This document shows, one piece after another, positions 1-64,000 of a DNA stretch of 64,000 nucleotides. How positions within the stretch are numbered: the first letter of the stretch is position 1; every line of letters begins with the position of its first letter. The notes beneath the pieces were generated by a model. That model was not told the origin of the DNA. It searched no databases and saw nothing but the letters and a program-made list of their open reading frames with translations. Origin of the DNA: Rhodoferax potami (lineage in GTDB: Bacteria; Pseudomonadota; Gammaproteobacteria; Burkholderiales; Burkholderiaceae_C); the NCBI RefSeq assembly GCF_032193805.1, contig NZ_JAVBIK010000001.1, positions 3,059,001 through 3,123,000 on the forward strand, in the 5' to 3' direction. The translations under genes were made by a program, and so were the position numbers.

Positions 1-623
1 AGGCCGGCAGCTTCACGTCAGCGGACGAAAAAGTGTTGAAGCTGCTGGGAACAGGTATTCCGGTCGTGTTGGTCGCCAACAAGCTGGACAACGTGAAAGA
101 GCGTGCCAGCCTGGCCCCCTGGTTGCAAGCCATGCAGGCCCGCGCCAAATTCACCGAAATGATTCCGCTGTCGGCCAAGAACGCCAAGGATATTGAGCGC
201 TTGCTGGGTATCTGCGAGAAGTTCTTGCCCGAGCAAGCCTGGTGGTACTCGGAAGACGAGTTGACCGACCGCAGCGAGAAATTCATGGCCAGCGAGTTGG
301 TCCGCGAAAAGCTGTTCCGCCTGACCGGTGACGAGCTGCCCTACACCTCCACGGTGGTGATCGACAAGTTCGAAGAAGAACCACCGCAGAAAAAGGGCCA
401 AAAGCGCCTGTTGCGCATTGCCGCCACCATCGTGGTGGAGCGCGATGGCCACAAGGCCATGGTGATCGGCGACAAGGGCGAGCGCATCAAGCGCATCGGC
501 ATGGAAACCCGTGTGGAACTCGAAAAGCTGGCGGATGCCAAGGTTTTTTTGGAGCTGTGGGTCAAAGTGCGCTCCGGCTGGGCCGATGACGAAGCGCGCG
601 TGCGCAGCTTCGGGTATGAGTAA
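1..623 (+). CDS. era: GTPase Era, C-terminal part (5' end outside window)
   Basis: Era binds the 3' end of 16S rRNA and helps 30S subunit maturation. The window opens inside the gene; about 206 residues are visible in the frame starting at base 3. The G4 motif NKLD is at fragment residues 26-29, followed by the G5-like SAK motif, and a C-terminal KH RNA-binding domain with the loop VIGDKGERIKRIG. The P-loop and switch regions lie upstream of base 1. The stop at 621-623 is followed 127 bases later by recO, the usual Burkholderiales order (rnc-era-recO-pdxJ-acpS-nagZ). Identification is secure; only completeness is unknown. Confidence 0.97.
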   Translation, partial: AGSFTSADEKVLKLLGTGIPVVLVANKLDNVKERASLAPWLQAMQARAKFTEMIPLSAKNAKDIERLLGICEKFLPEQAWWYSEDELTDRSEKFMASELVREKLFRLTGDELPYTSTVVIDKFEEEPPQKKGQKRLLRIAATIVVERDGHKAMVIGDKGERIKRIGMETRVELEKLADAKVFLELWVKVRSGWADDEARVRSFGYE

Positions 624-627
624 ATTC

Positions 628-728
628 ACCCCCAGGCTTCGCGCACTGCGTGTCGCTTTGCCACCCCCCTTGCAGGGGGCAACGCCTGCAGGCTGGCACA
701 GCCAGGCCTGCGGCGTTCGCTGGGTTTA
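628..728. repeat. GC-rich palindromic intergenic repeat (REP-like)
   Basis: The gap between era and recO holds a GC-rich block with complementary runs such as CACCCCCCTTGCAGGGGG and GGCTGGCACAGCC. Related blocks, with C5/G5 runs around TTG or TTGCA, occur at 57774-57830 and 59640-59765. The copies are not identical, so this is best described as a degenerate REP-like family. Confidence 0.5.
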
Positions 729-750
729 GGCCCTCTCACTCCTACGATTC

Positions 751-1500
751 ATGGCGACCAAACGGATTGCGGACGAGCCGGCATTTGTGTTGCATCGCTA
801 CGACTGGAGCGAGAGCAGCTTGATTTTGGAGGTGTTCACCCGCCACTACGGTCGGGTGGCATTGGTCGCCAAAGGGGCGAAAAAGCCCACTTCGAGTTTC
901 CGCCCCATTCTGCTGCCTCTGCAGCCTTTGCACGTAGCCTTTGGAGGCGATGCCGAGATCCGCACTTTGCGCAGCGCAGAGTGGCAGGGCGGGCATGTGA
1001 TGCCGACCGGGGATGCTCTTCTGTCTGGCTACTACCTCAACGAGTTGCTCATTACTTTGTTGGCGCGGGACGACCCGCATGCCGCGCTGTTTGATATCTA
1101 TGCCCAAGTCGTCCGCGTCATTGCCAGCGAGCACGACGAAGTGCTCCAGGCGGCCCTGCGGACCTTCGAGTTGCTGTTGCTGCGCGAAGTGGGTTTTCTG
1201 CCCCAGCTAGATGCACAAACCATGACGCTGGCGCCTTTGCATGCCGATGTGCGTTATGTGCTGGTGCCTGAGGGCGGACTGCGGCAAGCAGGCCCTGACG
1301 ACCGGGTCGGCCTACTCGGAGCCCAGTGGGTGGCGCTGCAAGATGCGATCGCAGACGACGCCCCCTTCACCACCACGCTGCGGGCTTGCGCGGAGGTGAT
1401 GTCAGAACTCAAACCCCAGCTACGGGCGCTGCTGCACTACCATTGCGGCGTCAAGACGCTGCGCACGCGGCAGATGATGATTGATATTCAAAACCTATGA
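751..1500 (+). CDS. recO: DNA repair protein RecO
   Basis: RecO is the mediator that loads RecA onto SSB-coated DNA in the RecFOR gap-repair pathway. The 249-residue length is normal. The N-terminal OB-fold part is recognisable ([24 protein letters not shown], written in two parts: [13 protein letters not shown] and [11 protein letters not shown]), followed by the helical RecO domain. No zinc-binding cysteine cluster is seen. The stop overlaps the start of pdxJ (ATGA at 1497-1500), implying translational coupling. Confidence 0.95.
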
Positions 1501-2246
1501 AAACCCATCTCTCCGTCAACCTGAACAAAGTAGCGCTGGTGCGCAACACCCGCCACCTCGGCATTCCCAGCGTCACCCGCGCAGCGACTTTGTGCCTGGA
1601 GGCGGGCGCCGCGGGTATCACGGTGCACCCGCGCCCTGATGCCCGCCACATCCGCGCGCAGGATGTGCTGGACTTGGCGGAGCTGCTCAAAGCCTGGCCG
1701 GACCGCGAATTCAACGTCGAAGGCAACCCGTTTCACAACCTGATGGATTGTGTGCGCGACCTGCGTGAGCGCGGACTGCCCGTACATCAGGTGACGTTCG
1801 TGCCCGACTCGGAAGGGCAGTTCACCAGCGACCACGGCTGGAGCTTCCCCGCGGATGCCGCACGCTTGCAACCCTTGATCGACGAGGCCCATGCCCTGAA
1901 CCTGCGCGTGAGCCTGTTCATGGACGCAGACCCTGCCGCCATGGCGGCTGCCAAGGCGGTGGGCGCTGACCGCATTGAGCTCTACACCGAGCCGTTTGCC
2001 GCTGCGTGGGGCACCGCGGATCAGCAAGCGCAATTGGATCGTTTCGCCGCTGCCGCCCAAGCCGCGTTGGATGCAGGCCTTGGCGTCAATGCCGGCCATG
2101 ATTTGAACCGCGACAACTTAACCGCGTTTGCGCAGCAGGTTCCCGGTTTGCAAGAGGTCTCTATCGGCCATGCCCTGATTGCCGACTCGCTGGAGCTGGG
2201 CTACACCGCCACCATCAAGGCCTATCTGGCTTGCCTCGGGCAATAA
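1497..2246 (+). CDS. pdxJ: Pyridoxine 5'-phosphate synthase PdxJ
   Basis: PdxJ condenses 1-deoxyxylulose 5-phosphate with 3-amino-2-oxopropyl phosphate in the last ring-forming step of vitamin B6 synthesis. The 249 residues form a TIM barrel with the expected active-site segments [22 protein letters not shown] and [12 protein letters not shown], which carry the catalytic His, Glu and His. Odd point: the first strand reads [13 protein letters not shown], where the enteric enzyme, as I recall it, has N-I-D-H; this may mark a subclass. It is coupled to recO by ATGA and is followed 9 bases later by acpS. Confidence 0.95.
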
Positions 2247-2255
2247 GGGCGAGTC

Positions 2256-2648
2256 TTGATTTACGGCATTGGCACTGATATCTGCGATGTGCGCCGCATA
2301 CGCGCCAGCGTGGAGCGCCACGGCGAGCGCTTTGCAGCCAAGGTGCTGTCCGACGCCGAGCTGGCCACCTGGAAGGCCCGTAGCGCCCGCTGGCCCGAGC
2401 GTGGTTTGCGTTATCTGGCCACCCGTTTTAGTGCCAAGGAGTCGTTCAGCAAGGCGATTGGCTTGGGCATGCGCATGCCCATGAGCTGGAAGCTGTGCGA
2501 AATTGCCAACGAGCGCAATGGCAAGCCGGTCATCGTGTTGCATGGTGAGCTGAAGACCTGGTTTGAAGCCCAAGGGCTGCAGGCCCACATCACTGTGACG
2601 GACGAAACTGACTATGCCGCCAGCTTCTGTGTAGTGGAAACCCGCTGA
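2256..2648 (+). CDS. acpS: Holo-[acyl-carrier-protein] synthase AcpS
   Basis: AcpS moves the 4'-phosphopantetheine arm from CoA to a serine of acyl carrier protein. The protein is 130 residues with the N-terminal metal-binding motif [12 protein letters not shown] and the signature [14 protein letters not shown]. The start is TTG at 2256, because the family's conserved N-terminus (IYGIGTD) begins there and no ATG is available in frame. It lies 9 bases after pdxJ, so it is in the same operon. Confidence 0.94.
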
Positions 2649-2658
2649 GAATATGAGT

Positions 2659-2715
2659 AAAAATAGCCGCTAGCGCTCATAGAATAAGCGCAAGCAGCTC
2701 CTGAATTGATAGCAA
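2659..2715 (-). repeat. Dispersed repeat A, copy 1 (acpS-nagZ gap)
   Basis: Read on the minus strand this is TGCTATCAATTCAGGAGCTG, then CTTGCGC, an ATT-containing spacer, then GAGCGCTAGCGGCTATTTTT. The family pattern is TGCTAY, an A/T stretch, AGCTGCTTGCGC, about 12 variable bases, then GGGCTAGAGGC and T-rich bases. This copy contains the TTG that could serve as an upstream nagZ start. Confidence 0.75.
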
Positions 2716-2723
2716 ACAACACC

Positions 2724-3827
2724 ATGATATTCCACGCCCCTCTGATCATCGATATCGCCGGTACCAGCCTCACCGCCGTGGACCGCAAGCGCCTCAAGCA
2801 CCCGCTGGTGGGGGGCATGATTTTGTTTGCCCGCAACTGGCAAGACCGTGAGCAGCTCACCGCGCTGTGCCGCGACATCAAAAAAGTGCGCGCGGATTTG
2901 CTGATCTGCGTGGACCATGAAGGCGGCCGTGTGCAGCGTTTCAAGACCGATGGTTTCACCCACCTGCCGCCCATGCGCGCCTTGGGGGATATGTGGATGC
3001 GTGACGTGGTGCCTACCACCTCCACCAAGAAGGCGGGCGCCTTGGACGCTACCAACGCGGCCACAGCCACCGGCTACGTGCTGGGCGCCGAGTTGCGCGC
3101 CTGTGGCGTGGATATGAGCTTCACGCCGGTGCTGGACCTCGACTACGGCGAGAGCAGCGTCATTGGTGATCGCGCGTTTGCACGCGACCCGCGTGTGGTG
3201 AGCATGCTGGCCAAGAGCCTGATGCACGGTTTGCAAAAGAGCGGCATGGCCAATTGCGGCAAGCACTTCCCCGGCCATGGCTTTGTGAAAGCCGACTCGC
3301 ACATCGACATACCGGTAGACAAACGCGGCCTCAAAGCCATTTTGGCGGACGACGCCGCACCCTACCGCTGGCTCAACACCGTGACTAGCAGCGTGATGCC
3401 GGCACACGTGATTTATCCCAAGGTCGACAGCCGCCCTGCGGGCTTCTCGAGCGTGTGGCTGAACGACATCTTGCGCGGCCAATTGGGCTTTACCGGTGCC
3501 ATCTTCAGTGACGACCTGTCTATGGCCGGTGCCCGCTTGATCGATGGCAAAACCGTGAGCTACACCGAAGCGGCTGTGGTGGCGCTGAATGCAGGCTGCG
3601 ACTTGGTGCTCTTGTGCAACCAGTCCATGGCCAATGCCGAGGGGGGTGGCAAGGCGGTGGACGAGCTGATCGACGGCCTGACCGAAGCCCAGCTCAAGGG
3701 CCAGTGGCAGGCGCTGGAGGCGAGCGAAGCCCGCCGCCGCGCATTGCTGCCCACCAGCCCTGCCATGGCGTGGGACGACCTCATGGTGCACCCCGACTAC
3801 ATGCAGGCACTGGACTGGATCGCCTGA
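2724..3827 (+). CDS. nagZ: Beta-N-acetylhexosaminidase NagZ (GH3)
   Basis: NagZ is a cytoplasmic glycosidase that removes N-acetylglucosamine from muropeptides during cell-wall recycling. The motif KHFPGHGFVKADSH (near residue 180) and the nucleophile region FSDDLSMAGA (Asp near residue 262) are typical of the bacterial NagZ family. I start at ATG 2724 (367 residues); an in-frame TTG at 2706 would add six residues but lies inside a dispersed repeat. It carries a short insert after MRALGDMWMRD compared with the enteric protein. Last gene of the era operon. Confidence 0.95.
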   Translation: MIFHAPLIIDIAGTSLTAVDRKRLKHPLVGGMILFARNWQDREQLTALCRDIKKVRADLLICVDHEGGRVQRFKTDGFTHLPPMRALGDMWMRDVVPTTSTKKAGALDATNAATATGYVLGAELRACGVDMSFTPVLDLDYGESSVIGDRAFARDPRVVSMLAKSLMHGLQKSGMANCGKHFPGHGFVKADSHIDIPVDKRGLKAILADDAAPYRWLNTVTSSVMPAHVIYPKVDSRPAGFSSVWLNDILRGQLGFTGAIFSDDLSMAGARLIDGKTVSYTEAAVVALNAGCDLVLLCNQSMANAEGGGKAVDELIDGLTEAQLKGQWQALEASEARRRALLPTSPAMAWDDLMVHPDYMQALDWIA

Positions 3828-3847
3828 AAGCCTGAGCCGCGCCGGCC

Positions 3848-4390
3848 ATGGACTTCGCCGCGCTGATCTATCACCGCCAAGAGTTTCTGGACGGGCAGTG
3901 GTGGTTGCCTTTTACGGCGCAGCTGGTGCACTTCAATCTTGCGCACGGCATGTCCAATGCGATGGTCGCGCTGGTGTTGGGCGCATTATTCCGGCCGATG
4001 CTGGTTTGGGCACACCAGTGCGCCTTGATTTTGGGAAGTGCATTCGCCGTTGCCGTGGTCGTGGTGTCAGATACGAACTGCGCCTACTACGCGGGTGCTT
4101 CTGGCGCGCTGTACGGGTGGGCTGCAGGCGGCTGCCTGATGACGATTTTTTCCGAGAGCGTCAGCTCCCAACCCCACCGGCGGATCGCACTTTTCGTGTT
4201 GTGCCTGTTGCTGGTGCGCTTGGTGACGATGCAGTGGGCCGGGGTCGGAGCTACAGCGTGGGGCTTTCCGGTCTATTTACCCGCCCATTGGGCAGGGCTT
4301 GTTGGCGGACTTGCAGTGGCTAGTTTCTTCATGCGCAGGAAGACGACGCTTGCGCAGACCACGCATCGCCAGCAGAGCGACGAGCGCTAG
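3848..4390 (+). CDS. Rhombosortase-type rhomboid protease (short)
   Basis: Membrane protein of the rhomboid superfamily with the catalytic serine motif GASG (Ser85) and the partner histidine in YLPAHWAGLVGG (His147). The early segment FTAQLVHFNLAHGMSNAM is the usual H-x-x-x-N-like helix. Rhombosortases cleave proteins with a GlyGly-CTERM tail, and the convergent neighbour ends in exactly such a tail. An in-frame stop at 3833-3835 and lack of another start limit the protein to 180 residues, so it begins at the W-W-x-L segment that normally follows helix 1; helix 1 appears missing. Its last 114 bases overlap the protease gene on the other strand. Confidence 0.8.
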   Translation: MDFAALIYHRQEFLDGQWWLPFTAQLVHFNLAHGMSNAMVALVLGALFRPMLVWAHQCALILGSAFAVAVVVVSDTNCAYYAGASGALYGWAAGGCLMTIFSESVSSQPHRRIALFVLCLLLVRLVTMQWAGVGATAWGFPVYLPAHWAGLVGGLAVASFFMRRKTTLAQTTHRQQSDER

Positions 4391-6217
4391 CTCCCATCCC
4401 GACATCGTGCCGCCACCGCCCCCGCTGCTACTTGCGGTGGCAAGGGTCGCGGAGTTGATGGTGAGCGTGACCGTTTGCGGCATGCCCGAGCGGCTGGTAT
4501 CGCTGGGGGTGACGGTGAAGCTATAGGTTCCGAGCACGGGGATACTCCAACGGAAGCGGCCTGTGCTGCTGAGTGTCGCCCCTGCAGGTAACCCGGAGCT
4601 GGAGAACGTGACCGTATCCGCCGAGTCTGCATCAACGGCGGTGACATCAAATTGGAGGTCGATGCCTTCGGTACCCGTTTGCGTGGGCGCCGACGTCATG
4701 GAAGGTGGAGTGTTTGACGCAGAGCCCTCGCTCACCTGCAAGGCCTTGACCGCTGCAAAGGCATCCAACATGCCGGTGCCGCAGGTGGTCAATGATGCGC
4801 AAACAGTTCCCGACCGGAAGGGGCGGGTGTTGTTCTTTAACAGCGCCGCAATTTGTGCAGGTGTCAGGGTTGGCTTGATTTGCAGCAGGAGTGCGGCGGC
4901 CGCGGCAACATGCGGCGCAGCCATGCTGGTACCGCTTTTGAGCAAGATCGCATCGCTCTGAGGCGTGGTCCGGCCCGTGTTGTCGGTGGAAAAAATGCTG
5001 GAGCCGGGTGCACTGAGGGCGACTTGCGCTCCAATGTTGGCGAAGCTCGATTTTTCCCCCGTGATGGTGTGGGCGGTCACCGCAATCACGCCATCGCAAT
5101 TTGCCGGCGAGGAGACGGGGCCCCCGTCGTCATTCCCGGCCGACACCACCACAGTGGTGCCTGCCGCTACAACTGCGTTGACGGCATCCCTATACGAGTT
5201 GGAGCAGCTTCCCGTGCTACCCAGGCTCATGTTGATGACTTTGGCGATATTCGGGTTGGTGACGCCATTCACTTGGCGAAGGCCTGCAGCCCAATACATT
5301 CCTTCCTGGATATCCGATGAGTAACCACCGCATACCCCCAACACCCGAACCGGCAGTATCTTGGCGCCGAAAGCACCACCGATAACGCCGCTGCTGTTAT
5401 TGGCAACTGCGGCAATGGTGCCTGCGACATGGGTACCGTGCCAGCTGGAGTCCTCCACCGCGCAATCGCTCGCGTTGGAATTCCAGTCTCCGGGGTCTGT
5501 GGGGTTATCGTCACGCCCATCTCCATCATTCGCCGTTGTAAATGTGGTGTTGATGGGCGGGTTATCGGCTGAAATGAAATCGTAGCCCTGCAACACGTTG
5601 GCCGCCAAGTCCGGATGGGGGCGATACCCCGAGTCCAACACCGCCACGATCACCCCCGCACCCGTCACCGGGGTGCTGGATCCAATCATCCGATCCCATG
5701 CGAGCTGGAAATTGGCCCCGCCGACCGCACCAGCAGGTGATTTGAGGTTCCATAAGCTGCTGAAAAACGTGTCGTTCGGCGACAGGTGCGCTTGCACGCG
5801 CTCATCAATCTCGACGTACTCCACCGCAGGGTCTTTGGCCAGCTTGGCTATGACCGACTGCATTTCCAGCCGGGTCAAGGGGGCGCCGGTGCTCGCCACC
5901 TGGATGCCGTTGTAAATGGTTTTCAGGTGGCGCAGATTCAATTCGTGCCCAGCCACAGTGCTGGCCGCGCGCTCTTTCAAACCTTGAACACGTTCCCTGT
6001 CGCTGGTCTCTGCGAAGAGGTGAGCGGCTTTGGACTCTTTGGGGGTCTTGAATTTGATGATCAACCGGCTGTACGTCGCCCCCTCCAGGGAGGCGGCGGA
6101 GCGGGCGACTTTGGCTGGTGGGCCCTCAGTGAAAGGCAGAGCAGCAAGCGCGGGTATCGCTCCGAGGGCAAGGGCGCTAAGGGTGGCATTTCTGAGTAAA
6201 CGCAAATAAGGTGTCAT
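4277..6217 (-). CDS. S8 (subtilisin-like) serine protease with GlyGly-CTERM tail
   Basis: Secreted protease of 646 residues. In order: signal peptide (about 1-26, ending PALAA); propeptide of the I9 type (about 48-145, with MQSVIAKLAKDPAVEYVEID); subtilase domain with the triad Asp195 (VAVLDSGYRPHPDL), His260 (SSWHGTHVAGT) and Ser431 (SGTSMAAPHVA); a putative Ig-like domain (about 505-590); then a glycine run (599-603), a hydrophobic helix (606-620) and RKRR (622-625). The last three parts make a GlyGly-CTERM signal, which rhombosortases process in type II secretion-linked export. A further 21 residues follow RKRR, longer than usual, and this part overlaps the rhombosortase gene. It is 11 bases after the lipoprotein gene. 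Confidence 0.93.
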   Translation of the reverse strand: MTPYLRLLRNATLSALALGAIPALAALPFTEGPPAKVARSAASLEGATYSRLIIKFKTPKESKAAHLFAETSDRERVQGLKERAASTVAGHELNLRHLKTIYNGIQVASTGAPLTRLEMQSVIAKLAKDPAVEYVEIDERVQAHLSPNDTFFSSLWNLKSPAGAVGGANFQLAWDRMIGSSTPVTGAGVIVAVLDSGYRPHPDLAANVLQGYDFISADNPPINTTFTTANDGDGRDDNPTDPGDWNSNASDCAVEDSSWHGTHVAGTIAAVANNSSGVIGGAFGAKILPVRVLGVCGGYSSDIQEGMYWAAGLRQVNGVTNPNIAKVINMSLGSTGSCSNSYRDAVNAVVAAGTTVVVSAGNDDGGPVSSPANCDGVIAVTAHTITGEKSSFANIGAQVALSAPGSSIFSTDNTGRTTPQSDAILLKSGTSMAAPHVAAAAALLLQIKPTLTPAQIAALLKNNTRPFRSGTVCASLTTCGTGMLDAFAAVKALQVSEGSASNTPPSMTSAPTQTGTEGIDLQFDVTAVDADSADTVTFSSSGLPAGATLSSTGRFRWSIPVLGTYSFTVTPSDTSRSGMPQTVTLTINSATLATASSSGGGGGTMSGWELALVALLAMRGLRKRRLPAHEETSHCKSANKPCPMGG

Positions 6218-6228
6218 CGCAAGTGCCC

Positions 6229-6603
6229 CTAATTTCGCATCGCTTTGGCATCCAGTTCGGCATATCGCACTCCGGGGGCCTTTGCGAGTTTTGCCACAAG
6301 GTCTTGGGTCGTCTGCCCGGGTTGTGGAGTGATGGCGAGCAAACAGCTGGTCGCTGACATCTTTGCCACAAATACGATGGATGCGGCACCGGTGGATGCA
6401 GAGAGGCTCCGCACCAGTGCTGTGGGATCTTCAGGGATGGGTTCGTGAGTGCCCACCATTAGGCGTACCGCTTGGGTGGAGACAGGTGTCGTTGCTGAGG
6501 CGACGCTTGGACTCATGGACGGGCCCAATCCGCAGCCGGAGAGAGTCGTTAAAAGCGCCAAAAAAATGCCAAAAGTGAACAGTTTCACAATGCTCCCTCG
6601 CAT
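6229..6603 (-). CDS. Lipoprotein with propeptide-like (I9-like) domain
   Basis: Predicted lipoprotein of 124 residues starting at ATG 6603, with a hydrophobic signal and the lipobox LSGC (lipidated Cys24). An upstream in-frame start at 6648 would put 15 residues before the signal. The rest looks like a free-standing protease propeptide: the end TQDLVAKLAKAPGVRYAELD matches the propeptide of the adjacent protease (MQSVIAKLAKDPAVEYVEID) almost residue for residue, and the preceding strand segments also line up (VRLMVGTH, SCLLAIT). The protease start lies 11 bases downstream, with AGGGG of this gene's end serving as its ribosome-binding site. A role as inhibitor or folding helper of the protease is inference. 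Confidence 0.75.
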   Translation of the reverse strand: MRGSIVKLFTFGIFLALLTTLSGCGLGPSMSPSVASATTPVSTQAVRLMVGTHEPIPEDPTALVRSLSASTGAASIVFVAKMSATSCLLAITPQPGQTTQDLVAKLAKAPGVRYAELDAKAMRN

Positions 6604-6721
6604 GTGTCGAAACAGAGTGGGGTGCGTGAGTCTGCGGGCAGACATCACTTTTTCACATTGTAGGCACGAGCCGAAAGGGCTACCAAAGACTAAGGAAAGC
6701 GGCCCGGTTGTTCGCCGAGTA

Positions 6722-6949
6722 TCAGGGTGAGCGGTGCAGCCGGGGAGCCGAAAGGGCGACGATCTGGTCGCGGGTCGCTTCGTCGATCAGGCGGTGCTTG
6801 AGCAGGCTGCCGTCTGCGGTCATGAGCGCCCGCAGTTGTTGCAGATCTTTGACGGTCGGGGCGACCTTGATCTGTGCAAGCGCAGCCTGGCTGTTGTTGC
6901 CTTTGATGAGTGCTGCCACTTTGGTGGCCCAAACGCTGGGACGAGACAT
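6722..6949 (-). CDS. Small hypothetical protein (75 residues)
   Basis: Function not recognised. The ORF starts at ATG 6949 and encodes a basic, helical, soluble-looking protein starting MSRPSVWATKVAALIKGNN and ending SAPRLHRSP, with no signal or membrane segment. I prefer this short start because the longer ORF in the same frame is only the mirror of the fecR-like gene. No clear ribosome-binding site precedes it. It reads towards the lipoprotein and protease genes but is 118 bases away from them. I have a weak memory of similar short proteins in Comamonadaceae; homology was not checked. Confidence 0.5.
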   Translation of the reverse strand: MSRPSVWATKVAALIKGNNSQAALAQIKVAPTVKDLQQLRALMTADGSLLKHRLIDEATRDQIVALSAPRLHRSP

Positions 6950-7114
6950 GTGATGGAGTGGCCAACTTTGATAAAGAAGGTTATTTTCGCACACCACCGC
7001 CAGAAACGCTTCATGGATTGCTACGAAAACAATAGCGCCAATGCGACCGTTGATCGCAATCCCTACATTTCTCCTGCTGGAATAGACCACGCCGATCCGG
7101 TACCATCGCCGGCT

Positions 7115-7588
7115 ATGACTCAAGCACATACCGGTTTTAGAGCGTTGACGCGCAGCACCATGTTGGCCTGCACCCTTGGGCTGGCCCTTTGGAGTCCATC
7201 TGTGATGGCGCAAGAGGCCCGCAGTGGGACGTTTAAAACAGTGCAGGGCGGTGTCAGGGTGCTCCAAGGCGATGCCCAGCGCGCAGTCATTCCCGGTGCC
7301 GGTGTGCAAGAGGCAGAAAGAGTCCAAACCGATGCAAGCGGTTCTGCCGTGCTGATGCTGCGCGACGGTACATCGATTGCCATTGGCCCGAACACCACCG
7401 TCGATATCAGCCGCTTTCAGTTTGACGGCACCACCCAGCAAGGCAGCCTCGCAGTCCGGGTGCTGCAGGGCACGATCCGGATGGTGACCGGCCTGTTAGG
7501 CAAGGTGCAACCAGACAACGTCAAAGTGACAACGCCCGCCACAACCGTTAGTGTGCGCGGCACGGATTTCATTGTGGAGGTGCTATGA
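7115..7588 (+). CDS. FecR-domain exported protein
   Basis: Exported protein of 157 residues. The start at ATG 7115 puts a signal peptide at the N-terminus (ends SPSVMAQ). The mature part is a FecR domain: GGVRVLQGDA, SAVLMLRDGTSIAIGPNT and the ending TTVSVRGTDFIVEV. Unlike true FecR it has no cytoplasmic anti-sigma part and no TonB-receptor or sigma-factor neighbour, so it is probably a periplasmic structural or sensory module. Its stop overlaps the next gene (ATGA 7585-7588), which encodes an OmpA-like lipoprotein; the two are likely made together. Confidence 0.85.
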   Translation: MTQAHTGFRALTRSTMLACTLGLALWSPSVMAQEARSGTFKTVQGGVRVLQGDAQRAVIPGAGVQEAERVQTDASGSAVLMLRDGTSIAIGPNTTVDISRFQFDGTTQQGSLAVRVLQGTIRMVTGLLGKVQPDNVKVTTPATTVSVRGTDFIVEVL

Positions 7589-8172
7589 GCGTGCGTTACC
7601 TCGTTGTTGTTGCATTGCTCGGCCTGCAAGCATGTGCCCCTGTAAGCCGTGTTATTTTGTTGCCGGATAGTGAGGGCCGGTCTACCGCAGTCCAGGTGAG
7701 CAATGCCGGCGGTGTAGTGGATTTGACCCAGCCCTTTCAAACTGCAGCGTTGCAGCAGGACGGCCGCTTGGAAGCAGGCGTACTCAGTGCTGATGAAGTT
7801 CAAGAGAAATACAAGGGGCTGCTGGCGTTGCCGATGCCCACAGCGTCTCAATTGACATTGCGGTTTGAGCCTGGCACATCCAATTTGACGGCGGAGTCTC
7901 AGGGCCAGCTCCCGGAGATCATTGCGTTGGCTTCACAGCGGGCAGGCGGTGAAATCCTGGTGGTGGGTCATACCGACCGCACAGGGAGCCCGCAGGCCAA
8001 CGACACTTTGTCATTGCAGCGAGCGCAAGCGGTGCGTGAGCTGCTGGTACAGCGCGGCTTTGCGCCTGAACGGATTGAGGCAATTGGCCGTGGCGAGCGT
8101 GAGCCGGTGGTCCCGACCGAAGCCAATGTGAATGAACCCCGTAACCGCCGCGCAGAAATCATCATTCGCTGA
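7585..8172 (+). CDS. OmpA-family lipoprotein
   Basis: Lipoprotein of 195 residues: signal with lipobox LQAC (Cys17), a middle region without recognised domain (with SRVILLPDSEGR), and a C-terminal OmpA/Pal peptidoglycan-binding domain from about residue 85. The OmpA signature is seen as VVGHTDRTGSPQANDTLSLQ and the ending NEPRNRRAEIII. It should tether the outer membrane to the cell wall. Translationally coupled to the FecR-domain gene, suggesting a shared envelope role, but the pathway is unknown. Confidence 0.9.
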   Translation: MSVRYLVVVALLGLQACAPVSRVILLPDSEGRSTAVQVSNAGGVVDLTQPFQTAALQQDGRLEAGVLSADEVQEKYKGLLALPMPTASQLTLRFEPGTSNLTAESQGQLPEIIALASQRAGGEILVVGHTDRTGSPQANDTLSLQRAQAVRELLVQRGFAPERIEAIGRGEREPVVPTEANVNEPRNRRAEIIIR

Positions 8173-8189
8173 GCGCGTTTGGGTCTTTG

Positions 8190-8555
8190 ATGGTGAAAAA
8201 AACGCTCTCTGATCTTGGTGGTTTGGTGTATTCGACCGAGGTGGGGCGCACCTGCCCGGTGTGCCGTCAAGCCATTGCTGAATGCGTGTGCCACACGCCC
8301 AAGCGACCTGCTGGCGATGGCATTGTGCGCGTGTCCCGCGAGACCAAAGGTCGCGCAGGCAAAGGTGTAACGCTGGTGAAGGGTGTCCCGCTGGACGATG
8401 AAGCGTTGATGGCTTTGGGCAAAAAACTCAAGGCGGCCTGTGGCTCCGGCGGTACCGTCAAAGACGGCGTGATTGAAGTGCAGGGCGACCATGTCGAGAA
8501 AGTCATGGTGGCTCTCGTCGCGCACGGTTTCACCGTCAAGCGCGCGGGTGGCTGA
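8190..8555 (+). CDS. yciH: YciH-type translation factor (eIF1/SUI1 family)
   Basis: Protein of 121 residues with the SUI1 fold (GTVKDGVIEVQGDHVEKVMVALVAHGF is the core; quoted here as GTVKDGVIEVQGDH and KVMVALVAHGF). The N-terminal part has four cysteines (CPVCRQAIAECVC) that could bind zinc. Bacterial YciH is related to eukaryotic eIF1 and affects start-site selection on leaderless or unusual mRNAs in E. coli. The start is ATG 8190; a TTG codon directly before it is possible. TGATG overlap links it to the next gene. Confidence 0.88.
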   Translation: MVKKTLSDLGGLVYSTEVGRTCPVCRQAIAECVCHTPKRPAGDGIVRVSRETKGRAGKGVTLVKGVPLDDEALMALGKKLKAACGSGGTVKDGVIEVQGDHVEKVMVALVAHGFTVKRAGG

Positions 8556-8767
8556 TGCAGGCAGAAGACCTGCAAAAGCTGGTTGAGCGCACCATGCCCT
8601 TCGGTAAATACCGAGGGCGCTTGATTGCAGATTTACCCGGCGACTACCTGAACTGGTTTGCGCGCACCGGTTTTCCCAAAGGGGAGATGGGTCGCTTATT
8701 GCAGCTGATGCATGAGATTGACCACAACGGCTTGAGCGATCTGCTCACGCCACTGCGCCAGCGCTAA
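8555..8767 (+). CDS. DUF3820 family protein
   Basis: Small protein of 70 residues with the DUF3820 hallmark MPFGKYRGRLIADLPGDYLN near the N-terminus, followed by an acidic/helical tail. No membrane or export signal. Function is not established; some members are annotated as quorum-sensing-regulated factors and related domains occur in exonuclease-like proteins. The start overlaps the stop of yciH (TGATG at 8553-8557), so it is co-translated with it. Confidence 0.85.
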   Translation: MQAEDLQKLVERTMPFGKYRGRLIADLPGDYLNWFARTGFPKGEMGRLLQLMHEIDHNGLSDLLTPLRQR

Positions 8768-8770
8768 CGG

Positions 8771-9373
8771 CTAGAGCCCCAGCAAAGCCGAGCGCAGCTC
8801 CGGTTTTCGCGCTTTGGGGTCCAGCCAGATTTTGAAAAATGCTTCGCTGAAGGTGGCGTCCGCGGTTTCACCCAGCAGTTTGCCGTTCAGGAAAAAGCGG
8901 GCGCCCGCACCGGGCACATGCACGCCCAGCAAACGGTCGCCGGATTTCACATCGATAAACAAGCCCGTCATGAAGTTGGACCAGGTTTGCACCTGCTCTG
9001 GCGTTGCGGCGCTGATGCGGGATATCTCAATCAGCGAGGTGTTGTTGATGTCGCTGGCTTTGACCGAGGTGTTGTACACAATCTCCAGGGCAAAAGTCCG
9101 GCTGAAGCTGAAGTCTCCTCCGCTTGCCGCGGGCAACCACAGCGTAGCGTCATACGCCTTGAATCCAAAGAACTTCAAGGGGCCGCTGCCCTTGGGTAGC
9201 CAGTTTGCACCATAGGCGCTTAGCGCGGCGGGGGCGCGGCTGGCAGGGGGCTGCTCTTGCGCCCTGCCGGGAGCGCTGAGCGCCCCTAGCAAAGCAGCCA
9301 TTACCAGCGGTCGTCGTCGCACTGCGGTAGTGTTGAAGGTGGTGGGGGCCATGGGGTTCAGTGCATCGGACAT
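8771..9373 (-). CDS. Chalcone-isomerase-like exported protein
   Basis: Protein of 200 residues from ATG 9373. It starts with a signal peptide whose n-region has three arginines (VRRRPLVMAALLGALSAPGRA), then a chalcone-isomerase-like domain: LKFFGFKAYDATLWLP, ALEIVYNTSVKASDI, and the C-terminal FFLNGKLLGETADATFSEAF and FKIWLDPKA. Such bacterial proteins are periplasmic, and enzymatic activity is mostly not shown. In-frame starts also exist at 9412 and 9352. It is convergent with the DUF3820 gene (three bases apart). Confidence 0.82.
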   Translation of the reverse strand: MSDALNPMAPTTFNTTAVRRRPLVMAALLGALSAPGRAQEQPPASRAPAALSAYGANWLPKGSGPLKFFGFKAYDATLWLPAASGGDFSFSRTFALEIVYNTSVKASDINNTSLIEISRISAATPEQVQTWSNFMTGLFIDVKSGDRLLGVHVPGAGARFFLNGKLLGETADATFSEAFFKIWLDPKARKPELRSALLGL

Positions 9374-9457
9374 GACCCAATTTTGGCTGAAACGCGCAAG
9401 AAAGCAACCCACTCGGATAAAAAAAGACTGAGTAGTATTTTTTTGTGCGCTAACGGG

Positions 9458-10018
9458 CTATCCGGCTGATGCCGATGCTTCTCGCCAAACCCCGGGTTGC
9501 AAGTTGTCCAAATGGTGGGGGCCAATGGCTGCACGTATCAGCCTTAGGGTGGGGTAGCCCACGGCGGCCGTCATACGCCGCACCTGCCGGTTGCGCCCCT
9601 CGCGGATCACCAATTCCACCCAACTGGTCGGAATGGATTGGCGAAAGCGCACCGGTGGGTTGCGCTCCCACAAGCCTTCGGGGGGGTGGATGCGCTGCGC
9701 GCGCGCCGGCAGGGTAATGCCGTCGTTGAGCTTCACGCCTTGGCGTAGCGCTGCCAAGGCGGCCTCGTCAGGTTCACCCTCCACTTGCACCCAATAGGTC
9801 TTTTCCATCTTGAAGCGCGGGTCGCTGATGCGCGCCTGTAGCTTGCCGTCGTTGGTGAGTAGCAGCAGGCCTTCGCTGTCGGCGTCTAGCCGTCCTGCGA
9901 CATAGACGCCGGGCAAATCAATAAAGTCTTTGAGCCCGCGCCAGCGCCCCTCGGGCGTGAACTGGCTCAGCACTCCGTAGGGTTTGTTAAAGCAAATCAG
10001 GCTGGAGGGGGGCAGCAT
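9458..10018 (-). CDS. rluE: 23S rRNA pseudouridine synthase, RluE type
   Basis: Pseudouridine synthase of the RsuA/RluB/E/F family, 186 residues, close to RluE length. The catalytic aspartate is in [17 protein letters not shown] (near residue 44), and the C-terminal signature is [20 protein letters not shown]. There is no N-terminal S4 domain, which RluE also lacks. RluE modifies U2457 of 23S rRNA in E. coli; same-site activity here is inference. It follows the YgjP-like gene with a gap of three bases. Confidence 0.9.
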
Positions 10019-10021
10019 GGC

Positions 10022-10555
10022 TTATTCCGCTTCGGCCCAGAGCCGTTGGCCCGTGGCCTCCAAGTGGGTAAGGTAAATGCGCACCTCAAACTCCAGTTGG
10101 TGGTAGGCGGGCTCCATGTGGGTACAGAGCTTGTAGAAGGCCTTGTCATGCTCGCGCTCGCGCAGATGGGCCAGCTCATGCACCACAATCATTTTCAGAA
10201 AGGGCTCCGGCGTGTCTTTAAACAGGCTGGCGACCCGGATCTCACGTTTGCTTTTGAGCTTGCTGCCCTGCACGCGCGAGACAGTGGTGTGCGTGCCCAG
10301 CGCGTTCTTGACGACATGGAGCTTGCTGTCGAACGCCACCTTGGAGAGCGGTTCCGTGCTGCGCAGGTAGTCGGCCTTGAGGTCTTGCACATAGTCGTAC
10401 AGCACCTTGTCGGTCCGCACCCCGTGCGCTTGCGGGTGGCGCTGGGTCAGCCAGCTGCCCACCCGGCCCTCGTCGAGCATGCGCTGTACTTGGGCAAGCG
10501 TGTCTGCGGGGTAGCCATTGAGGTAGCGCAGCGCAGGCGTTGCTACCATTTTCAT
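10022..10555 (-). CDS. YgjP-like (DUF45) metallopeptidase-fold protein
   Basis: Protein of about 177 residues with the zinc motif HELAHLREREHDKAFY (HExxH and a downstream His) typical of YgjP/DUF45 proteins. These have a WLM/SprT-like peptidase fold; proteolysis is not proven for most. The longest ORF starts at 10603, but its first 16 codons lie inside a dispersed repeat (10541-10596), so I use ATG 10555; ATG 10549 is equally possible. It sits between lysS and rluE on the same strand with very short gaps. Confidence 0.85.
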   Translation of the reverse strand: MKMVATPALRYLNGYPADTLAQVQRMLDEGRVGSWLTQRHPQAHGVRTDKVLYDYVQDLKADYLRSTEPLSKVAFDSKLHVVKNALGTHTTVSRVQGSKLKSKREIRVASLFKDTPEPFLKMIVVHELAHLREREHDKAFYKLCTHMEPAYHQLEFEVRIYLTHLEATGQRLWAEAE

Positions 10556-10596
10556 AGCTACTTGCGCAGATTCCGCCCGAGCTAAGGGCCGGTTTT
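10541..10596 (+). repeat. Dispersed repeat A, copy 2 (5' end of YgjP-like gene)
   Basis: Reads TGCTACCATTTTCATAGCTA, CTTGCGCAGATTCC, then GAGCTAAGGGCCGGTTTT, matching the family pattern along its full length. It covers the start region of the YgjP-like gene and the short lysS-ygjP gap, so this gene probably takes its start codon from the repeat. Confidence 0.75.
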
Positions 10597-10610
10597 GCTT
10601 CAAATCTGAA

Positions 10611-12158
10611 TCAGACTTCGCGGCGCAGCGCGGGGAACAAAATCACGTCGCGGATGCTGGCGCTGTCGGTCAGCAACATCATCAGGCGGTCGATACCGAT
10701 ACCACAGCCGCCGGTGGGGGGCATGCCGTATTCCAGGGCGCGCACAAAGTCGTGGTCGAAGTGCATGGCCTCGTCGTCACCGCTGTCTTTGGCGGCTACT
10801 TGGGCGTGGAAGCGGGCGGCCTGGTCTTCAGCGTCGTTCAGCTCAGAAAAGCCGTTGCCGAACTCACGGCCGGTGATGTAGAGCTCAAAGCGCTCGGTCA
10901 CTTCAGGGCGGTCGTCATTGGCTCGGGCCAGTGGCGAAATTTCGGTGGGGTGCTCCATGATGAAGGTGGGGTTCCACAACTTCTCTTCCACGGTCTCTTC
11001 AAAGTACAGCACCTGCAGGCTGGCGAGGCTGCGGCCCTCCAAGCGGTTTTTTGCTTCGGTCAAGCCCAGCTTCTTCACCGCGTTGGTCAGCCAAGTAGCG
11101 TCAAACACGTTGTCGCCAGCGTCGGTGTACTTCTGGATGGCTTCAACGATGGTCAGGCGCTCAAACGGCTGCTCCAGGTCCACCGGCTTGCCGGCGTAGC
11201 TCAGTTGCAAGCCACCGGTGGCCTTCTGGGCGGCGTCGCGGATCAGCTTCTCGGTGTAGTCCATCAGGTCCTGGTAGTTCCAGTAGGCCGCGTAGAACTC
11301 CATCATGGTGAACTCGGGGTTGTGGCGCACCGAGATACCTTCGTTGCGGTAGCTGCGGTTGATTTCGAACACGCGGTCGAAGCCGCCAACGATCAGGCGC
11401 TTGAGGTACAGCTCAGGCGCAATGCGCAAGAACATTTCCTGGTCCAGCGCATTGTGGTGGGTCTTGAAGGGTTTGGCATTCGCACCACCGGGGATCGGGT
11501 GCAACATGGGTGTTTCCACTTCCAGGAAGTTGTGGCCCACCATGAACTCGCGCAGGGCGCTCACGGCCTTGCTGCGTGCCACGAAACGCTTGCGCGAGTC
11601 CACATCGGTCATCAGGTCCACATAGCGCTGTCGGTATTTGGTTTCCAGGTCCGCCATGCCGTGGAACTTATCGGGCATGGGGCGCAGACTCTTGGTGAGC
11701 AGGCGGATGCTGGTGGCATGGATGGACAGCTCACCGGTCTTGGTTTTGAACAAGGTGCCTTCAGCTGCCACGATGTCGCCCAAATCCCAGTGCTTGAAAG
11801 CGGCGTACAGGTCCACACCCACGTCTTCACCGCGCACATAGAGCTGGATGCGGCCGCCGCTGGGTCCGAAAGAAGAGTCTTGCAAGGTGCAGAAGCTGGC
11901 TTTGCCCATGACGCGTTTGAGCATCATGCGGCCGGCTACCTTGGCGGTGGCGCCCAAGGCCACCAACTCTTCTGCGGTCTTGTCGTTGTGGGCCGCGAAC
12001 AAGGCTTCTGCTTTGTCTTCGGGTTGGAAGTCGTTGGGGAAGGCAACGCCTTGACCAGCGGCCTGCTGCTCGCGCAGTGCCTTGAGCTTTTCACGGCGCT
12101 CTTGGATCAACTGGTTTTCGTCTTGCGGTGCGGGAGCGGCTTGGTTTTGGTCAGACAT
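10611..12158 (-). CDS. lysS: Lysyl-tRNA synthetase, class II
   Basis: Charges tRNA-Lys with lysine. From ATG 12158 it has 515 residues: a basic N-terminal helix, the OB-fold anticodon-binding domain, then the class II catalytic core with motif 2 ([20 protein letters not shown]) and motif 3 ([14 protein letters not shown]). A TTG 36 bases upstream would extend it, but ATG followed by SDQNQ is the usual family start. The next genes (YgjP-like, rluE) follow closely on the same strand. Confidence 0.97.
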
Positions 12159-12278
12159 GGAGTGACTTGTGGGTTCGGTAGGAGAAATCGGCAAACCTCA
12201 AGGGGTTTTGGCCGCAACCCTCCATTGTAAGAGGGCAGGCTGCCGCTATGATGCGCTCGCACTTTACTTGGATCGCCC

Positions 12279-12851
12279 ATGCTCTACAAAATCGTTGTTC
12301 TCTTGTTGGAAGTGGTGACCGGCTTGTTGACCACCACCTGTTTGTTGCGCCTTTACATGCAGCAACAGCGCATACCTTTGTCCGCCCGCTCGGGGAACCC
12401 GCTGGGGCGTTTTGTGTTTGCTTTGACGGATTGGATCGTGCTGCCCCTGCGCCGCGTCGTACCGGCATTGGGCCCTTGGGACATGGCGAGCTTAGTTGCC
12501 GCATTTTTGATCCAGCTGGCGCATTTCGGGGTGCTCTGGGCCCTCAATGGGTTTGGCGTGACACCGCTGTCGATCGTGGTGCTGGCCTTGCTGGGCCTGG
12601 TGCGCCTGAGCTTGTCGGGCCTGACCGCGCTGGTATTGGTCTACGCCGTGTTGAGTTGGGTGCAGGCGCAGTCGTTTTTCTCAGAGCTCATCGGTCGGCT
12701 GGTAACGCCGGTGCTGGCACCCATCCGCAAAGTTGTGCCTCTGGTGGGTGGGGTGGATTTGTCGCCCCTGGTGCTATTGGTCTTGCTGCAGATTTTGACG
12801 ATTGTGCTGGGTGACCTGCAATACACCATGCTGTCAGCAGTAGCCGGATAA
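12279..12851 (+). CDS. YggT family membrane protein
   Basis: Integral membrane protein of 190 residues with two YggT repeats, each ending in the family-type stretch (DWIVLPLRRVVPALGPWD and RLVTPVLAPIRKVVPLVGGV). Four to five hydrophobic helices. YggT proteins are linked to osmotic tolerance and, in some bacteria, cell-division-associated clusters; the exact role is unknown. A -10-like TATGAT at 12246-12251 lies 27 bases before ATG. It ends at a bidirectional terminator. Confidence 0.88.
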   Translation: MLYKIVVLLLEVVTGLLTTTCLLRLYMQQQRIPLSARSGNPLGRFVFALTDWIVLPLRRVVPALGPWDMASLVAAFLIQLAHFGVLWALNGFGVTPLSIVVLALLGLVRLSLSGLTALVLVYAVLSWVQAQSFFSELIGRLVTPVLAPIRKVVPLVGGVDLSPLVLLVLLQILTIVLGDLQYTMLSAVAG

Positions 12852-12880
12852 AAAAAGAGGCCCGATGGGCCTCTTTTTTT
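12850..12880. terminator. Bidirectional intrinsic terminator (yggT / accD)
   Basis: Stem AGAGGCCC / GGGCCTCT with a three- to four-base loop, flanked by an A run and a T run, so it can terminate yggT on plus and the trp-accD transcript on minus. Confidence 0.9.
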
Positions 12881-12897
12881 GGGGCGGAGCCGGATTC

Positions 12898-13770
12898 TCA
12901 AATCACGGCATCTGCAGGCTGGCGCTGCAGCATCGCCAAGGTCTCCGCAATGGTTTTGCGCAGCTCGCGGCGGTCAGAGATGAAGTCAATCGCGCCCTTG
13001 GTCTGCAAGAATTCCGAGCGCTGAAAGCCTTCCGGCAGAGTCACTCGCACGGTGGATTCAATGACCCGGGGGCCTGCGAAGCCGATCAGGGCTTTGGGCT
13101 CTGCAATCACCACATCGCCCAGGAAAGCAAAGCCCGCGCTCACCCCACCCATGGTGGGGTCGGTCAGCACGCTGATATAGGGCAAGCCTTTTTTGGCCAG
13201 GCGGGTGAGCGCTGCATTGGTTTTGGCCATTTGCATCAGGCTCAGCAAGCCTTCTTGCATGCGGGCTCCACCGGTCGCGGTAAAGCAGACAAACGGCACT
13301 TTTTGTTCGATGGCAGTCTCCACGCCACGGACAAAGCGCTCGCCCACCACAGAGCCCATGGAGCCGCCCATGAATTCAAATTCAAAGCAGGCTGCCACCA
13401 AGCTGACGCCGTGCACTGCGCCACCCATGACGATCAGTGCATCGGTCTCGCCGGTGTTTTCAAGGGCTTCTTTCAGCCGCTCAGGGTATTTGCGGCTGTC
13501 TTTGAATTTCAAGGCGTCAACCGGCAGCACTTCCTGACCGATCTCGAAGCGACCTTCGTTGTCCAGAAAGGCATTCAGGCGTGCACGGGCGCCGATACGG
13601 TGATGGTGGCCACAGCTGGGGCACACATTCTGGTTTTGCTCCAGGTCGGTTTTGTAGAGCACCGATTCGCAGCTGGGGCACTTGATCCACAGGCCTTCGG
13701 GCACGCTGCGGCGCTCCGTGGGGTCGGTGTGTTGAATCTTGGGGGGTAGCAGTTTTTCCAACCAACTCAT
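12898..13770 (-). CDS. accD: Acetyl-CoA carboxylase carboxyltransferase subunit beta
   Basis: Beta half of the carboxyltransferase that makes malonyl-CoA for fatty acid synthesis. It has 290 residues, with an N-terminal C4 zinc finger (CPSCESVLY ... NVCPSCGHH) and the crotonase-like core with [17 protein letters not shown] and [15 protein letters not shown]. The order trpB-trpA-accD on one strand is common in Burkholderiales. The 85-base gap after trpA shows no clear terminator. Confidence 0.97.
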
Positions 13771-13855
13771 GGGATTTCTCCAGTGCAGTGCCCGAATGGG
13801 CGTCCAACAGACAGGGGGCGATTATCCGTCAAACCGCCCCCGCCGATTTTCAGCA

Positions 13856-14680
13856 TCAGCCGAGGTCCATCGCCGTGCGAATTTCCTGCAGGAAGGTCTG
13901 CGCCACCGGGCCCACTTGCTCGCGTGGCGCGTTTTCCAGCAATTGGATGATCTTGCTGCCAATCACTACTGCATCTGCCACCTTGGAGATGGTCTTGGCG
14001 GTCGCGGCGTCGCGGATGCCGAAGCCCACGCCTACCGGGGTGCTGATGTGCTGGCGGATGCGGGGCAGCATGGCTTCTACGGCATTGGTGTCCAAAGCGC
14101 CGGAGCCCGTTACGCCCTTGAGCGACACGTAATACACATAGCCGCTGGCTACGCGGGCCACTTGCTGCATGCGCTCATCGGTGCTGGTGGGTGCCAACAG
14201 GAAAATCAAGTCCATGTGGTGGGCCCGCAGGTCGGCGGCAAAGGCCTCGCATTCCTCGGGCGGGTAGTCCACGATCAGCACGCCGTCAACGCCGGCTTCC
14301 GAGGCGTCTTTCACAAACGCGCTGGCGACGCCAGGGCGGGCTTGTTTTTGGTCGTAGCGCTCGACCGGGTTGGCATAGCCCATCAAAACCACCGGCGTGG
14401 TGGTGTTGGTTTTGCGGAACTCGCGCACCATGGCAATCACCTGCACCAGGCCGATACCGAAGGCCAAGGCTTTGTCGCCGGCCTTTTGGATCACGGGGCC
14501 GTCCGCGCTGGGGTCCGAGAAGGGCACGCCCAGCTCAATCACATCCGCACCGCCCGCGACCATGGCGTGCATCAGCTCGGGCGTAACGTCGGCATAAGGG
14601 TAGCCCGCGGTCACAAAGGGAATGAGCGCTTTGCGGCCTTGCGCCTTCAGCGCGGCAAAGGTGGCGTCAATACGGCTCAT
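13856..14680 (-). CDS. trpA: Tryptophan synthase alpha subunit
   Basis: Splits indole-3-glycerol phosphate into indole, which is channelled to TrpB, and glyceraldehyde 3-phosphate. The 274-residue TIM barrel has the catalytic Glu and Asp in [20 protein letters not shown] and the phosphate-binding [11 protein letters not shown]. Start overlaps the trpB stop (14677-14680), as expected for a subunit pair. Confidence 0.97.
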
Positions 14681-15975
14681 GCTCCACCTCCTTGTTTGAC
14701 GATCTGCACGGGCTGTTCGCCCCCTTTGACCGATTGACCGCGGCAGCTGGGTCGGCAGTAAAAGTCGGCATTGCTCAGGTCGGCCACGGTGCCGATGTCT
14801 TTATCACCACGGCCGGACAAATTGACCAGAATGCTCTGGTCGGGGCGCATGGTTTTGGCCATCTTCATCGCGTAGGCCACTGCATGGCTCGATTCCAGCG
14901 CGGGGATGATGCCTTCGGTGCGGCACAGGTAGTGGAAAGCGTCCAGCGCTTCCTTGTCGGTAATGCCCACGTATTCCGCGCGGCCGATGTCACTCAGGAA
15001 CGCATGCTCCGGGCCCACGCCGGGGTAGTCCAAGCCGGCGCTCACACTGTGGGTCTCAGTGACTTGGCCGTTGTCGTCTTGCAGCACATAAGTGCGGTTG
15101 CCGTGCAGCACGCCGGGGCTGCCCTTCTGGATGGAGGCGGAGTGCTTGCCGCTCTCCAAGCCTTCACCGGCCGCTTCCACGCCGATCAGGCGGGTTTGGT
15201 CGTGCTGGATGTAGGGGTAGAAGATGCCCATGGCATTCGAGCCACCGCCCACACAGGCAATCACTGCGTCGGGTTGCTCGGTTTTGCAGCCGGCGGTTGC
15301 CAGCATCTCGGGCATTTGCACCAGACACTCGTTGCCGATGACGCTCTGGAAGTCTCGGACCATCATGGGGTAAGGGTGCGGGCCTGCCACGGTACCGATG
15401 ATGTAGAAGGTGTTGTCCACATTGGCAACCCAGTCGCGCATGGCTTCGTTCAAGGCATCTTTCAGCGTCTTGCTGCCACTTTCCACAGGCACCACGGTGG
15501 CACCCAGCAGCTTCATGCGGTAGACGTTGGGGCTTTGGCGTTTGACGTCTTCGCTACCCATGTAGACCACGCATTCCAGCCCGTAGCGCGCACAGATAGT
15601 TGCTGTGGCTACGCCGTGTTGGCCGGCGCCGGTTTCGGCAATCACGCGGGGCTTGCCCATGCGCTTGGCGAGCATCGCTTGGCCGATGGTGTTGTTGACC
15701 TTGTGGGCGCCGGTGTGATTCAGGTCTTCGCGCTTTAGGAAGATTTGTGCACCACCCATTTCGCGGCTCATGCGGGCTGCGTGGTACACGGGGGAAGGGC
15801 GGCCTACAAAGTGAGCCAGTTCTGACTTGAACTCCGCCAAGAACTCGGGGTCGTGCTGGTACTTGGCGTAGGCGTCTTTGAGCTCGTTGATGGCGTGGGT
15901 CAGCGTCTCGGATACGAAGCTGCCGCCGTACTGGCCAAAGTGACCTTTGGCATCGGGTTGTTGGTAATCGAACAT
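14677..15975 (-). CDS. trpB: Tryptophan synthase beta subunit
   Basis: PLP enzyme that joins indole and serine to tryptophan. 432 residues. The PLP lysine is in [16 protein letters not shown], the phosphate-binding glycines in [10 protein letters not shown], and the C-terminal catalytic segment is [11 protein letters not shown]. The C-terminus carries an additional cysteine-containing tail ([12 protein letters not shown]) seen in some betaproteobacterial TrpB proteins. Six bases after trpF. Confidence 0.97.
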
Positions 15976-15980
15976 GGTGT

Positions 15981-16709
15981 TTACATTCCTGCAAGATGCC
16001 GGTCCGCCGCGCGCACGGCGGCAACGAACTGGCGGATTTTTTCGGGATCTTTGATGCCCCTGAGGGGCTTGCCGTGAGCGTCTTCGGCTTCGACGCCGGA
16101 GCTCACGTCCACAGCCAGCGACTTACAGCGCGGCCGTACCGACGTGATGCCATCGCCCACGTTTGCACTGGTGAGTCCACCACTCAAGACGAGGTGAGCG
16201 TTGACGCTTGGAGGAAGAAGTGACCAATTGAATGTTTTGCCACCGCCACCGTAGCCGTCCACATGGGCGTCTAACAGAATGGCTTGGGCGTTCGAATAAT
16301 CGTTCGCAAATTGTACGAGGTCAAACGCTTGTGCGTCGTCGCCCAGCGGAATCCGTGCGGCGCGCAGGTAGGGGCGGGCAGCGTCTGCGGTGGCCGTCTG
16401 GCATTCGTGCGCCGTTTCATCTCCATGAAATTGCACGGTAGCGCCCGCCACTATTGCGCAAGCAGCTCCTATTTCTGTAGCGTCTGCGTTCACAAACAAC
16501 AAAACAGGGGTCACGAAAGGGGGGAGTCTTTTGGCCAGTTCGGCTGCCCGCTCAGGCGTGACTGCGCGGGGGCTTTTGGCATACAGCACAAATCCAATCG
16601 CGTCGGCGCCGGCAGAGACGGCGGCGTCAACGTCCTGCTCGCGGGTCAGGCCGCAGATTTTGATTCGGGTGCGGGGGTAGGTGTCGGTGTGCGTGGTGCG
16701 TGCGTTCAT
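15981..16709 (-). CDS. trpF: Phosphoribosylanthranilate isomerase
   Basis: Third step of tryptophan synthesis from anthranilate (Amadori rearrangement). 242-residue TIM barrel with the catalytic Cys in [12 protein letters not shown] and catalytic Asp in [13 protein letters not shown]. The stretch [19 protein letters not shown] is encoded by DNA that matches dispersed repeat A (16439-16481), although overall length is normal. Start overlaps the truA stop (16706-16709). Confidence 0.95.
16439..16481 (-). repeat. Repeat A-like segment inside trpF
   Basis: Minus-strand read CGCTACAGAAATAGGAGCTG, CTTGCGCAATAGTGG, CGGGCGCTA fits the repeat A pattern closely. It is in frame in a gene of normal length, so it may be a converted segment or coincidental similarity. 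Confidence 0.5.
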
Positions 16710-17488
16710 GGCAACGCATCATACGCAGGCGTGCGGTCCGGTATGCCCCACTGGGGGTCATAGCGGGGGCCCAGAAAATACAAGCCGTCCGGCGAGAAGG
16801 TGGGTGCCGCCACCTTGCGGTTGCGGGCCGCCAGTACCTCGGCCATCCACTCCGGCGGTTTTTTGCCTTGCCCGATCTGCACCAGACAACCCATGATGTT
16901 ACGAATCATGTGATGCAAAAACGCGTTGGCTTCAAATTCAATGCGCCAGTAGGCCCCGCGTTTGTGCAGCTCAATGCGCATCAGGTTTTTGACCGGACTC
17001 AGTGCCTGGCACTGGGCCGCCCGGAAGGAGCTGAAATCATGTTCGCCCTCAAGAAAGTCGGCGGCCTGCCGCATAGCGGCTTCGTTGAGTGTGTTGAATG
17101 TCCAGCCCACGCGCCCCGATTCCACGCTGGGCCGTATTTGAGACTCCAGCAGCACATAGGCGTAACGACGGGACAAGGCAGATGCCCGGCAATGAAAATC
17201 TGTCGTGGTTTGCACCGCCCATTGCACTGCGATGTCTTTGGGGAGATTGGCGTTCGTGCCGCGAATCCAAGAGTAGGTGTCGCGTTCGAGGAGGGTGTCG
17301 AAGTGCACGACCTGCATCAAGCCGTGTACCCCAGCGTCGGTGCGCCCTGCGCAGAGGGTGGATACGCGTTGGGCCGTAAACGTGCCCAAGGCGTGTTCCA
17401 ACTTGTCCTGGATCGTCAGGCCGGACGATTGGCTTTGCCAGCCTTGGTATCCCTGCCCGTTGTAACTAACGCCTAAAACTATCCGCAC
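16706..17488 (-). CDS. truA: tRNA pseudouridine(38-40) synthase TruA
   Basis: Modifies U38-U40 of the tRNA anticodon arm. 260 residues; the catalytic Asp is in CAGRTDAGVHGLMQVVHFD and the C-terminal half has FEANAFLHHMIRNIMGCLV. The start is GTG at 17488, giving the conserved N-terminus RIVLGVSYNGQGYQGWQ. It is coupled to trpF and follows fimV by 43 bases; this fimV-truA-trpF order is common in the group. Confidence 0.96.
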   Translation of the reverse strand: MRIVLGVSYNGQGYQGWQSQSSGLTIQDKLEHALGTFTAQRVSTLCAGRTDAGVHGLMQVVHFDTLLERDTYSWIRGTNANLPKDIAVQWAVQTTTDFHCRASALSRRYAYVLLESQIRPSVESGRVGWTFNTLNEAAMRQAADFLEGEHDFSSFRAAQCQALSPVKNLMRIELHKRGAYWRIEFEANAFLHHMIRNIMGCLVQIGQGKKPPEWMAEVLAARNRKVAAPTFSPDGLYFLGPRYDPQWGIPDRTPAYDALP

Positions 17489-17531
17489 GATATCCCGAAC
17501 CTCGATGTCTCATTGCACAAAGCGCAGCCGC

Positions 17532-20117
17532 TTAGCTCAGCTGCGCCAGTGCTTTCTGTGCTTTGGCCCGCATATCTCCGGTCGCTTCCGCCACCACTTC
17601 TTCGATCAAGGCGCGTGCACCGTCTTCATCTCCGATAGAGATGAACTCTTCCGCCAGCGCAAGCTTGGTGCCCAGAGGATCGTCGCTCAGGTTGTCAGGA
17701 GCCGAGGTGGGGGCTTCTGCAGGTGTGCCCAAATCCATGGACAGAGACTCGAGGTCAAACTCCATCAAGCCACCATGTGCGGTCGTTTCAGCAGCAGGCT
17801 CCTCCACAGGTGCAGGGCTGGTCGCCTCAAAGCGCATCGGCGTGGAGTTGCCCGTGTCCAACGGGACTTCCAGATCGTCGAGCGAGAGCGAAATTTCCGG
17901 CATTTGGCTGACAGGCTCAAAACTCGGTGGCACCGTGGCTGGCATGTCGTCCGAAAGATCAAAATCCATGTCCAGTGAGTTACTGGCAGTCGACTTGGGT
18001 TCGGGCTGGCTCGCAATGGCCGTGCCGGTCACGTCGCTAATCGCGCTTGCTGCCGGCTCGTCGTCCAACGAAAAGTCGAGGTCCAGGTCCAAGTCGAGGT
18101 CCACGCCGCCTGCTGTCGTGTCGAGTTCTGCGTGTGCAGACTGTGGCACTGTGTTGTCGCCAAACGTCGAAGCCACGGCAGCGGCTGCAACCGCGCCGGC
18201 AACCGGCATAGCGGGGATTCCACCCGGCTGGTAGAGCGGATTGCTAGGGTCAATGCTGAGGCCCATTTCGCAAATGCGCGCCCAGTCGTTGCTTTCAGAG
18301 CCGGTGAGTTTGAAGGCTTGGGTCGCAGTGCTTTCAAAGCTGCGCGTATCGCGGCGTTTAGCAAAAATTTCCAAGAGCTTGGTGTGGATGGCCAGTCGAC
18401 CGGGGTTGGAGCGTACGGCTTCCTTCAAGATCTCTTCAGCTTGCAGATCGCGACCATAGGCCAGATAAACGTCTGCCTCGGCTACAGGATCCACGTCATC
18501 GGCTGCATCCAGTTGGCTGGCGGAGTACACCATCGAAGACGCGCTGGCCGAGCCGTTTTGGTTGGTATCCACACGTTGACCGCCGCTTGCACCAAAAAAG
18601 GAATCCGGTTGCAGGCGGCTTTCCAGGAACGAGCTATCAATTTGAGCCGCATTCCTTTTGCGCTGACGCAAGCGGTACAAGCCAAAGCCACCCAGCAACG
18701 CAAGCAGGCCTGCTGCTCCGACGGGAACGGCAGGGTCCTCCATCAGGGTGTCCAGCAGCGTTGGCTCGTCGACGGTTGGAATTGGCGCAGGGGCCGCCAT
18801 TTTTGGCGGTGCAGCAACAGTTGCTTCAGACGCGACAGGTGCCGGAACAGAGGCGGCCGCCACTGGAGCAGAAGCTGCTGGGGTGGGGGCTGCACTTGCC
18901 GCTGGTTCTGGCGGAGTGACCGCGGCCACTGGCACGGCTGGTGCAATGGCAGCAGTCGGGGTGCTGGCCGCAACAGCTGGCGCTGCAGCGGGAGGTGGTG
19001 TTGCTTTGTCTTTCAGCTGGTTGAGCTGGCTGATGGTTTTATTCAGTTCGGCTGCGCGCGCTGCGGCATCTTTTGCCTCGCGCTCCAAGGCAATCTTGGC
19101 TTCATCCGGTTTGGTGTTGATGGCGCCTTTTGACAGTGTCAGCTTGTCTGGTGCAGCTGCTGCCGGCTTCTTTTCATCCACCGTGGTGTCGATGCTGCCG
19201 CTGGCTTTGCGGTCGGCAGCGCTGACATTGGCTTGCGGAACGCTACCTGCCAAATTACGCCGGAAATCGTTGAAATCCTTGCTTTGAGCCAACACCGTTT
19301 TGCTAGCCTCCGCCCTAGAGATGCTGGTGGCCTCTTGCGCTCCGGGTAGTGCCATGACCGCACCGGCCCGCACACGGTTCAGGTTCCCGTTTACAAAGGC
19401 ATCCGGGTTCGAGCGCAGCAGGGCTACCAGCATCTGGTCCAGCGAGACGCCTGCAGGCTTGTTGGCGATGGCAATCTTGCTGGCGGTGTCGCCAGACTTC
19501 ACGGTTATGCGACCATTCTCAGCATCAGGGGCTTTGGCTGCTGGAGGCGTTGCCGCAACTGGCGGCAGTGCCCGGGGAGCAGGCGCCGGGCGCACTGGCG
19601 CCTCATTGCTTGGTCTGGGGGCTGGCTGTGGGGTGGTTGCAGGCACCGAGGGGGCTGGTGCTATTTGCGCCAGTGTTGGTGCAGGAGCCGTCTTCTTGAG
19701 GCTTGGTGGGTCCAAGAGCAAGGTGTAGTCGCGCACAATGCGACCGGACGACCAAGTGGCCTCCAGAATCAGGTCGACAAAGGGGTCATTGACTGCACGG
19801 TCGCTGGTAAGTCGCAAGTAGGCTTTACCGTCTGCCCGGCGCGCCAATCTGGCTTGTAAGCTGGTAAGGGCTGGGCTGTACTCCAGCCCGGCAGCGGTGA
19901 ACGCCTCTGGCTGGGCCACTGCCGCTCTCAATGAGGAGGCCTCTTCGGCGGTGATTTCCGGGATTTCCACTTCGGCGCGCAGGGGCTCACCGAGTGCGGA
20001 CTGCACAGTCAAGCGCCCGAGTGAAAGCGCATACGCACCGGATCCCGACAAGCTGAGCAGCGCGAAAGATGCAGCTGCGACAGCCGTCCTCTGCCAACGA
20101 TGTGACTTAACGATCAA
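17532..20117 (-). CDS. fimV: FimV-like pilus assembly / polar hub protein
   Basis: Large inner-membrane protein (861 residues) that anchors to peptidoglycan and organises type IV pili and cell poles. In order: signal peptide (about 1-30), conserved FimV N-terminal domain (LSLGRLTVQSALGEPLRAEV), LysM domain (about 200-255, ITVKSGDTASKIAIANKPAG), coiled coil (about 335-370), Pro/Ala-rich linker, one membrane helix (about 460-480, ending YRLRQRKR), acidic region with repeated D-L/D-F segments, and the C-terminal FimV TPR-like domain (LALAEEFISIGDEDGARALI). Its 200-base upstream gap should hold the promoter. Confidence 0.93.
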   Translation of the reverse strand: MIVKSHRWQRTAVAAASFALLSLSGSGAYALSLGRLTVQSALGEPLRAEVEIPEITAEEASSLRAAVAQPEAFTAAGLEYSPALTSLQARLARRADGKAYLRLTSDRAVNDPFVDLILEATWSSGRIVRDYTLLLDPPSLKKTAPAPTLAQIAPAPSVPATTPQPAPRPSNEAPVRPAPAPRALPPVAATPPAAKAPDAENGRITVKSGDTASKIAIANKPAGVSLDQMLVALLRSNPDAFVNGNLNRVRAGAVMALPGAQEATSISRAEASKTVLAQSKDFNDFRRNLAGSVPQANVSAADRKASGSIDTTVDEKKPAAAAPDKLTLSKGAINTKPDEAKIALEREAKDAAARAAELNKTISQLNQLKDKATPPPAAAPAVAASTPTAAIAPAVPVAAVTPPEPAASAAPTPAASAPVAAASVPAPVASEATVAAPPKMAAPAPIPTVDEPTLLDTLMEDPAVPVGAAGLLALLGGFGLYRLRQRKRNAAQIDSSFLESRLQPDSFFGASGGQRVDTNQNGSASASSMVYSASQLDAADDVDPVAEADVYLAYGRDLQAEEILKEAVRSNPGRLAIHTKLLEIFAKRRDTRSFESTATQAFKLTGSESNDWARICEMGLSIDPSNPLYQPGGIPAMPVAGAVAAAAVASTFGDNTVPQSAHAELDTTAGGVDLDLDLDLDFSLDDEPAASAISDVTGTAIASQPEPKSTASNSLDMDFDLSDDMPATVPPSFEPVSQMPEISLSLDDLEVPLDTGNSTPMRFEATSPAPVEEPAAETTAHGGLMEFDLESLSMDLGTPAEAPTSAPDNLSDDPLGTKLALAEEFISIGDEDGARALIEEVVAEATGDMRAKAQKALAQLS

Positions 20118-20321
20118 TTTAAAGGCCTCCGGTGCTCAGGGGGAGCTGCAATGTACTTCTCATTTCCCAGGCCAACGCCTGAGCTAGAAAACAAAAAAGT
20201 ACCTTAACATCAATATCTTAGGCAGACAAGCTAAGGAAGCGCTTAACTTCCAAAGCCCGTCTAGAGGCCCTATTGTCGCTGTGACGCTTGTTGCCTTACG
20301 ACAACGAAGCGTAACTCTCTG

Positions 20322-21452
20322 TTACGCGTCGAGCAGGATGCGCAGCATGCGGCGAAGTGGCTCGGCCGCGCCCCACAACAGCTGATCACCGATGGTAAAG
20401 GCGCCCACGTACTCAGGCCCCATCGCCAGCTTGCGGATACGGCCCACAGGAATCGTCATAGTACCGGTCACTGCCACGGGTGTCAGATCCTGGATGGTGG
20501 CTTCCCGGGTGTTGGGCACCACTTTTACCCACTGGTTGTCTGCCGCGATCATGGCTTCGATGTCTGCCACGGGCACGTCTTTCTTCAGCTTGAAGGTGAG
20601 AGCTTGGCTGTGGCAGCGCATCGCGCCCACGCGCACGCAGAAACCATCCACGGGAATCGCGGAGCTGCCGAAGCCTTCGCCCATGCCCAAAATCTTGTTG
20701 GTTTCGGCCATGCCTTTCCACTCTTCCTTAGACATACCGTTGCCCAGGTCTTTGTCGATCCAAGGAATCAGGGAGCCGCCCAGTGGAACGCCGAAGTTGG
20801 CGGTCTCCGCGCCGGTCAGTGCGCGTTGCTTGGCGATGACTTTGCGGTCAATTTCCAGAATCGCGCTCTTGGGGTCGTCGAGCAAAGCTTTGACTTCCGC
20901 GTTCAGCGTGCCATATTGGGTCAGCAGCTCGCGCATGTGCTGGGCACCGCCGCCAGACGCAGCTTGGTAGGTCTGGGTGCTCATCCATTCGACCAAGCCA
21001 GCCTTGTACAGTGCGCCCACGCCCATCAGCATGCAGCTTACGGTGCAATTGCCGCCCACCCAGTTCTTGCCGCCTTTGGCCAGCGCGTCCTTGATGACAG
21101 GCATGTTGACCGGGTCGAGAATGATGACCGCGTCTTTTTCCATGCGCAGTGTGGAGGCTGCGTCAATCCAGTGGCCGTTCCAGCCCGCAGCGCGCAGCTT
21201 GGGAAACACTTCCGTGGTGTAGTCGCCACCTTGTGCGGAAATGATGATTTCGCAACGCTTCAGGGCGTCGATGTTGAAAGCGTCTTGCAGCGTGGTTTCG
21301 TTTTTGGCCCAAGCCGGTGCTTTGCCACCCGAGTTTGATGTGGAGAAGAACAGAGGTTCGATCAAGTCGAAATCCTTTTCCTGCTCCATGCGATCCATCA
21401 ACACTGAGCCGACCATGCCGCGCCAGCCGACCAAACCTACCAACTTGCTCAT
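20322..21452 (-). CDS. asd: Aspartate-semialdehyde dehydrogenase
   Basis: NADPH-dependent reduction of aspartyl phosphate to the semialdehyde, the branch point to lysine, diaminopimelate, threonine, methionine and isoleucine. 376 residues, the long proteobacterial form. The N-terminal [18 protein letters not shown] binds NADP; the active-site Cys is in [13 protein letters not shown]; the substrate Arg/His segment is [21 protein letters not shown] candidate leader peptide and hairpin lie directly upstream (21502-21649). It has a ribosome-binding site GAAAGG. Confidence 0.97.
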
Positions 21453-21501
21453 ATCAACGCCCTTTCAATGTAAACAAACGATGCCCGACCTGGGCTGTTT
21501 G

Positions 21502-21544
21502 CTCCGGCTCGTCTGGCCGGGGGGCGCACGACGATACCGGAGCT
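21502..21544 (-). promoter_or_regulatory. asd: Strong hairpin between leader ORF and asd
   Basis: On the minus strand GCTCCGG-TA-TCGTC pairs with GACGA-GCCGGAGC (12 base pairs with a small bulge). The 5' arm starts four bases after the leader ORF's stop codon. No U tract follows directly; GTTTGTTTA comes about 25 bases later, after a small GCCC/GGGC stem. A simple intrinsic terminator is therefore not evident. Confidence 0.6.
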
Positions 21545-21547
21545 GGA

Positions 21548-21649
21548 TCAGCCCTTAATGGTCGTGGTTTTGGAAATGATTGCGCGCGCGGCTATGTCTG
21601 CCATGGAGGCAGTCAACAAGCTCAAAGAGAAGAGGCGGGCGGCAAACAT
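21548..21649 (-). CDS. Candidate leader peptide of asd (33 residues)
   Basis: ATG at 21649 opens a 33-codon ORF that ends 95 bases before asd. The last ten residues are IISKTTTIKG, so eight of the last ten are Ile, Lys or Thr, which are all end products of the pathway asd feeds. A -10-like TACAAT (21661-21656) lies six bases before ATG, the spacing expected for a leaderless start. The stop codon is followed four bases later by a strong hairpin. This is the layout of an attenuation leader such as thrL. No homologue was checked, and the N-terminal half looks like an unremarkable hydrophobic sequence. Confidence 0.5.
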   Translation of the reverse strand: MFAARLFSLSLLTASMADIAARAIISKTTTIKG

Positions 21650-21712
21650 GGATTTATTGTAGCGCAAAACAAGAATTTTTTGCTCCGCGCGGACTGAAAT
21701 GATTTTGAAGTG

Positions 21713-21740
21713 CGAGGCGATATTGCGTGATATCGCCCCG
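21713..21740 (-). terminator. Hairpin after leuB, terminator-like without U tract
   Basis: GGCGATAT-CACGCA-ATATCGCC is a perfect 8-bp inverted repeat extended by GCG/CGC across one mismatch. It lies 11 to 38 bases past the leuB stop. The bases after it are not T-rich, so it may protect the leuB mRNA 3' end or act with Rho rather than as an intrinsic terminator. Confidence 0.55.
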
Positions 21741-21750
21741 CATTCCGGTC

Positions 21751-22821
21751 TTATGCCAGAGCCTTCAGCACGGCATCGCCCATCTCTTTGGTGCTGACCC
21801 GTTGTGTGCCTTCGCTGTAGATGTCAGCCGTGCGATAGCCTTGCGCCAGCACCTTTTGTACAGCCGCTTCAATGCGCTGTGCGGCAGCTTCTTGGTTCAG
21901 GCTGAAGCGCAGCATCATGGCAGCACTCAGGATCGTGGCCAGCGGGTTGGCAATGCCTTTGCCGGCGATGTCCGGTGCGCTGCCATGGCTGGGCTCGTAC
22001 AGACCCTGGTTGCTGCTGTTCAAGCTGGCAGAAGGCAGCATGCCGATAGAGCCTGTCAGCATGGAGGCTTCGTCGGACAAGATGTCGCCAAACATGTTGC
22101 CGGTGACCAGCACGTCAAACTTCTTGGGCGCTTTGACCAGTTGCATGGCGGCGTTGTCCACCAGCATGTGGTCGAGTTCTACGTCGGGGTACTGCTGGCC
22201 CACTTCAACCATCACGTCTTTCCACAGCTGCGAGGTTTCCAGCACGTTGTTTTTGTCGACACTGGTGACGCGCTTGTTGCGCTTTTGGGCGGCCTGGAAC
22301 GCGACGTGCGCAATGCGCTCAATCTCGGGGCGGCTGTAGCGCATGGTATCGAACGCTTCTTCGGCTCCGGGGAAGTGACCATCGGTGGCGATGCGGCGTC
22401 CGCGGGGCTGGCCGAAGTAAATGTCGCCAGTCAGTTCGCGGATGATGAGGATGTCCAGGCCGGCAATCAGCTCGGGCTTGAGGCTGGAGGCGCCCACCAG
22501 CTGCTCGTAGCAAATGGCAGGGCGGAAGTTGGCAAACAGGCCGAGGTTTTTGCGCAAGCCCAGAATGGCCTGCTCGGGGCGGAACTGGCGCTCCAGTTTG
22601 TCGTACTTCCAGTCGCCTACGGCGCCGAACAACACCGCGTCGGCTTCCTTGGCCAGCTTCAGGGTAGCTTCGGGCAGGGGGTGGCCGTGGGCATCGTAGG
22701 CGACGCCACCCACCAAGGCGGTTTCCATTTCCAAGGGGAGTGCCAAAGCGTTCAATACCTTGACGGCTTCTGCCACAATTTCGGTGCCAATGCCGTCACC
22801 CGGCAACACTGCAATTTTCAT
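21751..22821 (-). CDS. leuB: 3-isopropylmalate dehydrogenase
   Basis: Oxidative decarboxylation of 3-isopropylmalate to 2-oxoisocaproate in leucine synthesis. 356 residues, with the [17 protein letters not shown]-terminus, the decarboxylase signature [20 protein letters not shown], and the substrate-binding [22 protein letters not shown] region. Its ribosome-binding site (AAAGGA) lies just beyond a copy of dispersed repeat A that fills the leuD-leuB gap. Confidence 0.97.
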
Positions 22822-22834
22822 GATGTCCTTTGAA

Positions 22835-22889
22835 TACTATGAATTTGATAGCTGCTCACGCAGACATCGTGTGGGCTAGCCACGGTTTT
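22835..22889 (+). repeat. Dispersed repeat A, copy 4 (leuD end / leuB leader)
   Basis: Reads TACTATGAATTTGATAGCTG, CTCACGCAGACATCG, TGTGGGCTAGCCACGG, a near full-length copy. It fills the leuD-leuB gap and runs into the last codons of leuD, so the LeuD C-terminus (PWLAHTMSA) is written in repeat DNA. Confidence 0.75.
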
Positions 22890-23506
22890 GTTGCCAAACG
22901 CTGGGCTTCGAAGGCCTTTATTTTGTCGGCATGGCGCAGGGTCAGGCCAATGTCGTCAAAGCCGTTGAGCAAGCAGTACTTGCGGAAGGCTTGCACCTCA
23001 AACGGGATTTCTTCGCCCTGCGGCTTCACGATGACCTGGCGTTCAAGATCAATCGTGAGCTGGTAGCCGGGGAAGGCCAATGCTTCGTTGAACAGCTGGT
23101 CCACCTGCGCCTCGCTCAGCTGGATTGGCAGCAGACCGTTTTTGAAGCAGTTGTTGAAGAAGATGTCTGCGTAACTGGGCGCGATGATGGCGCGAAAGCC
23201 ATATTGGTCAATCGCCCAGGGTGCGTGCTCACGGCTGGAGCCGCAACCAAAGTTCTTGCGGGCCAGCAGGACCGAGGCGCCCGCATAGCGAGGCTGGTTC
23301 AACACAAAGTCCGGGTTGGGCTTGCGGCTGGCGGGGTCCTGGCCGGGGTAGCCCGCGTCCAGGTAGCGCCATTCGTCAAACAGGTTTTGGCCGAAGCCGG
23401 TTTTGCGGATGGATTTGAGGAATTGCTTGGGGATGATCGCGTCGGTGTCCACGTTTTCGCGGTCCATGGGCGCAACCAGCCCTTGGTAAACGGTAAATTT
23501 TTTCAT
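22856..23506 (-). CDS. leuD: 3-isopropylmalate dehydratase small subunit
   Basis: Small subunit of the LeuCD isomerase that turns 2-isopropylmalate into 3-isopropylmalate. 216 residues with the conserved [13 protein letters not shown] and [20 protein letters not shown]. It overlaps the entericidin-like gene by ATGA at 23503-23506, and its 3' end lies in a dispersed repeat. Confidence 0.97.
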
Positions 23507-23631
23507 TTCTTGGCAGCGCCTTCAATTTTTTCGCCTGCTTTTTGCAGGTCCTGACCCATGCCTTTGACCGTGTTGCAGGCAGACAGCAACAGCAGGGTCG
23601 CGGCGCATACGGCGATAAGTGCGGTTTTCAT
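23503..23631 (-). CDS. Entericidin EcnA/B-like small lipoprotein
   Basis: Short gene of 42 codons wedged between leuC and leuD. The product starts [19 protein letters not shown], a lipoprotein signal with lipobox LSAC, and continues [20 protein letters not shown], the typical entericidin pattern (NTxxGxGxDxxxxGxxIExA). Entericidins are small membrane lipoproteins linked to stationary-phase lysis in E. coli. The start is ATG 23631, 19 bases after leuC, and the stop overlaps the leuD start, so it is part of the leu operon. Why it lies there is unknown. Confidence 0.88.
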
Positions 23632-23650
23632 ATTCAGTCCTTTCAATGGG

Positions 23651-25099
23651 TCAGGCGAACTTGCGGATGTCGACAAAGTGGCCGTGGATGGCTGCAGCAG
23701 CTGCCATGGCAGGACTCACCAGGTGGGTGCGGCCACCGGCACCTTGACGGCCTTCAAAGTTGCGGTTGCTGGTGGAGGCGCAACGCTCACCGGGCTCGAG
23801 GCGGTCGGCGTTCATTGCCAGGCACATCGAGCAGCCAGGCTCGCGCCACTCAAAGCCGGCAGCCTTGAAGATTTCGTGCAGGCCTTCGCGCTCGGCCTGC
23901 TCTTTCACCAAGCCGGAACCGGGCACGACCATGGCCAGCTTGATGTTCTTGGCGACTTTTTGGCCCAGTTTTTTCACTACGGCCGCGGCTTCACGCATGT
24001 CTTCGATACGGCTGTTGGTGCAAGAGCCGATAAACACTTTGTCCACGAACAAATCGTTCAGGGCCTTGCCGGGCTCCAAGCCCATGTAGGTGAGTGCCCG
24101 CTCAATGGCGCCACGCTTGTTGGCGTCTTTTTCCTTGTCGGGGTCCGGCACGATGGCGTCTACGCCCAGCACCATTTCGGGCGAGGTACCCCAGGTAACT
24201 TGCGGCACGATTTGGGTGGCGTCCAGCTCGACCACAGTGTCGAAATGGGCGCCGGCGTCGGAGTGCAGGGTCTTCCAGAAGGCGACTGCCTGGTCCCATT
24301 CCACCGCCGCGGCCTCTGGGGAGGCTGCGTTGGCGCCGGGCGCCAAGGGGCGGCCCTTGACGTAGTCGATGGTTTTTTCATCGACGGCCACCAGACCGGC
24401 GCGGGCGCCGGCTTCAATGGCCATGTTGCACACGGTCATGCGGCCTTCCATGCTCAGCGCACGGATGGCGGAACCGCCAAATTCGATGGTGTAGCCGGTA
24501 CCGCCTGCGGTGCCGATTTTGCCGATGATGGCCAGCACGATGTCTTTGCCGGTGATGCCGGGGGCGACTGTGCCCTCGACCTTGACCAGCATGTTTTTGG
24601 CCTTTTTGGCCAGCAAGGTTTGCGTAGCCATGACGTGCTCGACCTCGCTAGTACCGATGCCGTGCGCCAGTGCGCCAAATGCGCCGTGGGTAGAGGTGTG
24701 GCTGTCACCACAGACCACCGTCATTCCCGGCAGGGTGGCGCCGTTCTCAGGCCCCATGACATGTACGATGCCTTGGCGCTTGGACAGAAAGGGGAAGAAG
24801 GCCGCAGCACCGAATTCCTTGATGTTGCTGTCTAGCGTAGTGACCTGTTCTTTGCTGGTCGGGTCGGTGATGCCGTCGTAGCCCAGTTCCCAACCGGTGG
24901 TCGGGGTGTTGTGGTCGGCGGTGGCCACGATGGAGCTGATGCGCCATACCTTGCGACCTGCTTCACGCAGCCCTTCAAACGCCTGGGGGCTGGTCACTTC
25001 ATGGACCAGATGGCGGTCGATGTAGAGGATGGAGGTGCCATCGTCTTCGGTGTGGACGACGTGGTCGTCCCAGAGTTTGTCGTAGAGCGTGCGTGCCAT
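23651..25099 (-). CDS. leuC: 3-isopropylmalate dehydratase large subunit
   Basis: Large, [4Fe-4S]-containing subunit of isopropylmalate isomerase, 482 residues. Cluster cysteines are visible in [17 protein letters not shown] and [29 protein letters not shown] is the aconitase-family signature. It starts 13 bases after a LysR-type regulator gene on the same strand, and is followed by the entericidin-like gene, leuD and leuB. Confidence 0.97.
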
Positions 25100-25112
25100 G
25101 AGGTTGCTTCCT

Positions 25113-26063
25113 TTAGAGGTTTGATTTTAGGTGGTCGACCAGCAACCGCGCGCTGCGCGGCAGGGTCGAGAAGTCGCGGGCCACCAGCTCAATGTGTCGG
25201 TGCGCCCATGGGTCGGTAAGGGGGACCGCGGTCAACGTGCCGGTGCTGTGCATCAGCGCAAAAGCCCGTTGGGGCATGACCCCCACGCCCAAGCCGTTGT
25301 GGATCATGCGGCACATGGCGTCCAGGCCGGTGACCTGAATGCGCAGCTTGATGTTTTGACCCAGCGCCGCCGCTGCTTGCCGCATCGCCGTATAAATAGA
25401 GCTGTTGGAGTGCAGACCCACGTGGTCCAGCGCCAGTGTGTCGGCGAATGCCACTGACGATTCACGCGCCAGCGCGTGGGTGCTGGGCACGATCAGGACC
25501 AATTGGTCCTGGCGGTAGGGCAGCGTCTGCAATTCACCCGCGCCATCTGCAGTGTTGCACACGCCGAAATCGGCGGCGCCCTCCTGCACGGCGCGGATGA
25601 CTTCGCTGCTCAGGTGTTCTTCAAGGTCAATGCGGATGCCTTGGTGTGCGCGGATAAATGCGCCCAGGTCTTCCGGAAGAAACTGCACGGTAGCCGAGAT
25701 GCTGGCATGTACCCGCACTTGGCCGCGTGCTCCATCGGCGTATTCATGCAGCTCCGTGTGCATGCGATCCAAGGTGAACAACACGCTGCGGGCATGGTGC
25801 AGCAAGCTTTGTCCGGCAGGGGTCGGGTGCACGCCGCGGGAGTGGCGTTGCAGTAGCGGACTGCCCAGGGTTGCCTCCAGATCGCTCAAGCGCTTGCTCA
25901 GGGCCGAAGCTGCTATGAACTCCCGCTCCGCCGCCTTGCCAATACTTCCGCACTCGCACACGGCCACGAACATCTGTAGCGATGCGAGGTCTATGCGGCG
26001 GGAAAAGTGGCGGTCCTGAAGGAGCATGGTGTTGAGGCATCGCGTTAATCGATGTCTGTTCAT
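25113..26063 (-). CDS. LysR-type transcriptional regulator
   Basis: LysR-family regulator with an N-terminal winged helix ([35 protein letters not shown]) and a type 2 periplasmic-binding-like effector domain. I use ATG 26063 (316 residues); ATG 26027 would also keep the full HTH, and neither has a convincing ribosome-binding site. It lies 13 bases upstream of leuC on the same strand and so is likely co-transcribed, whereas LysR genes usually stand divergent from their targets. The effector is unknown; a leucine-pathway intermediate is a guess from position. Confidence 0.9.
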
Positions 26064-26157
26064 ATTTTCACACTGCTTTGAGTGTTTGTCATCGCAATTG
26101 ACGATGGCACGGGTCTTGGGAGGGCAAGTGGACAGGCTGCTGAGCATCACCCAGTTC

Positions 26158-26167
26158 GGGGGGGGGG
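26158..26167 (+). repeat. G homopolymer (10 bases)
   Basis: A run of ten G in the gap between the LysR gene and the gltA terminator. It is intergenic, so it would not switch a reading frame; it could vary in length or be a sequencing-sensitive site. Confidence 0.6.
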
Positions 26168-26172
26168 AATGG

Positions 26173-26229
26173 TTGCTATTATTTTTATAGCGTCATGCGC
26201 ACGCTCTGAGTGGGCTAGCACCCCAAAAG
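26173..26229 (+). repeat. Dispersed repeat A, copy 5 (LysR-gltA gap)
   Basis: Reads TTGCTATTATTTTTATAGCG, TCATGCGCACGCTCTGAG, TGGGCTAGCACCCCAAAA, a full-length intergenic copy directly before the gltA terminator. Confidence 0.75.
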
Positions 26230-26233
26230 CCAT

Positions 26234-26266
26234 AAAAAAACCCCGCGACCCTTTCGGGTGGCGGGG
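26234..26266 (-). terminator. Intrinsic terminator of sdh-gltA operon
   Basis: On the minus strand CCCCGCCACCC pairs with GGGTCGCGGGG around GAAA, and is followed by seven T. It lies about 20 bases past the gltA stop. Confidence 0.92.
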
Positions 26267-26285
26267 TTGATGCGCAGGCTAGGGC

Positions 26286-27596
26286 TTAGCGCTGGTCGAG
26301 GGGCTTAACGTCGCGCTTGACGGAACCGGTGAACAGCTGGCGTGGGCGGCCGATTTTGTACTCAGGGTCGCCGATCATCTCGTTCAACTGGGCAATCCAG
26401 CCGACGGTACGGGCCAAAGCGAAGATACCGGTGAACAGGTTCACAGGGATGCCGATGGCGCGCTGCACGATGCCGGAGTAGAAGTCCACGTTGGGGTAGA
26501 GCTTGCGCTGGACGAAGTAGTCGTCTTCCAGGGCGATCTTTTCCAACTGCTTGGCCAGCTTGAACAGCGGGTCGTTTTCCAGGCCCAGAGCTTCCAGCAC
26601 TTCATTGCAAGTCTCTTGCATGAGCTTGGCACGGGGGTCGTAGTTTTTGTAGACGCGGTGACCGAAGCCCATGAGCTTGACGCCGGAGTTCTTGTCTTTG
26701 ACCTGTTCCATGAATTGGCCGACCTTGGACACGCCGCCTTGGCGCTGGATGTCTTCCAGCATGTTCAGGCAGGCTTCGTTCGCACCGCCGTGGGCAGGGC
26801 CCCACAAGCAAGCCACACCGGCTGCAATCGCAGCAAACGGGTTGGTGCCAGAGGAACCGCACAGACGCACGGTGGAGGTGGACGCGTTTTGCTCGTGGTC
26901 TGCGTGCAGGATGAAGATGCGGTCCATCGCACGTTCGATCACGGAGTTGACCTTGTACTCTTCGCAAGGAGTGCCGAACATCATGCGCAGGAAATTACCG
27001 GAGTAGCTCAGGTCGTTCTGCGGGTACATGAAAGGCTGGCCCACGCCGTACTTGTAGGCCATGGCCACGAGCGTAGGCATCTTGGCGATCAAACGGATCG
27101 CTGCGATTTCGCGGTGCTCGGGGTTATTGATGTCGGTGCTGTCGTGGTAGAACGCAGACAGTGCGCCCACCAAGCCGGTCAATACGGCCATAGGGTGCGC
27201 GTCACGGCGGAAGCCACGCAAGAAGAACTGCATTTGCTCGTTGACCATGGTGTGGTTGGTCACGAGTTTGTGGAAATCCACGCGCTCGGTGGCGTTGGGC
27301 AGTTCACCCTTCAGCAACAAGTGGCAGGTGTCCAGGTAGTCGACGTTGGTGGCCAACTGCTCGATGGGGTAGCCGCGGTACAGCAATTCGCCCTTGTCGC
27401 CGTCGATATAGGTGATGCCGGACTGGCAAGAAGCGGTTGAGAGAAAACCGGGGTCATAAGTGAACATGCCGGTCTGGGCGTAAAGCTTGCGGATGTCGAT
27501 CACATCCGGTCCGATGTTGCCCTGGTACACGGGCATTTCCACGCTGGGGCTGCCGTTACTGAACGACAGGGTGGCTTTGTTATCAGCTAGTTTCAT
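26286..27596 (-). CDS. gltA: Citrate synthase (type II)
   Basis: Condenses oxaloacetate and acetyl-CoA, first step of the TCA cycle. 436 residues, the Gram-negative type II length, with the catalytic His in [17 protein letters not shown] and the second His in [16 protein letters not shown]. It is 10 bases after sdhE, so it ends the sdhCDAB-sdhE-gltA operon, and is followed by a strong terminator. Confidence 0.98.
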
Positions 27597-27606
27597 CTTT
27601 CGCCTT

Positions 27607-27885
27607 TCAGAGAGGTTCTCTCAACATTTTCAAAACTTCATGGACGTCTGCGCGATCGAGGGCAGCGTCCACCTGCAACAGCGTTTTCCGTGCCAAGTGC
27701 ACGTCGAGCAAGTCGTTGTCGCTCAGGTCCATGAGCGCAGACAGGGCGTCGGCATGGCGAACCGTCAAAGTGTCGCTGTACCGGCGGAAAAAGCGCTCGA
27801 TGAACAAGTCGTTTTCCAGCAGACCGCGACGGCAGCGCCATTGCAGTTTGCTCAAGCCTCGTTCATCGATTTTTTCGTCTGTCAT
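27607..27885 (-). CDS. sdhE: FAD assembly factor SdhE
   Basis: Small helical protein (92 residues) that helps attach FAD covalently to SdhA. The family motif RGLLENDLF (RGxxE) is present near residue 20. Position between sdhB and gltA is typical. Confidence 0.94.
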
Positions 27886-27906
27886 GCGCGTGTACCGTAA
27901 CTTGCG

Positions 27907-28611
27907 TTAAACCGCACGCAGAACCATCATTTCCTTGATCTTGCCGATGGCCTTGGTGGGGTTCAATCCCTTGGGGCAGACGTCGACGCAGTTCATGATG
28001 GTGTGGCAACGGAACAAACGGTACGGATCCTCCAGATTGTCCAGGCGCTCACCGGTAGCTTGGTCGCGGCTGTCCGCAATAAAGCGGTAGGCCTGCAGCA
28101 AACCTGCTGGGCCGACAAACTTGTCAGGGTTCCACCAGAAGCTGGGGCAGCTGGTGGAGCAGCTGGCGCACAAGATGCACTCGTACAGGCCGTTGAGCTC
28201 TTCGCGCTCTTCGGGCGACTGCAGGCGTTCTTTTTCAGGCGGTACGGTGTCGTTGATCAAGTAGGGCTTGATCGAGTTGTACTGCTTGAAGAACTGGGTC
28301 ATGTCCACGATCAAGTCGCGGATCACGGGCAGGCCGGGCAGGGGTTTCAACACAATCTTGCCAGGCAAGGTCAGCATGTTGGTCAGGCAGGCCAGACCGT
28401 TCTTGCCGTTGATGTTCATCGCGTCCGATCCGCACACGCCTTCGCGGCAGGAGCGGCGGAAGGAAATGGTCGGATCAATGGCTTTGAGCTTCATCAGGGC
28501 GTCCAGCAGCATGCGTTCGGAGCCATCGAGTTCGACCTCGATGTCCTGCATGTAGGGCTTGGCGTCCTTGTCCGGATCGTAGCGATAAATGGAGAAAGTG
28601 CGTTTGGTCAT
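27907..28611 (-). CDS. sdhB: Succinate dehydrogenase iron-sulfur subunit
   Basis: Electron-transfer subunit of complex II, 234 residues. [2Fe-2S] ligands are in SCREGVCGSDAMNI and NGLACL; the [4Fe-4S] and [3Fe-4S] ligands are in CILCASCSTSCPSFW and CHTIMNCVDVCPKGL. Lies 15 bases after sdhA. Confidence 0.98.
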   Translation of the reverse strand: MTKRTFSIYRYDPDKDAKPYMQDIEVELDGSERMLLDALMKLKAIDPTISFRRSCREGVCGSDAMNINGKNGLACLTNMLTLPGKIVLKPLPGLPVIRDLIVDMTQFFKQYNSIKPYLINDTVPPEKERLQSPEEREELNGLYECILCASCSTSCPSFWWNPDKFVGPAGLLQAYRFIADSRDQATGERLDNLEDPYRLFRCHTIMNCVDVCPKGLNPTKAIGKIKEMMVLRAV

Positions 28612-28626
28612 GATCTTGATCTCGCT

Positions 28627-30417
28627 TTAGAACGTACGAACCTTGAGTGGCACCGAGTCCACGGTCAAAGGCTTCATTTGAACCGGCTTGTAAGACAGGC
28701 GATTGCCTTCGCTGTACCACAGCGTGTGCTTGTGCCAGTCTTGGTCGTTACGGCCATTCGGGTGCTCAGGGGTGTCGCCGTAGTCGTCCACAGTGTGGGC
28801 GCCGCGGCTCTCGTGGCGCGCAGCGGCGGACACGATAGTGGCTTCTGCTGCCTCAATCAGGTTTTCCACCTCGAGGGCTTCGATACGTGCAGTATTGAAG
28901 ACCTTGGATTTGTCCTTGAGGTTGAGCGCCTTGACCCGTTCGCGCAGTTCGGCGATTTTGACCACGCCTTCGTCCATGCTCTTCTGGGTGCGGAACACGC
29001 CAGCGTGTTGCTGCATCGAGGCGCGCAGGTCGTTGGCAACGTCTTGCGCGTATTCGCCGCTCTTGGCGTTATCCAAGCGGGACACACGCTCGAGGGTGCG
29101 GTCAGCTGCGTCTTTGGGCAGAGGCTTGTGCTCTTTGCTGCCTTTGATGTAGTTGACGATATGGTTACCGGCTGCACGGCCGAAGACCAACAAGTCCAAC
29201 AGAGAGTTGGTACCCAGGCGGTTGGCACCGTGCACCGAGACACAGGAGCATTCGCCCACCGCGTACAAGCCGTTGACGACCTGGTTGTGCACGTCGCCGT
29301 TTTGTACCACGACCTGGCCATTGACGTTGGTGGGGATGCCACCCATCTGGTAGTGGATGGTGGGCACCACAGGGATCGGCTCTTTGGTGATATCGACGTT
29401 GGCGAAGTTCACGCCGATTTCGTACACCGATGGCAGGCGCTTGTGGATGGTTTCAGCACCCAAGTGGTCCAGCTTCAAGAGCACGTAGTCCTTGTTCGGG
29501 CCGCAGCCACGGCCTTCCTTGATTTCCTGGTCCATGGAGCGGGACACGAAGTCACGCGGGGCCAAGTCTTTCAAGGTGGGCGCATAGCGCTCCATGAAGC
29601 GTTCGCCGTTGCTGTTCAGCAAAATAGCGCCTTCGCCACGGCAACCTTCGGTCAGCAACACGCCTGCACCGGCCACGCCGGTGGGGTGGAATTGCCAGAA
29701 CTCCATGTCTTCCAAGGGGATGCCAGCGCGTGCTGCCATACCCAAGCCGTCGCCGGTGTTGATGAAGGCGTTGGTGGATGCAGCAAAAATGCGGCCTGCG
29801 CCACCGGTGGCCAACAAAGTGGTTTTAGCTTCCAGAATGTGGATATCGCCAGTTTCCATCTCCAGCGCCGTGACACCGACCACGTCGCCTTCGGCGTCGC
29901 GGATCAGGTCGAGGGCCATCCACTCCACGAAGAAGCTGGTTTTGGCTGCCACGTTTTGCTGGTACAGCGTGTGCAACATGGCGTGGCCGGTACGGTCAGC
30001 CGCTGCGCAAGCGCGCTCCACAGCCTTCTCGCCGTAGTTCGCGGTGTGGCCGCCGAAGGGGCGCTGGTAAATGGTGCCGTCAGGGTTGCGGTCGAAGGGC
30101 ATGCCCATATGTTCTAGGTCATACACGACCTTGGGGGCTTCACGGCACATGAATTCGATAGCGTCTTGGTCGCCGAGCCAGTCGGAGCCCTTGACGGTAT
30201 CGTAGAAGTGATAGTGCCAGTTGTCGTCGTTCATGTTGCCCAGGGAGGCACCGATGCCGCCTTGCGCTGCCACAGTGTGGGAGCGCGTGGGGAACACTTT
30301 GGACAGCACTGCCACGTTCAAACCGGCGCGAGCCAGTTGCAGGGATGCGCGCATGCCGGAGCCGCCGGCTCCCACGATGACGACGTCGAATTTGCGTTTA
30401 GAAACGGAGTAAGACAT
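28627..30417 (-). CDS. sdhA: Succinate dehydrogenase flavoprotein subunit
   Basis: Catalytic subunit of complex II, 596 residues. FAD-binding VIVGAGGSGMRASLQLA at the N-terminus, the covalent FAD histidine in RSHTVAAQGGIGASLG, and the active-site segment with RPFGGHTANYG and HGANRLGTNSLLDLLVFGRA. Oxidises succinate to fumarate. Confidence 0.98.
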   Translation of the reverse strand: MSYSVSKRKFDVVIVGAGGSGMRASLQLARAGLNVAVLSKVFPTRSHTVAAQGGIGASLGNMNDDNWHYHFYDTVKGSDWLGDQDAIEFMCREAPKVVYDLEHMGMPFDRNPDGTIYQRPFGGHTANYGEKAVERACAAADRTGHAMLHTLYQQNVAAKTSFFVEWMALDLIRDAEGDVVGVTALEMETGDIHILEAKTTLLATGGAGRIFAASTNAFINTGDGLGMAARAGIPLEDMEFWQFHPTGVAGAGVLLTEGCRGEGAILLNSNGERFMERYAPTLKDLAPRDFVSRSMDQEIKEGRGCGPNKDYVLLKLDHLGAETIHKRLPSVYEIGVNFANVDITKEPIPVVPTIHYQMGGIPTNVNGQVVVQNGDVHNQVVNGLYAVGECSCVSVHGANRLGTNSLLDLLVFGRAAGNHIVNYIKGSKEHKPLPKDAADRTLERVSRLDNAKSGEYAQDVANDLRASMQQHAGVFRTQKSMDEGVVKIAELRERVKALNLKDKSKVFNTARIEALEVENLIEAAEATIVSAAARHESRGAHTVDDYGDTPEHPNGRNDQDWHKHTLWYSEGNRLSYKPVQMKPLTVDSVPLKVRTF

Positions 30418-30440
30418 GAATTAGTGCCTGTTGGAAGGGA

Positions 30441-30806
30441 TCAGAGACGCCACAGAACTTGGATAGCCCAGCCGGCGCAGCCAACTAGCCAAACGATAGA
30501 GAACACCTGCAAGGACAAGCGGATAGAGACCGGTTTGACATAATCCATCCAGATGTCACGCACGCCTACCCACACGTGGTAGAGCATGGCGATGATGACC
30601 GCGAAGGTCAAAAACTTCATCCACTGCGTGGAAAAGATGCCAGCCCATTTGTCGTAGCCGATAGGGCCTTTGGACAAGAGCACTTGCGCCAGCAAGACCA
30701 CGGTAAAAAGTGCCATCAGCACCGCGGTGACGCGCTGAGCCAACCAGTCGCGCAGGCCGTAGTGAGCGCCAACAACGACGCGTTTGGATCCGTAATTAAC
30801 TGCCAT
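30441..30806 (-). CDS. sdhD: Succinate dehydrogenase membrane anchor SdhD
   Basis: Small membrane anchor (121 residues, three helices) of complex II; VIIAMLYHVWVGVRDIWMDY holds the heme/quinone-site region. Lies 23 bases before sdhA and 25 after sdhC. Confidence 0.94.
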   Translation of the reverse strand: MAVNYGSKRVVVGAHYGLRDWLAQRVTAVLMALFTVVLLAQVLLSKGPIGYDKWAGIFSTQWMKFLTFAVIIAMLYHVWVGVRDIWMDYVKPVSIRLSLQVFSIVWLVGCAGWAIQVLWRL

Positions 30807-30831
30807 GAAGTGGTTCCTTTTTAGTTGTTGC

Positions 30832-31275
30832 TTAGTAAACGCCGAAGAGCTTGAGTCCTAGGGCCAGCGTCAGCAAGCTGCCCAGGCTCAGGGTCACGAT
30901 GGCGGAGCTGCGACCGAACTCTTTGCTCACTGCGTGGTTGATATCCATCCACAGGTGGCGCACGCCAGCGATGAAGTGGTGCAAATAAGCCCAGATGAGG
31001 GCCAGAGCAACCAGTTTCATGAACCAGCCGGGGATAAAGCCCACGCCGAGGCTAAACACACTGGTGAACTTTGCAAATGAGATTTCCGAGGATACGGAGG
31101 TGTCGAACATCCAGATAATGAGTGGCATCAGGATAAACATGATGGCGCCGCTGATCCGGTGGAGGATCGATACCCAACCCGCCGGAGGCAGGCGATAGGT
31201 TGGGAGGTCGCTGAGCGCATTGATGTTGCGGAATTCAGGCCGCGCGCGCTTGGAGGAGGAGTTGAGCTCAGTCAT
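30832..31275 (-). CDS. sdhC: Succinate dehydrogenase cytochrome b556 subunit
   Basis: Cytochrome b subunit of complex II, 147 residues with three membrane helices; RPLPTYRLPPAG-like start (NALSDLPTYRLPPAGWVSIL) and the heme-ligand segment YLHHFIAGVRHLWMD. First gene of the sdh-gltA operon. Upstream is a -10 TAGAAT at 31335-31330 overlapped by a nested dyad. Confidence 0.94.
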   Translation of the reverse strand: MTELNSSSKRARPEFRNINALSDLPTYRLPPAGWVSILHRISGAIMFILMPLIIWMFDTSVSSEISFAKFTSVFSLGVGFIPGWFMKLVALALIWAYLHHFIAGVRHLWMDINHAVSKEFGRSSAIVTLSLGSLLTLALGLKLFGVY

Positions 31276-31329
31276 GGATGGGCTTTCTTGGATGTAACGT
31301 GTTTGTAATTCTGGGAGTCGCAGGCCAAA

Positions 31330-31375
31330 ATTCTATTGCACCGCACCAATCTGACATTGGTCTTTCATGGTGCAA
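31330..31375 (-). promoter_or_regulatory. sdhC promoter with nested dyad (candidate operator)
   Basis: On plus, 31336-31375 holds TTGCACC (31336-31342), ACCAAT (31345-31350), CTGAC, ATTGGT (31356-31361) and GGTGCAA (31369-31375): two nested perfect inverted repeats. The sdhC -10, TAGAAT read on minus, abuts them at 31335-31330, so the dyad covers the -35 region. The -35 itself is poor, so an activator or repressor site is likely. The adjacent GntR regulator is the first suspect. Confidence 0.55.
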
Positions 31376-31379
31376 CGCA

Positions 31380-32186
31380 TCAATTTAGCGCATTTCGATA
31401 GTAGTGTGTGTCGGTCAGGTACAAGCCCCGACGGAGCTCCATGGGTAAATCGTTGTAGGTGAACGCAGTTCGCTCCACGCTCAATAATGGCGTCTGCGCA
31501 CCGGTTTGGAGCAGCCCGCGCTGTTCCGCATCGGGGAGGACTGCTTTGATTTTTTCTTCCGCCCGCACCATGCGGACGCCGAATTCTGTTTCAAAAAGCG
31601 CATACATCGCGCCGTTGTAGCTGTTCAGTCGCTCTGCCGTCAGCCCTTTGAAAGGACCGCCGGGGAGCCACAAATCCTCCAGAATGGTGGGTGTGCCGGC
31701 AAATGACAACACCCGTCGCACTTGAAGTACCGCGTCCCCCGCACGGAGCGATAGTGCGCGCGCGACATCTGCCGTTGCACGGGTGCGTTTGCAGTCAATG
31801 ATGCGGCGCTCGGCGGGACCCTCACTGGCTTGCTCGCCGCCCTCGGGTACCAGTCGCAGAAACCGGTACTGGGTGTGGCGTTCGGCATGGGTGGCCACAA
31901 ACGTGCCTTTTCCCTGGCGGCGAACCACCAGGTTCTCTGCGGCCAGTTCGTCGATGGCTTTGCGCACTGTGCCTTGGCTCACCCGGTAGCGACCGGCCAG
32001 TTCTTGCTCGCTGGGGATGGCAGTGCTGGGCTTCCATTCGCCGCTCTGCAAACTTTGGAGAATGAGCGCTTTGATTTGCTGGTACAGCGGGCTGAAAGCC
32101 GGTGTGACAGCCGGGCCCGGCACCATGCCCTGATCGGCAGTCGCGCCAATGGCGCTGTCGTTCGATGGAAGGGTGTTTGCGGGCAT
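31380..32186 (-). CDS. GntR/HutC-type regulator with UTRA domain
   Basis: Transcription factor of 268 residues. N-terminal winged helix (about 30-95: PLYQQIKALILQSLQSGEW, IPSEQELAGRYRVSQGTVRK, RRQGKGTFVA), then a UTRA ligand-binding domain (about 115-260). The first 30 residues are low-complexity and the true start could be the Met at residue 21. It lies between sdhC (same strand, 104 bases away) and mdh (divergent). Palindromes in both flanking gaps suggest it controls itself and TCA genes. The ligand is not known. Confidence 0.9.
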   Translation of the reverse strand: MPANTLPSNDSAIGATADQGMVPGPAVTPAFSPLYQQIKALILQSLQSGEWKPSTAIPSEQELAGRYRVSQGTVRKAIDELAAENLVVRRQGKGTFVATHAERHTQYRFLRLVPEGGEQASEGPAERRIIDCKRTRATADVARALSLRAGDAVLQVRRVLSFAGTPTILEDLWLPGGPFKGLTAERLNSYNGAMYALFETEFGVRMVRAEEKIKAVLPDAEQRGLLQTGAQTPLLSVERTAFTYNDLPMELRRGLYLTDTHYYRNALN

Positions 32187-32240
32187 GTAGAGGGCGTGAA
32201 TGTCAGCTGCGAGTCAGACTCAAAATTGTCCCTAATCATA

Positions 32241-32260
32241 TCTTATATAAGACATAAGAC
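32241..32260 (+). promoter_or_regulatory. Palindrome in gntR-mdh gap (candidate GntR operator)
   Basis: TCTTATATAAGA (32241-32252) is a perfect palindrome, and a third half-site ATAAGA follows at 32254-32259. It lies 11 bases upstream of the mdh -35 and 54 bases from the gntR start, a position suited to control of either gene. Confidence 0.5.
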
Positions 32261-32263
32261 AAA

Positions 32264-32293
32264 TTGACCGGGCGTCAAATTCGAGGGTAAACT
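32264..32293 (+). promoter_or_regulatory. mdh: mdh promoter
   Basis: -35 TTGACC (32264-32269), 18-base spacer, -10 TAAACT (32288-32293). mdh ATG is at 32375, leaving a leader of about 75 bases. Confidence 0.7.
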
Positions 32294-32374
32294 CGGAGGC
32301 AATCTGCAGCGCAGCATGGCTTGTTGCGGGCGCTGCTTAGTCGCCGTTTTCTCAACACTTCCTGGAGTTTTACC

Positions 32375-33361
32375 ATGAGCAAGAAACCCGTCCGCGTTGC
32401 CGTTACAGGCGCAGCAGGTCAAATCGGTTACGCCCTTCTGTTTCGCATCGCCTCCGGCGAAATGCTGGGCAAAGACCAGCCCGTCATCTTGCAATTGCTG
32501 GAAATTCCAGACGAAAAAGCCCAAAACGCGCTGAAGGGCGTGATCATGGAGTTGGAAGATTGCGCATTCCCCCTGTTGGTGGGCATTGAGGCGCACTCTG
32601 ACCCGATGAAAGCATTCAAAGACACCGACTACGCCTTGTTGGTCGGTTCCCGTCCACGCGGCCCCGGTATGGAGCGTGCTGAACTGCTGGCCATCAATGG
32701 CGCCATCTTCACTACCCAAGGCAAGGCATTGAATGCCGTAGCTTCCCGCGACGTGCGCGTGCTGGTGGTCGGTAACCCCGCCAACACCAACGCCTACATC
32801 GCCATGAAGGCAGCCCCTGATCTGCCAGCCAAGAACTTCACCGCCATGCTGCGTCTGGACCACAACCGCGCTGCCAGCCAGTTGGCTGCCAAGACTGGTA
32901 AGGCCGTGGCGGACATCGAAAACTTGGCAGTGTGGGGCAACCACTCTCCCACCATGTACGCCGACTACCGTTTCGCCACGATCGCCGGTCAGTCTGTGAA
33001 AGACATGATCAACGACGAAACTTGGAACCGCGAAACTTTCTTGCCCACCGTGGGCAAGCGTGGCGCTGCCATCATCGCCGCACGTGGCTTGTCGTCGGCA
33101 GCGTCTGCTGCCAACGCAGCCATTGACCACATGCGTGACTGGGCTCTGGGCACCAACGGCAAGTGGGTCACCATGGGCATTCCTTCGAACGGCGAATACG
33201 GCATTCCCAAGGAAGTCATGTTCGGTTACCCCGTGACATGCGCCAACGGTGAATACAAGATCGTTGAAGGCCTGGAAATCGATGCGTTCTCCCAAGAGTG
33301 CATCAACAAGACCTTGGCTGAACTCCAAGGCGAACAAGACGGCGTGAAGCACTTGCTGTAA
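32375..33361 (+). CDS. mdh: Malate dehydrogenase
   Basis: NAD-dependent malate/oxaloacetate interconversion. 328 residues, close to the dimeric cytosolic-type family found in betaproteobacteria. NAD site [18 protein letters not shown], substrate arginines in [15 protein letters not shown], catalytic His in [15 protein letters not shown] start at ATG 32375, preceded by CTGGAG; an upstream in-frame start at 32321 would add 18 unconserved residues. Confidence 0.97.
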
Positions 33362-33364
33362 TCC

Positions 33365-34447
33365 TTGGCCCACGCACCGGCGCCCACCGTGAAGCACCCT
33401 CGCGACATCCTTTTAGGTGCGCAGGGCGCTGCCGGCATGTTGCCGGTGTGTGACCATTACAGCGGTGTAGAAGCCCGCATGGTCAAGAGCCTGCAGCTGC
33501 AGGTGGACATGACCTTGGAGTTCGGCGCTTGCGTCTTTGACGTGACGCTGGACTGCGAAGACGGTGCGCCCGTCGGCGGCGAGCTGGACCATGCCAATAT
33601 GGTTGCAGCTCTCGCCAAGTCTGCGCAAGATACTCCTGATTTGATAGCAAATGGCTTGCGCCGCCGTGTAGGCGTGCGCTTGCATGCTGTCGACCATCCC
33701 GCGTTTTTGCAGGATGTGGAATGTGTGGTGGGCGGTGCTGCCCACGCTTTAAGTTACATCATGCTGCCCAAGGTGGAGTCCGCAGCGGATGTTGATGTCG
33801 CGGTGCGAGCCATGGATGCCCTTGGCGCTAATGCCGCTGCAATTCCCTTGCATGTATTGATTGAATCGCCGGCAGCCGTGCATCGCGCTTTTGAGATTGC
33901 CGGCCACCCGCGCGTCCAATCTATAAGTTTCGGTTTGATGGATTTTGTGTCCAGCCACGGTGGCGCCATTCCCGCCTCTGCGATGGGTGTGCGCGGCGCA
34001 GCTGATGCGGCCACCTTGGACCAATTTCACCACCCCTTGGTGGTACGCGCCAAAACAGAGATCGCCAGCGCCTGCCATGCATTCGGCAAAGTGCCATCGC
34101 ACTGTGTGGTGACGGAATTCAAAGACGTTTCGGCCTTGGCCCGCTCTGCGCGCTTTGCGTCTCAAGCCCTGGGCTACACCCGGATGTGGAGCATTCACCC
34201 CGATCAAATCCGCCCCATCGTGCAGGCTTTTTCTCCTGACCGTCGGGCAGTGGACGAGGCGGCCCGTATTCTGGAAGCGGCAGCCGCTGCGCAATGGGGC
34301 CCCGTGTCAGTGGGCGGTGTGCTCCATGACCGGGCGAGTTACCGGTTTTTCTGGCAGCAGTTGGAGCGGGCGCACGCCACAGGCGTCGCGCTGCCGGACA
34401 CGGTTTCCGCCTACTTTGTGTCTTCTTCCGTTCTGGAGGTGATGTGA
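33365..34447 (+). CDS. CitE-like HpcH/HpaI aldolase/citrate lyase family protein
   Basis: Protein of 360 residues with the CitE-type TIM barrel. VFDVTLDCEDGAP carries the metal/CoA-proximal acidic residues and YIMLPKVESAADV the Lys/Glu segment. Start is TTG 33365, three bases after the mdh stop, because no earlier ATG exists and the conserved N-terminus lies upstream of the first Met. CitE-like proteins cleave or form CoA esters such as malyl-, citramalyl- or citryl-CoA; the substrate here is unknown. CitD and CitF partners are absent. Codons around 33617-33650 match dispersed repeat A. Confidence 0.85.
   Translation: MAHAPAPTVKHPRDILLGAQGAAGMLPVCDHYSGVEARMVKSLQLQVDMTLEFGACVFDVTLDCEDGAPVGGELDHANMVAALAKSAQDTPDLIANGLRRRVGVRLHAVDHPAFLQDVECVVGGAAHALSYIMLPKVESAADVDVAVRAMDALGANAAAIPLHVLIESPAAVHRAFEIAGHPRVQSISFGLMDFVSSHGGAIPASAMGVRGAADAATLDQFHHPLVVRAKTEIASACHAFGKVPSHCVVTEFKDVSALARSARFASQALGYTRMWSIHPDQIRPIVQAFSPDRRAVDEAARILEAAAAAQWGPVSVGGVLHDRASYRFFWQQLERAHATGVALPDTVSAYFVSSSVLEVM
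33617..33650 (-). repeat. Repeat A-like segment inside citE-like gene
   Basis: Minus-strand read TTGCTATCAAATCAGGAGTA then TCTTGCGCAGACTT matches the 5' half of the repeat A pattern. It encodes residues around QDTPDLIANG. Confidence 0.5.
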
Positions 34448-34980
34448 TGTTCCTGCGTTGTGCGTTGCTTGCTTTTTGGGGTCTAGGGCTGGTTACCGGA
34501 ACGGGCATGGCTTGGGCCAACCCGGTGGTCCGGGATGTTGCCGCCAAGCCCCCAGCGGGAGTGTCGCCCGGAAAAATGCAATCCAAAGCAGTGCCCCTCA
34601 CAGACGAGCAAATGGCGCTGGTTGGCGGTGTTACCACCGGGCAGTTGCCTTGCGAGTTGGCCCAGCGGGTTTCGGTCCGTCCCCATCCGGCGTGGCCGGG
34701 GCATTTTGATGTGCAAGCCGGCGCCCATAAATTTGTCATGGTGCCCGTGGCTACCACTACCGGTGCCATTCGTTTGGAAGATGCAGCCCGGGGTGCGGTG
34801 TGGCTGCAACTGGCCAACAAGTCCATGTTGATGGATCAGCGCAAAGGCCGCAGGCTCGCAGATGCCTGCATGAGTCCGGCGCAAGAAGCTGTTGCATTGG
34901 CGATGCAGCAGAACCCGGCCCCCCACTTGTTGGACCCTGCGGTCGCGCCTGGCAGTCCGGAGTTGAGTGCTACTAAATAA
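34447..34980 (+). CDS. Exported protein of unknown function
   Basis: Function not recognised. 177 residues with a clear signal peptide (ends GMAWA). The mature part contains MALVGGVTTGQLPCELAQRV, HPAWPGHFDVQAGAHKFVM and a C-terminal cysteine in RLADACMSPAQEA, giving one pair of cysteines that could form a disulfide. ATG 34447 overlaps the stop of the CitE-like gene (TGATG); the last codons lie in a dispersed repeat. It stands between the CitE-like gene and acnB, a position I associate with Burkholderiales TCA clusters. Confidence 0.75.
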   Translation: MFLRCALLAFWGLGLVTGTGMAWANPVVRDVAAKPPAGVSPGKMQSKAVPLTDEQMALVGGVTTGQLPCELAQRVSVRPHPAWPGHFDVQAGAHKFVMVPVATTTGAIRLEDAARGAVWLQLANKSMLMDQRKGRRLADACMSPAQEAVALAMQQNPAPHLLDPAVAPGSPELSATK

Positions 34981-35024
34981 ATAGCAGCCTGCGCATATTT
35001 GGCGAGGGCTAGAGTCGGTTTTTA
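34968..35024 (+). repeat. Dispersed repeat A, copy 7 (before acnB)
   Basis: Reads TGCTACTAAATAAATAGCAG, CCTGCGCATATTTGGC, GAGGGCTAGAGTCGG then T-rich bases; a full-length copy. It supplies the stop codon of the exported-protein gene and ends just before the acnB ribosome-binding site. Confidence 0.75.
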
Positions 35025-35048
35025 TTGTTTTTGTGAAGGAGAGTGAAG

Positions 35049-37631
35049 ATGTTGCAAGCTTACCGTGACCATGTGGCTGAACGCGCTGCGTTGGGCATTC
35101 CCCCCCTGCCTTTGTCTGCCAAGCAGACGGGCGAATTGATCGAGTTGCTCAAGGCGCCCCCCGCTGGCGAAGAGGCAACTCTCGTCGAACTGATTACCCA
35201 CCGCGTGCCTGCTGGTGTGGACGATGCCGCCAAGGTCAAAGCCAGCTACCTGGCTGCTGTGGCCCACGGCACTGAAAAGTGCGCCTTGATCTCCCGCGCC
35301 CGCGCGACCGAACTGTTGGGCACCATGCTGGGCGGCTACAACATCAGCCCTATGGTCGATTTGTTGGACGACGCGGCAGTGGCTGCAGAAGCCGCTGAAG
35401 GCCTGAAGAAAACTTTGCTGATGTTCGACCAGTTCCATGACGTCAAGGAAAAGGCTGACAAGGGCAATACCTTTGCCAAGGCTGTGCTGCAAAGCTGGGC
35501 CGATGCCGAGTGGTTTACCAGCCGCCCTGAAGTGCCCAAGTCCATCACCGTCAGCATTTTCAAAGTCGCCGGTGAGATCAACACCGACGACCTGTCTCCT
35601 GCACCCGACGCCTGGAGCCGCCCTGACATTCCTTTGCACGCGCTGGCAATGCACAAGAATGCCCGCCCCGGCATTACCCCTGAAGAAGATGGCAAGCGTG
35701 GCCCGGTCAAGTTCCTCGAAGACTTGCGCGCGAAGGGTAATCTCGTAGCCTACGTGGGCGATGTGGTGGGCACTGGTTCGTCGCGCAAGTCTGCGACCAA
35801 CTCCGTGTTGTGGTTTACCGGCGAGGACATTCCGTTTGTCCCCAACAAGCGTTTCGGTGGAGTCTGCTTGGGCGGCAAAATCGCGCCGATTTTCTACAAC
35901 ACCATGGAAGACTCCGGCGCGCTGCCGATTGAGTTGGATGTGAGCCAAATGGCCATGGGCGATGTGGTGGAACTGCGTCCCTATGACGGTAAAGCTTTCA
36001 AGGACGGCAAAGAAATCGCATCTTTCGAAGTCAAGAGCGAAGTGCTGTTTGACGAAGTGCGCGCTGGTGGCCGTATCCCCTTGATCATCGGCCGTGGCTT
36101 GACTGCCAAAGCCCGTGAAGCGTTGGGTCTGAAGCCTTCCACATTGTTCCGCCTGCCCCAGAACCCTGCGGATACCAAGAAGGGTTTCAGCTTGGCCCAG
36201 AAGATGGTCGGTCGTGCCTGCGGTTTGCCCGAAGGCCAAGGCGTTCGCCCCGGTACTTATTGCGAGCCCAAGATGACCTCCGTCGGCTCGCAAGATACTA
36301 CCGGCCCGATGACCCGCGACGAGCTGAAGGACTTGGCTTGCCTGGGCTTCTCTGCCGACTTGGTGATGCAGTCTTTCTGCCACACCGCGGCTTACCCCAA
36401 GCCCGTGGATGTGAAGATGCACCACGAGCTGCCTGACTTCATCAGCACCCGTGGCGGCATCAGCTTGCGCCCCGGTGACGGTGTGATCCACTCCTGGCTC
36501 AACCGCCTATTGTTGCCTGACACCGTGGGCACTGGTGGCGACAGCCACACCCGTTTCCCTATCGGTATCAGCTTCCCCGCAGGTTCTGGTCTGGTGGCGT
36601 TTGCTGCAGCAACTGGCGTGATGCCTTTGGATATGCCTGAGTCGGTGTTGGTGCGCTTCAAGGGCAAGATGCAGCCTGGCGTGACCCTGCGCGATTTGGT
36701 GAACGCGATTCCCTTGTACGCGATCAAGGCCGGCCTGCTGACCGTCGAGAAGAAGGGCAAGAAGAACATCTTCTCCGGCCGCATCCTCGAAATCGAAGGT
36801 TTGCCAGACCTGAAGGTTGAGCAGGCGTTTGAGTTGTCCGATGCGTCTGCCGAACGCTCTGCCGCAGGCTGCACTGTGCATCTGAACAAAGAGCCGATCA
36901 TTGAGTACGTCAACAGCAACATCACCATGATGAAGTGGATGATTGCCAATGGTTACTCTGATGCACGTACCTTGGCCCGCCGTATCGCAGCTCAGGAAGC
37001 CTGGCTCAAGAACCCCGAGTTGCTCAAGGGCGACGCGGATGCGGAGTACGCAGCTGTTATCGAGATCGACTTGGCCGACATCCACGAACCAATCGTGGCA
37101 TGCCCCAACGATCCGGACGATGTGAAGACATTGGCTGAAGTTGCTGGTGCCAAGATCGATGAAGTGTTCATCGGCTCTTGCATGACCAACATCGGCCACT
37201 TCCGTGCAGCGTCCAAGCTGATGGAAGGCAAGCGCGATATTCCGGTCAAGCTGTGGATTGCACCGCCCACCAAGATGGATGCCAAGCAACTGAGCGACGA
37301 AGGCCACTATGGTGTTCTGGGTGGCGCAGGTGCCCGTATGGAAATGCCGGGCTGCAGCTTGTGTATGGGTAACCAAGCACAGGTGAAAGAGGGCGCGACC
37401 GTGTTCTCTACCTCCACCCGCAACTTCCCGAACCGCTTGGGCAAGAACAGCAATGTTTACCTCGGTTCTGCCGAACTGGCCGCCATCGCTTCCAAGCTAG
37501 GCCGCATTCCTACCAAGGAAGAGTATCTGGCGGACATGGGTGTACTGACTGCGGCCAGCGACAAGGTGTACCAGTACCTGAACTTTGACAAGATCAGCGA
37601 CTACACCGAGTCCGCTGCAACTGTGAAGTAA
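35049..37631 (+). CDS. acnB: Aconitate hydratase B
   Basis: Isomerises citrate to isocitrate. 860 residues, normal for AcnB, with N-terminal HEAT-like domain and swivel domain before the catalytic domains. Cluster cysteines are in [12 protein letters not shown] and [15 protein letters not shown] 35049 is preferred over GTG 35043 because AAGGAG (35036-35041) sits seven bases before ATG. Ends at a strong terminator. Confidence 0.97.
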
Positions 37632-37665
37632 TCAGACAACCAGGTGCTTCGGCGCCATGGGCTAC

Positions 37666-37700
37666 AAAAGCCTCGCAACTCCGGTTGCGGGGCTTTTTTT
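37666..37700 (+). terminator. Intrinsic terminator after acnB
   Basis: Stem AAGCCTCGCAAC / GTTGCGGGGCTT around TCCG with one mismatch, followed by a T run. Confidence 0.92.
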
Positions 37701-37765
37701 ATGGGGTGTTTTGGTGGTGTTGAGGGTAGGTCTAACGCCCTGCAAACTGTAGGGCTGTAGCCGGT

Positions 37766-37771
37766 TAAACT
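37766..37771 (+). promoter_or_regulatory. -10 box of DUF47-pit operon
   Basis: TAAACT, identical to the mdh -10. It would place transcription start near 37778. No good -35 is visible. Confidence 0.4.
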
Positions 37772-37788
37772 CGCGGGCATTCTTCGAT

Positions 37789-37810
37789 TAGTCACAAGAC
37801 TGTCATATTT
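37789..37810 (+). promoter_or_regulatory. Candidate Pho box before DUF47-pit
   Basis: Two 11-bp direct repeats, TAGTCACAAGA and CTGTCATATTT, share GTCAYA in the same register, as in PhoB sites (CTGTCATAWAW-type). It lies downstream of the likely -10 and 20 bases before ATG, a position suited to repression. Confidence 0.55.
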
Positions 37811-37830
37811 AACCGTTAGGAGCCCCCCGC

Positions 37831-38478
37831 ATGTTCTTTGGAAAGCTGTTGCCTCGCGAAGGCAATTTTTTTGAGATGTTCAATCAGCATGCTGATCGCA
37901 TCGTGGAGGCGGCCCAGGCGTTTTCCAGGTTGGTAGCCAATTACAGCGACGCGGATCTGCGTGCCAAATACAACCAGGAAGTCGACGACGCAGAGCGTGC
38001 GGCAGACCGTGTGACGCACGAAGTCAACAAAGCGATCCACATCACGTTCATCACGCCCATCGATCGCGAGCAGATCCACTCCCTCATCAACACCATGGAT
38101 GACGTGGCAGACCTGATTCAGGACTCTGCGGAGACGATGGCGCTATACGACGTGCGCGTCATGACCGAAGAAATTGTTCGACTCACCGATTTGAGCGTCA
38201 AATGCTGTGAGCGCTTGCGGGATGCGGTGCGATTGCTGTCGGATATTGCGGACCATGCCACTGCAGAGGCTGCGCTGAAGACCTGCGAAGAAATCGATCG
38301 TCTGGAGTCAGATGCCGATCGCGTGATGCGCACCGCCATGAGCAAGTTGTTCCGTGAGCAAGAGGATGTGCGTGAACTCATCAAGCTCAAGGCCATTTAC
38401 GAGCTGCTGGAAACCATCACCGACAAGTGTGAAGACGTGGCCAATGTGATCGAGGGCATCATCCTCGAGAACTCCTGA
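37831..38478 (+). CDS. DUF47 (PhoU-like) Pit accessory protein
   Basis: Helical cytoplasmic protein of 215 residues with the DUF47/PhoU-like pattern: FFEMFNQHADRIVEAAQAFS at the N-terminus, ITFITPIDREQIHSLINTMD in the middle and YELLETITDKCEDVANVIEG at the end. Such proteins sit upstream of pit genes and regulate or assist low-affinity phosphate uptake. pit follows after 22 bases. A Pho-box candidate overlaps the leader. Confidence 0.93.
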   Translation: MFFGKLLPREGNFFEMFNQHADRIVEAAQAFSRLVANYSDADLRAKYNQEVDDAERAADRVTHEVNKAIHITFITPIDREQIHSLINTMDDVADLIQDSAETMALYDVRVMTEEIVRLTDLSVKCCERLRDAVRLLSDIADHATAEAALKTCEEIDRLESDADRVMRTAMSKLFREQEDVRELIKLKAIYELLETITDKCEDVANVIEGIILENS

Positions 38479-38500
38479 TCGACAGCGCGGGTTCATAACG

Positions 38501-39511
38501 ATGGAACAAGTCCAGACAGCCTTATGGGTGGTAGCTCTGTTGGTGGCGCTCGCATTGGCGTTCGACTTCATGAATGGTTTTCATGATGCAGCGAACTCGA
38601 TTGCCACAGTGGTCTCCACCGGCGTGCTCAAGCCGGGCCAAGCGGTCATTTTTGCCGCATTTTTTAACTTTATTGCGATCTTTATCTTCCACCTAAGCGT
38701 CGCCGCGACCGTGGGCAAGGGTATCGTGCAGCCAGGTGTGGTGGACACCCATGTGGTGTTTGGTGCCCTGGTCGGTGCGATCACATGGAACGTCATTACC
38801 TGGTACTACGGCATTCCCAGCAGCTCTTCGCACGCCTTGATTGGCGGCATCGTCGGCGCGGTCATTGCCAAGGCCGGTGTCAGTGCATTGATCTCAGCGG
38901 GCATTATGAAAACGGTGGCATTCATTTTTGTCTCGCCGCTGCTGGGCTTTACGCTGGGGTCCGTCATGATGGTGGTGGTCGCTTGGACCTTCAGGCGTAT
39001 GCGTCCGTCAAGGATCGATAAGTGGTTCCGTCGCTTGCAGCTGGTGAGCGCGGGCGCATATAGCTTGGGTCATGGCGGCAACGATGCCCAAAAAACGATT
39101 GGCATTATCTGGATGATGTTGATCGCCACAGGCTATGTGCTTCCGACGGAGAGTGCGCCGCCTACATGGACCATCGTGTCCTGCTATGCAGCCATTGGGG
39201 CTGGCACCATGTTTGGTGGCTGGCGCATTGTGCGAACCATGGGGCAGAAAATTACCAAGCTCAAGCCGGTAGGGGGCTTTTGCGCGGAGACCGGCGGCGC
39301 TTTGACACTGTTTCTCGCAACCGCATTGGGCGTGCCGGTTTCCACGACGCACACCATTACAGGGGCGATTGTGGGTGTGGGTTCAACGCAGCGCGCGAGC
39401 GCGGTGCGTTGGGGTGTGGCAGGAAACATCGTGTGGGCGTGGGTGCTGACGATTCCTGCCGCTGCGTTTGTCGCAGCTATTGCCTACTGGGTCAGTCTGC
39501 AGATTTTTTGA
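38501..39511 (+). CDS. pit: Low-affinity inorganic phosphate transporter (Pit)
   Basis: Integral membrane phosphate/cation symporter, 336 residues with about ten helices. The two family repeats are visible in GFHDAANSIATVVSTGVL and LGHGGNDAQKTIGIIWMM. Cotranscribed with the DUF47 gene. The last 20 bases overlap the convergent TM2-domain gene. Confidence 0.95.
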   Translation: MEQVQTALWVVALLVALALAFDFMNGFHDAANSIATVVSTGVLKPGQAVIFAAFFNFIAIFIFHLSVAATVGKGIVQPGVVDTHVVFGALVGAITWNVITWYYGIPSSSSHALIGGIVGAVIAKAGVSALISAGIMKTVAFIFVSPLLGFTLGSVMMVVVAWTFRRMRPSRIDKWFRRLQLVSAGAYSLGHGGNDAQKTIGIIWMMLIATGYVLPTESAPPTWTIVSCYAAIGAGTMFGGWRIVRTMGQKITKLKPVGGFCAETGGALTLFLATALGVPVSTTHTITGAIVGVGSTQRASAVRWGVAGNIVWAWVLTIPAAAFVAAIAYWVSLQIF

Positions 39512-39959
39512 CCTCAGCGGTGGGTGGCGTACTCTGGCTAGGCTGCATTTGGTACTCAAAAGAGCGCTGAATGCCGAATGCCAGAGTCGCCATCAACACC
39601 GTGGTCCCCAGGCCCAAAGCCGCTACAAGGCCTACCACCGTCATCCAATGGGTCTCACCTTGGGGTGCGTCAGGTGCCTGTGGGTTGAATTGTTGATTCC
39701 ATTTTTCAGCACTCATCAGCCCGTACACAATGGCATTGAGCGCGCAGGCCGCGAGGGTGAGACCTAGCAGTGGCATCAATAACCAACTCCCCTGGTCGTC
39801 TACCCCAAAGCTGCGTGCCCGCCACACTCCGTAACTACCCAGCAAGGTGGGCAGGGGCAGTAACTTGGCCCAAACGTCATATCGGCCGAGGTAAAGCCTG
39901 TGCAGGCCCAACGCACCGACGGTCAGGGTCAGCCAAACGGCCCAGGTTTTGCTTTTCAT
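39492..39959 (-). CDS. TM2-domain membrane protein
   Basis: Membrane protein of 155 residues from ATG 39959. The N-terminal TM2 domain reads LTVGALGLHRLYLGRYDVWA, followed by three more hydrophobic helices and a polar tail. Function unknown. The start overlaps the stop of the acetyltransferase gene (39956-39959), so the two are coupled; a longer ORF upstream in this frame is only the mirror of that gene. Confidence 0.82.
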   Translation of the reverse strand: MKSKTWAVWLTLTVGALGLHRLYLGRYDVWAKLLPLPTLLGSYGVWRARSFGVDDQGSWLLMPLLGLTLAACALNAIVYGLMSAEKWNQQFNPQAPDAPQGETHWMTVVGLVAALGLGTTVLMATLAFGIQRSFEYQMQPSQSTPPTAEVKKSAD

Positions 39960-40489
39960 ACGCGGACGTCTACCGGTGCAGTAGAGTTCCCAGCGCCGAT
40001 GCTTTTTTCCATGAGCACAATGTCCAGCCAACGTTCGAACTTCCAACCGCAAGCCCCGATCACACCCGCATGCCGGTAGCCGCAACTGGCGTGCACGCCA
40101 ATGGAGCCGCGGTTCTCAGAGTCGCCGATAACGGCGATTAACTTGCGAACGCCACAGCGCTCCGCCTGAGCCATAAGTTCGGTGAGCAATAACTTGCCCA
40201 GCCCTTTGCCGTGGGCCTCAGGCGCGAGGTAAATCGAGTCCTCCGCGGAGAAGCGATAAGCGGGCCGTGGTTTGAACCAGTTGCAATAGGCAAACCCGAT
40301 GACGTTGCCATCGACTTCTGCCACCAGATAGGGGAGTGCTTTGGACAGCACATCTGCGCGACGCCCTTTCATGTCTTCCTCGGTGGGTGGAGTGGTTTCG
40401 AAAGTCCCTGTTCCCGTCAGCACGTGGTGCGCATAAATGGAGGTAATTGCGGAGATATCGGCTTCAGTGCTGGGGCGGATTTTGGTCAT
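39956..40489 (-). CDS. GNAT acetyltransferase, phosphinothricin-acetyltransferase-like
   Basis: N-acetyltransferase of 177 residues. The N-terminus IRPSTEADISAITSIYAHHV and the TGTGTFETTPPTEEDM segment are characteristic of the Pat/Bar-like and YncA (MnaT) group; the acetyl-CoA loop is APEAHGKGLGKLLLTEL. These enzymes acetylate phosphinothricin, methionine sulfone/sulfoximine or similar amino-acid analogues; the substrate is not determined. Its start region overlaps the divergent rpsP promoter. Confidence 0.87.
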   Translation of the reverse strand: MTKIRPSTEADISAITSIYAHHVLTGTGTFETTPPTEEDMKGRRADVLSKALPYLVAEVDGNVIGFAYCNWFKPRPAYRFSAEDSIYLAPEAHGKGLGKLLLTELMAQAERCGVRKLIAVIGDSENRGSIGVHASCGYRHAGVIGACGWKFERWLDIVLMEKSIGAGNSTAPVDVRV

Positions 40490-40509
40490 GAGTAGGAAAA
40501 CGTTATAAT
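40482..40509 (+). promoter_or_regulatory. rpsP: rpsP operon promoter
   Basis: -35 TTGGTC (40482-40487), 16-base spacer, perfect -10 TATAAT (40504-40509). Leader to rpsP is about 90 bases and contains a 7-bp stem ACTGGCC/GGTCAGT near 40530-40550. Confidence 0.8.
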
Positions 40510-40606
40510 GGAGGGCTATTCAGAGTGTCACTGGCCGGGTGGTCAGTTGCGTGTCTCAAGCTCTGAGTTCAAGGCTGAATTCTCTCAGCTACCCAAAGGA
40601 TAAATC

Positions 40607-40858
40607 ATGGTCGTCATTCGACTCGCTCGTGGTGGTGCAAAAGCTCGCCCGTTTTTCAATATTGTGATTGCTGACAAGCGTAGCCGCCGTGACGGCCGCT
40701 TCATCGAGCGCATCGGGTTCTACAACCCTATCGCCAAGGCAAATGAAGAAAGCATTCGTATTGCGCAAGACCGCTTGACCTACTGGCAAGGCGTCGGCGC
40801 ACAAGCTTCTCCTACCGTGGAGCGTTTGATCAGCCAAGCTGCTAAAAAAGCCGCTTAA
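40607..40858 (+). CDS. rpsP: Ribosomal protein S16
   Basis: 30S subunit protein of 83 residues with the family start [20 protein letters not shown] and [15 protein letters not shown]. First gene of rpsP-rimM-trmD-rplS. Confidence 0.98.
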
Positions 40859-40908
40859 TGATCACACCGGTGCGCCGCTGTGAAGCGGAGCACCGGTAGA
40901 TACCTCTC

Positions 40909-41478
40909 ATGACTATGCTCCCTGGACTCGAAGCCGCTAGCCTGCCGGCAGACGCTATTGAAGTCGGGCGGATTGCAGATGCGTGGGGTATCAAAGGCTG
41001 GTTCAAGGTCTTGCCCTACAGCGCAAACCCTGAGGCGTTGTTCGCCGCCCGCCAATGGTTTTTATTGCCGACTGAAAAAGGCCCGCAGCCTTTTACCGGT
41101 GCTGCAAGCATCTCAGTCAAAGAATCTAAAGTGCACTCTGATTCCGTGGTCGCTTGCGTCCAAGGCATTGGCGATCGCACCGATGCCGAAGCCCTGAAAG
41201 GTTCGCGCATCTTTATTTCCCGTGCCGCATTTCCTGCCGCCGCTATCGATGAGTTTTACTGGGTCGATTTGATGGGCTTGGAAGTCATCAACCGCGAGCA
41301 AGAAAACTTGGGCACGGTCAAAGAGTTGCTGTCCACGGGGCCACAAACGGTGCTGGTCATTGAGTCGGTTCAAGACGGTAAACCCGTTGAACGCATGATC
41401 CCCTTTGTGTCAGCCTACATCGACGATGTGAGTCTGCCGACCAAGACCATTCGCGTGGACTGGCAACTGGACTATTGA
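40909..41478 (+). CDS. rimM: 16S rRNA processing protein RimM
   Basis: Assists 30S head maturation by binding S19. 189 residues: N-terminal RimM domain (VGRIADAWGIKGWFKVLPYS) and C-terminal PRC-barrel (FYWVDLMGLEVINREQ, ending IRVDWQLDY). Lies 50 bases after rpsP. Confidence 0.95.
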   Translation: MTMLPGLEAASLPADAIEVGRIADAWGIKGWFKVLPYSANPEALFAARQWFLLPTEKGPQPFTGAASISVKESKVHSDSVVACVQGIGDRTDAEALKGSRIFISRAAFPAAAIDEFYWVDLMGLEVINREQENLGTVKELLSTGPQTVLVIESVQDGKPVERMIPFVSAYIDDVSLPTKTIRVDWQLDY

Positions 41479-41488
41479 GGCGCCCGAC

Positions 41489-42235
41489 GTGCGCTTCGAT
41501 GTCATCACTCTTTTTCCCGAGCTGTTCGCCCCGTTGTTGACGGCGGGTATCACCCGCCGGGCCTATGAAAGCGGCCTCGTCGAGGTATGCTTGCACAACC
41601 CCCGGGACTTCGCGCAAGGCAACTACCGCCGCGTAGACGACAGGCCTTTTGGTGGCGGTCCGGGCATGGTCATGATGGCGGAGCCCTTGGAGGCCACACT
41701 CTTGCATATCCGGGCCCAGCGCTCGGATCAGGCGCCTGTGGTGCTGTTTTCTCCGATTGGCTCCACGCTGAAGCACGAGGGTGTGGAGGCATGGTCGCAG
41801 AGTTCTGGCGCTATTCTTCTGTGCGGGCGCTACGAGGGCATAGACCAGCGCTTTATTGACCGCTATGTCGACCAGCAAATCAGTTTGGGAGACTTCATAT
41901 TGTCCGGTGGCGAGATTGCTGCCATGGCCTTGCTGGATGCGGTGGCACGTTTGCAGCCCGGTGTGCTCACGGATGCCCAAAGTCATCACCAAGACAGTTT
42001 TAACTCTGCTCTGGACGGTCTGCTGGATTGTCCGCACTACACACGCCCGGAAGTATGGTCAGGTGCCCCGGTGCCAGACGTGTTGTTATCAGGGCATCAC
42101 GCCCGTATTGAAGCGTGGCGCCGTCAGCAGCGGCTGGAGCTTACGGCGAATCACAGGCCCGACATTCTGGAACAAGCCCGCAGCAAGGGTCTGATTACCA
42201 AGGCCGATGAGCGGCTTTTGCAGGCCAAAAACTGA
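41489..42235 (+). CDS. trmD: tRNA (guanine37-N1)-methyltransferase
   Basis: SPOUT methyltransferase making m1G37, 248 residues. The trefoil knot segment QISLGDFILSGGEIAAMALL and VDDRPFGGGPGMVMMAEPL are present. The start is GTG 41489, which gives the conserved N-terminus RFDVITLFPELF. Ten bases after rimM. Confidence 0.97.
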   Translation: MRFDVITLFPELFAPLLTAGITRRAYESGLVEVCLHNPRDFAQGNYRRVDDRPFGGGPGMVMMAEPLEATLLHIRAQRSDQAPVVLFSPIGSTLKHEGVEAWSQSSGAILLCGRYEGIDQRFIDRYVDQQISLGDFILSGGEIAAMALLDAVARLQPGVLTDAQSHHQDSFNSALDGLLDCPHYTRPEVWSGAPVPDVLLSGHHARIEAWRRQQRLELTANHRPDILEQARSKGLITKADERLLQAKN

Positions 42236-42247
42236 ACTTGCTATAAT
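42218..42247 (+). promoter_or_regulatory. rplS: Internal promoter for rplS
   Basis: -35 TTGCAG (42218-42223), 18-base spacer, perfect -10 TATAAT (42242-42247), starting inside the end of trmD. The leader carries a GGCACC/GGTGCC hairpin at 42304-42321 shortly before the ribosome-binding site. Confidence 0.75.
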
Positions 42248-42348
42248 AGCGGGCTAACCGATCCTCTGCCCGGCCAGATAGCTAGCCTTTAGGCTTTGAT
42301 ATTGGCACCAATTCCGGTGCCGGCGCGAGCAAGATCACGAAGGAAACC

Positions 42349-42723
42349 ATGAGCAACATCATTCAAGCGCTCGAGCAGGAAGAAATCGCCCGTCTCGGAA
42401 AAACAATCCCCGAATTCGCCCCTGGTGACACCGTCATCGTGAGCGTGAACGTGGTTGAAGGTACACGCAAGCGCGTGCAGGCTTACGAAGGCGTGGTTAT
42501 CGCCAAGCGTAACCGTGGCCTGAACAGCGGCTTTATCGTGCGCAAGATCTCCAGCGGCGAAGGTGTGGAACGTACGTTCCAAACCTACTCCCCTCTGATC
42601 GCCAGCATCGAAGTCAAGCGCCGCGGTGACGTGCGCCGTGCCAAGCTGTACTACCTCCGTGACCGTAGCGGCAAGTCTGCACGTATCAAGGAAAAACTGC
42701 CAGCGAAGAAGACAGCAGCGTAA
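42349..42723 (+). CDS. rplS: Ribosomal protein L19
   Basis: 50S protein at the subunit interface, 124 residues, with [20 protein letters not shown] and the conserved [12 protein letters not shown] end. It has its own promoter and a following terminator. Confidence 0.98.
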
Positions 42724-42744
42724 TCTGCCGTCCGTCTTCATGAG

Positions 42745-42779
42745 AGCCGCCCCGGTGACAAGCTGTGGCGGCTTTTTTC
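42745..42779 (+). terminator. Intrinsic terminator after rplS
   Basis: AGCCGCC (42745-42751) pairs with GGCGGCT (42767-42773), followed by six T. Confidence 0.88.
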
Positions 42780-42791
42780 TTGCCTGCGTGT

Positions 42792-43478
42792 ATGAGTTTA
42801 AAAGCCAAAACCTTGCCATTATTTGATCCGCAGCTGGTGCCTGTGGTGGGTGTCGACAGTCACCTGCAGGCGGTAGACGCAGCGGCGCTGGCACCGCAAG
42901 CGCTGCGCCAGCGTTTTCTAAGTCAGCCCGAGTGGTCGCCAGAGCTGCGCGCTGAGCATCAGTTTTCAGAGCGGGTTCCATCGCATGCATCGGTACTGAT
43001 TCCGGTGATGATGAGGGCAGAGCCCACTGTGTTATTAACGCAGCGTACGGCACATTTGTCGAGTCATTCCGGGCAAATTGCTTTTCCGGGCGGCAAGGCG
43101 GATGCCTCCGACGCGGATGCGATCGCTACCGCTTTGCGCGAGGCGCATGAAGAAGTGGGGTTGGAACCCCAGTTTGCTGAAGTGCTGGGCACCCTGCCGC
43201 ACTACACCACGGGCAGTGCCTTTGTCGTGACGCCGGTCGTCGCCTTGATTTCACCGGAGGTTCGACTTTGCGCGAATCCGGACGAGGTGGCGCATGTGTT
43301 CGAGGTGCCCTTGGCGTTCCTGATGGATCCGGCCAACCACCGTCGTCATCAGGTGGAGTGGGATGGTGCCACCCGCGAATGGTTTTCGATGCCATTCCAA
43401 GACTCACAAGCCGAGTGGTTTATTTGGGGGGCAACAGCGGGCATGTTGCGCAACTTCTACCGCTTCCTCCGTGCTTGA
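42792..43478 (+). CDS. NUDIX CoA pyrophosphatase (NudL/NUDT7-like)
   Basis: Hydrolase of 228 residues from ATG 42792. It has the CoA-pyrophosphatase signature LLTQRTAHLSSHSGQIAFPG before the Nudix box, and the box itself GGKADASDADAIATALREAH followed by EEVGL. Such enzymes cleave CoA and its derivatives into phosphopantetheine products and 3',5'-ADP. An ORF start at 42765 lies in the rplS terminator and is not used. Confidence 0.9.
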   Translation: MSLKAKTLPLFDPQLVPVVGVDSHLQAVDAAALAPQALRQRFLSQPEWSPELRAEHQFSERVPSHASVLIPVMMRAEPTVLLTQRTAHLSSHSGQIAFPGGKADASDADAIATALREAHEEVGLEPQFAEVLGTLPHYTTGSAFVVTPVVALISPEVRLCANPDEVAHVFEVPLAFLMDPANHRRHQVEWDGATREWFSMPFQDSQAEWFIWGATAGMLRNFYRFLRA

Positions 43479-43495
43479 AACCGCTTCGCGCTGGG

Positions 43496-43510
43496 TATGA
43501 TTGCTCCATG
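43496..43510 (+). promoter_or_regulatory. -10 box six bases before CobD-like ATG
   Basis: TATGAT (43496-43501) then six bases then ATG 43508. This spacing places the transcript start at or next to the start codon. Confidence 0.5.
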
Positions 43511-44425
43511 AGTTTTATCTCCATATTGTTGGCACTCTTGCTGGAGCAAGCGAAGCCCTTACCCCAAGTGAACCCGGTGCACAACGCAGTGCGCAATTGG
43601 GTGCGCTGGGTGATCAAGAACTTCGATGCCGGTGCCTCCAAACATGCGTGGCTGGCTTGGATTTTGGCGGCAGCCGGGCCTACGCTCATCGTCTTGGCGG
43701 TTCACTGGGCCTTGGTGTTGCAGTTGGGTTGGGCGGCCGCTGCCGTTTGGAATGTGCTGGTGTTGTATGCGACCCTGGGTTTCAGGCAATTCAGCCACCA
43801 TTTCACCCAAATCCGCGACGCCCTGTTGGCCGGCGACGAAGATGCGGCACGTGCTGCGTTGGCGCAATGGAAACGCATTGACGCCAGTGAGTTGCCTCGC
43901 AGTGAGATCGTGCGCCACGTCATCGAACACTCGGTATTGAGCGCGCACCGCCATGTCTTCGGTGTGTTCGTCTGGTACTCGATATTGGCTGCTTTGGGGT
44001 TGGGGCCTGCAGGCGCGGTGTTTTACCGGGTGAGCGAGTATCTGGCCTTGTTTGCCAAAAGAGCGCCCCGGCCGGAGCTGCCGCCGGTGAGCGACGCCGT
44101 TCGCGCCCAGGCTTTGCGTTGCTGGGAATTGGTGGATTGGCTGCCCGCACGCGTGACCGCACTGAGTTTTGCCTTTGTCGGCAGCTTTGAAGATGCGGTC
44201 GACAGTTGGCGCCGCCATGCCGCAGCACACCCCTTGGACAACGACGGAGTGGTCCTTGCCGCGACGGCCGGCGCTGTGAATGTGCGCTTGGGGGAGGAGG
44301 GCATCACCGAAGGCCTGACGCCGGAGCCCGCCCACCTGCGCGCGGTGGTCGGCCTGGTATGGCGCACCGTCGTGATGTGGATGGTGTTCCTGGCACTGTT
44401 GTCGCTGGCGCGGTTGATCGGCTAG
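43508..44425 (+). CDS. CobD/CbiB-family membrane protein
   Basis: Membrane protein of 305 residues from ATG 43508, with helices near the N-terminus, at about 45-85, 145-170 and at the C-terminus. Start MSFISILLALLLEQAKPLPQ, and AGDEDAARAALAQWKRIDAS then SEIVRHVIEHSVLSAHRHVF, fit the CobD/CbiB-like proteins common in Burkholderiales, which also resemble AmpE. True CobD makes adenosylcobinamide phosphate; with no other cobalamin gene nearby this role is doubtful. A longer ORF from 43268 is not used because it overlaps the NUDIX gene. Confidence 0.8.
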   Translation: MSFISILLALLLEQAKPLPQVNPVHNAVRNWVRWVIKNFDAGASKHAWLAWILAAAGPTLIVLAVHWALVLQLGWAAAAVWNVLVLYATLGFRQFSHHFTQIRDALLAGDEDAARAALAQWKRIDASELPRSEIVRHVIEHSVLSAHRHVFGVFVWYSILAALGLGPAGAVFYRVSEYLALFAKRAPRPELPPVSDAVRAQALRCWELVDWLPARVTALSFAFVGSFEDAVDSWRRHAAAHPLDNDGVVLAATAGAVNVRLGEEGITEGLTPEPAHLRAVVGLVWRTVVMWMVFLALLSLARLIG

Positions 44426-44462
44426 GCCGCTGTTGCCTGGTCGGCCATGCTGGCCGCCAGAT

Positions 44463-45437
44463 TCAATAGCGGGTTTGCGACAGCTCTTCAAACAAATCAC
44501 TATAAATTTTGTAGCGATTTGCGGTGATCCCGCCTAAGCTGAAGGCCTCTTTGGTTTGTAAAAGCACGCCACAGCCCGGTTCGTGGAGGTGGCTGCAGTT
44601 GTAGAACTTGCAGTTACCTGCGTGGGCCTTGATGTCGGGCATCAGACCTGCCAAGTGCATCGGGTCAATGTGGTTCAGGCCGAACTCTTGAAATCCTGGC
44701 GAATCAATCACGGCAGTGGTTTTTGCCGCATCCACCCAATACAAGCTGGTGCTTGTGGTGGTGTGCTTGCCCGAGTTCAAGGCGGTTGAAATCTCGTTGG
44801 TGAGCACGTCCGCGTCCGGCAGCAAGCGATTGATGAGCGTGCTTTTTCCGGATCCAGAGGGGCCGAGCACCAGTGTCGTTTTTCCCTCCATGAGCTCCAG
44901 CAATACGCTGAGCTCGGTGGCGTCTAATCCCTCTGCTTTGGGCTTGAGCGCCAGGGGGACCAGGGTGTAGCCCATGTCACGGTAAATGGTGAGCCGATCC
45001 CACGCCCGCCCGAAAGGCCCTGCCAGATCACTTTTGTTCAGGGCAATGATGGGCTTGATGCGCTCCGCCTCCGCTGCAATCAGGGCACGTGAGAGCTGGC
45101 TCTCAGAAAACTCGGGTTCTGCCGCGATCAGGATCAGCACCTGGTCCAGATTTGCCGCAAAGGACTTGGTGCGAATCTCGTCCTGCCGGTAAAAAAGGTT
45201 GCGTCGTGGCAGCACTTTTTCAATCGTGCCCTCGTCTTGGGTGGCTTGCCAGAGTACCTGGTCTCCCACCACCGTCACGCTTTTTTTGCCACGCGGGTGG
45301 CAGATCAGTCGGCGTCCATCCGGTGTTTCTACCCAGACATGACGCCCATGTCCGGCCACTACGAGGCCGGGCTCCAAGCCGGGGCGGCTCAAGGGGCAAC
45401 TTTCATGCGGAACGGCCTGCAGGCGCGTAAAGCGCAT
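44463..45437 (-). CDS. rsgA: Small-ribosomal-subunit GTPase RsgA
   Basis: Circularly permuted GTPase in 30S maturation, 324 residues. OB-fold first, then G4 (ALNKSDL) ahead of G1 (GPSGSGKSTLINRL, near residue 192) and G3 (DSPGF), and a C-terminal zinc site CKFYNCSHLHEPGC. The C-terminal codons overlap a repeat A-like stretch (44499-44546). The start overlaps the end of phhB by 35 bases; a shorter start is possible. Confidence 0.95.
   Translation of the reverse strand: MRFTRLQAVPHESCPLSRPGLEPGLVVAGHGRHVWVETPDGRRLICHPRGKKSVTVVGDQVLWQATQDEGTIEKVLPRRNLFYRQDEIRTKSFAANLDQVLILIAAEPEFSESQLSRALIAAEAERIKPIIALNKSDLAGPFGRAWDRLTIYRDMGYTLVPLALKPKAEGLDATELSVLLELMEGKTTLVLGPSGSGKSTLINRLLPDADVLTNEISTALNSGKHTTTSTSLYWVDAAKTTAVIDSPGFQEFGLNHIDPMHLAGLMPDIKAHAGNCKFYNCSHLHEPGCGVLLQTKEAFSLGGITANRYKIYSDLFEELSQTRY
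44499..44546 (+). repeat. Repeat A-like segment in rsgA 3' end
   Basis: Reads ACTATAAATTTTGTAGCGAT, TTGCGGTGATCCCGC, CTAAGCTGAAGGCC. Similar to the family but more diverged; coincidence is not excluded. Confidence 0.35.
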
Positions 45438-45732
45438 CTACGAGAGCCGCGCATTCAAAGTCAGAGCGCGAGACGCCCTGCACATCATGGGTATTGAAGC
45501 GGACGCTGCACGTGCTGTAGGTCAGCAAGAGTTCGGGGTGATGGTCTTGCTGTTCTGCAAGGTAAGCGATGGCGTTGACAAAGGCCATGGTTTTGAGGAA
45601 GTTCTCAAACTTATAGGTCTTTTCAATGGCGAGATCTGCGCCATCACCGTGCAGCTTCCAACCTTCGGTTTTGGCGAGGCTTGCTATGATTTGTGTAGCG
45701 CTTAGCGCAGTTCTGACGGTGGCTGATTGCAT
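45403..45732 (-). CDS. phhB: Pterin-4a-carbinolamine dehydratase
   Basis: Recycles the pterin cofactor of aromatic amino-acid hydroxylases; 109 residues. The active-site motif is seen as AEQQDHHPELLLTYSTCSVR (E-x-x-x-H-H-P). The first 15-18 codons coincide with a repeat A-like stretch, so the exact start is uncertain. Overlaps rsgA by 35 bases. Confidence 0.9.
   Translation of the reverse strand: MQSATVRTALSATQIIASLAKTEGWKLHGDGADLAIEKTYKFENFLKTMAFVNAIAYLAEQQDHHPELLLTYSTCSVRFNTHDVQGVSRSDFECAALVDALYAPAGRSA
45681..45726 (+). repeat. Repeat A-like segment at phhB 5' end
   Basis: Reads TTGCTATGATTTGTGTAGCG, CTTAGCGCAGTTCTGAC, GGTGGCTG, a good match to the 5' two thirds of the family. Confidence 0.5.
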
Positions 45733-45741
45733 TTTTTAGGT

Positions 45742-47055
45742 CTAAGCAGTGGTGGCTATTGGGTGAGCCTGTGGCATTCGGGCCAAACGCTCGGGCGCCG
45801 GTGGATGCGAATAATAGAACTTTACGTACACAGGGTCCGGGGTGAGTGTCGACGCATTGTCCTTGTAGAGTTTGAGCAGCGCTGACGACAGTGCCGCGCC
45901 ATTGGCGTGGGCTACGGCGAACGCGTCGGCTTCAAACTCGTGTTTACGGGATAACTGTGCGAACAGGGGCCCGGTAAAGCTGCCTGCCAAGGGCAATACC
46001 ATCATGAACAGCAACAGTGACAAAGCCTCGTTGCCGCCTGCCATATTCGGGCCTACCCCGAGGCCGGTGTAAAACCAGGCCTGCTGGCTCACCCAGCCCA
46101 GCAGCGCGAACGCGGCCAAGCTCAAAGCGAACAAGGACGCCATGCGCTTGCGGATGTGCCCGTGCTTGAAATGCCCCAGTTCGTGTGCCAATACGGCGTC
46201 TACTTCGTCCGGGCTAAGTTGAGCGAGCAGGGTGTCATAAAAAACGACCCGCTTAGAGGCACCGAAGCCGGTGAAATAGGCATTGGCGTGGGCGCTTCGC
46301 TTGCTACCGTCCATCACGTAAAACCCCTTGGAGGTGAACCCGCAGCGCGTCATCAGCGCGGCGACGCGGTCCTTGAGCGCGGCATCTTCGAGAGGCTTGA
46401 ACTGGTTGAACAAAGGTGCGATCCACGTGGGGTAGACCCACATCATCAGCAGGCTGAACCCCATCCACAGGCTCCAGGTCCACAGCCACCAGAGCGTCCC
46501 GGTCGTCGCCATGACCCACAACGCGCCAGCTGCCAGCGGCAAGCCAATCAGGGCGCTGAATGCCAGACCCTTCAGACCATCGATCAGCCACAGGCGCGGT
46601 GTCATGCGGTTAAAGCCAAAGCGCTGCTCCAAAACAAACGTGCGGTAGAGCGAGAAGGGCAGGTCCACGACCGAGCCAATCACTGAAAAGCACACGAGCA
46701 ATGCTAGTTGCTGCAGAAGGCTGCTTTCCATCGGGGCGCCAAACCACCCCAACAGGGTCTGATTCAAGGCATGCAGCCCTCCCAGCAATGTCCAGCCCAA
46801 GATCACCACGGTGCCCCACGCCAATTCGAGCAGCCCCAATCGCGCTTGCGCCATGGTGTATTCCGCGGCTTTTTGATGGTCTGCCAAGGCAATATGGCTC
46901 GCGAATGCCAGCGGCACGGTATCCCGGTGTTGTGCGACGTGGCGCACTTGCCGGGTAGCGAGCCAGAATTTGAGCACTACGCTAGCTACCAGCGTGAGGG
47001 CGAATAGGGTCGTCATCCAAAGGGACGGTGTGAATTCAAACGCGGTGTCTTGCAT
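45742..47055 (-). CDS. M48 metallopeptidase, Ste24/CAAX protease-like
   Basis: Membrane-embedded zinc protease of 437 residues. N-terminal peptidase domain of CAAX prenyl protease type with several helices, HELGHFKHGH (about residue 290) as HExxH, and the third zinc ligand Glu in KHEFEADAFAVAHA. Ends with PPAPERLARM, typical of the family. Bacteria lack CAAX prenylation, so the natural substrate is probably a misfolded or other membrane protein (inference). Ten bases upstream of phhB on the same strand. Confidence 0.93.
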   Translation of the reverse strand: MQDTAFEFTPSLWMTTLFALTLVASVVLKFWLATRQVRHVAQHRDTVPLAFASHIALADHQKAAEYTMAQARLGLLELAWGTVVILGWTLLGGLHALNQTLLGWFGAPMESSLLQQLALLVCFSVIGSVVDLPFSLYRTFVLEQRFGFNRMTPRLWLIDGLKGLAFSALIGLPLAAGALWVMATTGTLWWLWTWSLWMGFSLLMMWVYPTWIAPLFNQFKPLEDAALKDRVAALMTRCGFTSKGFYVMDGSKRSAHANAYFTGFGASKRVVFYDTLLAQLSPDEVDAVLAHELGHFKHGHIRKRMASLFALSLAAFALLGWVSQQAWFYTGLGVGPNMAGGNEALSLLLFMMVLPLAGSFTGPLFAQLSRKHEFEADAFAVAHANGAALSSALLKLYKDNASTLTPDPVYVKFYYSHPPAPERLARMPQAHPIATTA

Positions 47056-47079
47056 GGCGGGAGAGTTTAGGTCATCGGC

Positions 47080-47094
47080 GACAATCTCCCCATG
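47080..47094 (+). promoter_or_regulatory. orn: -10 box six bases before orn ATG
   Basis: GACAAT (47080-47085), six bases, ATG 47092; implies a leaderless or near-leaderless transcript. Confidence 0.45.
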
Positions 47095-47673
47095 GACGAA
47101 TCAAACACCCCCATCCCCGCCACGCTCATCAAATCCGACAAAAACTTGGTCTGGTTGGACTGTGAAATGACGGGTCTTGAGCCTGAACGCGACCGACTGT
47201 TGGAAATTGCAGTGATCGTCACGGACCCCCATCTCGGCCAGCGGGTAGAGGGGCCCGTGTTTGTGATTCATCAATCGGACGCGTTGCTCAATGGCATGGA
47301 TGCCTGGAACAAGGGTACCCACGGCAAAAGCGGCTTGATCGACAAAGTCAAAGCATCTACCGTTACCGAGGCAGAGGCAGAAGCGGCATTGATTGCTTTC
47401 TTGAGCCCTTATGTGCCTGCGGGCGCATCACCCATGTGCGGCAACTCGATCGGCCAGGACCGCCGCTTTCTGGTGAAGTACATGCCCAAACTGGAAGCGT
47501 TCTTCCACTACCGCAATGTAGACGTGAGCACGCTCAAAGAACTGGCCAAACGCTGGAAGCCCGGGGTTGCCGAGACCTTCAAAAAGCAGCAAAAGCACAC
47601 CGCTTTGGCCGACGTCACCGAGTCCATCGAAGAGCTAGCACACTACCGTGAGCACTTTCTCAAACTAAATTAG
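47092..47673 (+). CDS. orn: Oligoribonuclease
   Basis: 3'-5' exonuclease (DEDDh) that degrades RNA dinucleotides including pGpG. 193 residues, with [20 protein letters not shown] (DxE), [15 protein letters not shown] and [14 protein letters not shown] (H-x-x-x-x-D). Divergent from the Ste24-like gene. Confidence 0.96.
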
Positions 47674-47907
47674 GTATAAACCCGAATTCGTGCCATAATC
47701 GAGGGCTTCGCAGGTAACGCCATGATGGCGGCTTGCGAGATTTGTACATCTCCCTTCATTCACCGGGCACGCTTTTTCAAGCGATATACGCCCCCAGCAC
47801 TGAGAAACCCCTTGGCGGGTCAGAGCAGGTTCCGTTTGATGGTTGATGTTTTTTAACCATTGACGGAGCAGCCGCACAACCTGCGGCGCTTTCGTGTGAG
47901 AAAAAAT
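47670..47907 (+). promoter_or_regulatory. Promoter and long structured leader of DEAD-box helicase
   Basis: -35-like TTAGGT (47670-47675), 18-base spacer, -10-like CATAAT (47694-47699), giving a leader of about 200 bases. It contains CGCAGG...CTTGCG closing GCC/GGC near 47709-47737 and a hairpin ATGGTT/AACCAT near 47838-47860. Long leaders of this sort are known for cold-shock RNA helicases; no known Rfam family is recognised. Confidence 0.4.
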
Positions 47908-49776
47908 ATGACTGACGCTTTTGAAGTGACAGGCGAATTCGCGCCTGCTGAAAACCTTTCCGTTTCCGCAACATCCGTGGAAACTTCCATCGAGTCCGAG
48001 GCTGTAGAAGCTGCGGCACCTGAGGCCCCTAACGGTTTCGTCGAGCTCGGATTGGCGCCCGCTTTGGTGCAGGCGTGTAAAGACCTGGGCTACACCCAGC
48101 CTACGACCGTGCAACAAAAAGCCATCCCTATGGCCATGGCAGGCGTGGGTTCCGACAAGGCCGGCAAATTTGTCGACCTGATGGTGTCCAGCCAGACCGG
48201 TTCCGGTAAGACTGCCGCATTCCTGTTGCCCGTGTTGCACACCTTGTTGACTCAGCAGGCTGAAGCCGAAGAGGCTGAGCGCGCTGAGTATGAACAAGCG
48301 TGCGCCGATGCTGCTGCCAAGGGCGAACCCGCTCCCAAGCGTGCCAAGCGCAAAGACCCGACCAACCCCCGCAACTTCAAGGCTCCTACTCCTGGCGCTT
48401 TGATCGTTTGCCCTACCCGTGAACTGGCCCAGCAAGTGGCACATGACGCAATTGACCTGGTGCAACACTGCCGTGGTCTGCGCGTCGCCAACATCGTGGG
48501 TGGCATGCCCTACCAGCTGCAAATTGCCAAGCTGCAAAACGCCAACTTGGTGGTGGCGACCCCCGGCCGTCTGCTGGATCTGCAACGCTCCATGCAAATC
48601 AAGCTGGACCAAGTCCAGTTCCTGGTGGTGGACGAAGCCGACCGTATGTTGGACCTCGGCTTCTCCGATGACTTGGCTGAAATCAACCAGCTCACCATCG
48701 ACCGCAAGCAGACCATGATGTTCAGCGCCACCTTCGCACCCCGCATCCAGCAATTGGCTGCCCGTGTGATGCGCGAACCCCAGCGCGTGACGATCGATAG
48801 CCCCCAGGAAAAGCACGCCAACATCAAGCAAGTGCTGTTCTGGGCTGACAACGCCCAGCACAAGCGCAAGCTGCTGGACCACTGGCTGCGTGACACCACA
48901 ATTAACCAAGCAGTTGTGTTTGCCAGCACCCAGATCGAGTGCGATGGCTTGGCCAACGACCTGCAGCAAGACGGCTTCTCCGCTGTGGCCCTGCACGGCG
49001 CCCTGAGCCAAGGCCTGCGTAACCGCCGCCTGATGGCTTTGCGCCAAGGTCAGGTGCAGATTCTGGTGGCTACCGATGTGGCTGCTCGCGGTATCGACGT
49101 GCCCACCATCACCCACGTGTTTAACTTCGGTCTGCCGATGAAGGCTGAGGACTACACCCATCGTATCGGTCGTACCGGTCGTGCCGGTCGTGATGGTTTG
49201 GCTGTGACATTCGCTGAGTTCCGCGACCGTCGCAAGATTTTCGACATCGAGGCTTACAGCCGTCAGCCTATTAAGCCAGAAACTATCCCCGGCTTGGAAC
49301 CCCAGCAGCGCGCTCCTGAGTCGCGCCCCAGCTTCGGTGGCCGTGGCCGCGGTGGTGACTTCCAGCCTCGCGAACGCAAGTTCGGTGGCCCACGTGAAGG
49401 CGGCTTTGGTGGTGGACAGCGCGATGGCGCTCCCCGTGACGGTGGCTACGGTGCGGTGCGCGGTTTCGGCGGACGCCCTGAGGGCGGCGGCAACCGTGGT
49501 TTCGGTGAAAACTCCCGTGATTTCGGTGGCGCTTCCCGTGAAGGCTTCAGCTACGAGCGTAAGGGTGGTTTCAACGACCGCTTTGCCGGCCAAGGCGCGC
49601 CCCGCGGTGATGCACGTCCTCCCCGTGGCGATTTCGGCGCACCTCGCGGTGACTTTGGTGCCCCACGTGGCGACTTTGCAGCCCGCAAGCCTGCTGGTTT
49701 TGCCAAGCCTGGTAACGGCGGCAAGGTTTTCGTGCCCCGCGATGCCAAGAAGCGTCCGGCACGCAACTTCGACTAA
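47908..49776 (+). CDS. DEAD-box RNA helicase (RhlE-like)
   Basis: RNA helicase of 622 residues from ATG 47908. Q motif (GYTQPTTVQQKAIPMAMAG), motif I SSQTGSGKTAAF, Ia PTRELAQQ, Ib TPGRLLD, II VVDEADRMLDLGF, III FSATF, V ATDVAARGIDV, VI HRIGRTGRAGRDG. A charged insert of about 35 residues (PAPKRAKRKDP) sits between motifs I and Ia. The C-terminal 150 residues are RGG/GDFGAPR-type repeats (GDFGAPR three times in a row near the end), likely an RNA-binding disordered tail. Probably acts in ribosome biogenesis or cold adaptation. Confidence 0.93.
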   Translation: MTDAFEVTGEFAPAENLSVSATSVETSIESEAVEAAAPEAPNGFVELGLAPALVQACKDLGYTQPTTVQQKAIPMAMAGVGSDKAGKFVDLMVSSQTGSGKTAAFLLPVLHTLLTQQAEAEEAERAEYEQACADAAAKGEPAPKRAKRKDPTNPRNFKAPTPGALIVCPTRELAQQVAHDAIDLVQHCRGLRVANIVGGMPYQLQIAKLQNANLVVATPGRLLDLQRSMQIKLDQVQFLVVDEADRMLDLGFSDDLAEINQLTIDRKQTMMFSATFAPRIQQLAARVMREPQRVTIDSPQEKHANIKQVLFWADNAQHKRKLLDHWLRDTTINQAVVFASTQIECDGLANDLQQDGFSAVALHGALSQGLRNRRLMALRQGQVQILVATDVAARGIDVPTITHVFNFGLPMKAEDYTHRIGRTGRAGRDGLAVTFAEFRDRRKIFDIEAYSRQPIKPETIPGLEPQQRAPESRPSFGGRGRGGDFQPRERKFGGPREGGFGGGQRDGAPRDGGYGAVRGFGGRPEGGGNRGFGENSRDFGGASREGFSYERKGGFNDRFAGQGAPRGDARPPRGDFGAPRGDFGAPRGDFAARKPAGFAKPGNGGKVFVPRDAKKRPARNFD

Positions 49777-49832
49777 TCTGCCAAGCGGCAGATAACCAAA
49801 AGCCCCGCGGCGCGAGCCGGCGGGGCTTTTTT
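49776..49832 (+). terminator. Tandem hairpins ending in intrinsic terminator
   Basis: ATCTGCC-AAGC-GGCAGAT at about 49775-49793, then AGCCCCGC (49801-49808) pairing with GCGGGGCT (49820-49827) followed by T6. Confidence 0.9.
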
Positions 49833-49873
49833 ACTTGGCACTTGGCGTTGTGCAGACCGGTGCTGGTGGTGTG

Positions 49874-50743
49874 TCAGGCCATGCCGTTGCGGCTCGCCAG
49901 TTCCACAAACAAGCCGGCGTGGTCCAGGTCGGACAGGCCGTGCTCGATGCCTTCGGCATATAGCTTTTCAAACAACGTAGTAATTGGCGCATCAAAGCCG
50001 ACCTCAGAGGCCGTGGCCAAGGCGTTACGCAGGTCCTTGATCTGCACGGTCATGCGGGCGCGGGGTGCAAAGTCGCGGTCGACCATGCGCTGGCCGTGGA
50101 CTTGCAGGATGCGGCTGTCCGCAAAACCGCCGGTGATGGCTTCTTTCACCTTGCCCATATTGGCACCGCCGCGTTCACAGAGCAGCAGGGCTTCTGCCAC
50201 GATGCCGATGGTGGCGCCTACGATCATCTGGTTGGCCAGCTTGGTGAGTTGGCCGGAGCCGATGGGCCCCACGTGGGTGGGGCGCCCGAAGATTTTGAGC
50301 ACCGGCATGGCGCGCTCGAAATTGGTGGCCTTGCCACCGGCCATGATGGCCAGCGTGCCTTGCTCGGCCCCCAGCGTGCCGCCGGAGACAGGTGCATCCA
50401 GGTAGTCCACACCGCGCTCGCTCAGGCGGGCGGCATGGTCGCGGGCTTCTACGGGTTTGATGGACGACATGTCCACCAGCAGCGTGCCCTGCGGAATAGC
50501 GTCTGCCGCGCCCAATTCAAACAACACGTGGCTGACGATGCCGCCGTGGTCCAGCATGGTGATGACCATGTCTGCTTCGGCAACGGCATGGGCGGCTGTG
50601 GGATGGACAGTGGCGCCGAATGCGATGAGACGTTCCGCTTTGGCGGGGGTACGGTTCCAGACGTGGACCGTGTGGCCGGCTTCACAAAGGCGGCGCCCCA
50701 TGGGGAACCCCATGAGACCGATGCCGAGAAGTGCTATTTTCAT
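49874..50743 (-). CDS. Beta-hydroxyacid dehydrogenase family (tartronate semialdehyde reductase-like)
   Basis: NAD(P)-dependent enzyme of 289 residues from ATG 50743. N-terminal KIALLGIGLMGFPMGRRL is the Rossmann motif; DAPVSGGTLGAEQGTLAIM is the substrate loop; the catalytic Lys is in SGQLTKLANQMIVGA. The family includes 2-hydroxy-3-oxopropionate reductase and 3-hydroxyisobutyrate dehydrogenase. With no glyoxylate genes beside it, the substrate remains open. Confidence 0.9.
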   Translation of the reverse strand: MKIALLGIGLMGFPMGRRLCEAGHTVHVWNRTPAKAERLIAFGATVHPTAAHAVAEADMVITMLDHGGIVSHVLFELGAADAIPQGTLLVDMSSIKPVEARDHAARLSERGVDYLDAPVSGGTLGAEQGTLAIMAGGKATNFERAMPVLKIFGRPTHVGPIGSGQLTKLANQMIVGATIGIVAEALLLCERGGANMGKVKEAITGGFADSRILQVHGQRMVDRDFAPRARMTVQIKDLRNALATASEVGFDAPITTLFEKLYAEGIEHGLSDLDHAGLFVELASRNGMA

Positions 50744-50804
50744 GGTGTCAGTGTGCTCCTGCACCTGAGAATAGCGCCGCCCCGTGAGGGGGAGAGGGTT
50801 TGTA

Positions 50805-50840
50805 CCGTGAAGGCTGTCGAGGTGCTGACAGCCTTCACGG
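50805..50840. terminator. Perfect 14-bp hairpin after guaC
   Basis: CCGTGAAGGCTGTC and GACAGCCTTCACGG flank an 8-base loop. No T run on either side, so it is a very stable 3' structure for guaC mRNA rather than a classical terminator. Confidence 0.6.
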
Positions 50841-50847
50841 CAGGGGC

Positions 50848-51825
50848 TTACATCAGCAGGTGTTCGCCCGCGTTGTCGCCGCCCAGGGTCACGTAGTTCA
50901 CCTTGCGGATGTCCATGAGCTTCTTGCCACCGGCATAGCTGATGGAGCTTTGCACGTCCTGCTCCATTTCAATCAGCGTATCGGCTAGCTTGCCCTTGAT
51001 CGGCTCCAGGATGCGCTTGCCTTCGACGTGTTTGTATTCGCCCTTGTTGAAGTCGCTGGCCGAGCCGTAGTACTCCTTGAACATGGCGCCATCGACTTCC
51101 ACCGTTTTGCCGGGGGACTCTTCATGGCCTGCAAACAGGGAGCCGATCATGACCATGCTCGCGCCGAAGCGGATGCTCTTGGCAATGTCGCCGTGGCTGC
51201 GGATGCCGCCGTCGGCAATGATGGGCTTGGTGGCTACACGGGCACACCACTTGAGCGCGCTGAGCTGCCAGCCGCCGGTACCGAAACCGGTCTTGAGCTT
51301 GGTGATACACACCTTGCCCGGGCCCACGCCGACCTTGGTGGCGTCCGCACCCCAGTTTTCCAGGTCGATCACCGCCTCGGGCGTGGCCACGTTGCCGGCG
51401 ATCACAAAGCTGCCTGGCAGGTGTTTCTTGAGGTAGATGATCATGTCGCGCACGCTGTCGGCATGGCCGTGGGCGATGTCGATAGTGATGTACTCGGGCG
51501 TCAGGCCCAGTGCTACCAGCTGGTCCACCGTGGCGTAGTCCGGCTTCTTCACGCCCAGCGAGATGGAGGCAAACAGGTCCTTGGCGTGCATCTCCTGGAC
51601 GAACTTCACGTTGTCCAGATCAAAGCGGTGCATCACGTAGAAGTAGCCATTGCGCGCCAGCCATTCACAGATGGACTCGTCCACTACGGTTTTCATGTTG
51701 GCGGGGACGACCGGCAGACGGAATTTGCGGCTGCCCAGCTCGACGCCGGCATCGCATTCAGAACGGCTCTCCACCCGGCATTTGCGGGGCAGCAAGAGGA
51801 TGTTGTCGTAGTCAAAAATTTCCAT
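50848..51825 (-). CDS. guaC: GMP reductase
   Basis: NADPH-dependent deamination of GMP to IMP (purine salvage). 325 residues from ATG 51825, without CBS domains, which separates it from IMP dehydrogenase. The N-terminus is [14 protein letters not shown], the active-site Cys is in [20 protein letters not shown], and [20 protein letters not shown] binds phosphate. An ORF start at 51906 lies in the leader and is not used. The leader contains a terminator-like hairpin. Confidence 0.93.
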
Positions 51826-51888
51826 GGTCCAAGCTCCTATCCAAAGTTTCAATACAAAACACTGAGCACTTGGACTGGCACCGGCCAT

Positions 51889-51921
51889 AAAAAAACCGGG
51901 TGCCAATTGCTTGGGCCCGGT
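51889..51921 (-). terminator. Terminator-like hairpin in guaC leader
   Basis: On minus, ACCGGG (51921-51916) pairs with CCCGGT (51900-51895), followed by seven T. No minus-strand gene lies upstream, so it is either an attenuator of guaC or a block to antisense transcription. Confidence 0.6.
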
Positions 51922-51925
51922 GCTT

Positions 51926-52040
51926 GATTGTAGAAAGGTTGCGGCCGGCCCGGTATATGAATTTGCTTATGGCGGTCAAAACGTAGTGCGCAGGGGAATC
52001 GTCTGCCGTGCAGTTGAGGAGCCGCGGCCTTTCTACAATC
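51926..52040. promoter_or_regulatory. Divergent guaC/uvrD promoters within a 20-bp inverted repeat
   Basis: GATTGTAGAAAGG (51926-51938) recurs in inverse as CCTTTCTACAATC (52028-52040); extended arms of 20 bases match at 18 positions. Each arm carries the -10 TACAAT facing outward: 51932-51927 for guaC and 52034-52039 for uvrD. The uvrD ATG follows its -10 by six bases. Confidence 0.6.
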
Positions 52041-52045
52041 GGTGC

Positions 52046-54493
52046 ATGCATTCTTTCGCCGCCGCTGGCTCCACACCCCCCCCCTTGTTACACAACCTGA
52101 ACCCTGAGCAGCTGGCCGCTGTCACGCTGCCCGCCGAGCACGCGCTCATTCTGGCGGGGGCGGGGTCCGGCAAAACGCGGGTGCTGACCACGCGCATCGC
52201 TTGGCTATTGCAGAACGGCTACGTCTCGCCTGGCGGCATTTTGGCGGTCACTTTTACCAACAAGGCGGCCAAGGAGATGAAGACACGTCTTTCCGCCATA
52301 TTGCCAGTGAATGTGAGCAGCATGTGGATTGGTACCTTCCACGGCCTGTGCAACCGGTTTTTGCGCGCGCATTACAAAAACGCTGGCCTTCCCCAGGCCT
52401 TCCAGATACTGGATACGCAGGACCAGCTCAGCGCCCTCAAGCGGCTGTGCAAGCAGTACAACATGGACACCGAGCGCTTTCCGCCCAAGCAGTTGGGCTG
52501 GTTTATCGGTAACTGCAAGGAAGAGGGCCTGCGCCCCAAGGACGTGGTGGCCAGCGACCCGGACACCCGCAAGAAAATTGAGGTCTACCAGCTCTACGAA
52601 GACCAGTGCCAGCGTGAAGGCGTGGTGGACTTCGGCGAGCTGATGCTGCGCTCCTATGAGCTACTGCGCGACAACGCACCCATCCGCGAGCACTACCAGC
52701 GGCGCTTCCGCCACATCCTGATCGACGAGTTTCAGGACACCAACAAGCTGCAATACGCCTGGATCAAGATGATCGCCGGCGTGGGGCAGGGCGGCAGTGA
52801 CGGTGGCTCGGTGCTGGCGGTAGGCGATGACGACCAGAGCATTTACGCCTTCCGCGGCGCGCGAGTAGGCAACATGACCGACTTTGTGCGCGAGTTTGCG
52901 GTGCGCCAGCAGATCAAGCTGGAGCAGAACTACCGCAGCTACAGCAACATTCTGGACAGCGCCAACGCGCTCATCAGCCACAATAGCCGCCGTCTGGGCA
53001 AAAACCTTCGCACTGAGCAGGGCGCCGGCGAGCCGGTACGGGTGTATGAAGCGCCCAGCGACTTTGCCGAGGCGCAGTGGATGGTGGACGAGATGAAGCA
53101 GCTCATCCGCGACGATGTGCCGCGCTCCGAAATTGCTGTGCTCTACCGCAGCAACGCGCAAAGCCGGGTGATTGAAACCGGGTTGTTTAACGCCGGTATC
53201 CCTTACCGCGTGTATGGCGGCCTGCGCTTCTTCGAGCGGGCGGAAATCAAGCACGCGCTGGCGTACCTGCGCCTACTAGAGAATCCCAACGACGACACCA
53301 GCTTTCTGCGGGTGGTGAACTTCCCGGCGCGCGGCATCGGAGCGCGCAGCATCGAGCAGTTGCAAGACCTGGCCCGCGCCACCGGCTGCTCACTGCACGA
53401 CGCGGTCAGCACACTCACAGGCCGCCCCGGCGCCGTGATTGCCGGCTTTGTGGCCAAGCTCGACGTTATGCGCGAGCAGACCGCCGACCTGAACCTCAAA
53501 GACATCATCAAGCTCATGCTTGAGCACAGCGGCCTGCTGGAGCACTACCGCAATGAGCGTGAAGGCGAAGACCGCGTCGAGAACTTGGACGAACTGGTCA
53601 ACGCCGCTGAAAGTTTTGTCATGCAAGAAGGCTTCGGCCGCGAAGCCCCCGGCATGGCGCCGCTGGTCAGCAGCCCCGAAGCTTTGTTGAGCCAGAGCCC
53701 GGCCAGCCAGGGCTTGAGTGGTGATGCGCTGGAAACTGCACCCGATGAATTTGGCGACACCGGCGAAACCCTCTCACCCCTGCAAGCTTTCTTGACCCAC
53801 GCCGCGCTCGAAGCGGGAGACAACATGGCCGCTGCAGGGCAGGACGCCATCCAACTTATGACCGTGCACTCCAGCAAGGGCTTGGAGTTCGACTGCGTTT
53901 TCATCACCGGCATGGAAGAGGGCTTGTTCCCCCACGAGAACTCCATGAGCGACCACGACGGTCTGGAGGAGGAGCGCCGCCTGGCCTACGTTGCCATCAC
54001 CCGCGCGCGCAAGCGGCTGTACCTTAGCCATTCGCAAACCCGGATGCTGCACGGGCAGACGCGCTTCAACCTCAAGAGCCGCTTTTTTGACGAGCTGCCC
54101 GAGGAATGCCTGAAGTACCTCACACCCAAGCAGCAGGCGATGCCCGCAGGTGGTGGTTTGGGCGGAGGCTTCGGCGGTGGAAGCTATGGCGGCGGCTCCG
54201 GCAACAGCTGGGGTGGCGGAGGCTATGCTACAAATTCAGGAGCTGCTCGCGCATACCCCACAGGCGCTGGAAGCACATTTGGCTCGTATTCGGCCCCGCA
54301 GAAGGAAGTGGTGCGCAAAGAAGAGCCCACCGGCCTGCGCAAGGGGCAAAAGGTGTTCCATGCCAAGTTCGGCGAGGGCACCGTGCTCACTCTGGAGGGT
54401 GCTGGCGACGACGCGCGTGCGCAGATCAATTTCCCCCGCCACGGCACCAAGTGGCTGGCCCTGAGCGTGGCCAAACTCACACCGGTACCTTGA
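52046..54493 (+). CDS. uvrD: UvrD/PcrA-type DNA helicase
   Basis: 3'-5' SF1A helicase of nucleotide-excision and mismatch repair. 815 residues from ATG 52046. Motif I AGAGSGKTRVLTTRIAWL (near 36), motif II LIDEFQDTNKLQ, III GDDDQSIYAFRGA, V MTVHSSKGLEFDCVF, VI VAITRARKRLYLSHS. C-terminal Gly-rich linker (GGGLGGGFGGGSYGGGSGN) precedes a Tudor-like end KGQKVFHAKFGEGTVLTLEG. Codons at 54226-54276 in this linker match dispersed repeat A. Upstream codons in the same frame are not used. Confidence 0.95.
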   Translation: MHSFAAAGSTPPPLLHNLNPEQLAAVTLPAEHALILAGAGSGKTRVLTTRIAWLLQNGYVSPGGILAVTFTNKAAKEMKTRLSAILPVNVSSMWIGTFHGLCNRFLRAHYKNAGLPQAFQILDTQDQLSALKRLCKQYNMDTERFPPKQLGWFIGNCKEEGLRPKDVVASDPDTRKKIEVYQLYEDQCQREGVVDFGELMLRSYELLRDNAPIREHYQRRFRHILIDEFQDTNKLQYAWIKMIAGVGQGGSDGGSVLAVGDDDQSIYAFRGARVGNMTDFVREFAVRQQIKLEQNYRSYSNILDSANALISHNSRRLGKNLRTEQGAGEPVRVYEAPSDFAEAQWMVDEMKQLIRDDVPRSEIAVLYRSNAQSRVIETGLFNAGIPYRVYGGLRFFERAEIKHALAYLRLLENPNDDTSFLRVVNFPARGIGARSIEQLQDLARATGCSLHDAVSTLTGRPGAVIAGFVAKLDVMREQTADLNLKDIIKLMLEHSGLLEHYRNEREGEDRVENLDELVNAAESFVMQEGFGREAPGMAPLVSSPEALLSQSPASQGLSGDALETAPDEFGDTGETLSPLQAFLTHAALEAGDNMAAAGQDAIQLMTVHSSKGLEFDCVFITGMEEGLFPHENSMSDHDGLEEERRLAYVAITRARKRLYLSHSQTRMLHGQTRFNLKSRFFDELPEECLKYLTPKQQAMPAGGGLGGGFGGGSYGGGSGNSWGGGGYATNSGAARAYPTGAGSTFGSYSAPQKEVVRKEEPTGLRKGQKVFHAKFGEGTVLTLEGAGDDARAQINFPRHGTKWLALSVAKLTPVP
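54226..54276 (+). repeat. Dispersed repeat A inside uvrD linker
   Basis: Reads TGCTACAAATTCAGGAGCTG, CTCGCGCATACCCCAC, AGGCGCTGGAAGC; very close to copy 1. It encodes ATNSGAARAYPTGAG in the flexible linker near residue 728-742. Confidence 0.7.
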
Positions 54494-54509
54494 CTTTCTG
54501 GAGACCCCG

Positions 54510-54830
54510 ATGAGCCTGGACATTGCCAACACCCCACCGGCGCCGTACTACGCCGTCATCTTCACCAGCCTGCGCACCGCTGTCGATGAGGGCTATGGCG
54601 ACATGGCCGAAAAGATGGTGGCGCTCGCCGCGCAACAGCCCGGTTTTCTGGGCGTGGAATCTGCGCGCGACGGGCTAGGCATTACCGTGTCGTACTGGAA
54701 AGATCTCGAGTCCATCCGCGCCTGGAAGGCCCATGCCGAGCACCAGGTTGCCCAGCAACTGGGCCACGAAAAGTGGTACGCGGCCTTCAAGACCCGTATT
54801 GCCAAAGTGGAGCGGGACTACGCTCTCTAA
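54510..54830 (+). CDS. Antibiotic biosynthesis monooxygenase (ABM) domain protein
   Basis: Small ferredoxin-like alpha/beta protein, 106 residues, with YYAVIFTSLRTAVDEGYGDM at the N-terminus, QQPGFLGVESARD and ITVSYWKDLESIRAWKAHAE. Members range from heme-degrading to quinol monooxygenases and many have no known role. Follows uvrD by 16 bases, likely co-transcribed. Confidence 0.9.
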   Translation: MSLDIANTPPAPYYAVIFTSLRTAVDEGYGDMAEKMVALAAQQPGFLGVESARDGLGITVSYWKDLESIRAWKAHAEHQVAQQLGHEKWYAAFKTRIAKVERDYAL

Positions 54831-54831
54831 T

Positions 54832-54892
54832 TTGTACCAAATAGGGCTTTAGCCCTCGCAAATATTACGCTAGTAGCTATCAAAAAAATAGC
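54832..54892 (-). repeat. Dispersed repeat A, copy 11 (after ABM gene)
   Basis: Minus read GCTATTTTTTTGATAGCTAC, TAGCGTAATATTTGC, GAGGGCTAAAGCCCTATTTG; a full-length copy. Its first bases form part of the adjoining terminator stem. Confidence 0.78.
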
Positions 54893-54918
54893 GACCTGCA
54901 TCACTGCAGGCCGCTATT
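54883..54918 (-). terminator. Intrinsic terminator of phoX
   Basis: AAATAGCG-CCTGCA pairs with TGCAGG-CGCTATTT (14 bp, one mismatch) around a four-base loop. On the minus strand it is followed by seven T, part of the adjoining repeat. Confidence 0.85.
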
Positions 54919-54961
54919 TGGTGTTTGTGCGGCTTTATGCCGCACGGGACGCCGGTGCTGC

Positions 54962-57178
54962 TTAGCTACCGATCACGCCGCCATCTTTTTTGGTGATGAC
55001 GATGGTGGCGGAGCGAGGGCGCTTGCCAGCTCCGTAGCCTGCGTTGGCAGGCCACTGGCTGGTGTACTTGGCGGGGTTGCCAACTTCAGCCATCGGTGTG
55101 TTTTCACCGGGGTGCTGGATGTTGATGAACAAGGCCTTGCCGTCCGGTGTTTCGCACAGTCCAGTGATTTCGCAGTCCACGGGGCCGACCAGGAAACGCT
55201 TGAGGATGTCAGGGGACTGGGATTTGCCCATGTAGGTATCCACACGCTTTTCGCTGCCGTCCGGGCGCTTGTAGCTCAGAGACTTCTTGCCGCCATCGCC
55301 CACCTTGCCGGGGATGCCGGCCAGCAACATGCAGTTGGTTTTGTCGGTGTAGGCGCTGTCGTCGGTCTGGATCCAGCACAAGCCGGTGGCGGGGCTGAAA
55401 GCCAAGCCATCGGGGGCAGACATGTCGTTCTCGTCGGTCAGGTTGGACAGGTTGACCTTGGTCTTATCGGCATCAGCCTCCGAGGCAAACAAGTAGATGT
55501 CCCACTTGAAGGCGGTGTCAGCCGGGTTGGCTTGAGCCACGCGGATGATGTGGCCGTTCACGTTGCCCTTGCTTTCCTTGCCGTTCTTCATGTCGCTGTA
55601 GACGCGCGGGTTGGCAGCGTCTGCACCCATGTCGCCGTCGACGGTGCGGTTGCTGTTGTTGGTCAGCGTCATGTAGAAGTCGCCGGTGCGTGGGTTGATG
55701 CCACCCCACTCAGGGCGGTCCATCTTGGTTGCGCTGACCGCATCGGCAGCCAAGCGGGTGAAGATGGCCACGTCGGCGTCGGACTTGAACTCGAAGTCGG
55801 GGTTGGCTGCAACGATGGGGTTATTCATCGACAACTCAATCCAGGTGCCAGTGCCGTCGTCCTTGAAGCTTGCGACAAACAAAGTGCCCTTGTCGAGGTA
55901 CTTGTCGCCCACAGCGATGCGGTTGCTGGCGTTGGCGTCAGCAGCGTCCCACTTGGCTGCGGACACAAACTTGTACATGTATTCGCCGCGGGAATCGTCA
56001 CCCATGTAGGCCACGATAGGTTGACCGGCCACGGCCTTGGCAAAGCTCACGCTTTCGTGGGCGAATCGGCCCAAGCCAGTGCGCTTGCGCACCAATTGCT
56101 GGCCATCGTAGGCGTCCATTTCCACCACGAAACCGAAAGTGTTCATTTCGTTGCGGTAGTCGGCTCTGGCGTTGGCGGCCAACGCGCCGTTGTTCCAGCG
56201 CACAAACTTGTCGTCAGCGCCTGCGCTCTCCCAGCCATGGCGGCTGGCAGCACCGGCAGGGCGGCCGTAGCGCACCAAGCCAGTGACTGACTTGTCCTTT
56301 TTGCCGCGGCGGTCATCGTCCTTGGCATCGCGGTGGAAGTAGCCGAACCAGTTTTCTTCGCCGGACACAAAGGTGCCCCAAGGTGTCTTACCGGTACCGC
56401 AGTTGTTCAGGGTGCCACGAGCGCGGGTAGCGTCGGGGCTGAATTTGGTCACCAGGTGCTCGCTGCCTTTGGCGGGGCCGCTGATGATGACTTCGGTGGT
56501 GGGGGTGATGCGGCGGTTGTAGTTGGAAGCTTGCTTGTAGCTCCACTGGCCGGCTTTGGCTTCAACTTCCACGACCGACAGGCCATGGATGGACAGTTCT
56601 TTTTCCACTTCCGCGGCGGGGCGGGGCAGGGTGCTTGCGCCGCCGTTGGCGTGAATGAAGAAGGAGCTTAGTTTCTGGTCCGTGGTGGCTTCGTGGTTCA
56701 CCGCCAACAGGCCGCGGCTGATGCCGTTGGCAGAAGGCTTGCCGTTAGCATCCAAACCAAAGTACTCCATGCCGTCGTGGTGGTCGCCAGCGCGGTTGTC
56801 CCAGTCGGTGTCGGTGCCGTCGTTCTTGAAGGCAGGAGTGCTGGCCTTGAGTGGGTCACCCAGTGCATAAATGACCTGCACGTCGTAGCCTGCAGGCACC
56901 ACCACCTTGTCAGCCAAGCTCTTGCCAACAGCCGTGAAACCCAACGAGGAGAGCGGTGCCGCCATGCCGGTCGCAGCGCCAGCACTGGTGGATGCGGTTG
57001 CGCATCCGGTGAGCGCGCCAGCACCAAAGAGCGAGGTGGCTGCTGCGCCCATGCCGCCCAGCAGCAGGCCGCGGCGGTTCAGGCGGGCCGACATGATCTG
57101 GTCGATATGCGGGTTTGCGGTGGTGTTGGAGTCTTCGTTGTTGAAAATGTCGCTGGAGGAGCGGGTGTTGTCGGTCAT
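54962..57178 (-). CDS. phoX: PhoX-family alkaline phosphatase
   Basis: Exported phosphatase of 738 residues of the DUF839/PhoX family. The N-terminus has a long polar lead and a Tat-like signal (LNRRGLLLGGMGAAATSLFG) ending with a cysteine in LTGCATA, possibly a lipid site. PhoX features are GDHHDGMEYFG, NHEATTD, GTLNNCGTGKTPWGTFVSGE, PEWGGINPRTGDFYMTLTNN and LFINIQHPGENTP. Known PhoX enzymes bind iron and calcium and release phosphate from many monoesters. A Pho-box candidate is upstream. Confidence 0.92.
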   Translation of the reverse strand: MTDNTRSSSDIFNNEDSNTTANPHIDQIMSARLNRRGLLLGGMGAAATSLFGAGALTGCATASTSAGAATGMAAPLSSLGFTAVGKSLADKVVVPAGYDVQVIYALGDPLKASTPAFKNDGTDTDWDNRAGDHHDGMEYFGLDANGKPSANGISRGLLAVNHEATTDQKLSSFFIHANGGASTLPRPAAEVEKELSIHGLSVVEVEAKAGQWSYKQASNYNRRITPTTEVIISGPAKGSEHLVTKFSPDATRARGTLNNCGTGKTPWGTFVSGEENWFGYFHRDAKDDDRRGKKDKSVTGLVRYGRPAGAASRHGWESAGADDKFVRWNNGALAANARADYRNEMNTFGFVVEMDAYDGQQLVRKRTGLGRFAHESVSFAKAVAGQPIVAYMGDDSRGEYMYKFVSAAKWDAADANASNRIAVGDKYLDKGTLFVASFKDDGTGTWIELSMNNPIVAANPDFEFKSDADVAIFTRLAADAVSATKMDRPEWGGINPRTGDFYMTLTNNSNRTVDGDMGADAANPRVYSDMKNGKESKGNVNGHIIRVAQANPADTAFKWDIYLFASEADADKTKVNLSNLTDENDMSAPDGLAFSPATGLCWIQTDDSAYTDKTNCMLLAGIPGKVGDGGKKSLSYKRPDGSEKRVDTYMGKSQSPDILKRFLVGPVDCEITGLCETPDGKALFINIQHPGENTPMAEVGNPAKYTSQWPANAGYGAGKRPRSATIVITKKDGGVIGS

Positions 57179-57221
57179 GCTAGGTGCCTCAAGTTAAATT
57201 AGCTCCGTTAATGTGCGACGT

Positions 57222-57243
57222 TGATGTTTCAGCTTTGTGACAC
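57222..57243 (-). promoter_or_regulatory. phoX: Candidate Pho box upstream of phoX
   Basis: On minus, GTGTCACAAAG followed directly by CTGAAACATCA: two 11-bp units, the first with TGTCAC, the second with a degraded CTG-A-A-AC. It ends 43 bases before the phoX ATG, a normal activating position. Confidence 0.5.
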
Positions 57244-57307
57244 ATGCACCTGTGCTCGGGTATTCCAAAATGGCTACATTGGTACTCCCCTTTCTGTTGG
57301 AGCACTC

Positions 57308-57763
57308 ATGAAAAAGTTGTTGTTGGCAATGCTGTTGGTTAGTGGCTTCGCACATGCCGCAGATACCCCTGTGATGAACGTACCCACAGTCAATCAGCGC
57401 ATGAAAGCGGCGCGGGATGCGATTGCCAAATCGGATTGGCGAACCGCCAAGTTCGAAACCCAAAAGGTGGTGTCAGAAGAGCCCGGTAACGCGGATGCCC
57501 ACAACTTGCTGGCGTTTTCGTACCGCAAGCAGGACAAGCCAGACCTTGCCAAGGCCTTTGAGCATTACAAGATCGCGCTCAGGCTCAACCCACAGCACAA
57601 GGGCGCCCATGAGTACATCGGCGAGGCCTACCTGATGGACCGCAAACCCGCGCAGGCTGAACAGCATTTGGCCGATCTTGAAAAGATTTGTGGCAATCGC
57701 TCGTGCGAGGAGTACCAAGACTTGGAAAAAGCCATCGCGGCTTACCGCAAGGCCAACCCTTGA
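57308..57763 (+). CDS. Exported TPR-like protein
   Basis: Periplasmic protein of 151 residues from ATG 57308: signal peptide (MKKLLLAMLLVSGFAHA), then TPR helices (DAHNLLAFSYRKQDKPDLAK, HYKIALRLNPQHKGAHEYIG, EAYLMDRKPAQAEQHLADLE) and a C-terminal CGNRSCEEYQDLEKAI with two cysteines. Partner unknown. Divergent from phoX, whose Pho-box candidate also lies in this gene's promoter region. Confidence 0.85.
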   Translation: MKKLLLAMLLVSGFAHAADTPVMNVPTVNQRMKAARDAIAKSDWRTAKFETQKVVSEEPGNADAHNLLAFSYRKQDKPDLAKAFEHYKIALRLNPQHKGAHEYIGEAYLMDRKPAQAEQHLADLEKICGNRSCEEYQDLEKAIAAYRKANP

Positions 57764-57773
57764 GCCTCAGGTC

Positions 57774-57830
57774 CGGCAGGGGGGCGTGGCCCCCTTGCAG
57801 TGTTGCCCCCTCATAGGTGAGAGGGCGCTA
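57774..57830. repeat. GC-rich palindromic block
   Basis: Convergent gap with GGGGGCGTGGCCCCC and CCCTCATAGGTGAGAGGG, related to the block at 628-728. May also end transcription of the TPR gene. Confidence 0.45.
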
Positions 57831-57840
57831 CAAGTACGAC

Positions 57841-58632
57841 TCAGGCCCCGGGTTCCGGCTTAGTCGTAGTGGGCGCTTCAAAGCAATCCCGGAAGGTAAA
57901 GTAAAACGAGGTGAAAAACATGGTCGCCAAGGCGAGGCCCGCCGGGAACATGATGGCGTTAATCAGGGCGGGGCTACCTAGCAAACTCACCAAAATCGCC
58001 ACACTCATGGCGACCCCGAGAAACGCGGCCATCCAAACCAAGCCGAATACCGTAAAAGCCCAGAAGTTTCGCAAGCAAGCAACGGCACTGAAAAACAGGC
58101 TCTTCATGGGGGTGATGCCATGCCAATGCACCAGCGCCGGCGCATGCCAAAACAGCAAGGACAAGGGCAAATACAGCACCATGGCCACCAAGGCGGCAGA
58201 CTGAAAATCGCCTTGCAGCACAACCTCGGGAGACAGCTCACCGCCCAGCAGATACACGCGGGCAAACTGCCCGCCGTCCACCGTGGCAGAAATGCCCATG
58301 ACCAATATAAAACCCACGGCATAGAGCACGCCCAGTACCACCATGGAGCGCAGCCGGTCTTTGCCGGCGCGGAAGCCGGCGATCAGCACTTGGGGCATCG
58401 GGAATTGCCCTTGCTCAGCGATCTGCGTGGCTGCCATGAGCCCCAGGGTAGCTGCCGGTAACAAGGCCAGCGCCAAAGGTGTTCCGATCACCGGCAAAAG
58501 GCTCAAGAGCGATACCGCCGCCATGAACATAAAAAACAGGCCGGTGAACGCCAGGGGCTGGCGCAAAAAGGTGCGCACCCCTTGCTTGAACCAAAGGACA
58601 CCTTGGCGGGGAGGGACGATCTGGAGTTTCAT
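57841..58632 (-). CDS. BPSS1780-family membrane protein
   Basis: Integral membrane protein of 263 residues with about six helices. The start LQIVPPRQGVLWFKQGVRTF and QPLAFTGLFFMFMAAVSLLS fit the BPSS1780 family of Burkholderiales. Function is not known. The ATG overlaps the thrB stop (58629-58632), so it is coupled to homoserine kinase. Confidence 0.85.
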   Translation of the reverse strand: MKLQIVPPRQGVLWFKQGVRTFLRQPLAFTGLFFMFMAAVSLLSLLPVIGTPLALALLPAATLGLMAATQIAEQGQFPMPQVLIAGFRAGKDRLRSMVVLGVLYAVGFILVMGISATVDGGQFARVYLLGGELSPEVVLQGDFQSAALVAMVLYLPLSLLFWHAPALVHWHGITPMKSLFFSAVACLRNFWAFTVFGLVWMAAFLGVAMSVAILVSLLGSPALINAIMFPAGLALATMFFTSFYFTFRDCFEAPTTTKPEPGA

Positions 58633-59624
58633 GCGGTGTGCGGCTCTGGATTCATGAAGGTGGACAGCGTGAGGGGCGACGCAATACGTTGCTTCAGCAC
58701 CCGCTCAAAGTGGGTCGGGTCGTGGGGTTTGAGCATCGAGGCTTCGCGCGGCAGGTACCAATCCCACAGGCGCGAGAGCCAGAAGCGCAGTGCGCCGGCC
58801 CGCAACATCGCGGGGAACAGTTCGCGCTCTTGGGGTGTCAAGGGGCGCACGCTTTCGTAGGCTTGGACAAAAGCGCGGCTGCGCTCCAGATCGGCGACTC
58901 CGGTGGGCAGGTCTATGCACCAGTCGTTGAGGCACACCGCCAGATCGAACAGCCAGGCATCGGTGCCGGCAAAGTAAAAGTCAAAGAAACCGCTGAGGCG
59001 GGGTTCGCCATTCACCTTGTCAAACATCACGTTGTCGCGGAACAAGTCTGCGTGGATAGCGCCGCGCGGCAGGGCGGTGTAGGCGCTCTGTGCGGCGACA
59101 TGGTTCTGGTAAGCCAGCTCACTCTGGATCAGCGCAGCGAGGGGCGCTTCAAGGTGTGGCAGCACCACTGGTACTGTCTCATTCCACCAAGCAAGCGCCC
59201 GCAGGTTGGGCTGTTGCATGCCGAAGTCGCGGCCGGCCAGGTGCATGCGTGCGAGCATGGCGCCCACTTGCTGGCAGTGTTCCACGTTGGGGCTCAATTC
59301 GCTCTTGCCTTTGAGGCGGTTCACCACGGCGGCAGGTTTGCCGTTCAGGCTGTGCAACACATCGCCATCGCGGTTGGCTGCAGGGTCCGGCACGGGGATG
59401 CCATGGAACGCCAGGTGCTTCATCAGCCGCAGGTAAAACGGCAACTGCTGCGCCGTCAGCCGTTCGAACAGGGTCAGCACATAGGGCGCCTGATCGGTAG
59501 TGACAAAGTAGTTGGTGTTCTCAATGCCGCCGGAGCAGCCCTCCATGGTTTGGAGAGTGCCCAATTGCAGGGAGGAAAGAAAAGTGCTGGCCTCGTCAAG
59601 CGAGACCTCTGTGTAAACCGCCAT
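58629..59624 (-). CDS. thrB: Homoserine kinase (APH-fold ThrB)
   Basis: Phosphorylates homoserine on the way to threonine. 331 residues of the aminoglycoside-phosphotransferase fold used by many proteobacteria, with GGIENTNYFV, the catalytic loop GAIHADLFRDNVMFD and the metal segment SGFFDFYFAGTD. I start at ATG 59624 because it gives the family's usual start (AVYTEVSLDEAS) and has TACAAT six bases upstream; ORF extension to 59792 runs through repeat DNA. Confidence 0.94.
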   Translation of the reverse strand: MAVYTEVSLDEASTFLSSLQLGTLQTMEGCSGGIENTNYFVTTDQAPYVLTLFERLTAQQLPFYLRLMKHLAFHGIPVPDPAANRDGDVLHSLNGKPAAVVNRLKGKSELSPNVEHCQQVGAMLARMHLAGRDFGMQQPNLRALAWWNETVPVVLPHLEAPLAALIQSELAYQNHVAAQSAYTALPRGAIHADLFRDNVMFDKVNGEPRLSGFFDFYFAGTDAWLFDLAVCLNDWCIDLPTGVADLERSRAFVQAYESVRPLTPQERELFPAMLRAGALRFWLSRLWDWYLPREASMLKPHDPTHFERVLKQRIASPLTLSTFMNPEPHTA

Positions 59625-59630
59625 GGCGCA

Positions 59631-59636
59631 ATTGTA
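59631..59636 (-). promoter_or_regulatory. thrB: -10 box six bases before thrB ATG
   Basis: TACAAT read on minus (59636-59631), then six bases, then ATG 59624; implies a leaderless transcript. Confidence 0.5.
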
Positions 59637-59639
59637 GGG

Positions 59640-59765
59640 TGGCGGGGCACTCCGACGTGAGCGAGACCTTGCCCTGCGCGGGGCACAACATCCGCCGCCG
59701 GGCCGCCCCAAGGCGGATGCGCCCCCTTGGGGGGCAGCGACCCGCGAAGCGGCGGAGCGTGGGGG
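59640..59765. repeat. GC-rich palindromic block (thrB-polA gap)
   Basis: Contains CGCCGCCGGG, GCCCCAAGGCGG, GCGCCCCCTTGGGGGGCAGC and CCGCGAAGCGG, related to the blocks at 628-728 and 57774-57830. It fills most of the divergent thrB-polA region. Confidence 0.5.
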
Positions 59766-59781
59766 CACAATACTATTTATG
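59766..59781 (+). promoter_or_regulatory. polA: -10 box seven bases before polA ATG
   Basis: CACAAT (59766-59771), seven bases, ATG 59779. TACTAT at 59771-59776 overlaps it and is too close to ATG to act as -10. Confidence 0.4.
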
Positions 59782-62574
59782 ACCGAACCCAAGAAAACCC
59801 TGCTGCTGGTGGATGGCTCCAGCTATTTGTATCGCGCCTTTTTTGCCGGCGGGGACAGCATGAGCGTGACGCTGCCGGACGGCACTGTCCAGAAAACCGG
59901 TGCGGTGCGCATCATGATCAACATGATGAACAGCCTGCGCAAGGAGTACCCGGCCGACTACGTGGCTTGCGTGTTCGACGCCAAAGGCCCGACCTTCCGC
60001 GATGAGATTTACCCCGAGTACAAAGCCCACCGCGATCCGATGCCCGACGATTTGCGCAGTCAGATCGCACCCATCCACGAAATCGTGCGCCTGCTGGGTT
60101 GGACGGTGCTGGACGTGCCAGGTGTGGAAGCTGATGACGTGATCGGCACGCTAGCGGCCACCGCTGCTTCGCAAGGCATTGAGGTGATTGTGAGCAGCGG
60201 CGACAAGGATTTGGCGCAGCTGGTGAATGAGCACATCACCATCATCGACACCATGAACGGCAAGCGCCGCGACTTGGCCGGAGTGGAGGCCGAGTTCGGC
60301 GTGCCTGCCCGCCTGATGCTGGATTACCAGACCCTGGTGGGCGACACGGTGGACAACGTACCCGGCGTGGCCAAGGTCGGCCCCAAGACGGCGGTGAAAT
60401 GGCTGCAGCAGTACGGCTCGCTACAAGGCGTAATGGACAACGCCACCAACATCGGCGGTGTGGTGGGCGAGAACCTGCGCAAAGCGCTGGACTGGTTGCC
60501 CACCGGCCGCACGCTGCTGACTATCAAGACCGACTGCGACCTCACGGGTTGGGTTGATGGCTTGCCTGCTATGGATTCGATAGCTGCGGGCGCAAAGGAT
60601 ACGGGCGCTCTGCGTGCTTTTTATGAGAAATACGGCTTCAAGGGGCTGGCCAAGTCCGTAGGTGGCGCTGAAGCTTCGTCTGCCGCTCCTGCGCCCTCTG
60701 CGCGCACCTCGGAGCCGGGCTTGTTTGACGAGCCTGCCGTTGAAGCGGCTACGCCTGCATCGCGCGTGAGTACGGTGGAATACGAAACCATCTTTTCACT
60801 GGCGGCTTTGGATGCCCTCATCGCGCGCATTCACGCGGCCCCGTTGACGGCCTTGGATACCGAGACCACCTCGCTGGATGAAATGCGCGCCGAGATCGTG
60901 GGCATCAGCTTCAGCACCGAGCCGGGCAAAGGCGCTTACATCCCGGTGGCGCACCGCTACCCCGGAGCGCCTGAGCAGTTGGACCGTGATGCGGTGCTTG
61001 CCAAGCTCAAGCCCTGGCTGGAGAACCCGCAAGCCTTGAAGCTGGGCCAGCACATCAAATACGACCGCCATGTGTTTGCCAACCATGGCATTGAAGTGCA
61101 GGGCTATGCGCATGACACCATGTTGCAGAGCTATGTGCTCGAAGCCGACAAGCCGCACGGGCTTGCGAGCCTGGCCGAGCGCCACCTGGGGCGCAGCGGC
61201 ATCAGCTTTGAAGACCTGTGCGGAAAAGGCGTGAACCAGATCAGTTTTGACCAGGTGGACATTGACAAGGCGGCCGAATACGCCTGTGAAGACTCCGACC
61301 AGACGCTGGATGTGCACCTGGCCCTCTGGCCACAGATCGAGGCTAACGACAAGCTGAAGTTCATTTACGAGCTGGAGATCGCCAGCAGCGAAGCGTTGTA
61401 CCGCATTGAGCGCAATGGCGTGCTGATCGACGCGCCCACGCTGGCAGCTCAAAGCCACGAACTGGGCCAGCGCATCCTGCAACTGGAAACCGAGGCCTAC
61501 GAGATTGCCGGCCAACCCTTCAACCTGAGCAGCCCCAAGCAGCTGGGTGAAATCTTCTTTGACAAGTTGGGCATGCCGGTAGTGAAGAAAACCGCCACCG
61601 GTGCGCGCAGTACCGATGAAGAAGTGCTGGAGAAACTGGCAGAAGACTATCCGCTACCCGCCAAACTGCTGGAGCACCGCAGCCTGGCCAAGCTCAAAGG
61701 CACCTACACGGACAAGCTGGCGCAGCTGGCCTTGCCACGCACCGGCCGTGTGCACACGCACTACGCGCAAGCCGTGGCGGTGACCGGGCGCTTGAGCAGC
61801 AACGACCCCAACCTGCAAAACATTCCGATCCGCACCGCGGAGGGGCGCCGAGTGCGCGAAGCCTTTGTGGCACCCGCAGGGAGCGTGATTGCCAGTGCCG
61901 ATTACAGCCAGATCGAGCTGCGCATCATGGCGCACATCAGCGGTGATGAGGCACTTTTGGGCGCCTTTCATCAGGGGCTGGATGTGCACCGCGCTACGGC
62001 GGCCGAGGTGTTCGGCGTGCCGGTGGACCAGGTGAGCAGCGAGCAGCGCCGGTACGCCAAGGTCATCAACTTCGGGTTGATCTACGGCATGAGCGCCTTC
62101 GGGCTGGCGCGCAACTTGGGCATCGACAACACGGCGGCCAAAAACTACATCCAGCGCTACTTTGAGCGTTACCCCGGCGTGAAAACCTACATGGAGTCCA
62201 CTCGCGAGCTGGCCAAGCGCCAAGGCTATGTGGAAACGGTGTTCGGCCGCCGGCTGCAGCTTGCCGGCATCAAAAACGCCAAGGGCGCGCAGCTGGCGGG
62301 GCTGGAGCGTGCGGCTATCAACGCACCGATGCAGGGCACCGCGGCAGATTTGATCAAGTTGAGCATGGTCAAAGTACAGCAGGTGCTGGATGCGCACAAT
62401 AAGTCCACCAAGATGATCATGCAGGTGCATGATGAATTGGTATTCGAGGTGCCCGAAGCAGAGGTGGAATGGGTCCGCACTGAAATCCCCGCGCTGATGG
62501 CCGGGGTGGCTGCACTCAAAGTGCCTTTGTTGGCGGAAGTAGGGGTTGGCCCCAATTGGGACAAGGCACATTAG
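59779..62574 (+). CDS. polA: DNA polymerase I
   Basis: Repair and Okazaki-fragment polymerase, 931 residues. 5' nuclease (about 1-290, with VLDVPGVEADDVIGTLA and VSSGDKDLAQLV), 3'-5' exonuclease domain with intact acidic site (LDTETTSLDEMRAEIVGISF, near 360), and polymerase with motif A SADYSQIELRIMAHISGD (near 705), motif B RRYAKVINFGLIYGMSAFGL and motif C VHDELVFEV (near 883). Proofreading looks functional. Codons 263-279 (60567-60615) coincide with a dispersed repeat and add residues near the end of the 5' nuclease domain. Confidence 0.97.
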   Translation: MTEPKKTLLLVDGSSYLYRAFFAGGDSMSVTLPDGTVQKTGAVRIMINMMNSLRKEYPADYVACVFDAKGPTFRDEIYPEYKAHRDPMPDDLRSQIAPIHEIVRLLGWTVLDVPGVEADDVIGTLAATAASQGIEVIVSSGDKDLAQLVNEHITIIDTMNGKRRDLAGVEAEFGVPARLMLDYQTLVGDTVDNVPGVAKVGPKTAVKWLQQYGSLQGVMDNATNIGGVVGENLRKALDWLPTGRTLLTIKTDCDLTGWVDGLPAMDSIAAGAKDTGALRAFYEKYGFKGLAKSVGGAEASSAAPAPSARTSEPGLFDEPAVEAATPASRVSTVEYETIFSLAALDALIARIHAAPLTALDTETTSLDEMRAEIVGISFSTEPGKGAYIPVAHRYPGAPEQLDRDAVLAKLKPWLENPQALKLGQHIKYDRHVFANHGIEVQGYAHDTMLQSYVLEADKPHGLASLAERHLGRSGISFEDLCGKGVNQISFDQVDIDKAAEYACEDSDQTLDVHLALWPQIEANDKLKFIYELEIASSEALYRIERNGVLIDAPTLAAQSHELGQRILQLETEAYEIAGQPFNLSSPKQLGEIFFDKLGMPVVKKTATGARSTDEEVLEKLAEDYPLPAKLLEHRSLAKLKGTYTDKLAQLALPRTGRVHTHYAQAVAVTGRLSSNDPNLQNIPIRTAEGRRVREAFVAPAGSVIASADYSQIELRIMAHISGDEALLGAFHQGLDVHRATAAEVFGVPVDQVSSEQRRYAKVINFGLIYGMSAFGLARNLGIDNTAAKNYIQRYFERYPGVKTYMESTRELAKRQGYVETVFGRRLQLAGIKNAKGAQLAGLERAAINAPMQGTAADLIKLSMVKVQQVLDAHNKSTKMIMQVHDELVFEVPEAEVEWVRTEIPALMAGVAALKVPLLAEVGVGPNWDKAH
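60567..60615 (+). repeat. Dispersed repeat A inside polA
   Basis: Reads TGCTATGGATTCGATAGCTG, CGGGCGCAAAGGATA, CGGGCGCTCTGCGTGC, a clear family match. It encodes AMDSIAAGAKDTGALRA. Confidence 0.7.
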
Positions 62575-62669
62575 TGCCGAGGATACAGATAGCGGGTATT
62601 TGCTAATTTATTGTTGCAAATGTTAAATTTGCCGCGATAATTGAATTGTTTAATAAATTAGGGCGTCGT

Positions 62670-64000
62670 ATGGGACTCAGTGGACTGAAGATTGCAACCA
62701 AGTTGTGGTCATTTATCGTGTTGATCATTGTGGCCATTTGCATGGTGGCGGTGATCGGCTTGATGCGCAGCAACTCCATCTTGAATGACGGGCGGCAAAA
62801 GCAAGCGCTTGCTCAGGAATTGGTGCAGCTTGCTACTGAGTGGAATGGGCTGACCAGCACGAATTCCGCGCGCAACACCGCTATTTTGATCAGCAGCGGC
62901 ACGGCGGTCGCTGACACGTTCAAGGACGTGGTGACATCGACATCGGCCGAAATCACCGAGCTGCAGAAAAAAATTGAAAGCATGGCCCAAACCGACGAGG
63001 ACAAGGCCCAGCTCAAAAAAGTAGCTGATGCCCGCAAGTTGGTTCTTTCCAGCCGGGAAAAGGCACGCGACCTCAAGAAGGCTGGCCAGGATGCAGAAGC
63101 GCTGCAGGCGATGACCAGCGAATACGAGCCGGCGCTCAAGGTGTACCTTGCCGAACAACGCCGTTTTGTCGAGCTACAAAAGCAGGAAATGGCCATGCAC
63201 CAAGCCGAGATCGTGGCCAAGCGGGCCACGAACACCACCGGCATTCTGGTGAGCCTGGCAGTGATTGTGGCGATCATTTTTGCGGGCACCACCTGGCTAG
63301 TTCGCTCCATTCGCGAACCCCTGACTATGGCCAACGAGTTGGCGGCCCGTATTGCGCAGGGTGACCTGACGCACTCGGTCCATTCCGAGCGGACCGATGA
63401 ATTCGGCCAGTTGCTGCATTCGCTGGAAGCCATGAATGTATCCCTCGGCCGGATGGTGTCCGAGATTCGCGGTGGTACCGATAGCATCGCGATTGCGAGT
63501 GCCGAAATCGCCACTGGCAACAACGACCTGGCCCAGCGCACCGAGCACACCTCCAGCAACTTGCAGGCTACGGCCTCTAGCATGGACGGTTTGACCCAAA
63601 TCGTGCAGCAGAGCACCGACAACGCCCGCCAAGCGAGTGCCCTGGCAGCCAGCGCATCGACCGTGGCGCAGCGCGGCAGCGAAGTGGTGACCCAAGTGGT
63701 CAGCACCATGCAGGAAATTGACGCCAGCAGCAAGAAGATCGCCGACATCATCAGCGTGATTGACGGCATTGCCTTCCAGACCAACATCCTGGCGCTGAAC
63801 GCAGCGGTGGAGGCCGCCCGCGCTGGTGAACAGGGTCGCGGCTTTGCGGTGGTGGCGTCTGAAGTGCGTTCGCTGGCCGGTCGCAGTGCAGAGGCTGCGA
63901 AAGAGATCAAGGCCCTGATCGGAACCTCGGTGGACAAAGTCGAGTCGGGTACCCAATTGGTGACCGATGCAGGCTCCACGATGGAGGAAATCATGCAATC
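62670..64000 (+). CDS. Methyl-accepting chemotaxis protein (3' end outside window)
   Basis: Chemoreceptor starting at ATG 62670 and open at the window edge (443 codons visible). First membrane helix about 12-32, a four-helix-type sensor region with coiled segments ([20 protein letters not shown]), second helix about 190-212, HAMP domain ([20 protein letters not shown]), and the signalling tip [20 protein letters not shown] then [20 protein letters not shown]. The sensor type is the 4HB-like class; the ligand is unknown. The 95-base AT-rich upstream gap holds GCCGCGATAA, faintly like a sigma-28 -10. Confidence 0.95.

Follow-up and report, generated by a model that had tools for sequence, protein, structure and literature searches.

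A lipoprotein gene that directly precedes a subtilase gene in Rhodoferax potami encodes a free-standing, predictably lipid-anchored relative of the subtilase's own propeptide. Profile comparisons show homology between the mature lipoprotein and the propeptide at the N-terminus of S8 subtilases, and pairs of this lipoprotein with an S8 protease number 37 in our searches, spread over several proteobacterial families. By a narrow balance, we favor the interpretation that the lipoprotein is a stand-alone subtilase propeptide that acts in trans, restraining the adjoining autoprocessing protease in the envelope before export. It would probably keep the protease from damaging the cell that produces it.

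The pair lies in the stretch of 64,000 nucleotides that was analyzed (the window), and its features are collected in Table 1. A sequence-only reading of the window had described a propeptide-like lipoprotein beside an S8 protease, and the gene, the lipobox and the 11-base gap that separates the lipoprotein gene from the downstream protease gene on the same (-) strand are all as it described them. The GTG codon at 6588, which is in frame and follows GAGGGAG, is the likelier start of the lipoprotein, so that the preferred product has 119 rather than 124 residues. The protease continues for 21 residues beyond the RKRR of its surface-sorting tail, and the NCBIfam GlyGly-CTERM model gave no match to this tail. 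The protease gene and the rhombosortase gene that converges with it share 114 bases at their 3' ends (4277-4390).

Table 1. Features of the window locus and of two type II secretion operons that contain a lipoprotein/protease pair (positions are those of each locus).
Locus	Feature	Position	Strand	Details
Window	Lipoprotein gene	6229..6603	-	124 aa from ATG 6603; 119 aa from GTG 6588; mature part about 101 aa
Window	Lipobox cysteine, TTLSG|CGLG, +2 = Gly	6532..6534	-	Cys invariant in lipoprotein alignment
Window	Propeptide-homologous domain of lipoprotein (predicted)	6232..6474	-	AlphaFold2 core pLDDT above 90; hhalign E 1.9e-15 against cognate propeptides
Window	E-x-D motif (ELD) in lipoprotein	6250..6258	-	Putative counterpart of helix-capping Glu69/Asp71 of the subtilisin BPN' propeptide; role as described in PMC6993865
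Window	C-terminal tail of lipoprotein, AKAMRN, six residues	6232..6249	-	End presumably corresponds to the propeptide cleavage point of subtilisin
Window	S8 subtilase gene, 646 aa	4277..6217	-	Signal peptide, propeptide, catalytic domain, Ig-like domain, GlyGly-CTERM-like tail
Window	Own propeptide of S8 protease	5789..6139	-	Profile comparisons
Window	Peptidase_S8 catalytic domain	4826..5662	-	PF00082, E 1.1e-58
Window	GlyGly-CTERM-like tail of protease	4343..4432	-	SSSGGGGG, hydrophobic stretch, RKRR; tail pattern
Window	Rhombosortase gene, convergent with protease gene	3848..4390	+	TIGR03902 E 1.4e-23, 83.5 bits against cut-off 84; Pfam Rhomboid
L073	GspE	1479-3080
L073	GspF	4189-5475
L073	Lipoprotein/protease pair	5520-7819
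L073	GspH	8403-9014
L074	GspK	1055-2083
L074	GspH	3209-3715
L074	Lipoprotein/protease pair	4710-6757
L074	GspC/D/E	8007-12899

The same reading had aligned the C-terminal part of the lipoprotein with the propeptide of the protease, and the best BLASTP match between the two proteins falls at exactly that segment. Residues 100-120 of the lipoprotein pair with propeptide residues 120-140 at 11 of 21 identities (E = 2e-5 for this single comparison), and one of 2000 shuffled mature lipoproteins equalled the BLASTP score against the propeptide region. This pairwise alignment covers the last helix and strand only, and homology over the whole domain requires profiles. When 25 lipoproteins were compared with their 25 cognate propeptides using hhalign, the two alignments matched over 85 columns with a probability of 98.5 and an E value of 1.9e-15. 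Across the 4.0-Mb genome, a profile built from lipoproteins only, the window member included, had two matches at E <= 1e-4, namely the gene itself and the propeptide of the neighboring protease (E = 2.0e-5). The lipoprotein-only profile also matched the S8 open reading frame at 68 of 80 loci that had been retrieved by their protease domain. The 73 matches at E < 0.05 among the 3672 open reading frames of these loci comprised the 68 S8 frames and five S8-adjoining lipoproteins, and no others.

Searches of the PDB and of domain libraries gave weaker signals. Subtilases account for 15 of the 17 PDB proteins that matched the lipoprotein profile, nearly all of them as propeptide chains, with matches that are individually weak (best E 0.005); phmmer with the single lipoprotein sequence found no match in the PDB. 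No Pfam or NCBIfam model matched the window lipoprotein above its cut-off. Its score against PF22148 was 16.6 bits, below the cut-off of 21, and by gathering cut-off it is not filed as a Pfam member of either Inhibitor_I9 or Fervidolysin_NPro-like. Other lipoproteins that were scanned matched the propeptide models marginally, with best E values of 0.0017 (PF22148) and 0.023 (Inhibitor_I9). A match to ORF_2_N was discarded, being at chance level and on a protease rather than on a lipoprotein.

The propeptide-type fold that the sequence-only reading implied was recovered in AlphaFold2 models of two distant members. The window lipoprotein, modeled from a lipoprotein-only alignment, has the element order E-H-E-E-H-E, with core pLDDT mostly above 90 and a mean of 83.6. 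The L077 lipoprotein, a distant relative encoded downstream of its protease, has the same order of elements at a mean pLDDT of 88.2. Foldseek and VIA-align searches with the first model were dominated by ferredoxin-like domains (NikR, ACT, EF-1B and S6), and the prodomains of subtilases and proprotein convertases (PC) were level with these other folds at Z scores of 6.4-6.9 (9fid_D, 9fic, 3cnq_P and 1scj_B). Because this fold is common to many unrelated families, a structure search by itself does not distinguish propeptides from other proteins, and we dropped it as proof of propeptide identity.

A search for the gene pair in other genomes, which had been suggested along with the original reading, showed that the linkage is conserved. 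Fold and linkage together lend partial support to that reading, in which the lipoprotein could inhibit the protease in the periplasm or assist its folding ahead of export. The 37 pairs consist of 26 from the first searches (L084 among them), four from named or metagenome records (Keguizhuia sedimenti L094, Nitrosomonadales MAG L096, Herminiimonas MAG L099 and Nitrospirae MAG L144) and seven from other families of the class (L175, L177, L180, L181, L182, L184 and L196); L091 was left out of the count as a duplicate of L062. The lipoprotein gene is upstream of the protease gene in 33 pairs and downstream in four (L077, L078, L177 and L182). Spacing in 23 upstream pairs ranges from -71 to 108 bases, and a 4-base overlap is frequent; the value of -71, at L072, stems from using the longest possible frame. 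The lipoprotein relatives are mostly 16-30% identical and occur in the same genus, family, order and class. Free-standing lipoproteins were found in at least 12 of 61 genomes of the genus, at least nine of 399 of the family, at least seven of 399 of the order and at least eight of 369 of the class, with the window genome included each time; these frequencies are lower bounds, since the best 10-13 candidates per genome were scored in most runs. The profile failed to pick up the L084 lipoprotein, which came to light when its neighborhood was read, and therefore absence of a profile match elsewhere is no proof that the lipoprotein is absent. Conversely, only five of the 80 protease loci have a lipoprotein, which shows that S8 proteases do not in general come with one.

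Several candidates were rejected as family members. G406/L021 scored E 0.008 and has three internal stops, the matches at L037 and L044 span the signal region of transporter-like lipoproteins, L036 is the N-terminal part of an S8-like gene where a contig ends, and L190 is the N-terminal piece of an S8 reading frame. Other longer matching frames were taken as S8 propeptides, after inspection in the family and order scans; in the class scan, inspection covered the short-frame loci and L190. At L181 (3-1776), the lipoprotein gene is flanked on both sides by S8 protease genes of the same strand, and the protease from the first of these has a GlyGly-type tail. The L059 lipoprotein (6541-6948) has a weak lipobox and an eroded domain and is possibly degenerating, and it adjoins an intact, tail-bearing protease.

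All 37 lipoproteins have intact frames and a lipobox cysteine. Under the +2 rule of the Lol pathway, lipoproteins without Asp at this position go to the outer membrane. The residue at +2 is never Asp among the 37 (A 14, S 6, G 4, T 4, V 4, Q 2, C 1, E 1 and H 1), and we therefore predict that these lipoproteins are sorted to the outer membrane.

The last strand of the domain carries a motif that points to a propeptide-like mode of binding. The subtilisin BPN' propeptide uses Glu69 and Asp71 to cap helices of its enzyme, and the C-terminal tails of propeptides reach into the active-site groove, as described in PMC6993865. In the corresponding E-x-D of the 37 lipoproteins, read by hand from the C-terminal tails, E is retained by 32 and D by 35, and L182 has lost the motif. 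The D is followed by exactly six residues in 19 of the 37 lipoproteins, and by 4-17 in the remainder. The subtilisin propeptide, which we take to be 77 residues long, presumably also has six residues past Asp71, ending with Tyr77 at the P1 position. Judged from these counts, a six-residue tail as in subtilisin would be a tendency of the lipoproteins. The tails of L059, L071, L075, L084, L180 and L184 were read by eye, and the other rows were parsed by script.

The partner proteases usually end in a surface-sorting tail of the GlyGly-CTERM or JDVT-CTERM type. The GlyGly-type pattern was found in 21 of 25 pair proteases with uncut sequence, or 22 counting L057, which the pattern misses and which was assigned by eye; L075, L077 and L078 have no such tail. 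Among the 79 uncut loci of the protease scan, a lipoprotein adjoins four of the seven proteases with a tail versus none of the 72 without (Fisher test, p = 2.3e-5, relatedness ignored). With Proteobacteria only, the counts are three of six versus none of 29 (p = 0.003, relatedness again ignored). A stricter tail classifier gave three of four versus one of 75 (p = 2e-4) and missed L094, L095 and L155; the looser pattern was adopted after these misses had been seen. Tail-bearing S8 proteases also occur without an adjoining lipoprotein, at L095, L155, L169, L083, L086 and L087, and L083 and L086 are from the same genus as the window.

Sorting enzymes accompany many of the pairs; like the surface-sorting tail and the type II secretion context, the rhombosortase gene had gone unmentioned in the sequence-only reading. 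Rhombosortase-like matches were found in 19 of 23 genomes, with 11 of the 23 over the cut-off, and the genomes with no such match are G481 (JDVT-CTERM protease), G619, G798 and G459 (no tail). Rhombosortase-like matches below the cut-off turned up in each of the 14 control genomes as well, and therefore only matches that exceed the cut-off or adjoin the protease carry weight. The match directly adjoins the protease in 13 of 23 genomes, which are the window genome and 12 others (G000, G125, G274, G287, G337, G163, G445, G443, G448, G401, G447, G419 and G512). At L094, L096 and L099, genes for lipoprotein, protease and rhombosortase stand in a row on one strand. At L144, the protease matches JDVT-CTERM (30.4 bits, cut-off 27) and the gene after it matches MrtJ, which sorts JDVT-CTERM proteins. 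Two pairs are located within type II secretion operons, between GspF and GspH at L073 and between GspE and GspH at L074. These two loci come from two families of the order, and their proteases are of the JDVT-CTERM type. GspD was found in nine of nine genomes searched. The pair proteases are presumed type II substrates.

The evolutionary history of the lipoprotein and propeptide domains was examined with one tree of 28 domains of each kind, in which the two kinds separate with two label changes versus 19 for shuffled labels. A single origin of the lipoproteins was not rejected (p-AU 0.39, from one tree with few columns and long branches), and a single old origin is possible. The groups L070/L071/L072/L075/L084, L094/L096/L099/L144 and L055/L056/L058 recur on both sides of the tree, a pattern that fits long co-inheritance of lipoproteins and propeptides, albeit weakly because the alignment is short. 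The lipoprotein had originally been called an extra copy of the propeptide. This description is too simple, since the tree sets the lipoproteins largely apart and recent copying is not seen. The lipoprotein and protease of the Nitrospirae MAG contig L144 (387-3487, which also encodes MrtJ) group with the proteobacterial ones in the tree; this placement could reflect either lateral transfer or a binning error.

Taken with the tails and sorting enzymes, the homology suggests how a tethered propeptide might act. Sec would export both lipoprotein and protease, as their signal sequences suggest, and the lipoprotein would be acylated and, having no Asp at +2, delivered to the periplasmic face of the outer membrane. 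The protease would fold with its own propeptide and then cut it off; subtilases remove their own propeptides once folded, and this step is established for the family. Having cleaved itself, the protease would be unrestrained in the periplasm until its C-terminus is trimmed and the type II system exports it. The lipoprotein would then take the same surface that the propeptide had occupied, with E-x-D capping helices of the catalytic domain and the free C-terminal tail lying product-like in the active-site cleft, and the protease would stay inactive while awaiting C-terminal trimming by rhombosortase and passage through the type II system. Once exported, the protease would leave its tethered inhibitor behind and become active at the cell surface.

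Studies of Vibrio cholerae illustrate what such restraint could accomplish. Mutants in its type II secretion system (T2SS) gain mutations that inactivate the T2SS-secreted protease VesC, and the authors tie this inactivation to relief of envelope damage, according to PMC7771236. VesB, a trypsin-like GlyGly-CTERM protease and the studied case of the GlyGly-CTERM/rhombosortase system, is inactive inside T2SS mutants, and its activation seemingly follows export, according to PMC6219818. A self-processing subtilase could not delay its activation in the manner of VesB, and a tethered second propeptide would serve this purpose. Against restraint, the protease has its own propeptide and a second is not obviously needed; in addition, there are tail-bearing proteases without the lipoprotein and three pairs without a tail, and the lipoprotein's own C-terminal tail varies in length. 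We also advance, more tentatively and at somewhat less than even likelihood, the broader idea that an outer-membrane lipoprotein propeptide is a third component beside a sorting-tailed protease and its sorting peptidase (rhombosortase or MrtJ). Crossing of the outer membrane would release inhibition and so act as the activation switch, and the lipoproteins would form an unnamed, widespread family.

The main rival to restraint is that the lipoprotein serves chiefly as a membrane-anchored chaperone for folding and hand-over to the type II system, by which the protease would attain or retain a secretion-competent fold, in the manner of Lif with lipases, CpaB with CpaA and ORF2 with ASP, and with inhibition secondary. 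The "T2SS chaperones" of PMC4713064 share an adjacent gene, a periplasmic domain and a membrane anchor, subtilase propeptides are both chaperones and inhibitors (PMC6993865), and the pair sits inside the gsp operon at L073 and L074. However, the protease has a propeptide in cis, unlike the Aeromonas sobria protease ASP, related tail-bearing proteases do without the lipoprotein, and the predicted sorting to the outer membrane would be late for a foldase. We regard a mainly chaperoning role as rather unlikely, while noting that chaperoning and inhibition are not exclusive, because propeptides do both.

Two further explanations fare less well. The lipoprotein could remain with the protease at the outer surface and regulate it there, or shield the surface from its own or foreign subtilases. 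Tails and +2 residues do predict an outer-membrane location for both partners, but there is no sign that the lipoprotein is surface-exposed, and its tight, dedicated linkage speaks against a general anti-protease role; we consider this improbable. Least credible of all is that duplication of the propeptide left the lipoprotein behind as a decaying relic or by-product that binds nothing. Low identity, mostly 16-28% to the window member, and the degenerate appearance of L059 would fit such decay, which is nevertheless hard to reconcile with the uniformly intact frames and lipoboxes, the conserved E-x-D, the matching lipoprotein and propeptide clades and the linkage across families.

Restraint by a tethered propeptide has partial parallels in known systems. 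Three stand-alone I9 (MEROPS) inhibitors resemble propeptides, namely Pleurotus peptidase A inhibitor 1, yeast peptidase B inhibitor and Arabidopsis SPI-1, and further mimics are TgMIC5 and Plasmodium SUB1-ProM (PMC6993865). These, too, are small propeptide-fold proteins for which action in trans is known or proposed, and SUB1-ProM, like the lipoprotein, is encoded beside subtilisin genes; all mimics named in PMC6993865 are eukaryotic, and none is described there as a lipoprotein with a C-terminal sorting enzyme. CpaB and LipB/Lif are likewise membrane-anchored, periplasmic and encoded next to one secreted hydrolase, but their anchor is transmembrane rather than lipid, CpaB reportedly has an SRPBCC domain, and no propeptide homology is described in the accessible text of PMC4713064. 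The N-terminal transmembrane domain by which that source recognizes type II chaperones is replaced by a lipobox in every lipoprotein of our set, and each of the 37 lipoprotein genes adjoins an S8 protease gene, inside gsp operons at L073 and L074, which would amount to adjacency to a type II effector if the proteases are indeed substrates. By analogy, the lipoprotein may work like a type II secretion chaperone, although it is not a member of that group.

ORF2 of A. sobria is the operon partner of the subtilisin-like protease ASP, and its C-terminus enters and inhibits the active site; ASP, however, is propeptide-deficient and ORF2 is encoded downstream (PMC5638518), whereas the cognate proteases here have propeptides. 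PrcB of the Treponema denticola dentilisin operon is a lipoprotein encoded upstream of, and needed for, a subtilisin-family protease, but, compared by description, it is a 23-kDa protein in a surface complex and reportedly has no homologues outside oral treponemes (PMC8167434). The partner protease and adjoining rhombosortase fit the dedicated-system pattern of GlyGly-CTERM and rhombosortase given in PMC3237569, the text of which makes no mention of a lipoprotein, propeptide or subtilisin. In the open-licence literature, we found no bacterial lipoprotein propeptide family tied to rhombosortase, MrtJ or type II secretion. Stand-alone propeptide mimics are thus already known, and it is the lipoprotein form tied to bacterial surface sorting that is apparently new. 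One bacterial propeptide mimic, Spi, is encoded beside its protease SpeB, but SpeB is a cysteine protease, the fold is different and Spi is not known to be a lipoprotein.

We know of no settled account of what keeps self-activating subtilases harmless in Gram-negative bacteria until they are displayed at the surface, and a dedicated lipid-anchored propeptide would be a simple answer. It could also account for the toxic effect of losing secretion in some species. The lipoprotein family may be useful as a marker for surface protease systems and as a source of natural trans-acting propeptides for protease production.

Two more S8 matches were found in the window genome (L172 and L173), and no adjoining lipoprotein of the propeptide-like family was seen at either. 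L172 (C1:216463-220266) is a subtilase whose C-terminal end resembles an autotransporter barrel. Upstream of the pair in the window, on the other strand, genes for a secreted FecR-like protein and an OmpA-type lipoprotein, identified by eye, lie back to back (7116-8172).

Follow-up and report, generated by a model that had tools for sequence, protein, structure and literature searches.

A candidate attenuator between leuB and asd

We propose that asd is controlled by a ribosome-mediated attenuator, which is the best explanation, and a moderately probable one, for the sequence upstream of this gene in the window (the whole 64,000-nt stretch of DNA analysed here). By sequence comparison, the element combines conserved control codons, two mutually exclusive helices that covary, and a loop with complementarity to the asd Shine-Dalgarno sequence. 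The regulated gene encodes aspartate-semialdehyde dehydrogenase (376 aa; 20322-21452, minus strand, ATG at 21452), the branch point for the synthesis of lysine, threonine, methionine, isoleucine and cell-wall diaminopimelate. The gene order on the window's minus strand is leuC, leuD, leuB (21751-22821), a 298-base gap and asd. A small lipoprotein-like ORF, entericidin-like by eye, lies between leuC and leuD (23503-23676, minus strand).

The gap contains a 33-codon leader ORF (MFAARLFSLSLLTASMADIAARAIISKTTTIKG; 21548-21649, minus strand) whose TGA stop codon (21550-21548) is separated from the asd ATG by 95 bases. Its last ten residues include three Thr, two Lys and three Ile, and a TACAAT hexamer (21656-21661, minus strand), the putative -10 box of the leader promoter, stands six bases (AAATCC) 5′ of the leader ATG at 21649. 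All of these features had been read from this sequence before (the original prediction), and we confirmed them at the same positions. The control codons are AAA ACC ACG ACC ATT AAG GGC (K-T-T-T-I-K-G; 21551-21571, minus strand), marked by their low dN/dS and by their share of Thr, Lys and Ile.

Conservation of the leader across the family

We assembled asd loci from two sources, 80 of them from named genomes and a further 140 or so from the window's family. At each locus, the asd start and the LeuB end were located and every ORF ending before asd was scored. The set of 220 loci includes the window and near copies of it; one locus (L036) was omitted, its contig being cut just before asd, which leaves 17 loci, and not 18, with neither form of the leader.

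We found that asd is preceded at 128 of the 220 loci by a stand-alone leader with a Thr/Ile/Lys run at its end. At another 75 loci, one third of the relatives, LeuB itself carries the run at its C-terminus and the same hairpin follows; this form of the leader was not part of the original prediction and is absent from the window's own leuB. The remaining 17 loci carry neither form. The control codons are thus retained at 203 of the 220 loci while the flanking sequence drifts, and close relatives clearly conserve them. The two forms are cleanly exclusive: LeuB has its ordinary end (...MGDAVVKAL(G)) where a separate ORF is present, and it extends where a separate ORF is absent (for example ...VVAAITTTTKTIKS, ...VVKAITKTTKG and ...GATMTKTIKG). 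The last eight codons are 48% Thr, 22% Lys and 16% Ile in the stand-alone class (86% together) and 38% Thr, 24% Lys and 16% Ile in the LeuB-tail class. In the latter, Met, which the pathway likewise produces, is found in the run as well. The order and length of the run vary; its composition stays Thr, Lys and Ile. One LeuB-tail locus (L181) has about 100 extra bases between the switch and asd. Two metagenome bins titled Akkermansia and Singulisphaera (L029 and L031) contain a Comamonadaceae-like leuB-asd locus, and are most likely misbinned contigs.

The leader ORF as a putative peptide-coding sensor

The end of the leader is constrained as a coding sequence. We calculated a dN/dS of 0.14 for codons 28-33, compared with 0.80 for codons 2-23 and 0.86-0.89 for the two wrong frames. 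The body of the peptide, with a ratio close to that of the wrong frames, is therefore not kept as a protein, and a protein function for it is unsupported; what is kept is the end, the length and the frame. The leader is 33 codons long at 82 stand-alone loci. Of 114 unique leaders, only 24 have an open +1 frame over the leader stretch and only 18 an open +2 frame; an open frame 0 follows from the way in which the leaders were chosen.

A -10 hexamer is located 6-9 nt before the leader ATG at 117 of the 128 stand-alone loci. With this spacing, transcription is expected to start on the ATG or within about three bases of it, and the mRNA of the stand-alone leader is probably leaderless or nearly so. 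A sigma-70 consensus scan returned no full promoter near the leader, where only the -10 element is conserved, and no -35 element was recognised there by eye. A stand-alone leader in another family of the order (L248, family f13) seemingly has a normal Shine-Dalgarno start (AGGAAG AAC ATG) in place of a leaderless one.

Two exclusive helices downstream of the leader

The main hairpin after the leader occupies positions 21543-21501 of the minus strand. The original prediction had found this hairpin, placed it one base off (21544-21502) and given it 12 bp; it has more pairs than that, since its outer stem alone has 13 pairs and one bulge, and there is an additional inner stem. Together, the hairpin and the ORF end are far beyond chance, because the hairpin has a folding z of -2.7, both recur 5′ of asd in nearly all relatives, and a covariance model of the element finds a single site in the window's own genome (E = 1e-16; the next match has E = 0.88).

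Going beyond the original prediction, the sequences indicate a switch of three strands in which this hairpin is one of the alternatives. Strand A (GCUCCGGUAUCGUC; 21530-21543, minus strand) is the 5′ arm of the main hairpin, strand B (21516-21520) reads CCGGC in the window and is longer in most relatives (CCCCGGC), and strand C (GACGAGCCGGAGC; 21501-21513) is common to both of the helices A:C and B:C. We tested their covariation on an alignment of 42 diverse sequences. The A:C helix is paired in 88.5% of cases and 6 of its 11 pairs have changed on both sides; for the B:C helix, the pairing is 95.2% and 3 of 6 pairs have changed on both sides. None of 500 shuffles reaches the covariation score of either helix. 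Related sequences may beat shuffles even when no structure is present, but slid versions of A:C and B:C, which keep the relatedness, score much worse. The B:C helix uses the 3′ part of strand C that also belongs to A:C, and the two helices cannot coexist. The window's own B:C helix has only 5 bp.

A further strand (strand 1, GGGCUG; 21549-21554, minus strand) spans the stop codon and is able to pair with CAGCUC (21545-21540), holding strand A. Across relatives, the stem over the stop codon has a mean of 5.6 bp, compared with 4.7 bp in shuffles. In many stand-alone sequences, the loop of the B:C hairpin (CCAGAC) is complementary to the loop of a small third hairpin downstream of it (SL3; GUCUGG in relatives), which makes a loop-loop contact possible (21520-21475 in the window, minus strand). 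This complementarity is above shuffles in 67 of 100 stand-alone sequences (P = 2e-7), and it is not above shuffles in the LeuB-tail class.

Alignment of the relatives produced the pattern that the original prediction had looked for, a drifting short ORF with a kept Thr/Ile/Lys run and compensatory changes in the hairpin. As a whole its interpretation is partly supported, and it holds at its core: a thrL-type leader peptide for asd is supported by the retained control codons, the drift of the rest of the ORF and these compensatory changes.

Ribosome position and predicted helix choice

We folded the RNA made up to strand C from successive points, treating everything earlier as covered by the ribosome. 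When the front edge of the ribosome is placed at -12 to +6 from the stop, corresponding to a ribosome on the Thr/Ile codons, A:C is predicted in 99-100 of 100 stand-alone sequences; when it is placed at +15 or +18, corresponding to a ribosome on the stop codon, B:C is predicted in 95-100 of 100. The LeuB-tail sequences follow the same course (of 63, 45-57 form A:C at the first set of positions and 54-62 form B:C at the second). The computed flip from A:C to B:C occurs between +9 and +15 from the stop. According to these calculations, the change takes place as the ribosome passes from the last control codons to the stop codon, the interval in which an attenuator requires it. We consider the sensor-and-switch part of the model to be very likely on this comparative evidence.

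Proposed masking of the asd Shine-Dalgarno sequence

The upper part of the main hairpin contains a putative anti-Shine-Dalgarno strand (GCGCCC; 21522-21527, minus strand). This loop strand, GCGCCC(U), is complementary to the (A)GGGCGU of the asd Shine-Dalgarno region (GAAAGGGCG; 21458-21466, minus strand). In 49 of 49 stand-alone genomes, the loop is more complementary to the asd Shine-Dalgarno than to the genome's own leuB ribosome site, and in 99 of 100 cases the match is better than that to the asd sites of relatives that have no switch. When full-length RNAs of the stand-alone class are folded, moving the ribosome edge from +6 to +12 raises the loop:Shine-Dalgarno pairing from 0.8 to 4.2 pairs. 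In 78 of 100 of these sequences, the Shine-Dalgarno is less open at +15 than at +6 (P = 2e-10). Taken alone, the loop:Shine-Dalgarno helix shows modest covariation, its score being reached by 21 of 2000 shuffles, and in single-sequence folds of the window the lowest-energy structure does not contain this helix.

We infer a mechanism with the following steps, in which the leaderless start, the stalling, the direction of the response and an output on translation, not transcription, go beyond direct comparison. Transcription would begin at or beside the leader ATG, and the leader would be read from a leaderless or nearly leaderless mRNA. When threonine (or isoleucine or lysine) is short, the ribosome would stall on the KTTTIK codons with its front edge short of strand A, allowing A to pair with C; the A:C hairpin would then hold the anti-Shine-Dalgarno bases GCGCC inside and leave the asd ribosome site free. 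When amino acids are plentiful, the ribosome would reach the stop codon and cover the base of strand A, so that C would pair with B and the released GCGCCC would bind GGGCGU in the asd Shine-Dalgarno and reduce asd translation. The Thr/Lys/Ile tail on LeuB would take the same role in part of the family.

In the LeuB-tail class, the predicted opening of the Shine-Dalgarno does not change significantly with ribosome position (P = 0.5). Moreover, in several LeuB-tail subclades and in members of another family (f31), the partner of the loop is a strand immediately 5′ of the Shine-Dalgarno (for example, CCUGGACCCC with GGGGUCCGGG, CCACAAACCC with GGGUUUGUGG, and CUUCCCCGC with GCGGGGAAG). Consequently, a translational output is the favoured reading for the window's class only.

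Alternative explanations

The same sensor and switch could act on transcription, such that under replete conditions RNA polymerase would stop before asd, either at SL3 and its U-rich neighbourhood or via Rho; we regard this as possible but rather unlikely. The missing U tract that the original prediction had recognised after the main hairpin is a general property: none of 163 sequences has an 8-mer with at least five T starting 2-8 nt after strand C. The main hairpin is therefore not an ordinary terminator, and a terminator scan of the window also found none on the minus strand here; together, these two results rule out an intrinsic terminator at this hairpin. Enterobacterial thrL-type attenuators do end in terminators, and SL3, located between the switch and the Shine-Dalgarno (21475-21501, minus strand), folds better than its shuffles (mean folding z of -1.3 in 100 stand-alone sequences). 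In 93 of 100 stand-alone sequences, an 8-mer with at least five T is found in the interval from strand C to the Shine-Dalgarno, and SL3 with its U-rich neighbourhood could be a weak terminator in this class. However, SL3 has no strand in common with A, B or C, and so the switch has no obvious control over it. The U-rich stretch is also often absent from the LeuB-tail class, and an output on transcription would leave the complementarity to the asd Shine-Dalgarno unexplained. Of Rho and masking of the asd start, the two routes offered by the original prediction, folding and this complementarity favour masking. With no U tract and a loop able to pair with the asd Shine-Dalgarno, the window is best explained by translational attenuation; given the sensor and switch, a translational output is likely.

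Two further explanations would do away with amino-acid sensing or with attenuation as such. The leader or leuB stop is mostly 70-115 nt 5′ of asd, and most of this stretch is folded, which would suit a coupling of translation in which the hairpins merely bring the stop near the asd start for re-initiation. Such coupling requires neither a Thr/Ile/Lys run, yet the run is the leader's most conserved part and is also present on LeuB tails, nor two exclusive helices, and we consider it improbable. The hairpin could otherwise serve an unrelated purpose, such as stabilising the RNA or binding a protein, with the Thr run as a by-product of conserved RNA pairing; the nucleotides of the run are indeed conserved at the DNA level too, and part of the run is able to pair with strand A. 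But the run is kept as amino acids despite changed codons, whole-codon insertions and different orders (TTTTTTIKG, KTTTIIKG, ITKTITKG and TMTKTIKG), and it recurs in two other families with other sequences; we consider this explanation very improbable.

Relation to known systems

Leaders of the thrL type, leaderless leader genes and translational attenuators are each already known kinds. The thrL leader precedes the thrABC operon in enterobacteria (Rfam Thr_leader). Here, the target is asd and not thrABC, Lys codons (and Met codons in some relatives) join the run, the hairpin has no terminator U tract after it, the sequence and fold are different, and the mRNA is probably leaderless. In ermC-type translational attenuators, the Shine-Dalgarno is hidden until a ribosome stalls on a short leader ORF. 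We propose the same event for asd, with the stall arising from uncharged tRNA at Thr/Ile/Lys codons and not from a drug. Some leaders of the trpL type, among them peTrpL of Sinorhizobium meliloti, are leaderless, and the asd leader would likewise be at the transcript's extreme 5′ end. As a trpL-type leader (PMC7298713), peTrpL differs in having Trp control and a terminator, in place of Thr/Ile/Lys control without such a terminator.

The LEU element 5′ of leuA in Actinobacteria has control codons in a leader peptide, lacks a terminator and forms a helix with the Shine-Dalgarno of the regulated gene (PMC1262725), all of which the proposed asd element shares. In the LEU element, however, the leucine codons themselves pair with the Shine-Dalgarno, whereas the asd element would use a separate loop strand gated by the three-strand switch. 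A 2013 survey found the amino-acid attenuators in Rfam limited to His, Leu, Thr and Trp (PMC3766115). At the gathering score, an Rfam scan found no family in the window, and a permissive scan (E up to 5) brought up no Thr_leader and nothing beyond a chance match to symR on the opposite strand. Within the full-text literature searched, whose coverage leaves out most subscription papers, we found no prior description of asd control by attenuation in these bacteria or in Betaproteobacteria.

It is reasonably plausible that, over evolution, this leader has been at some times a stand-alone leaderless ORF and at others the C-terminal end of LeuB, that this LeuB tail senses starvation on behalf of asd, that Thr, Ile and Lys (in some cases Met) are read by one codon run, and that the output is on asd translation. 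The element explains the odd Thr-rich LeuB tail in many genera. The natural series of separate and enzyme-fused leaders allows a direct test of how the end of a preceding gene becomes an attenuator, and the LeuB-tail species provide a clean genetic test system for asd control.

Spread and history of the element

Among 250 genomes of the order, the covariance model of the element has strong matches only in the window's family; in 243 genomes of the other families, it gave only matches near E = 0.002-0.01. We also searched the DNA upstream of asd at 114 order-level loci, nearly all from other families. Diverged Thr/Ile/Lys leaders are present in two further families of the order (f31 and f13), with their own alternative hairpins. 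The leaders in three large-genome members of f31 are TATTIKTITKTIP, TIKTITPKTITKR and ITKTISLKTITLR, and those in three members of f13 are RTTTIITKTVMKG, TIITKKTKTIILV and TIITKKTKTTVLV. The remaining order-level loci score far lower, and the leader score in the other families is bimodal.

On the asd tree, the LeuB-tail state needs about 10 changes, at least 4 of which are forced by well supported branches; the tree was built by a quick method, has many weak branches and gives no direction of change. The number of changes suggests that the leader probably switched between a separate ORF and a LeuB tail several times. Several loci among L199-L220 belong to a strongly diverged asd clade (about 65-73% identity) on a long supported branch, where the asd gene was probably replaced by transfer; the leader and switch ahead of it are retained.
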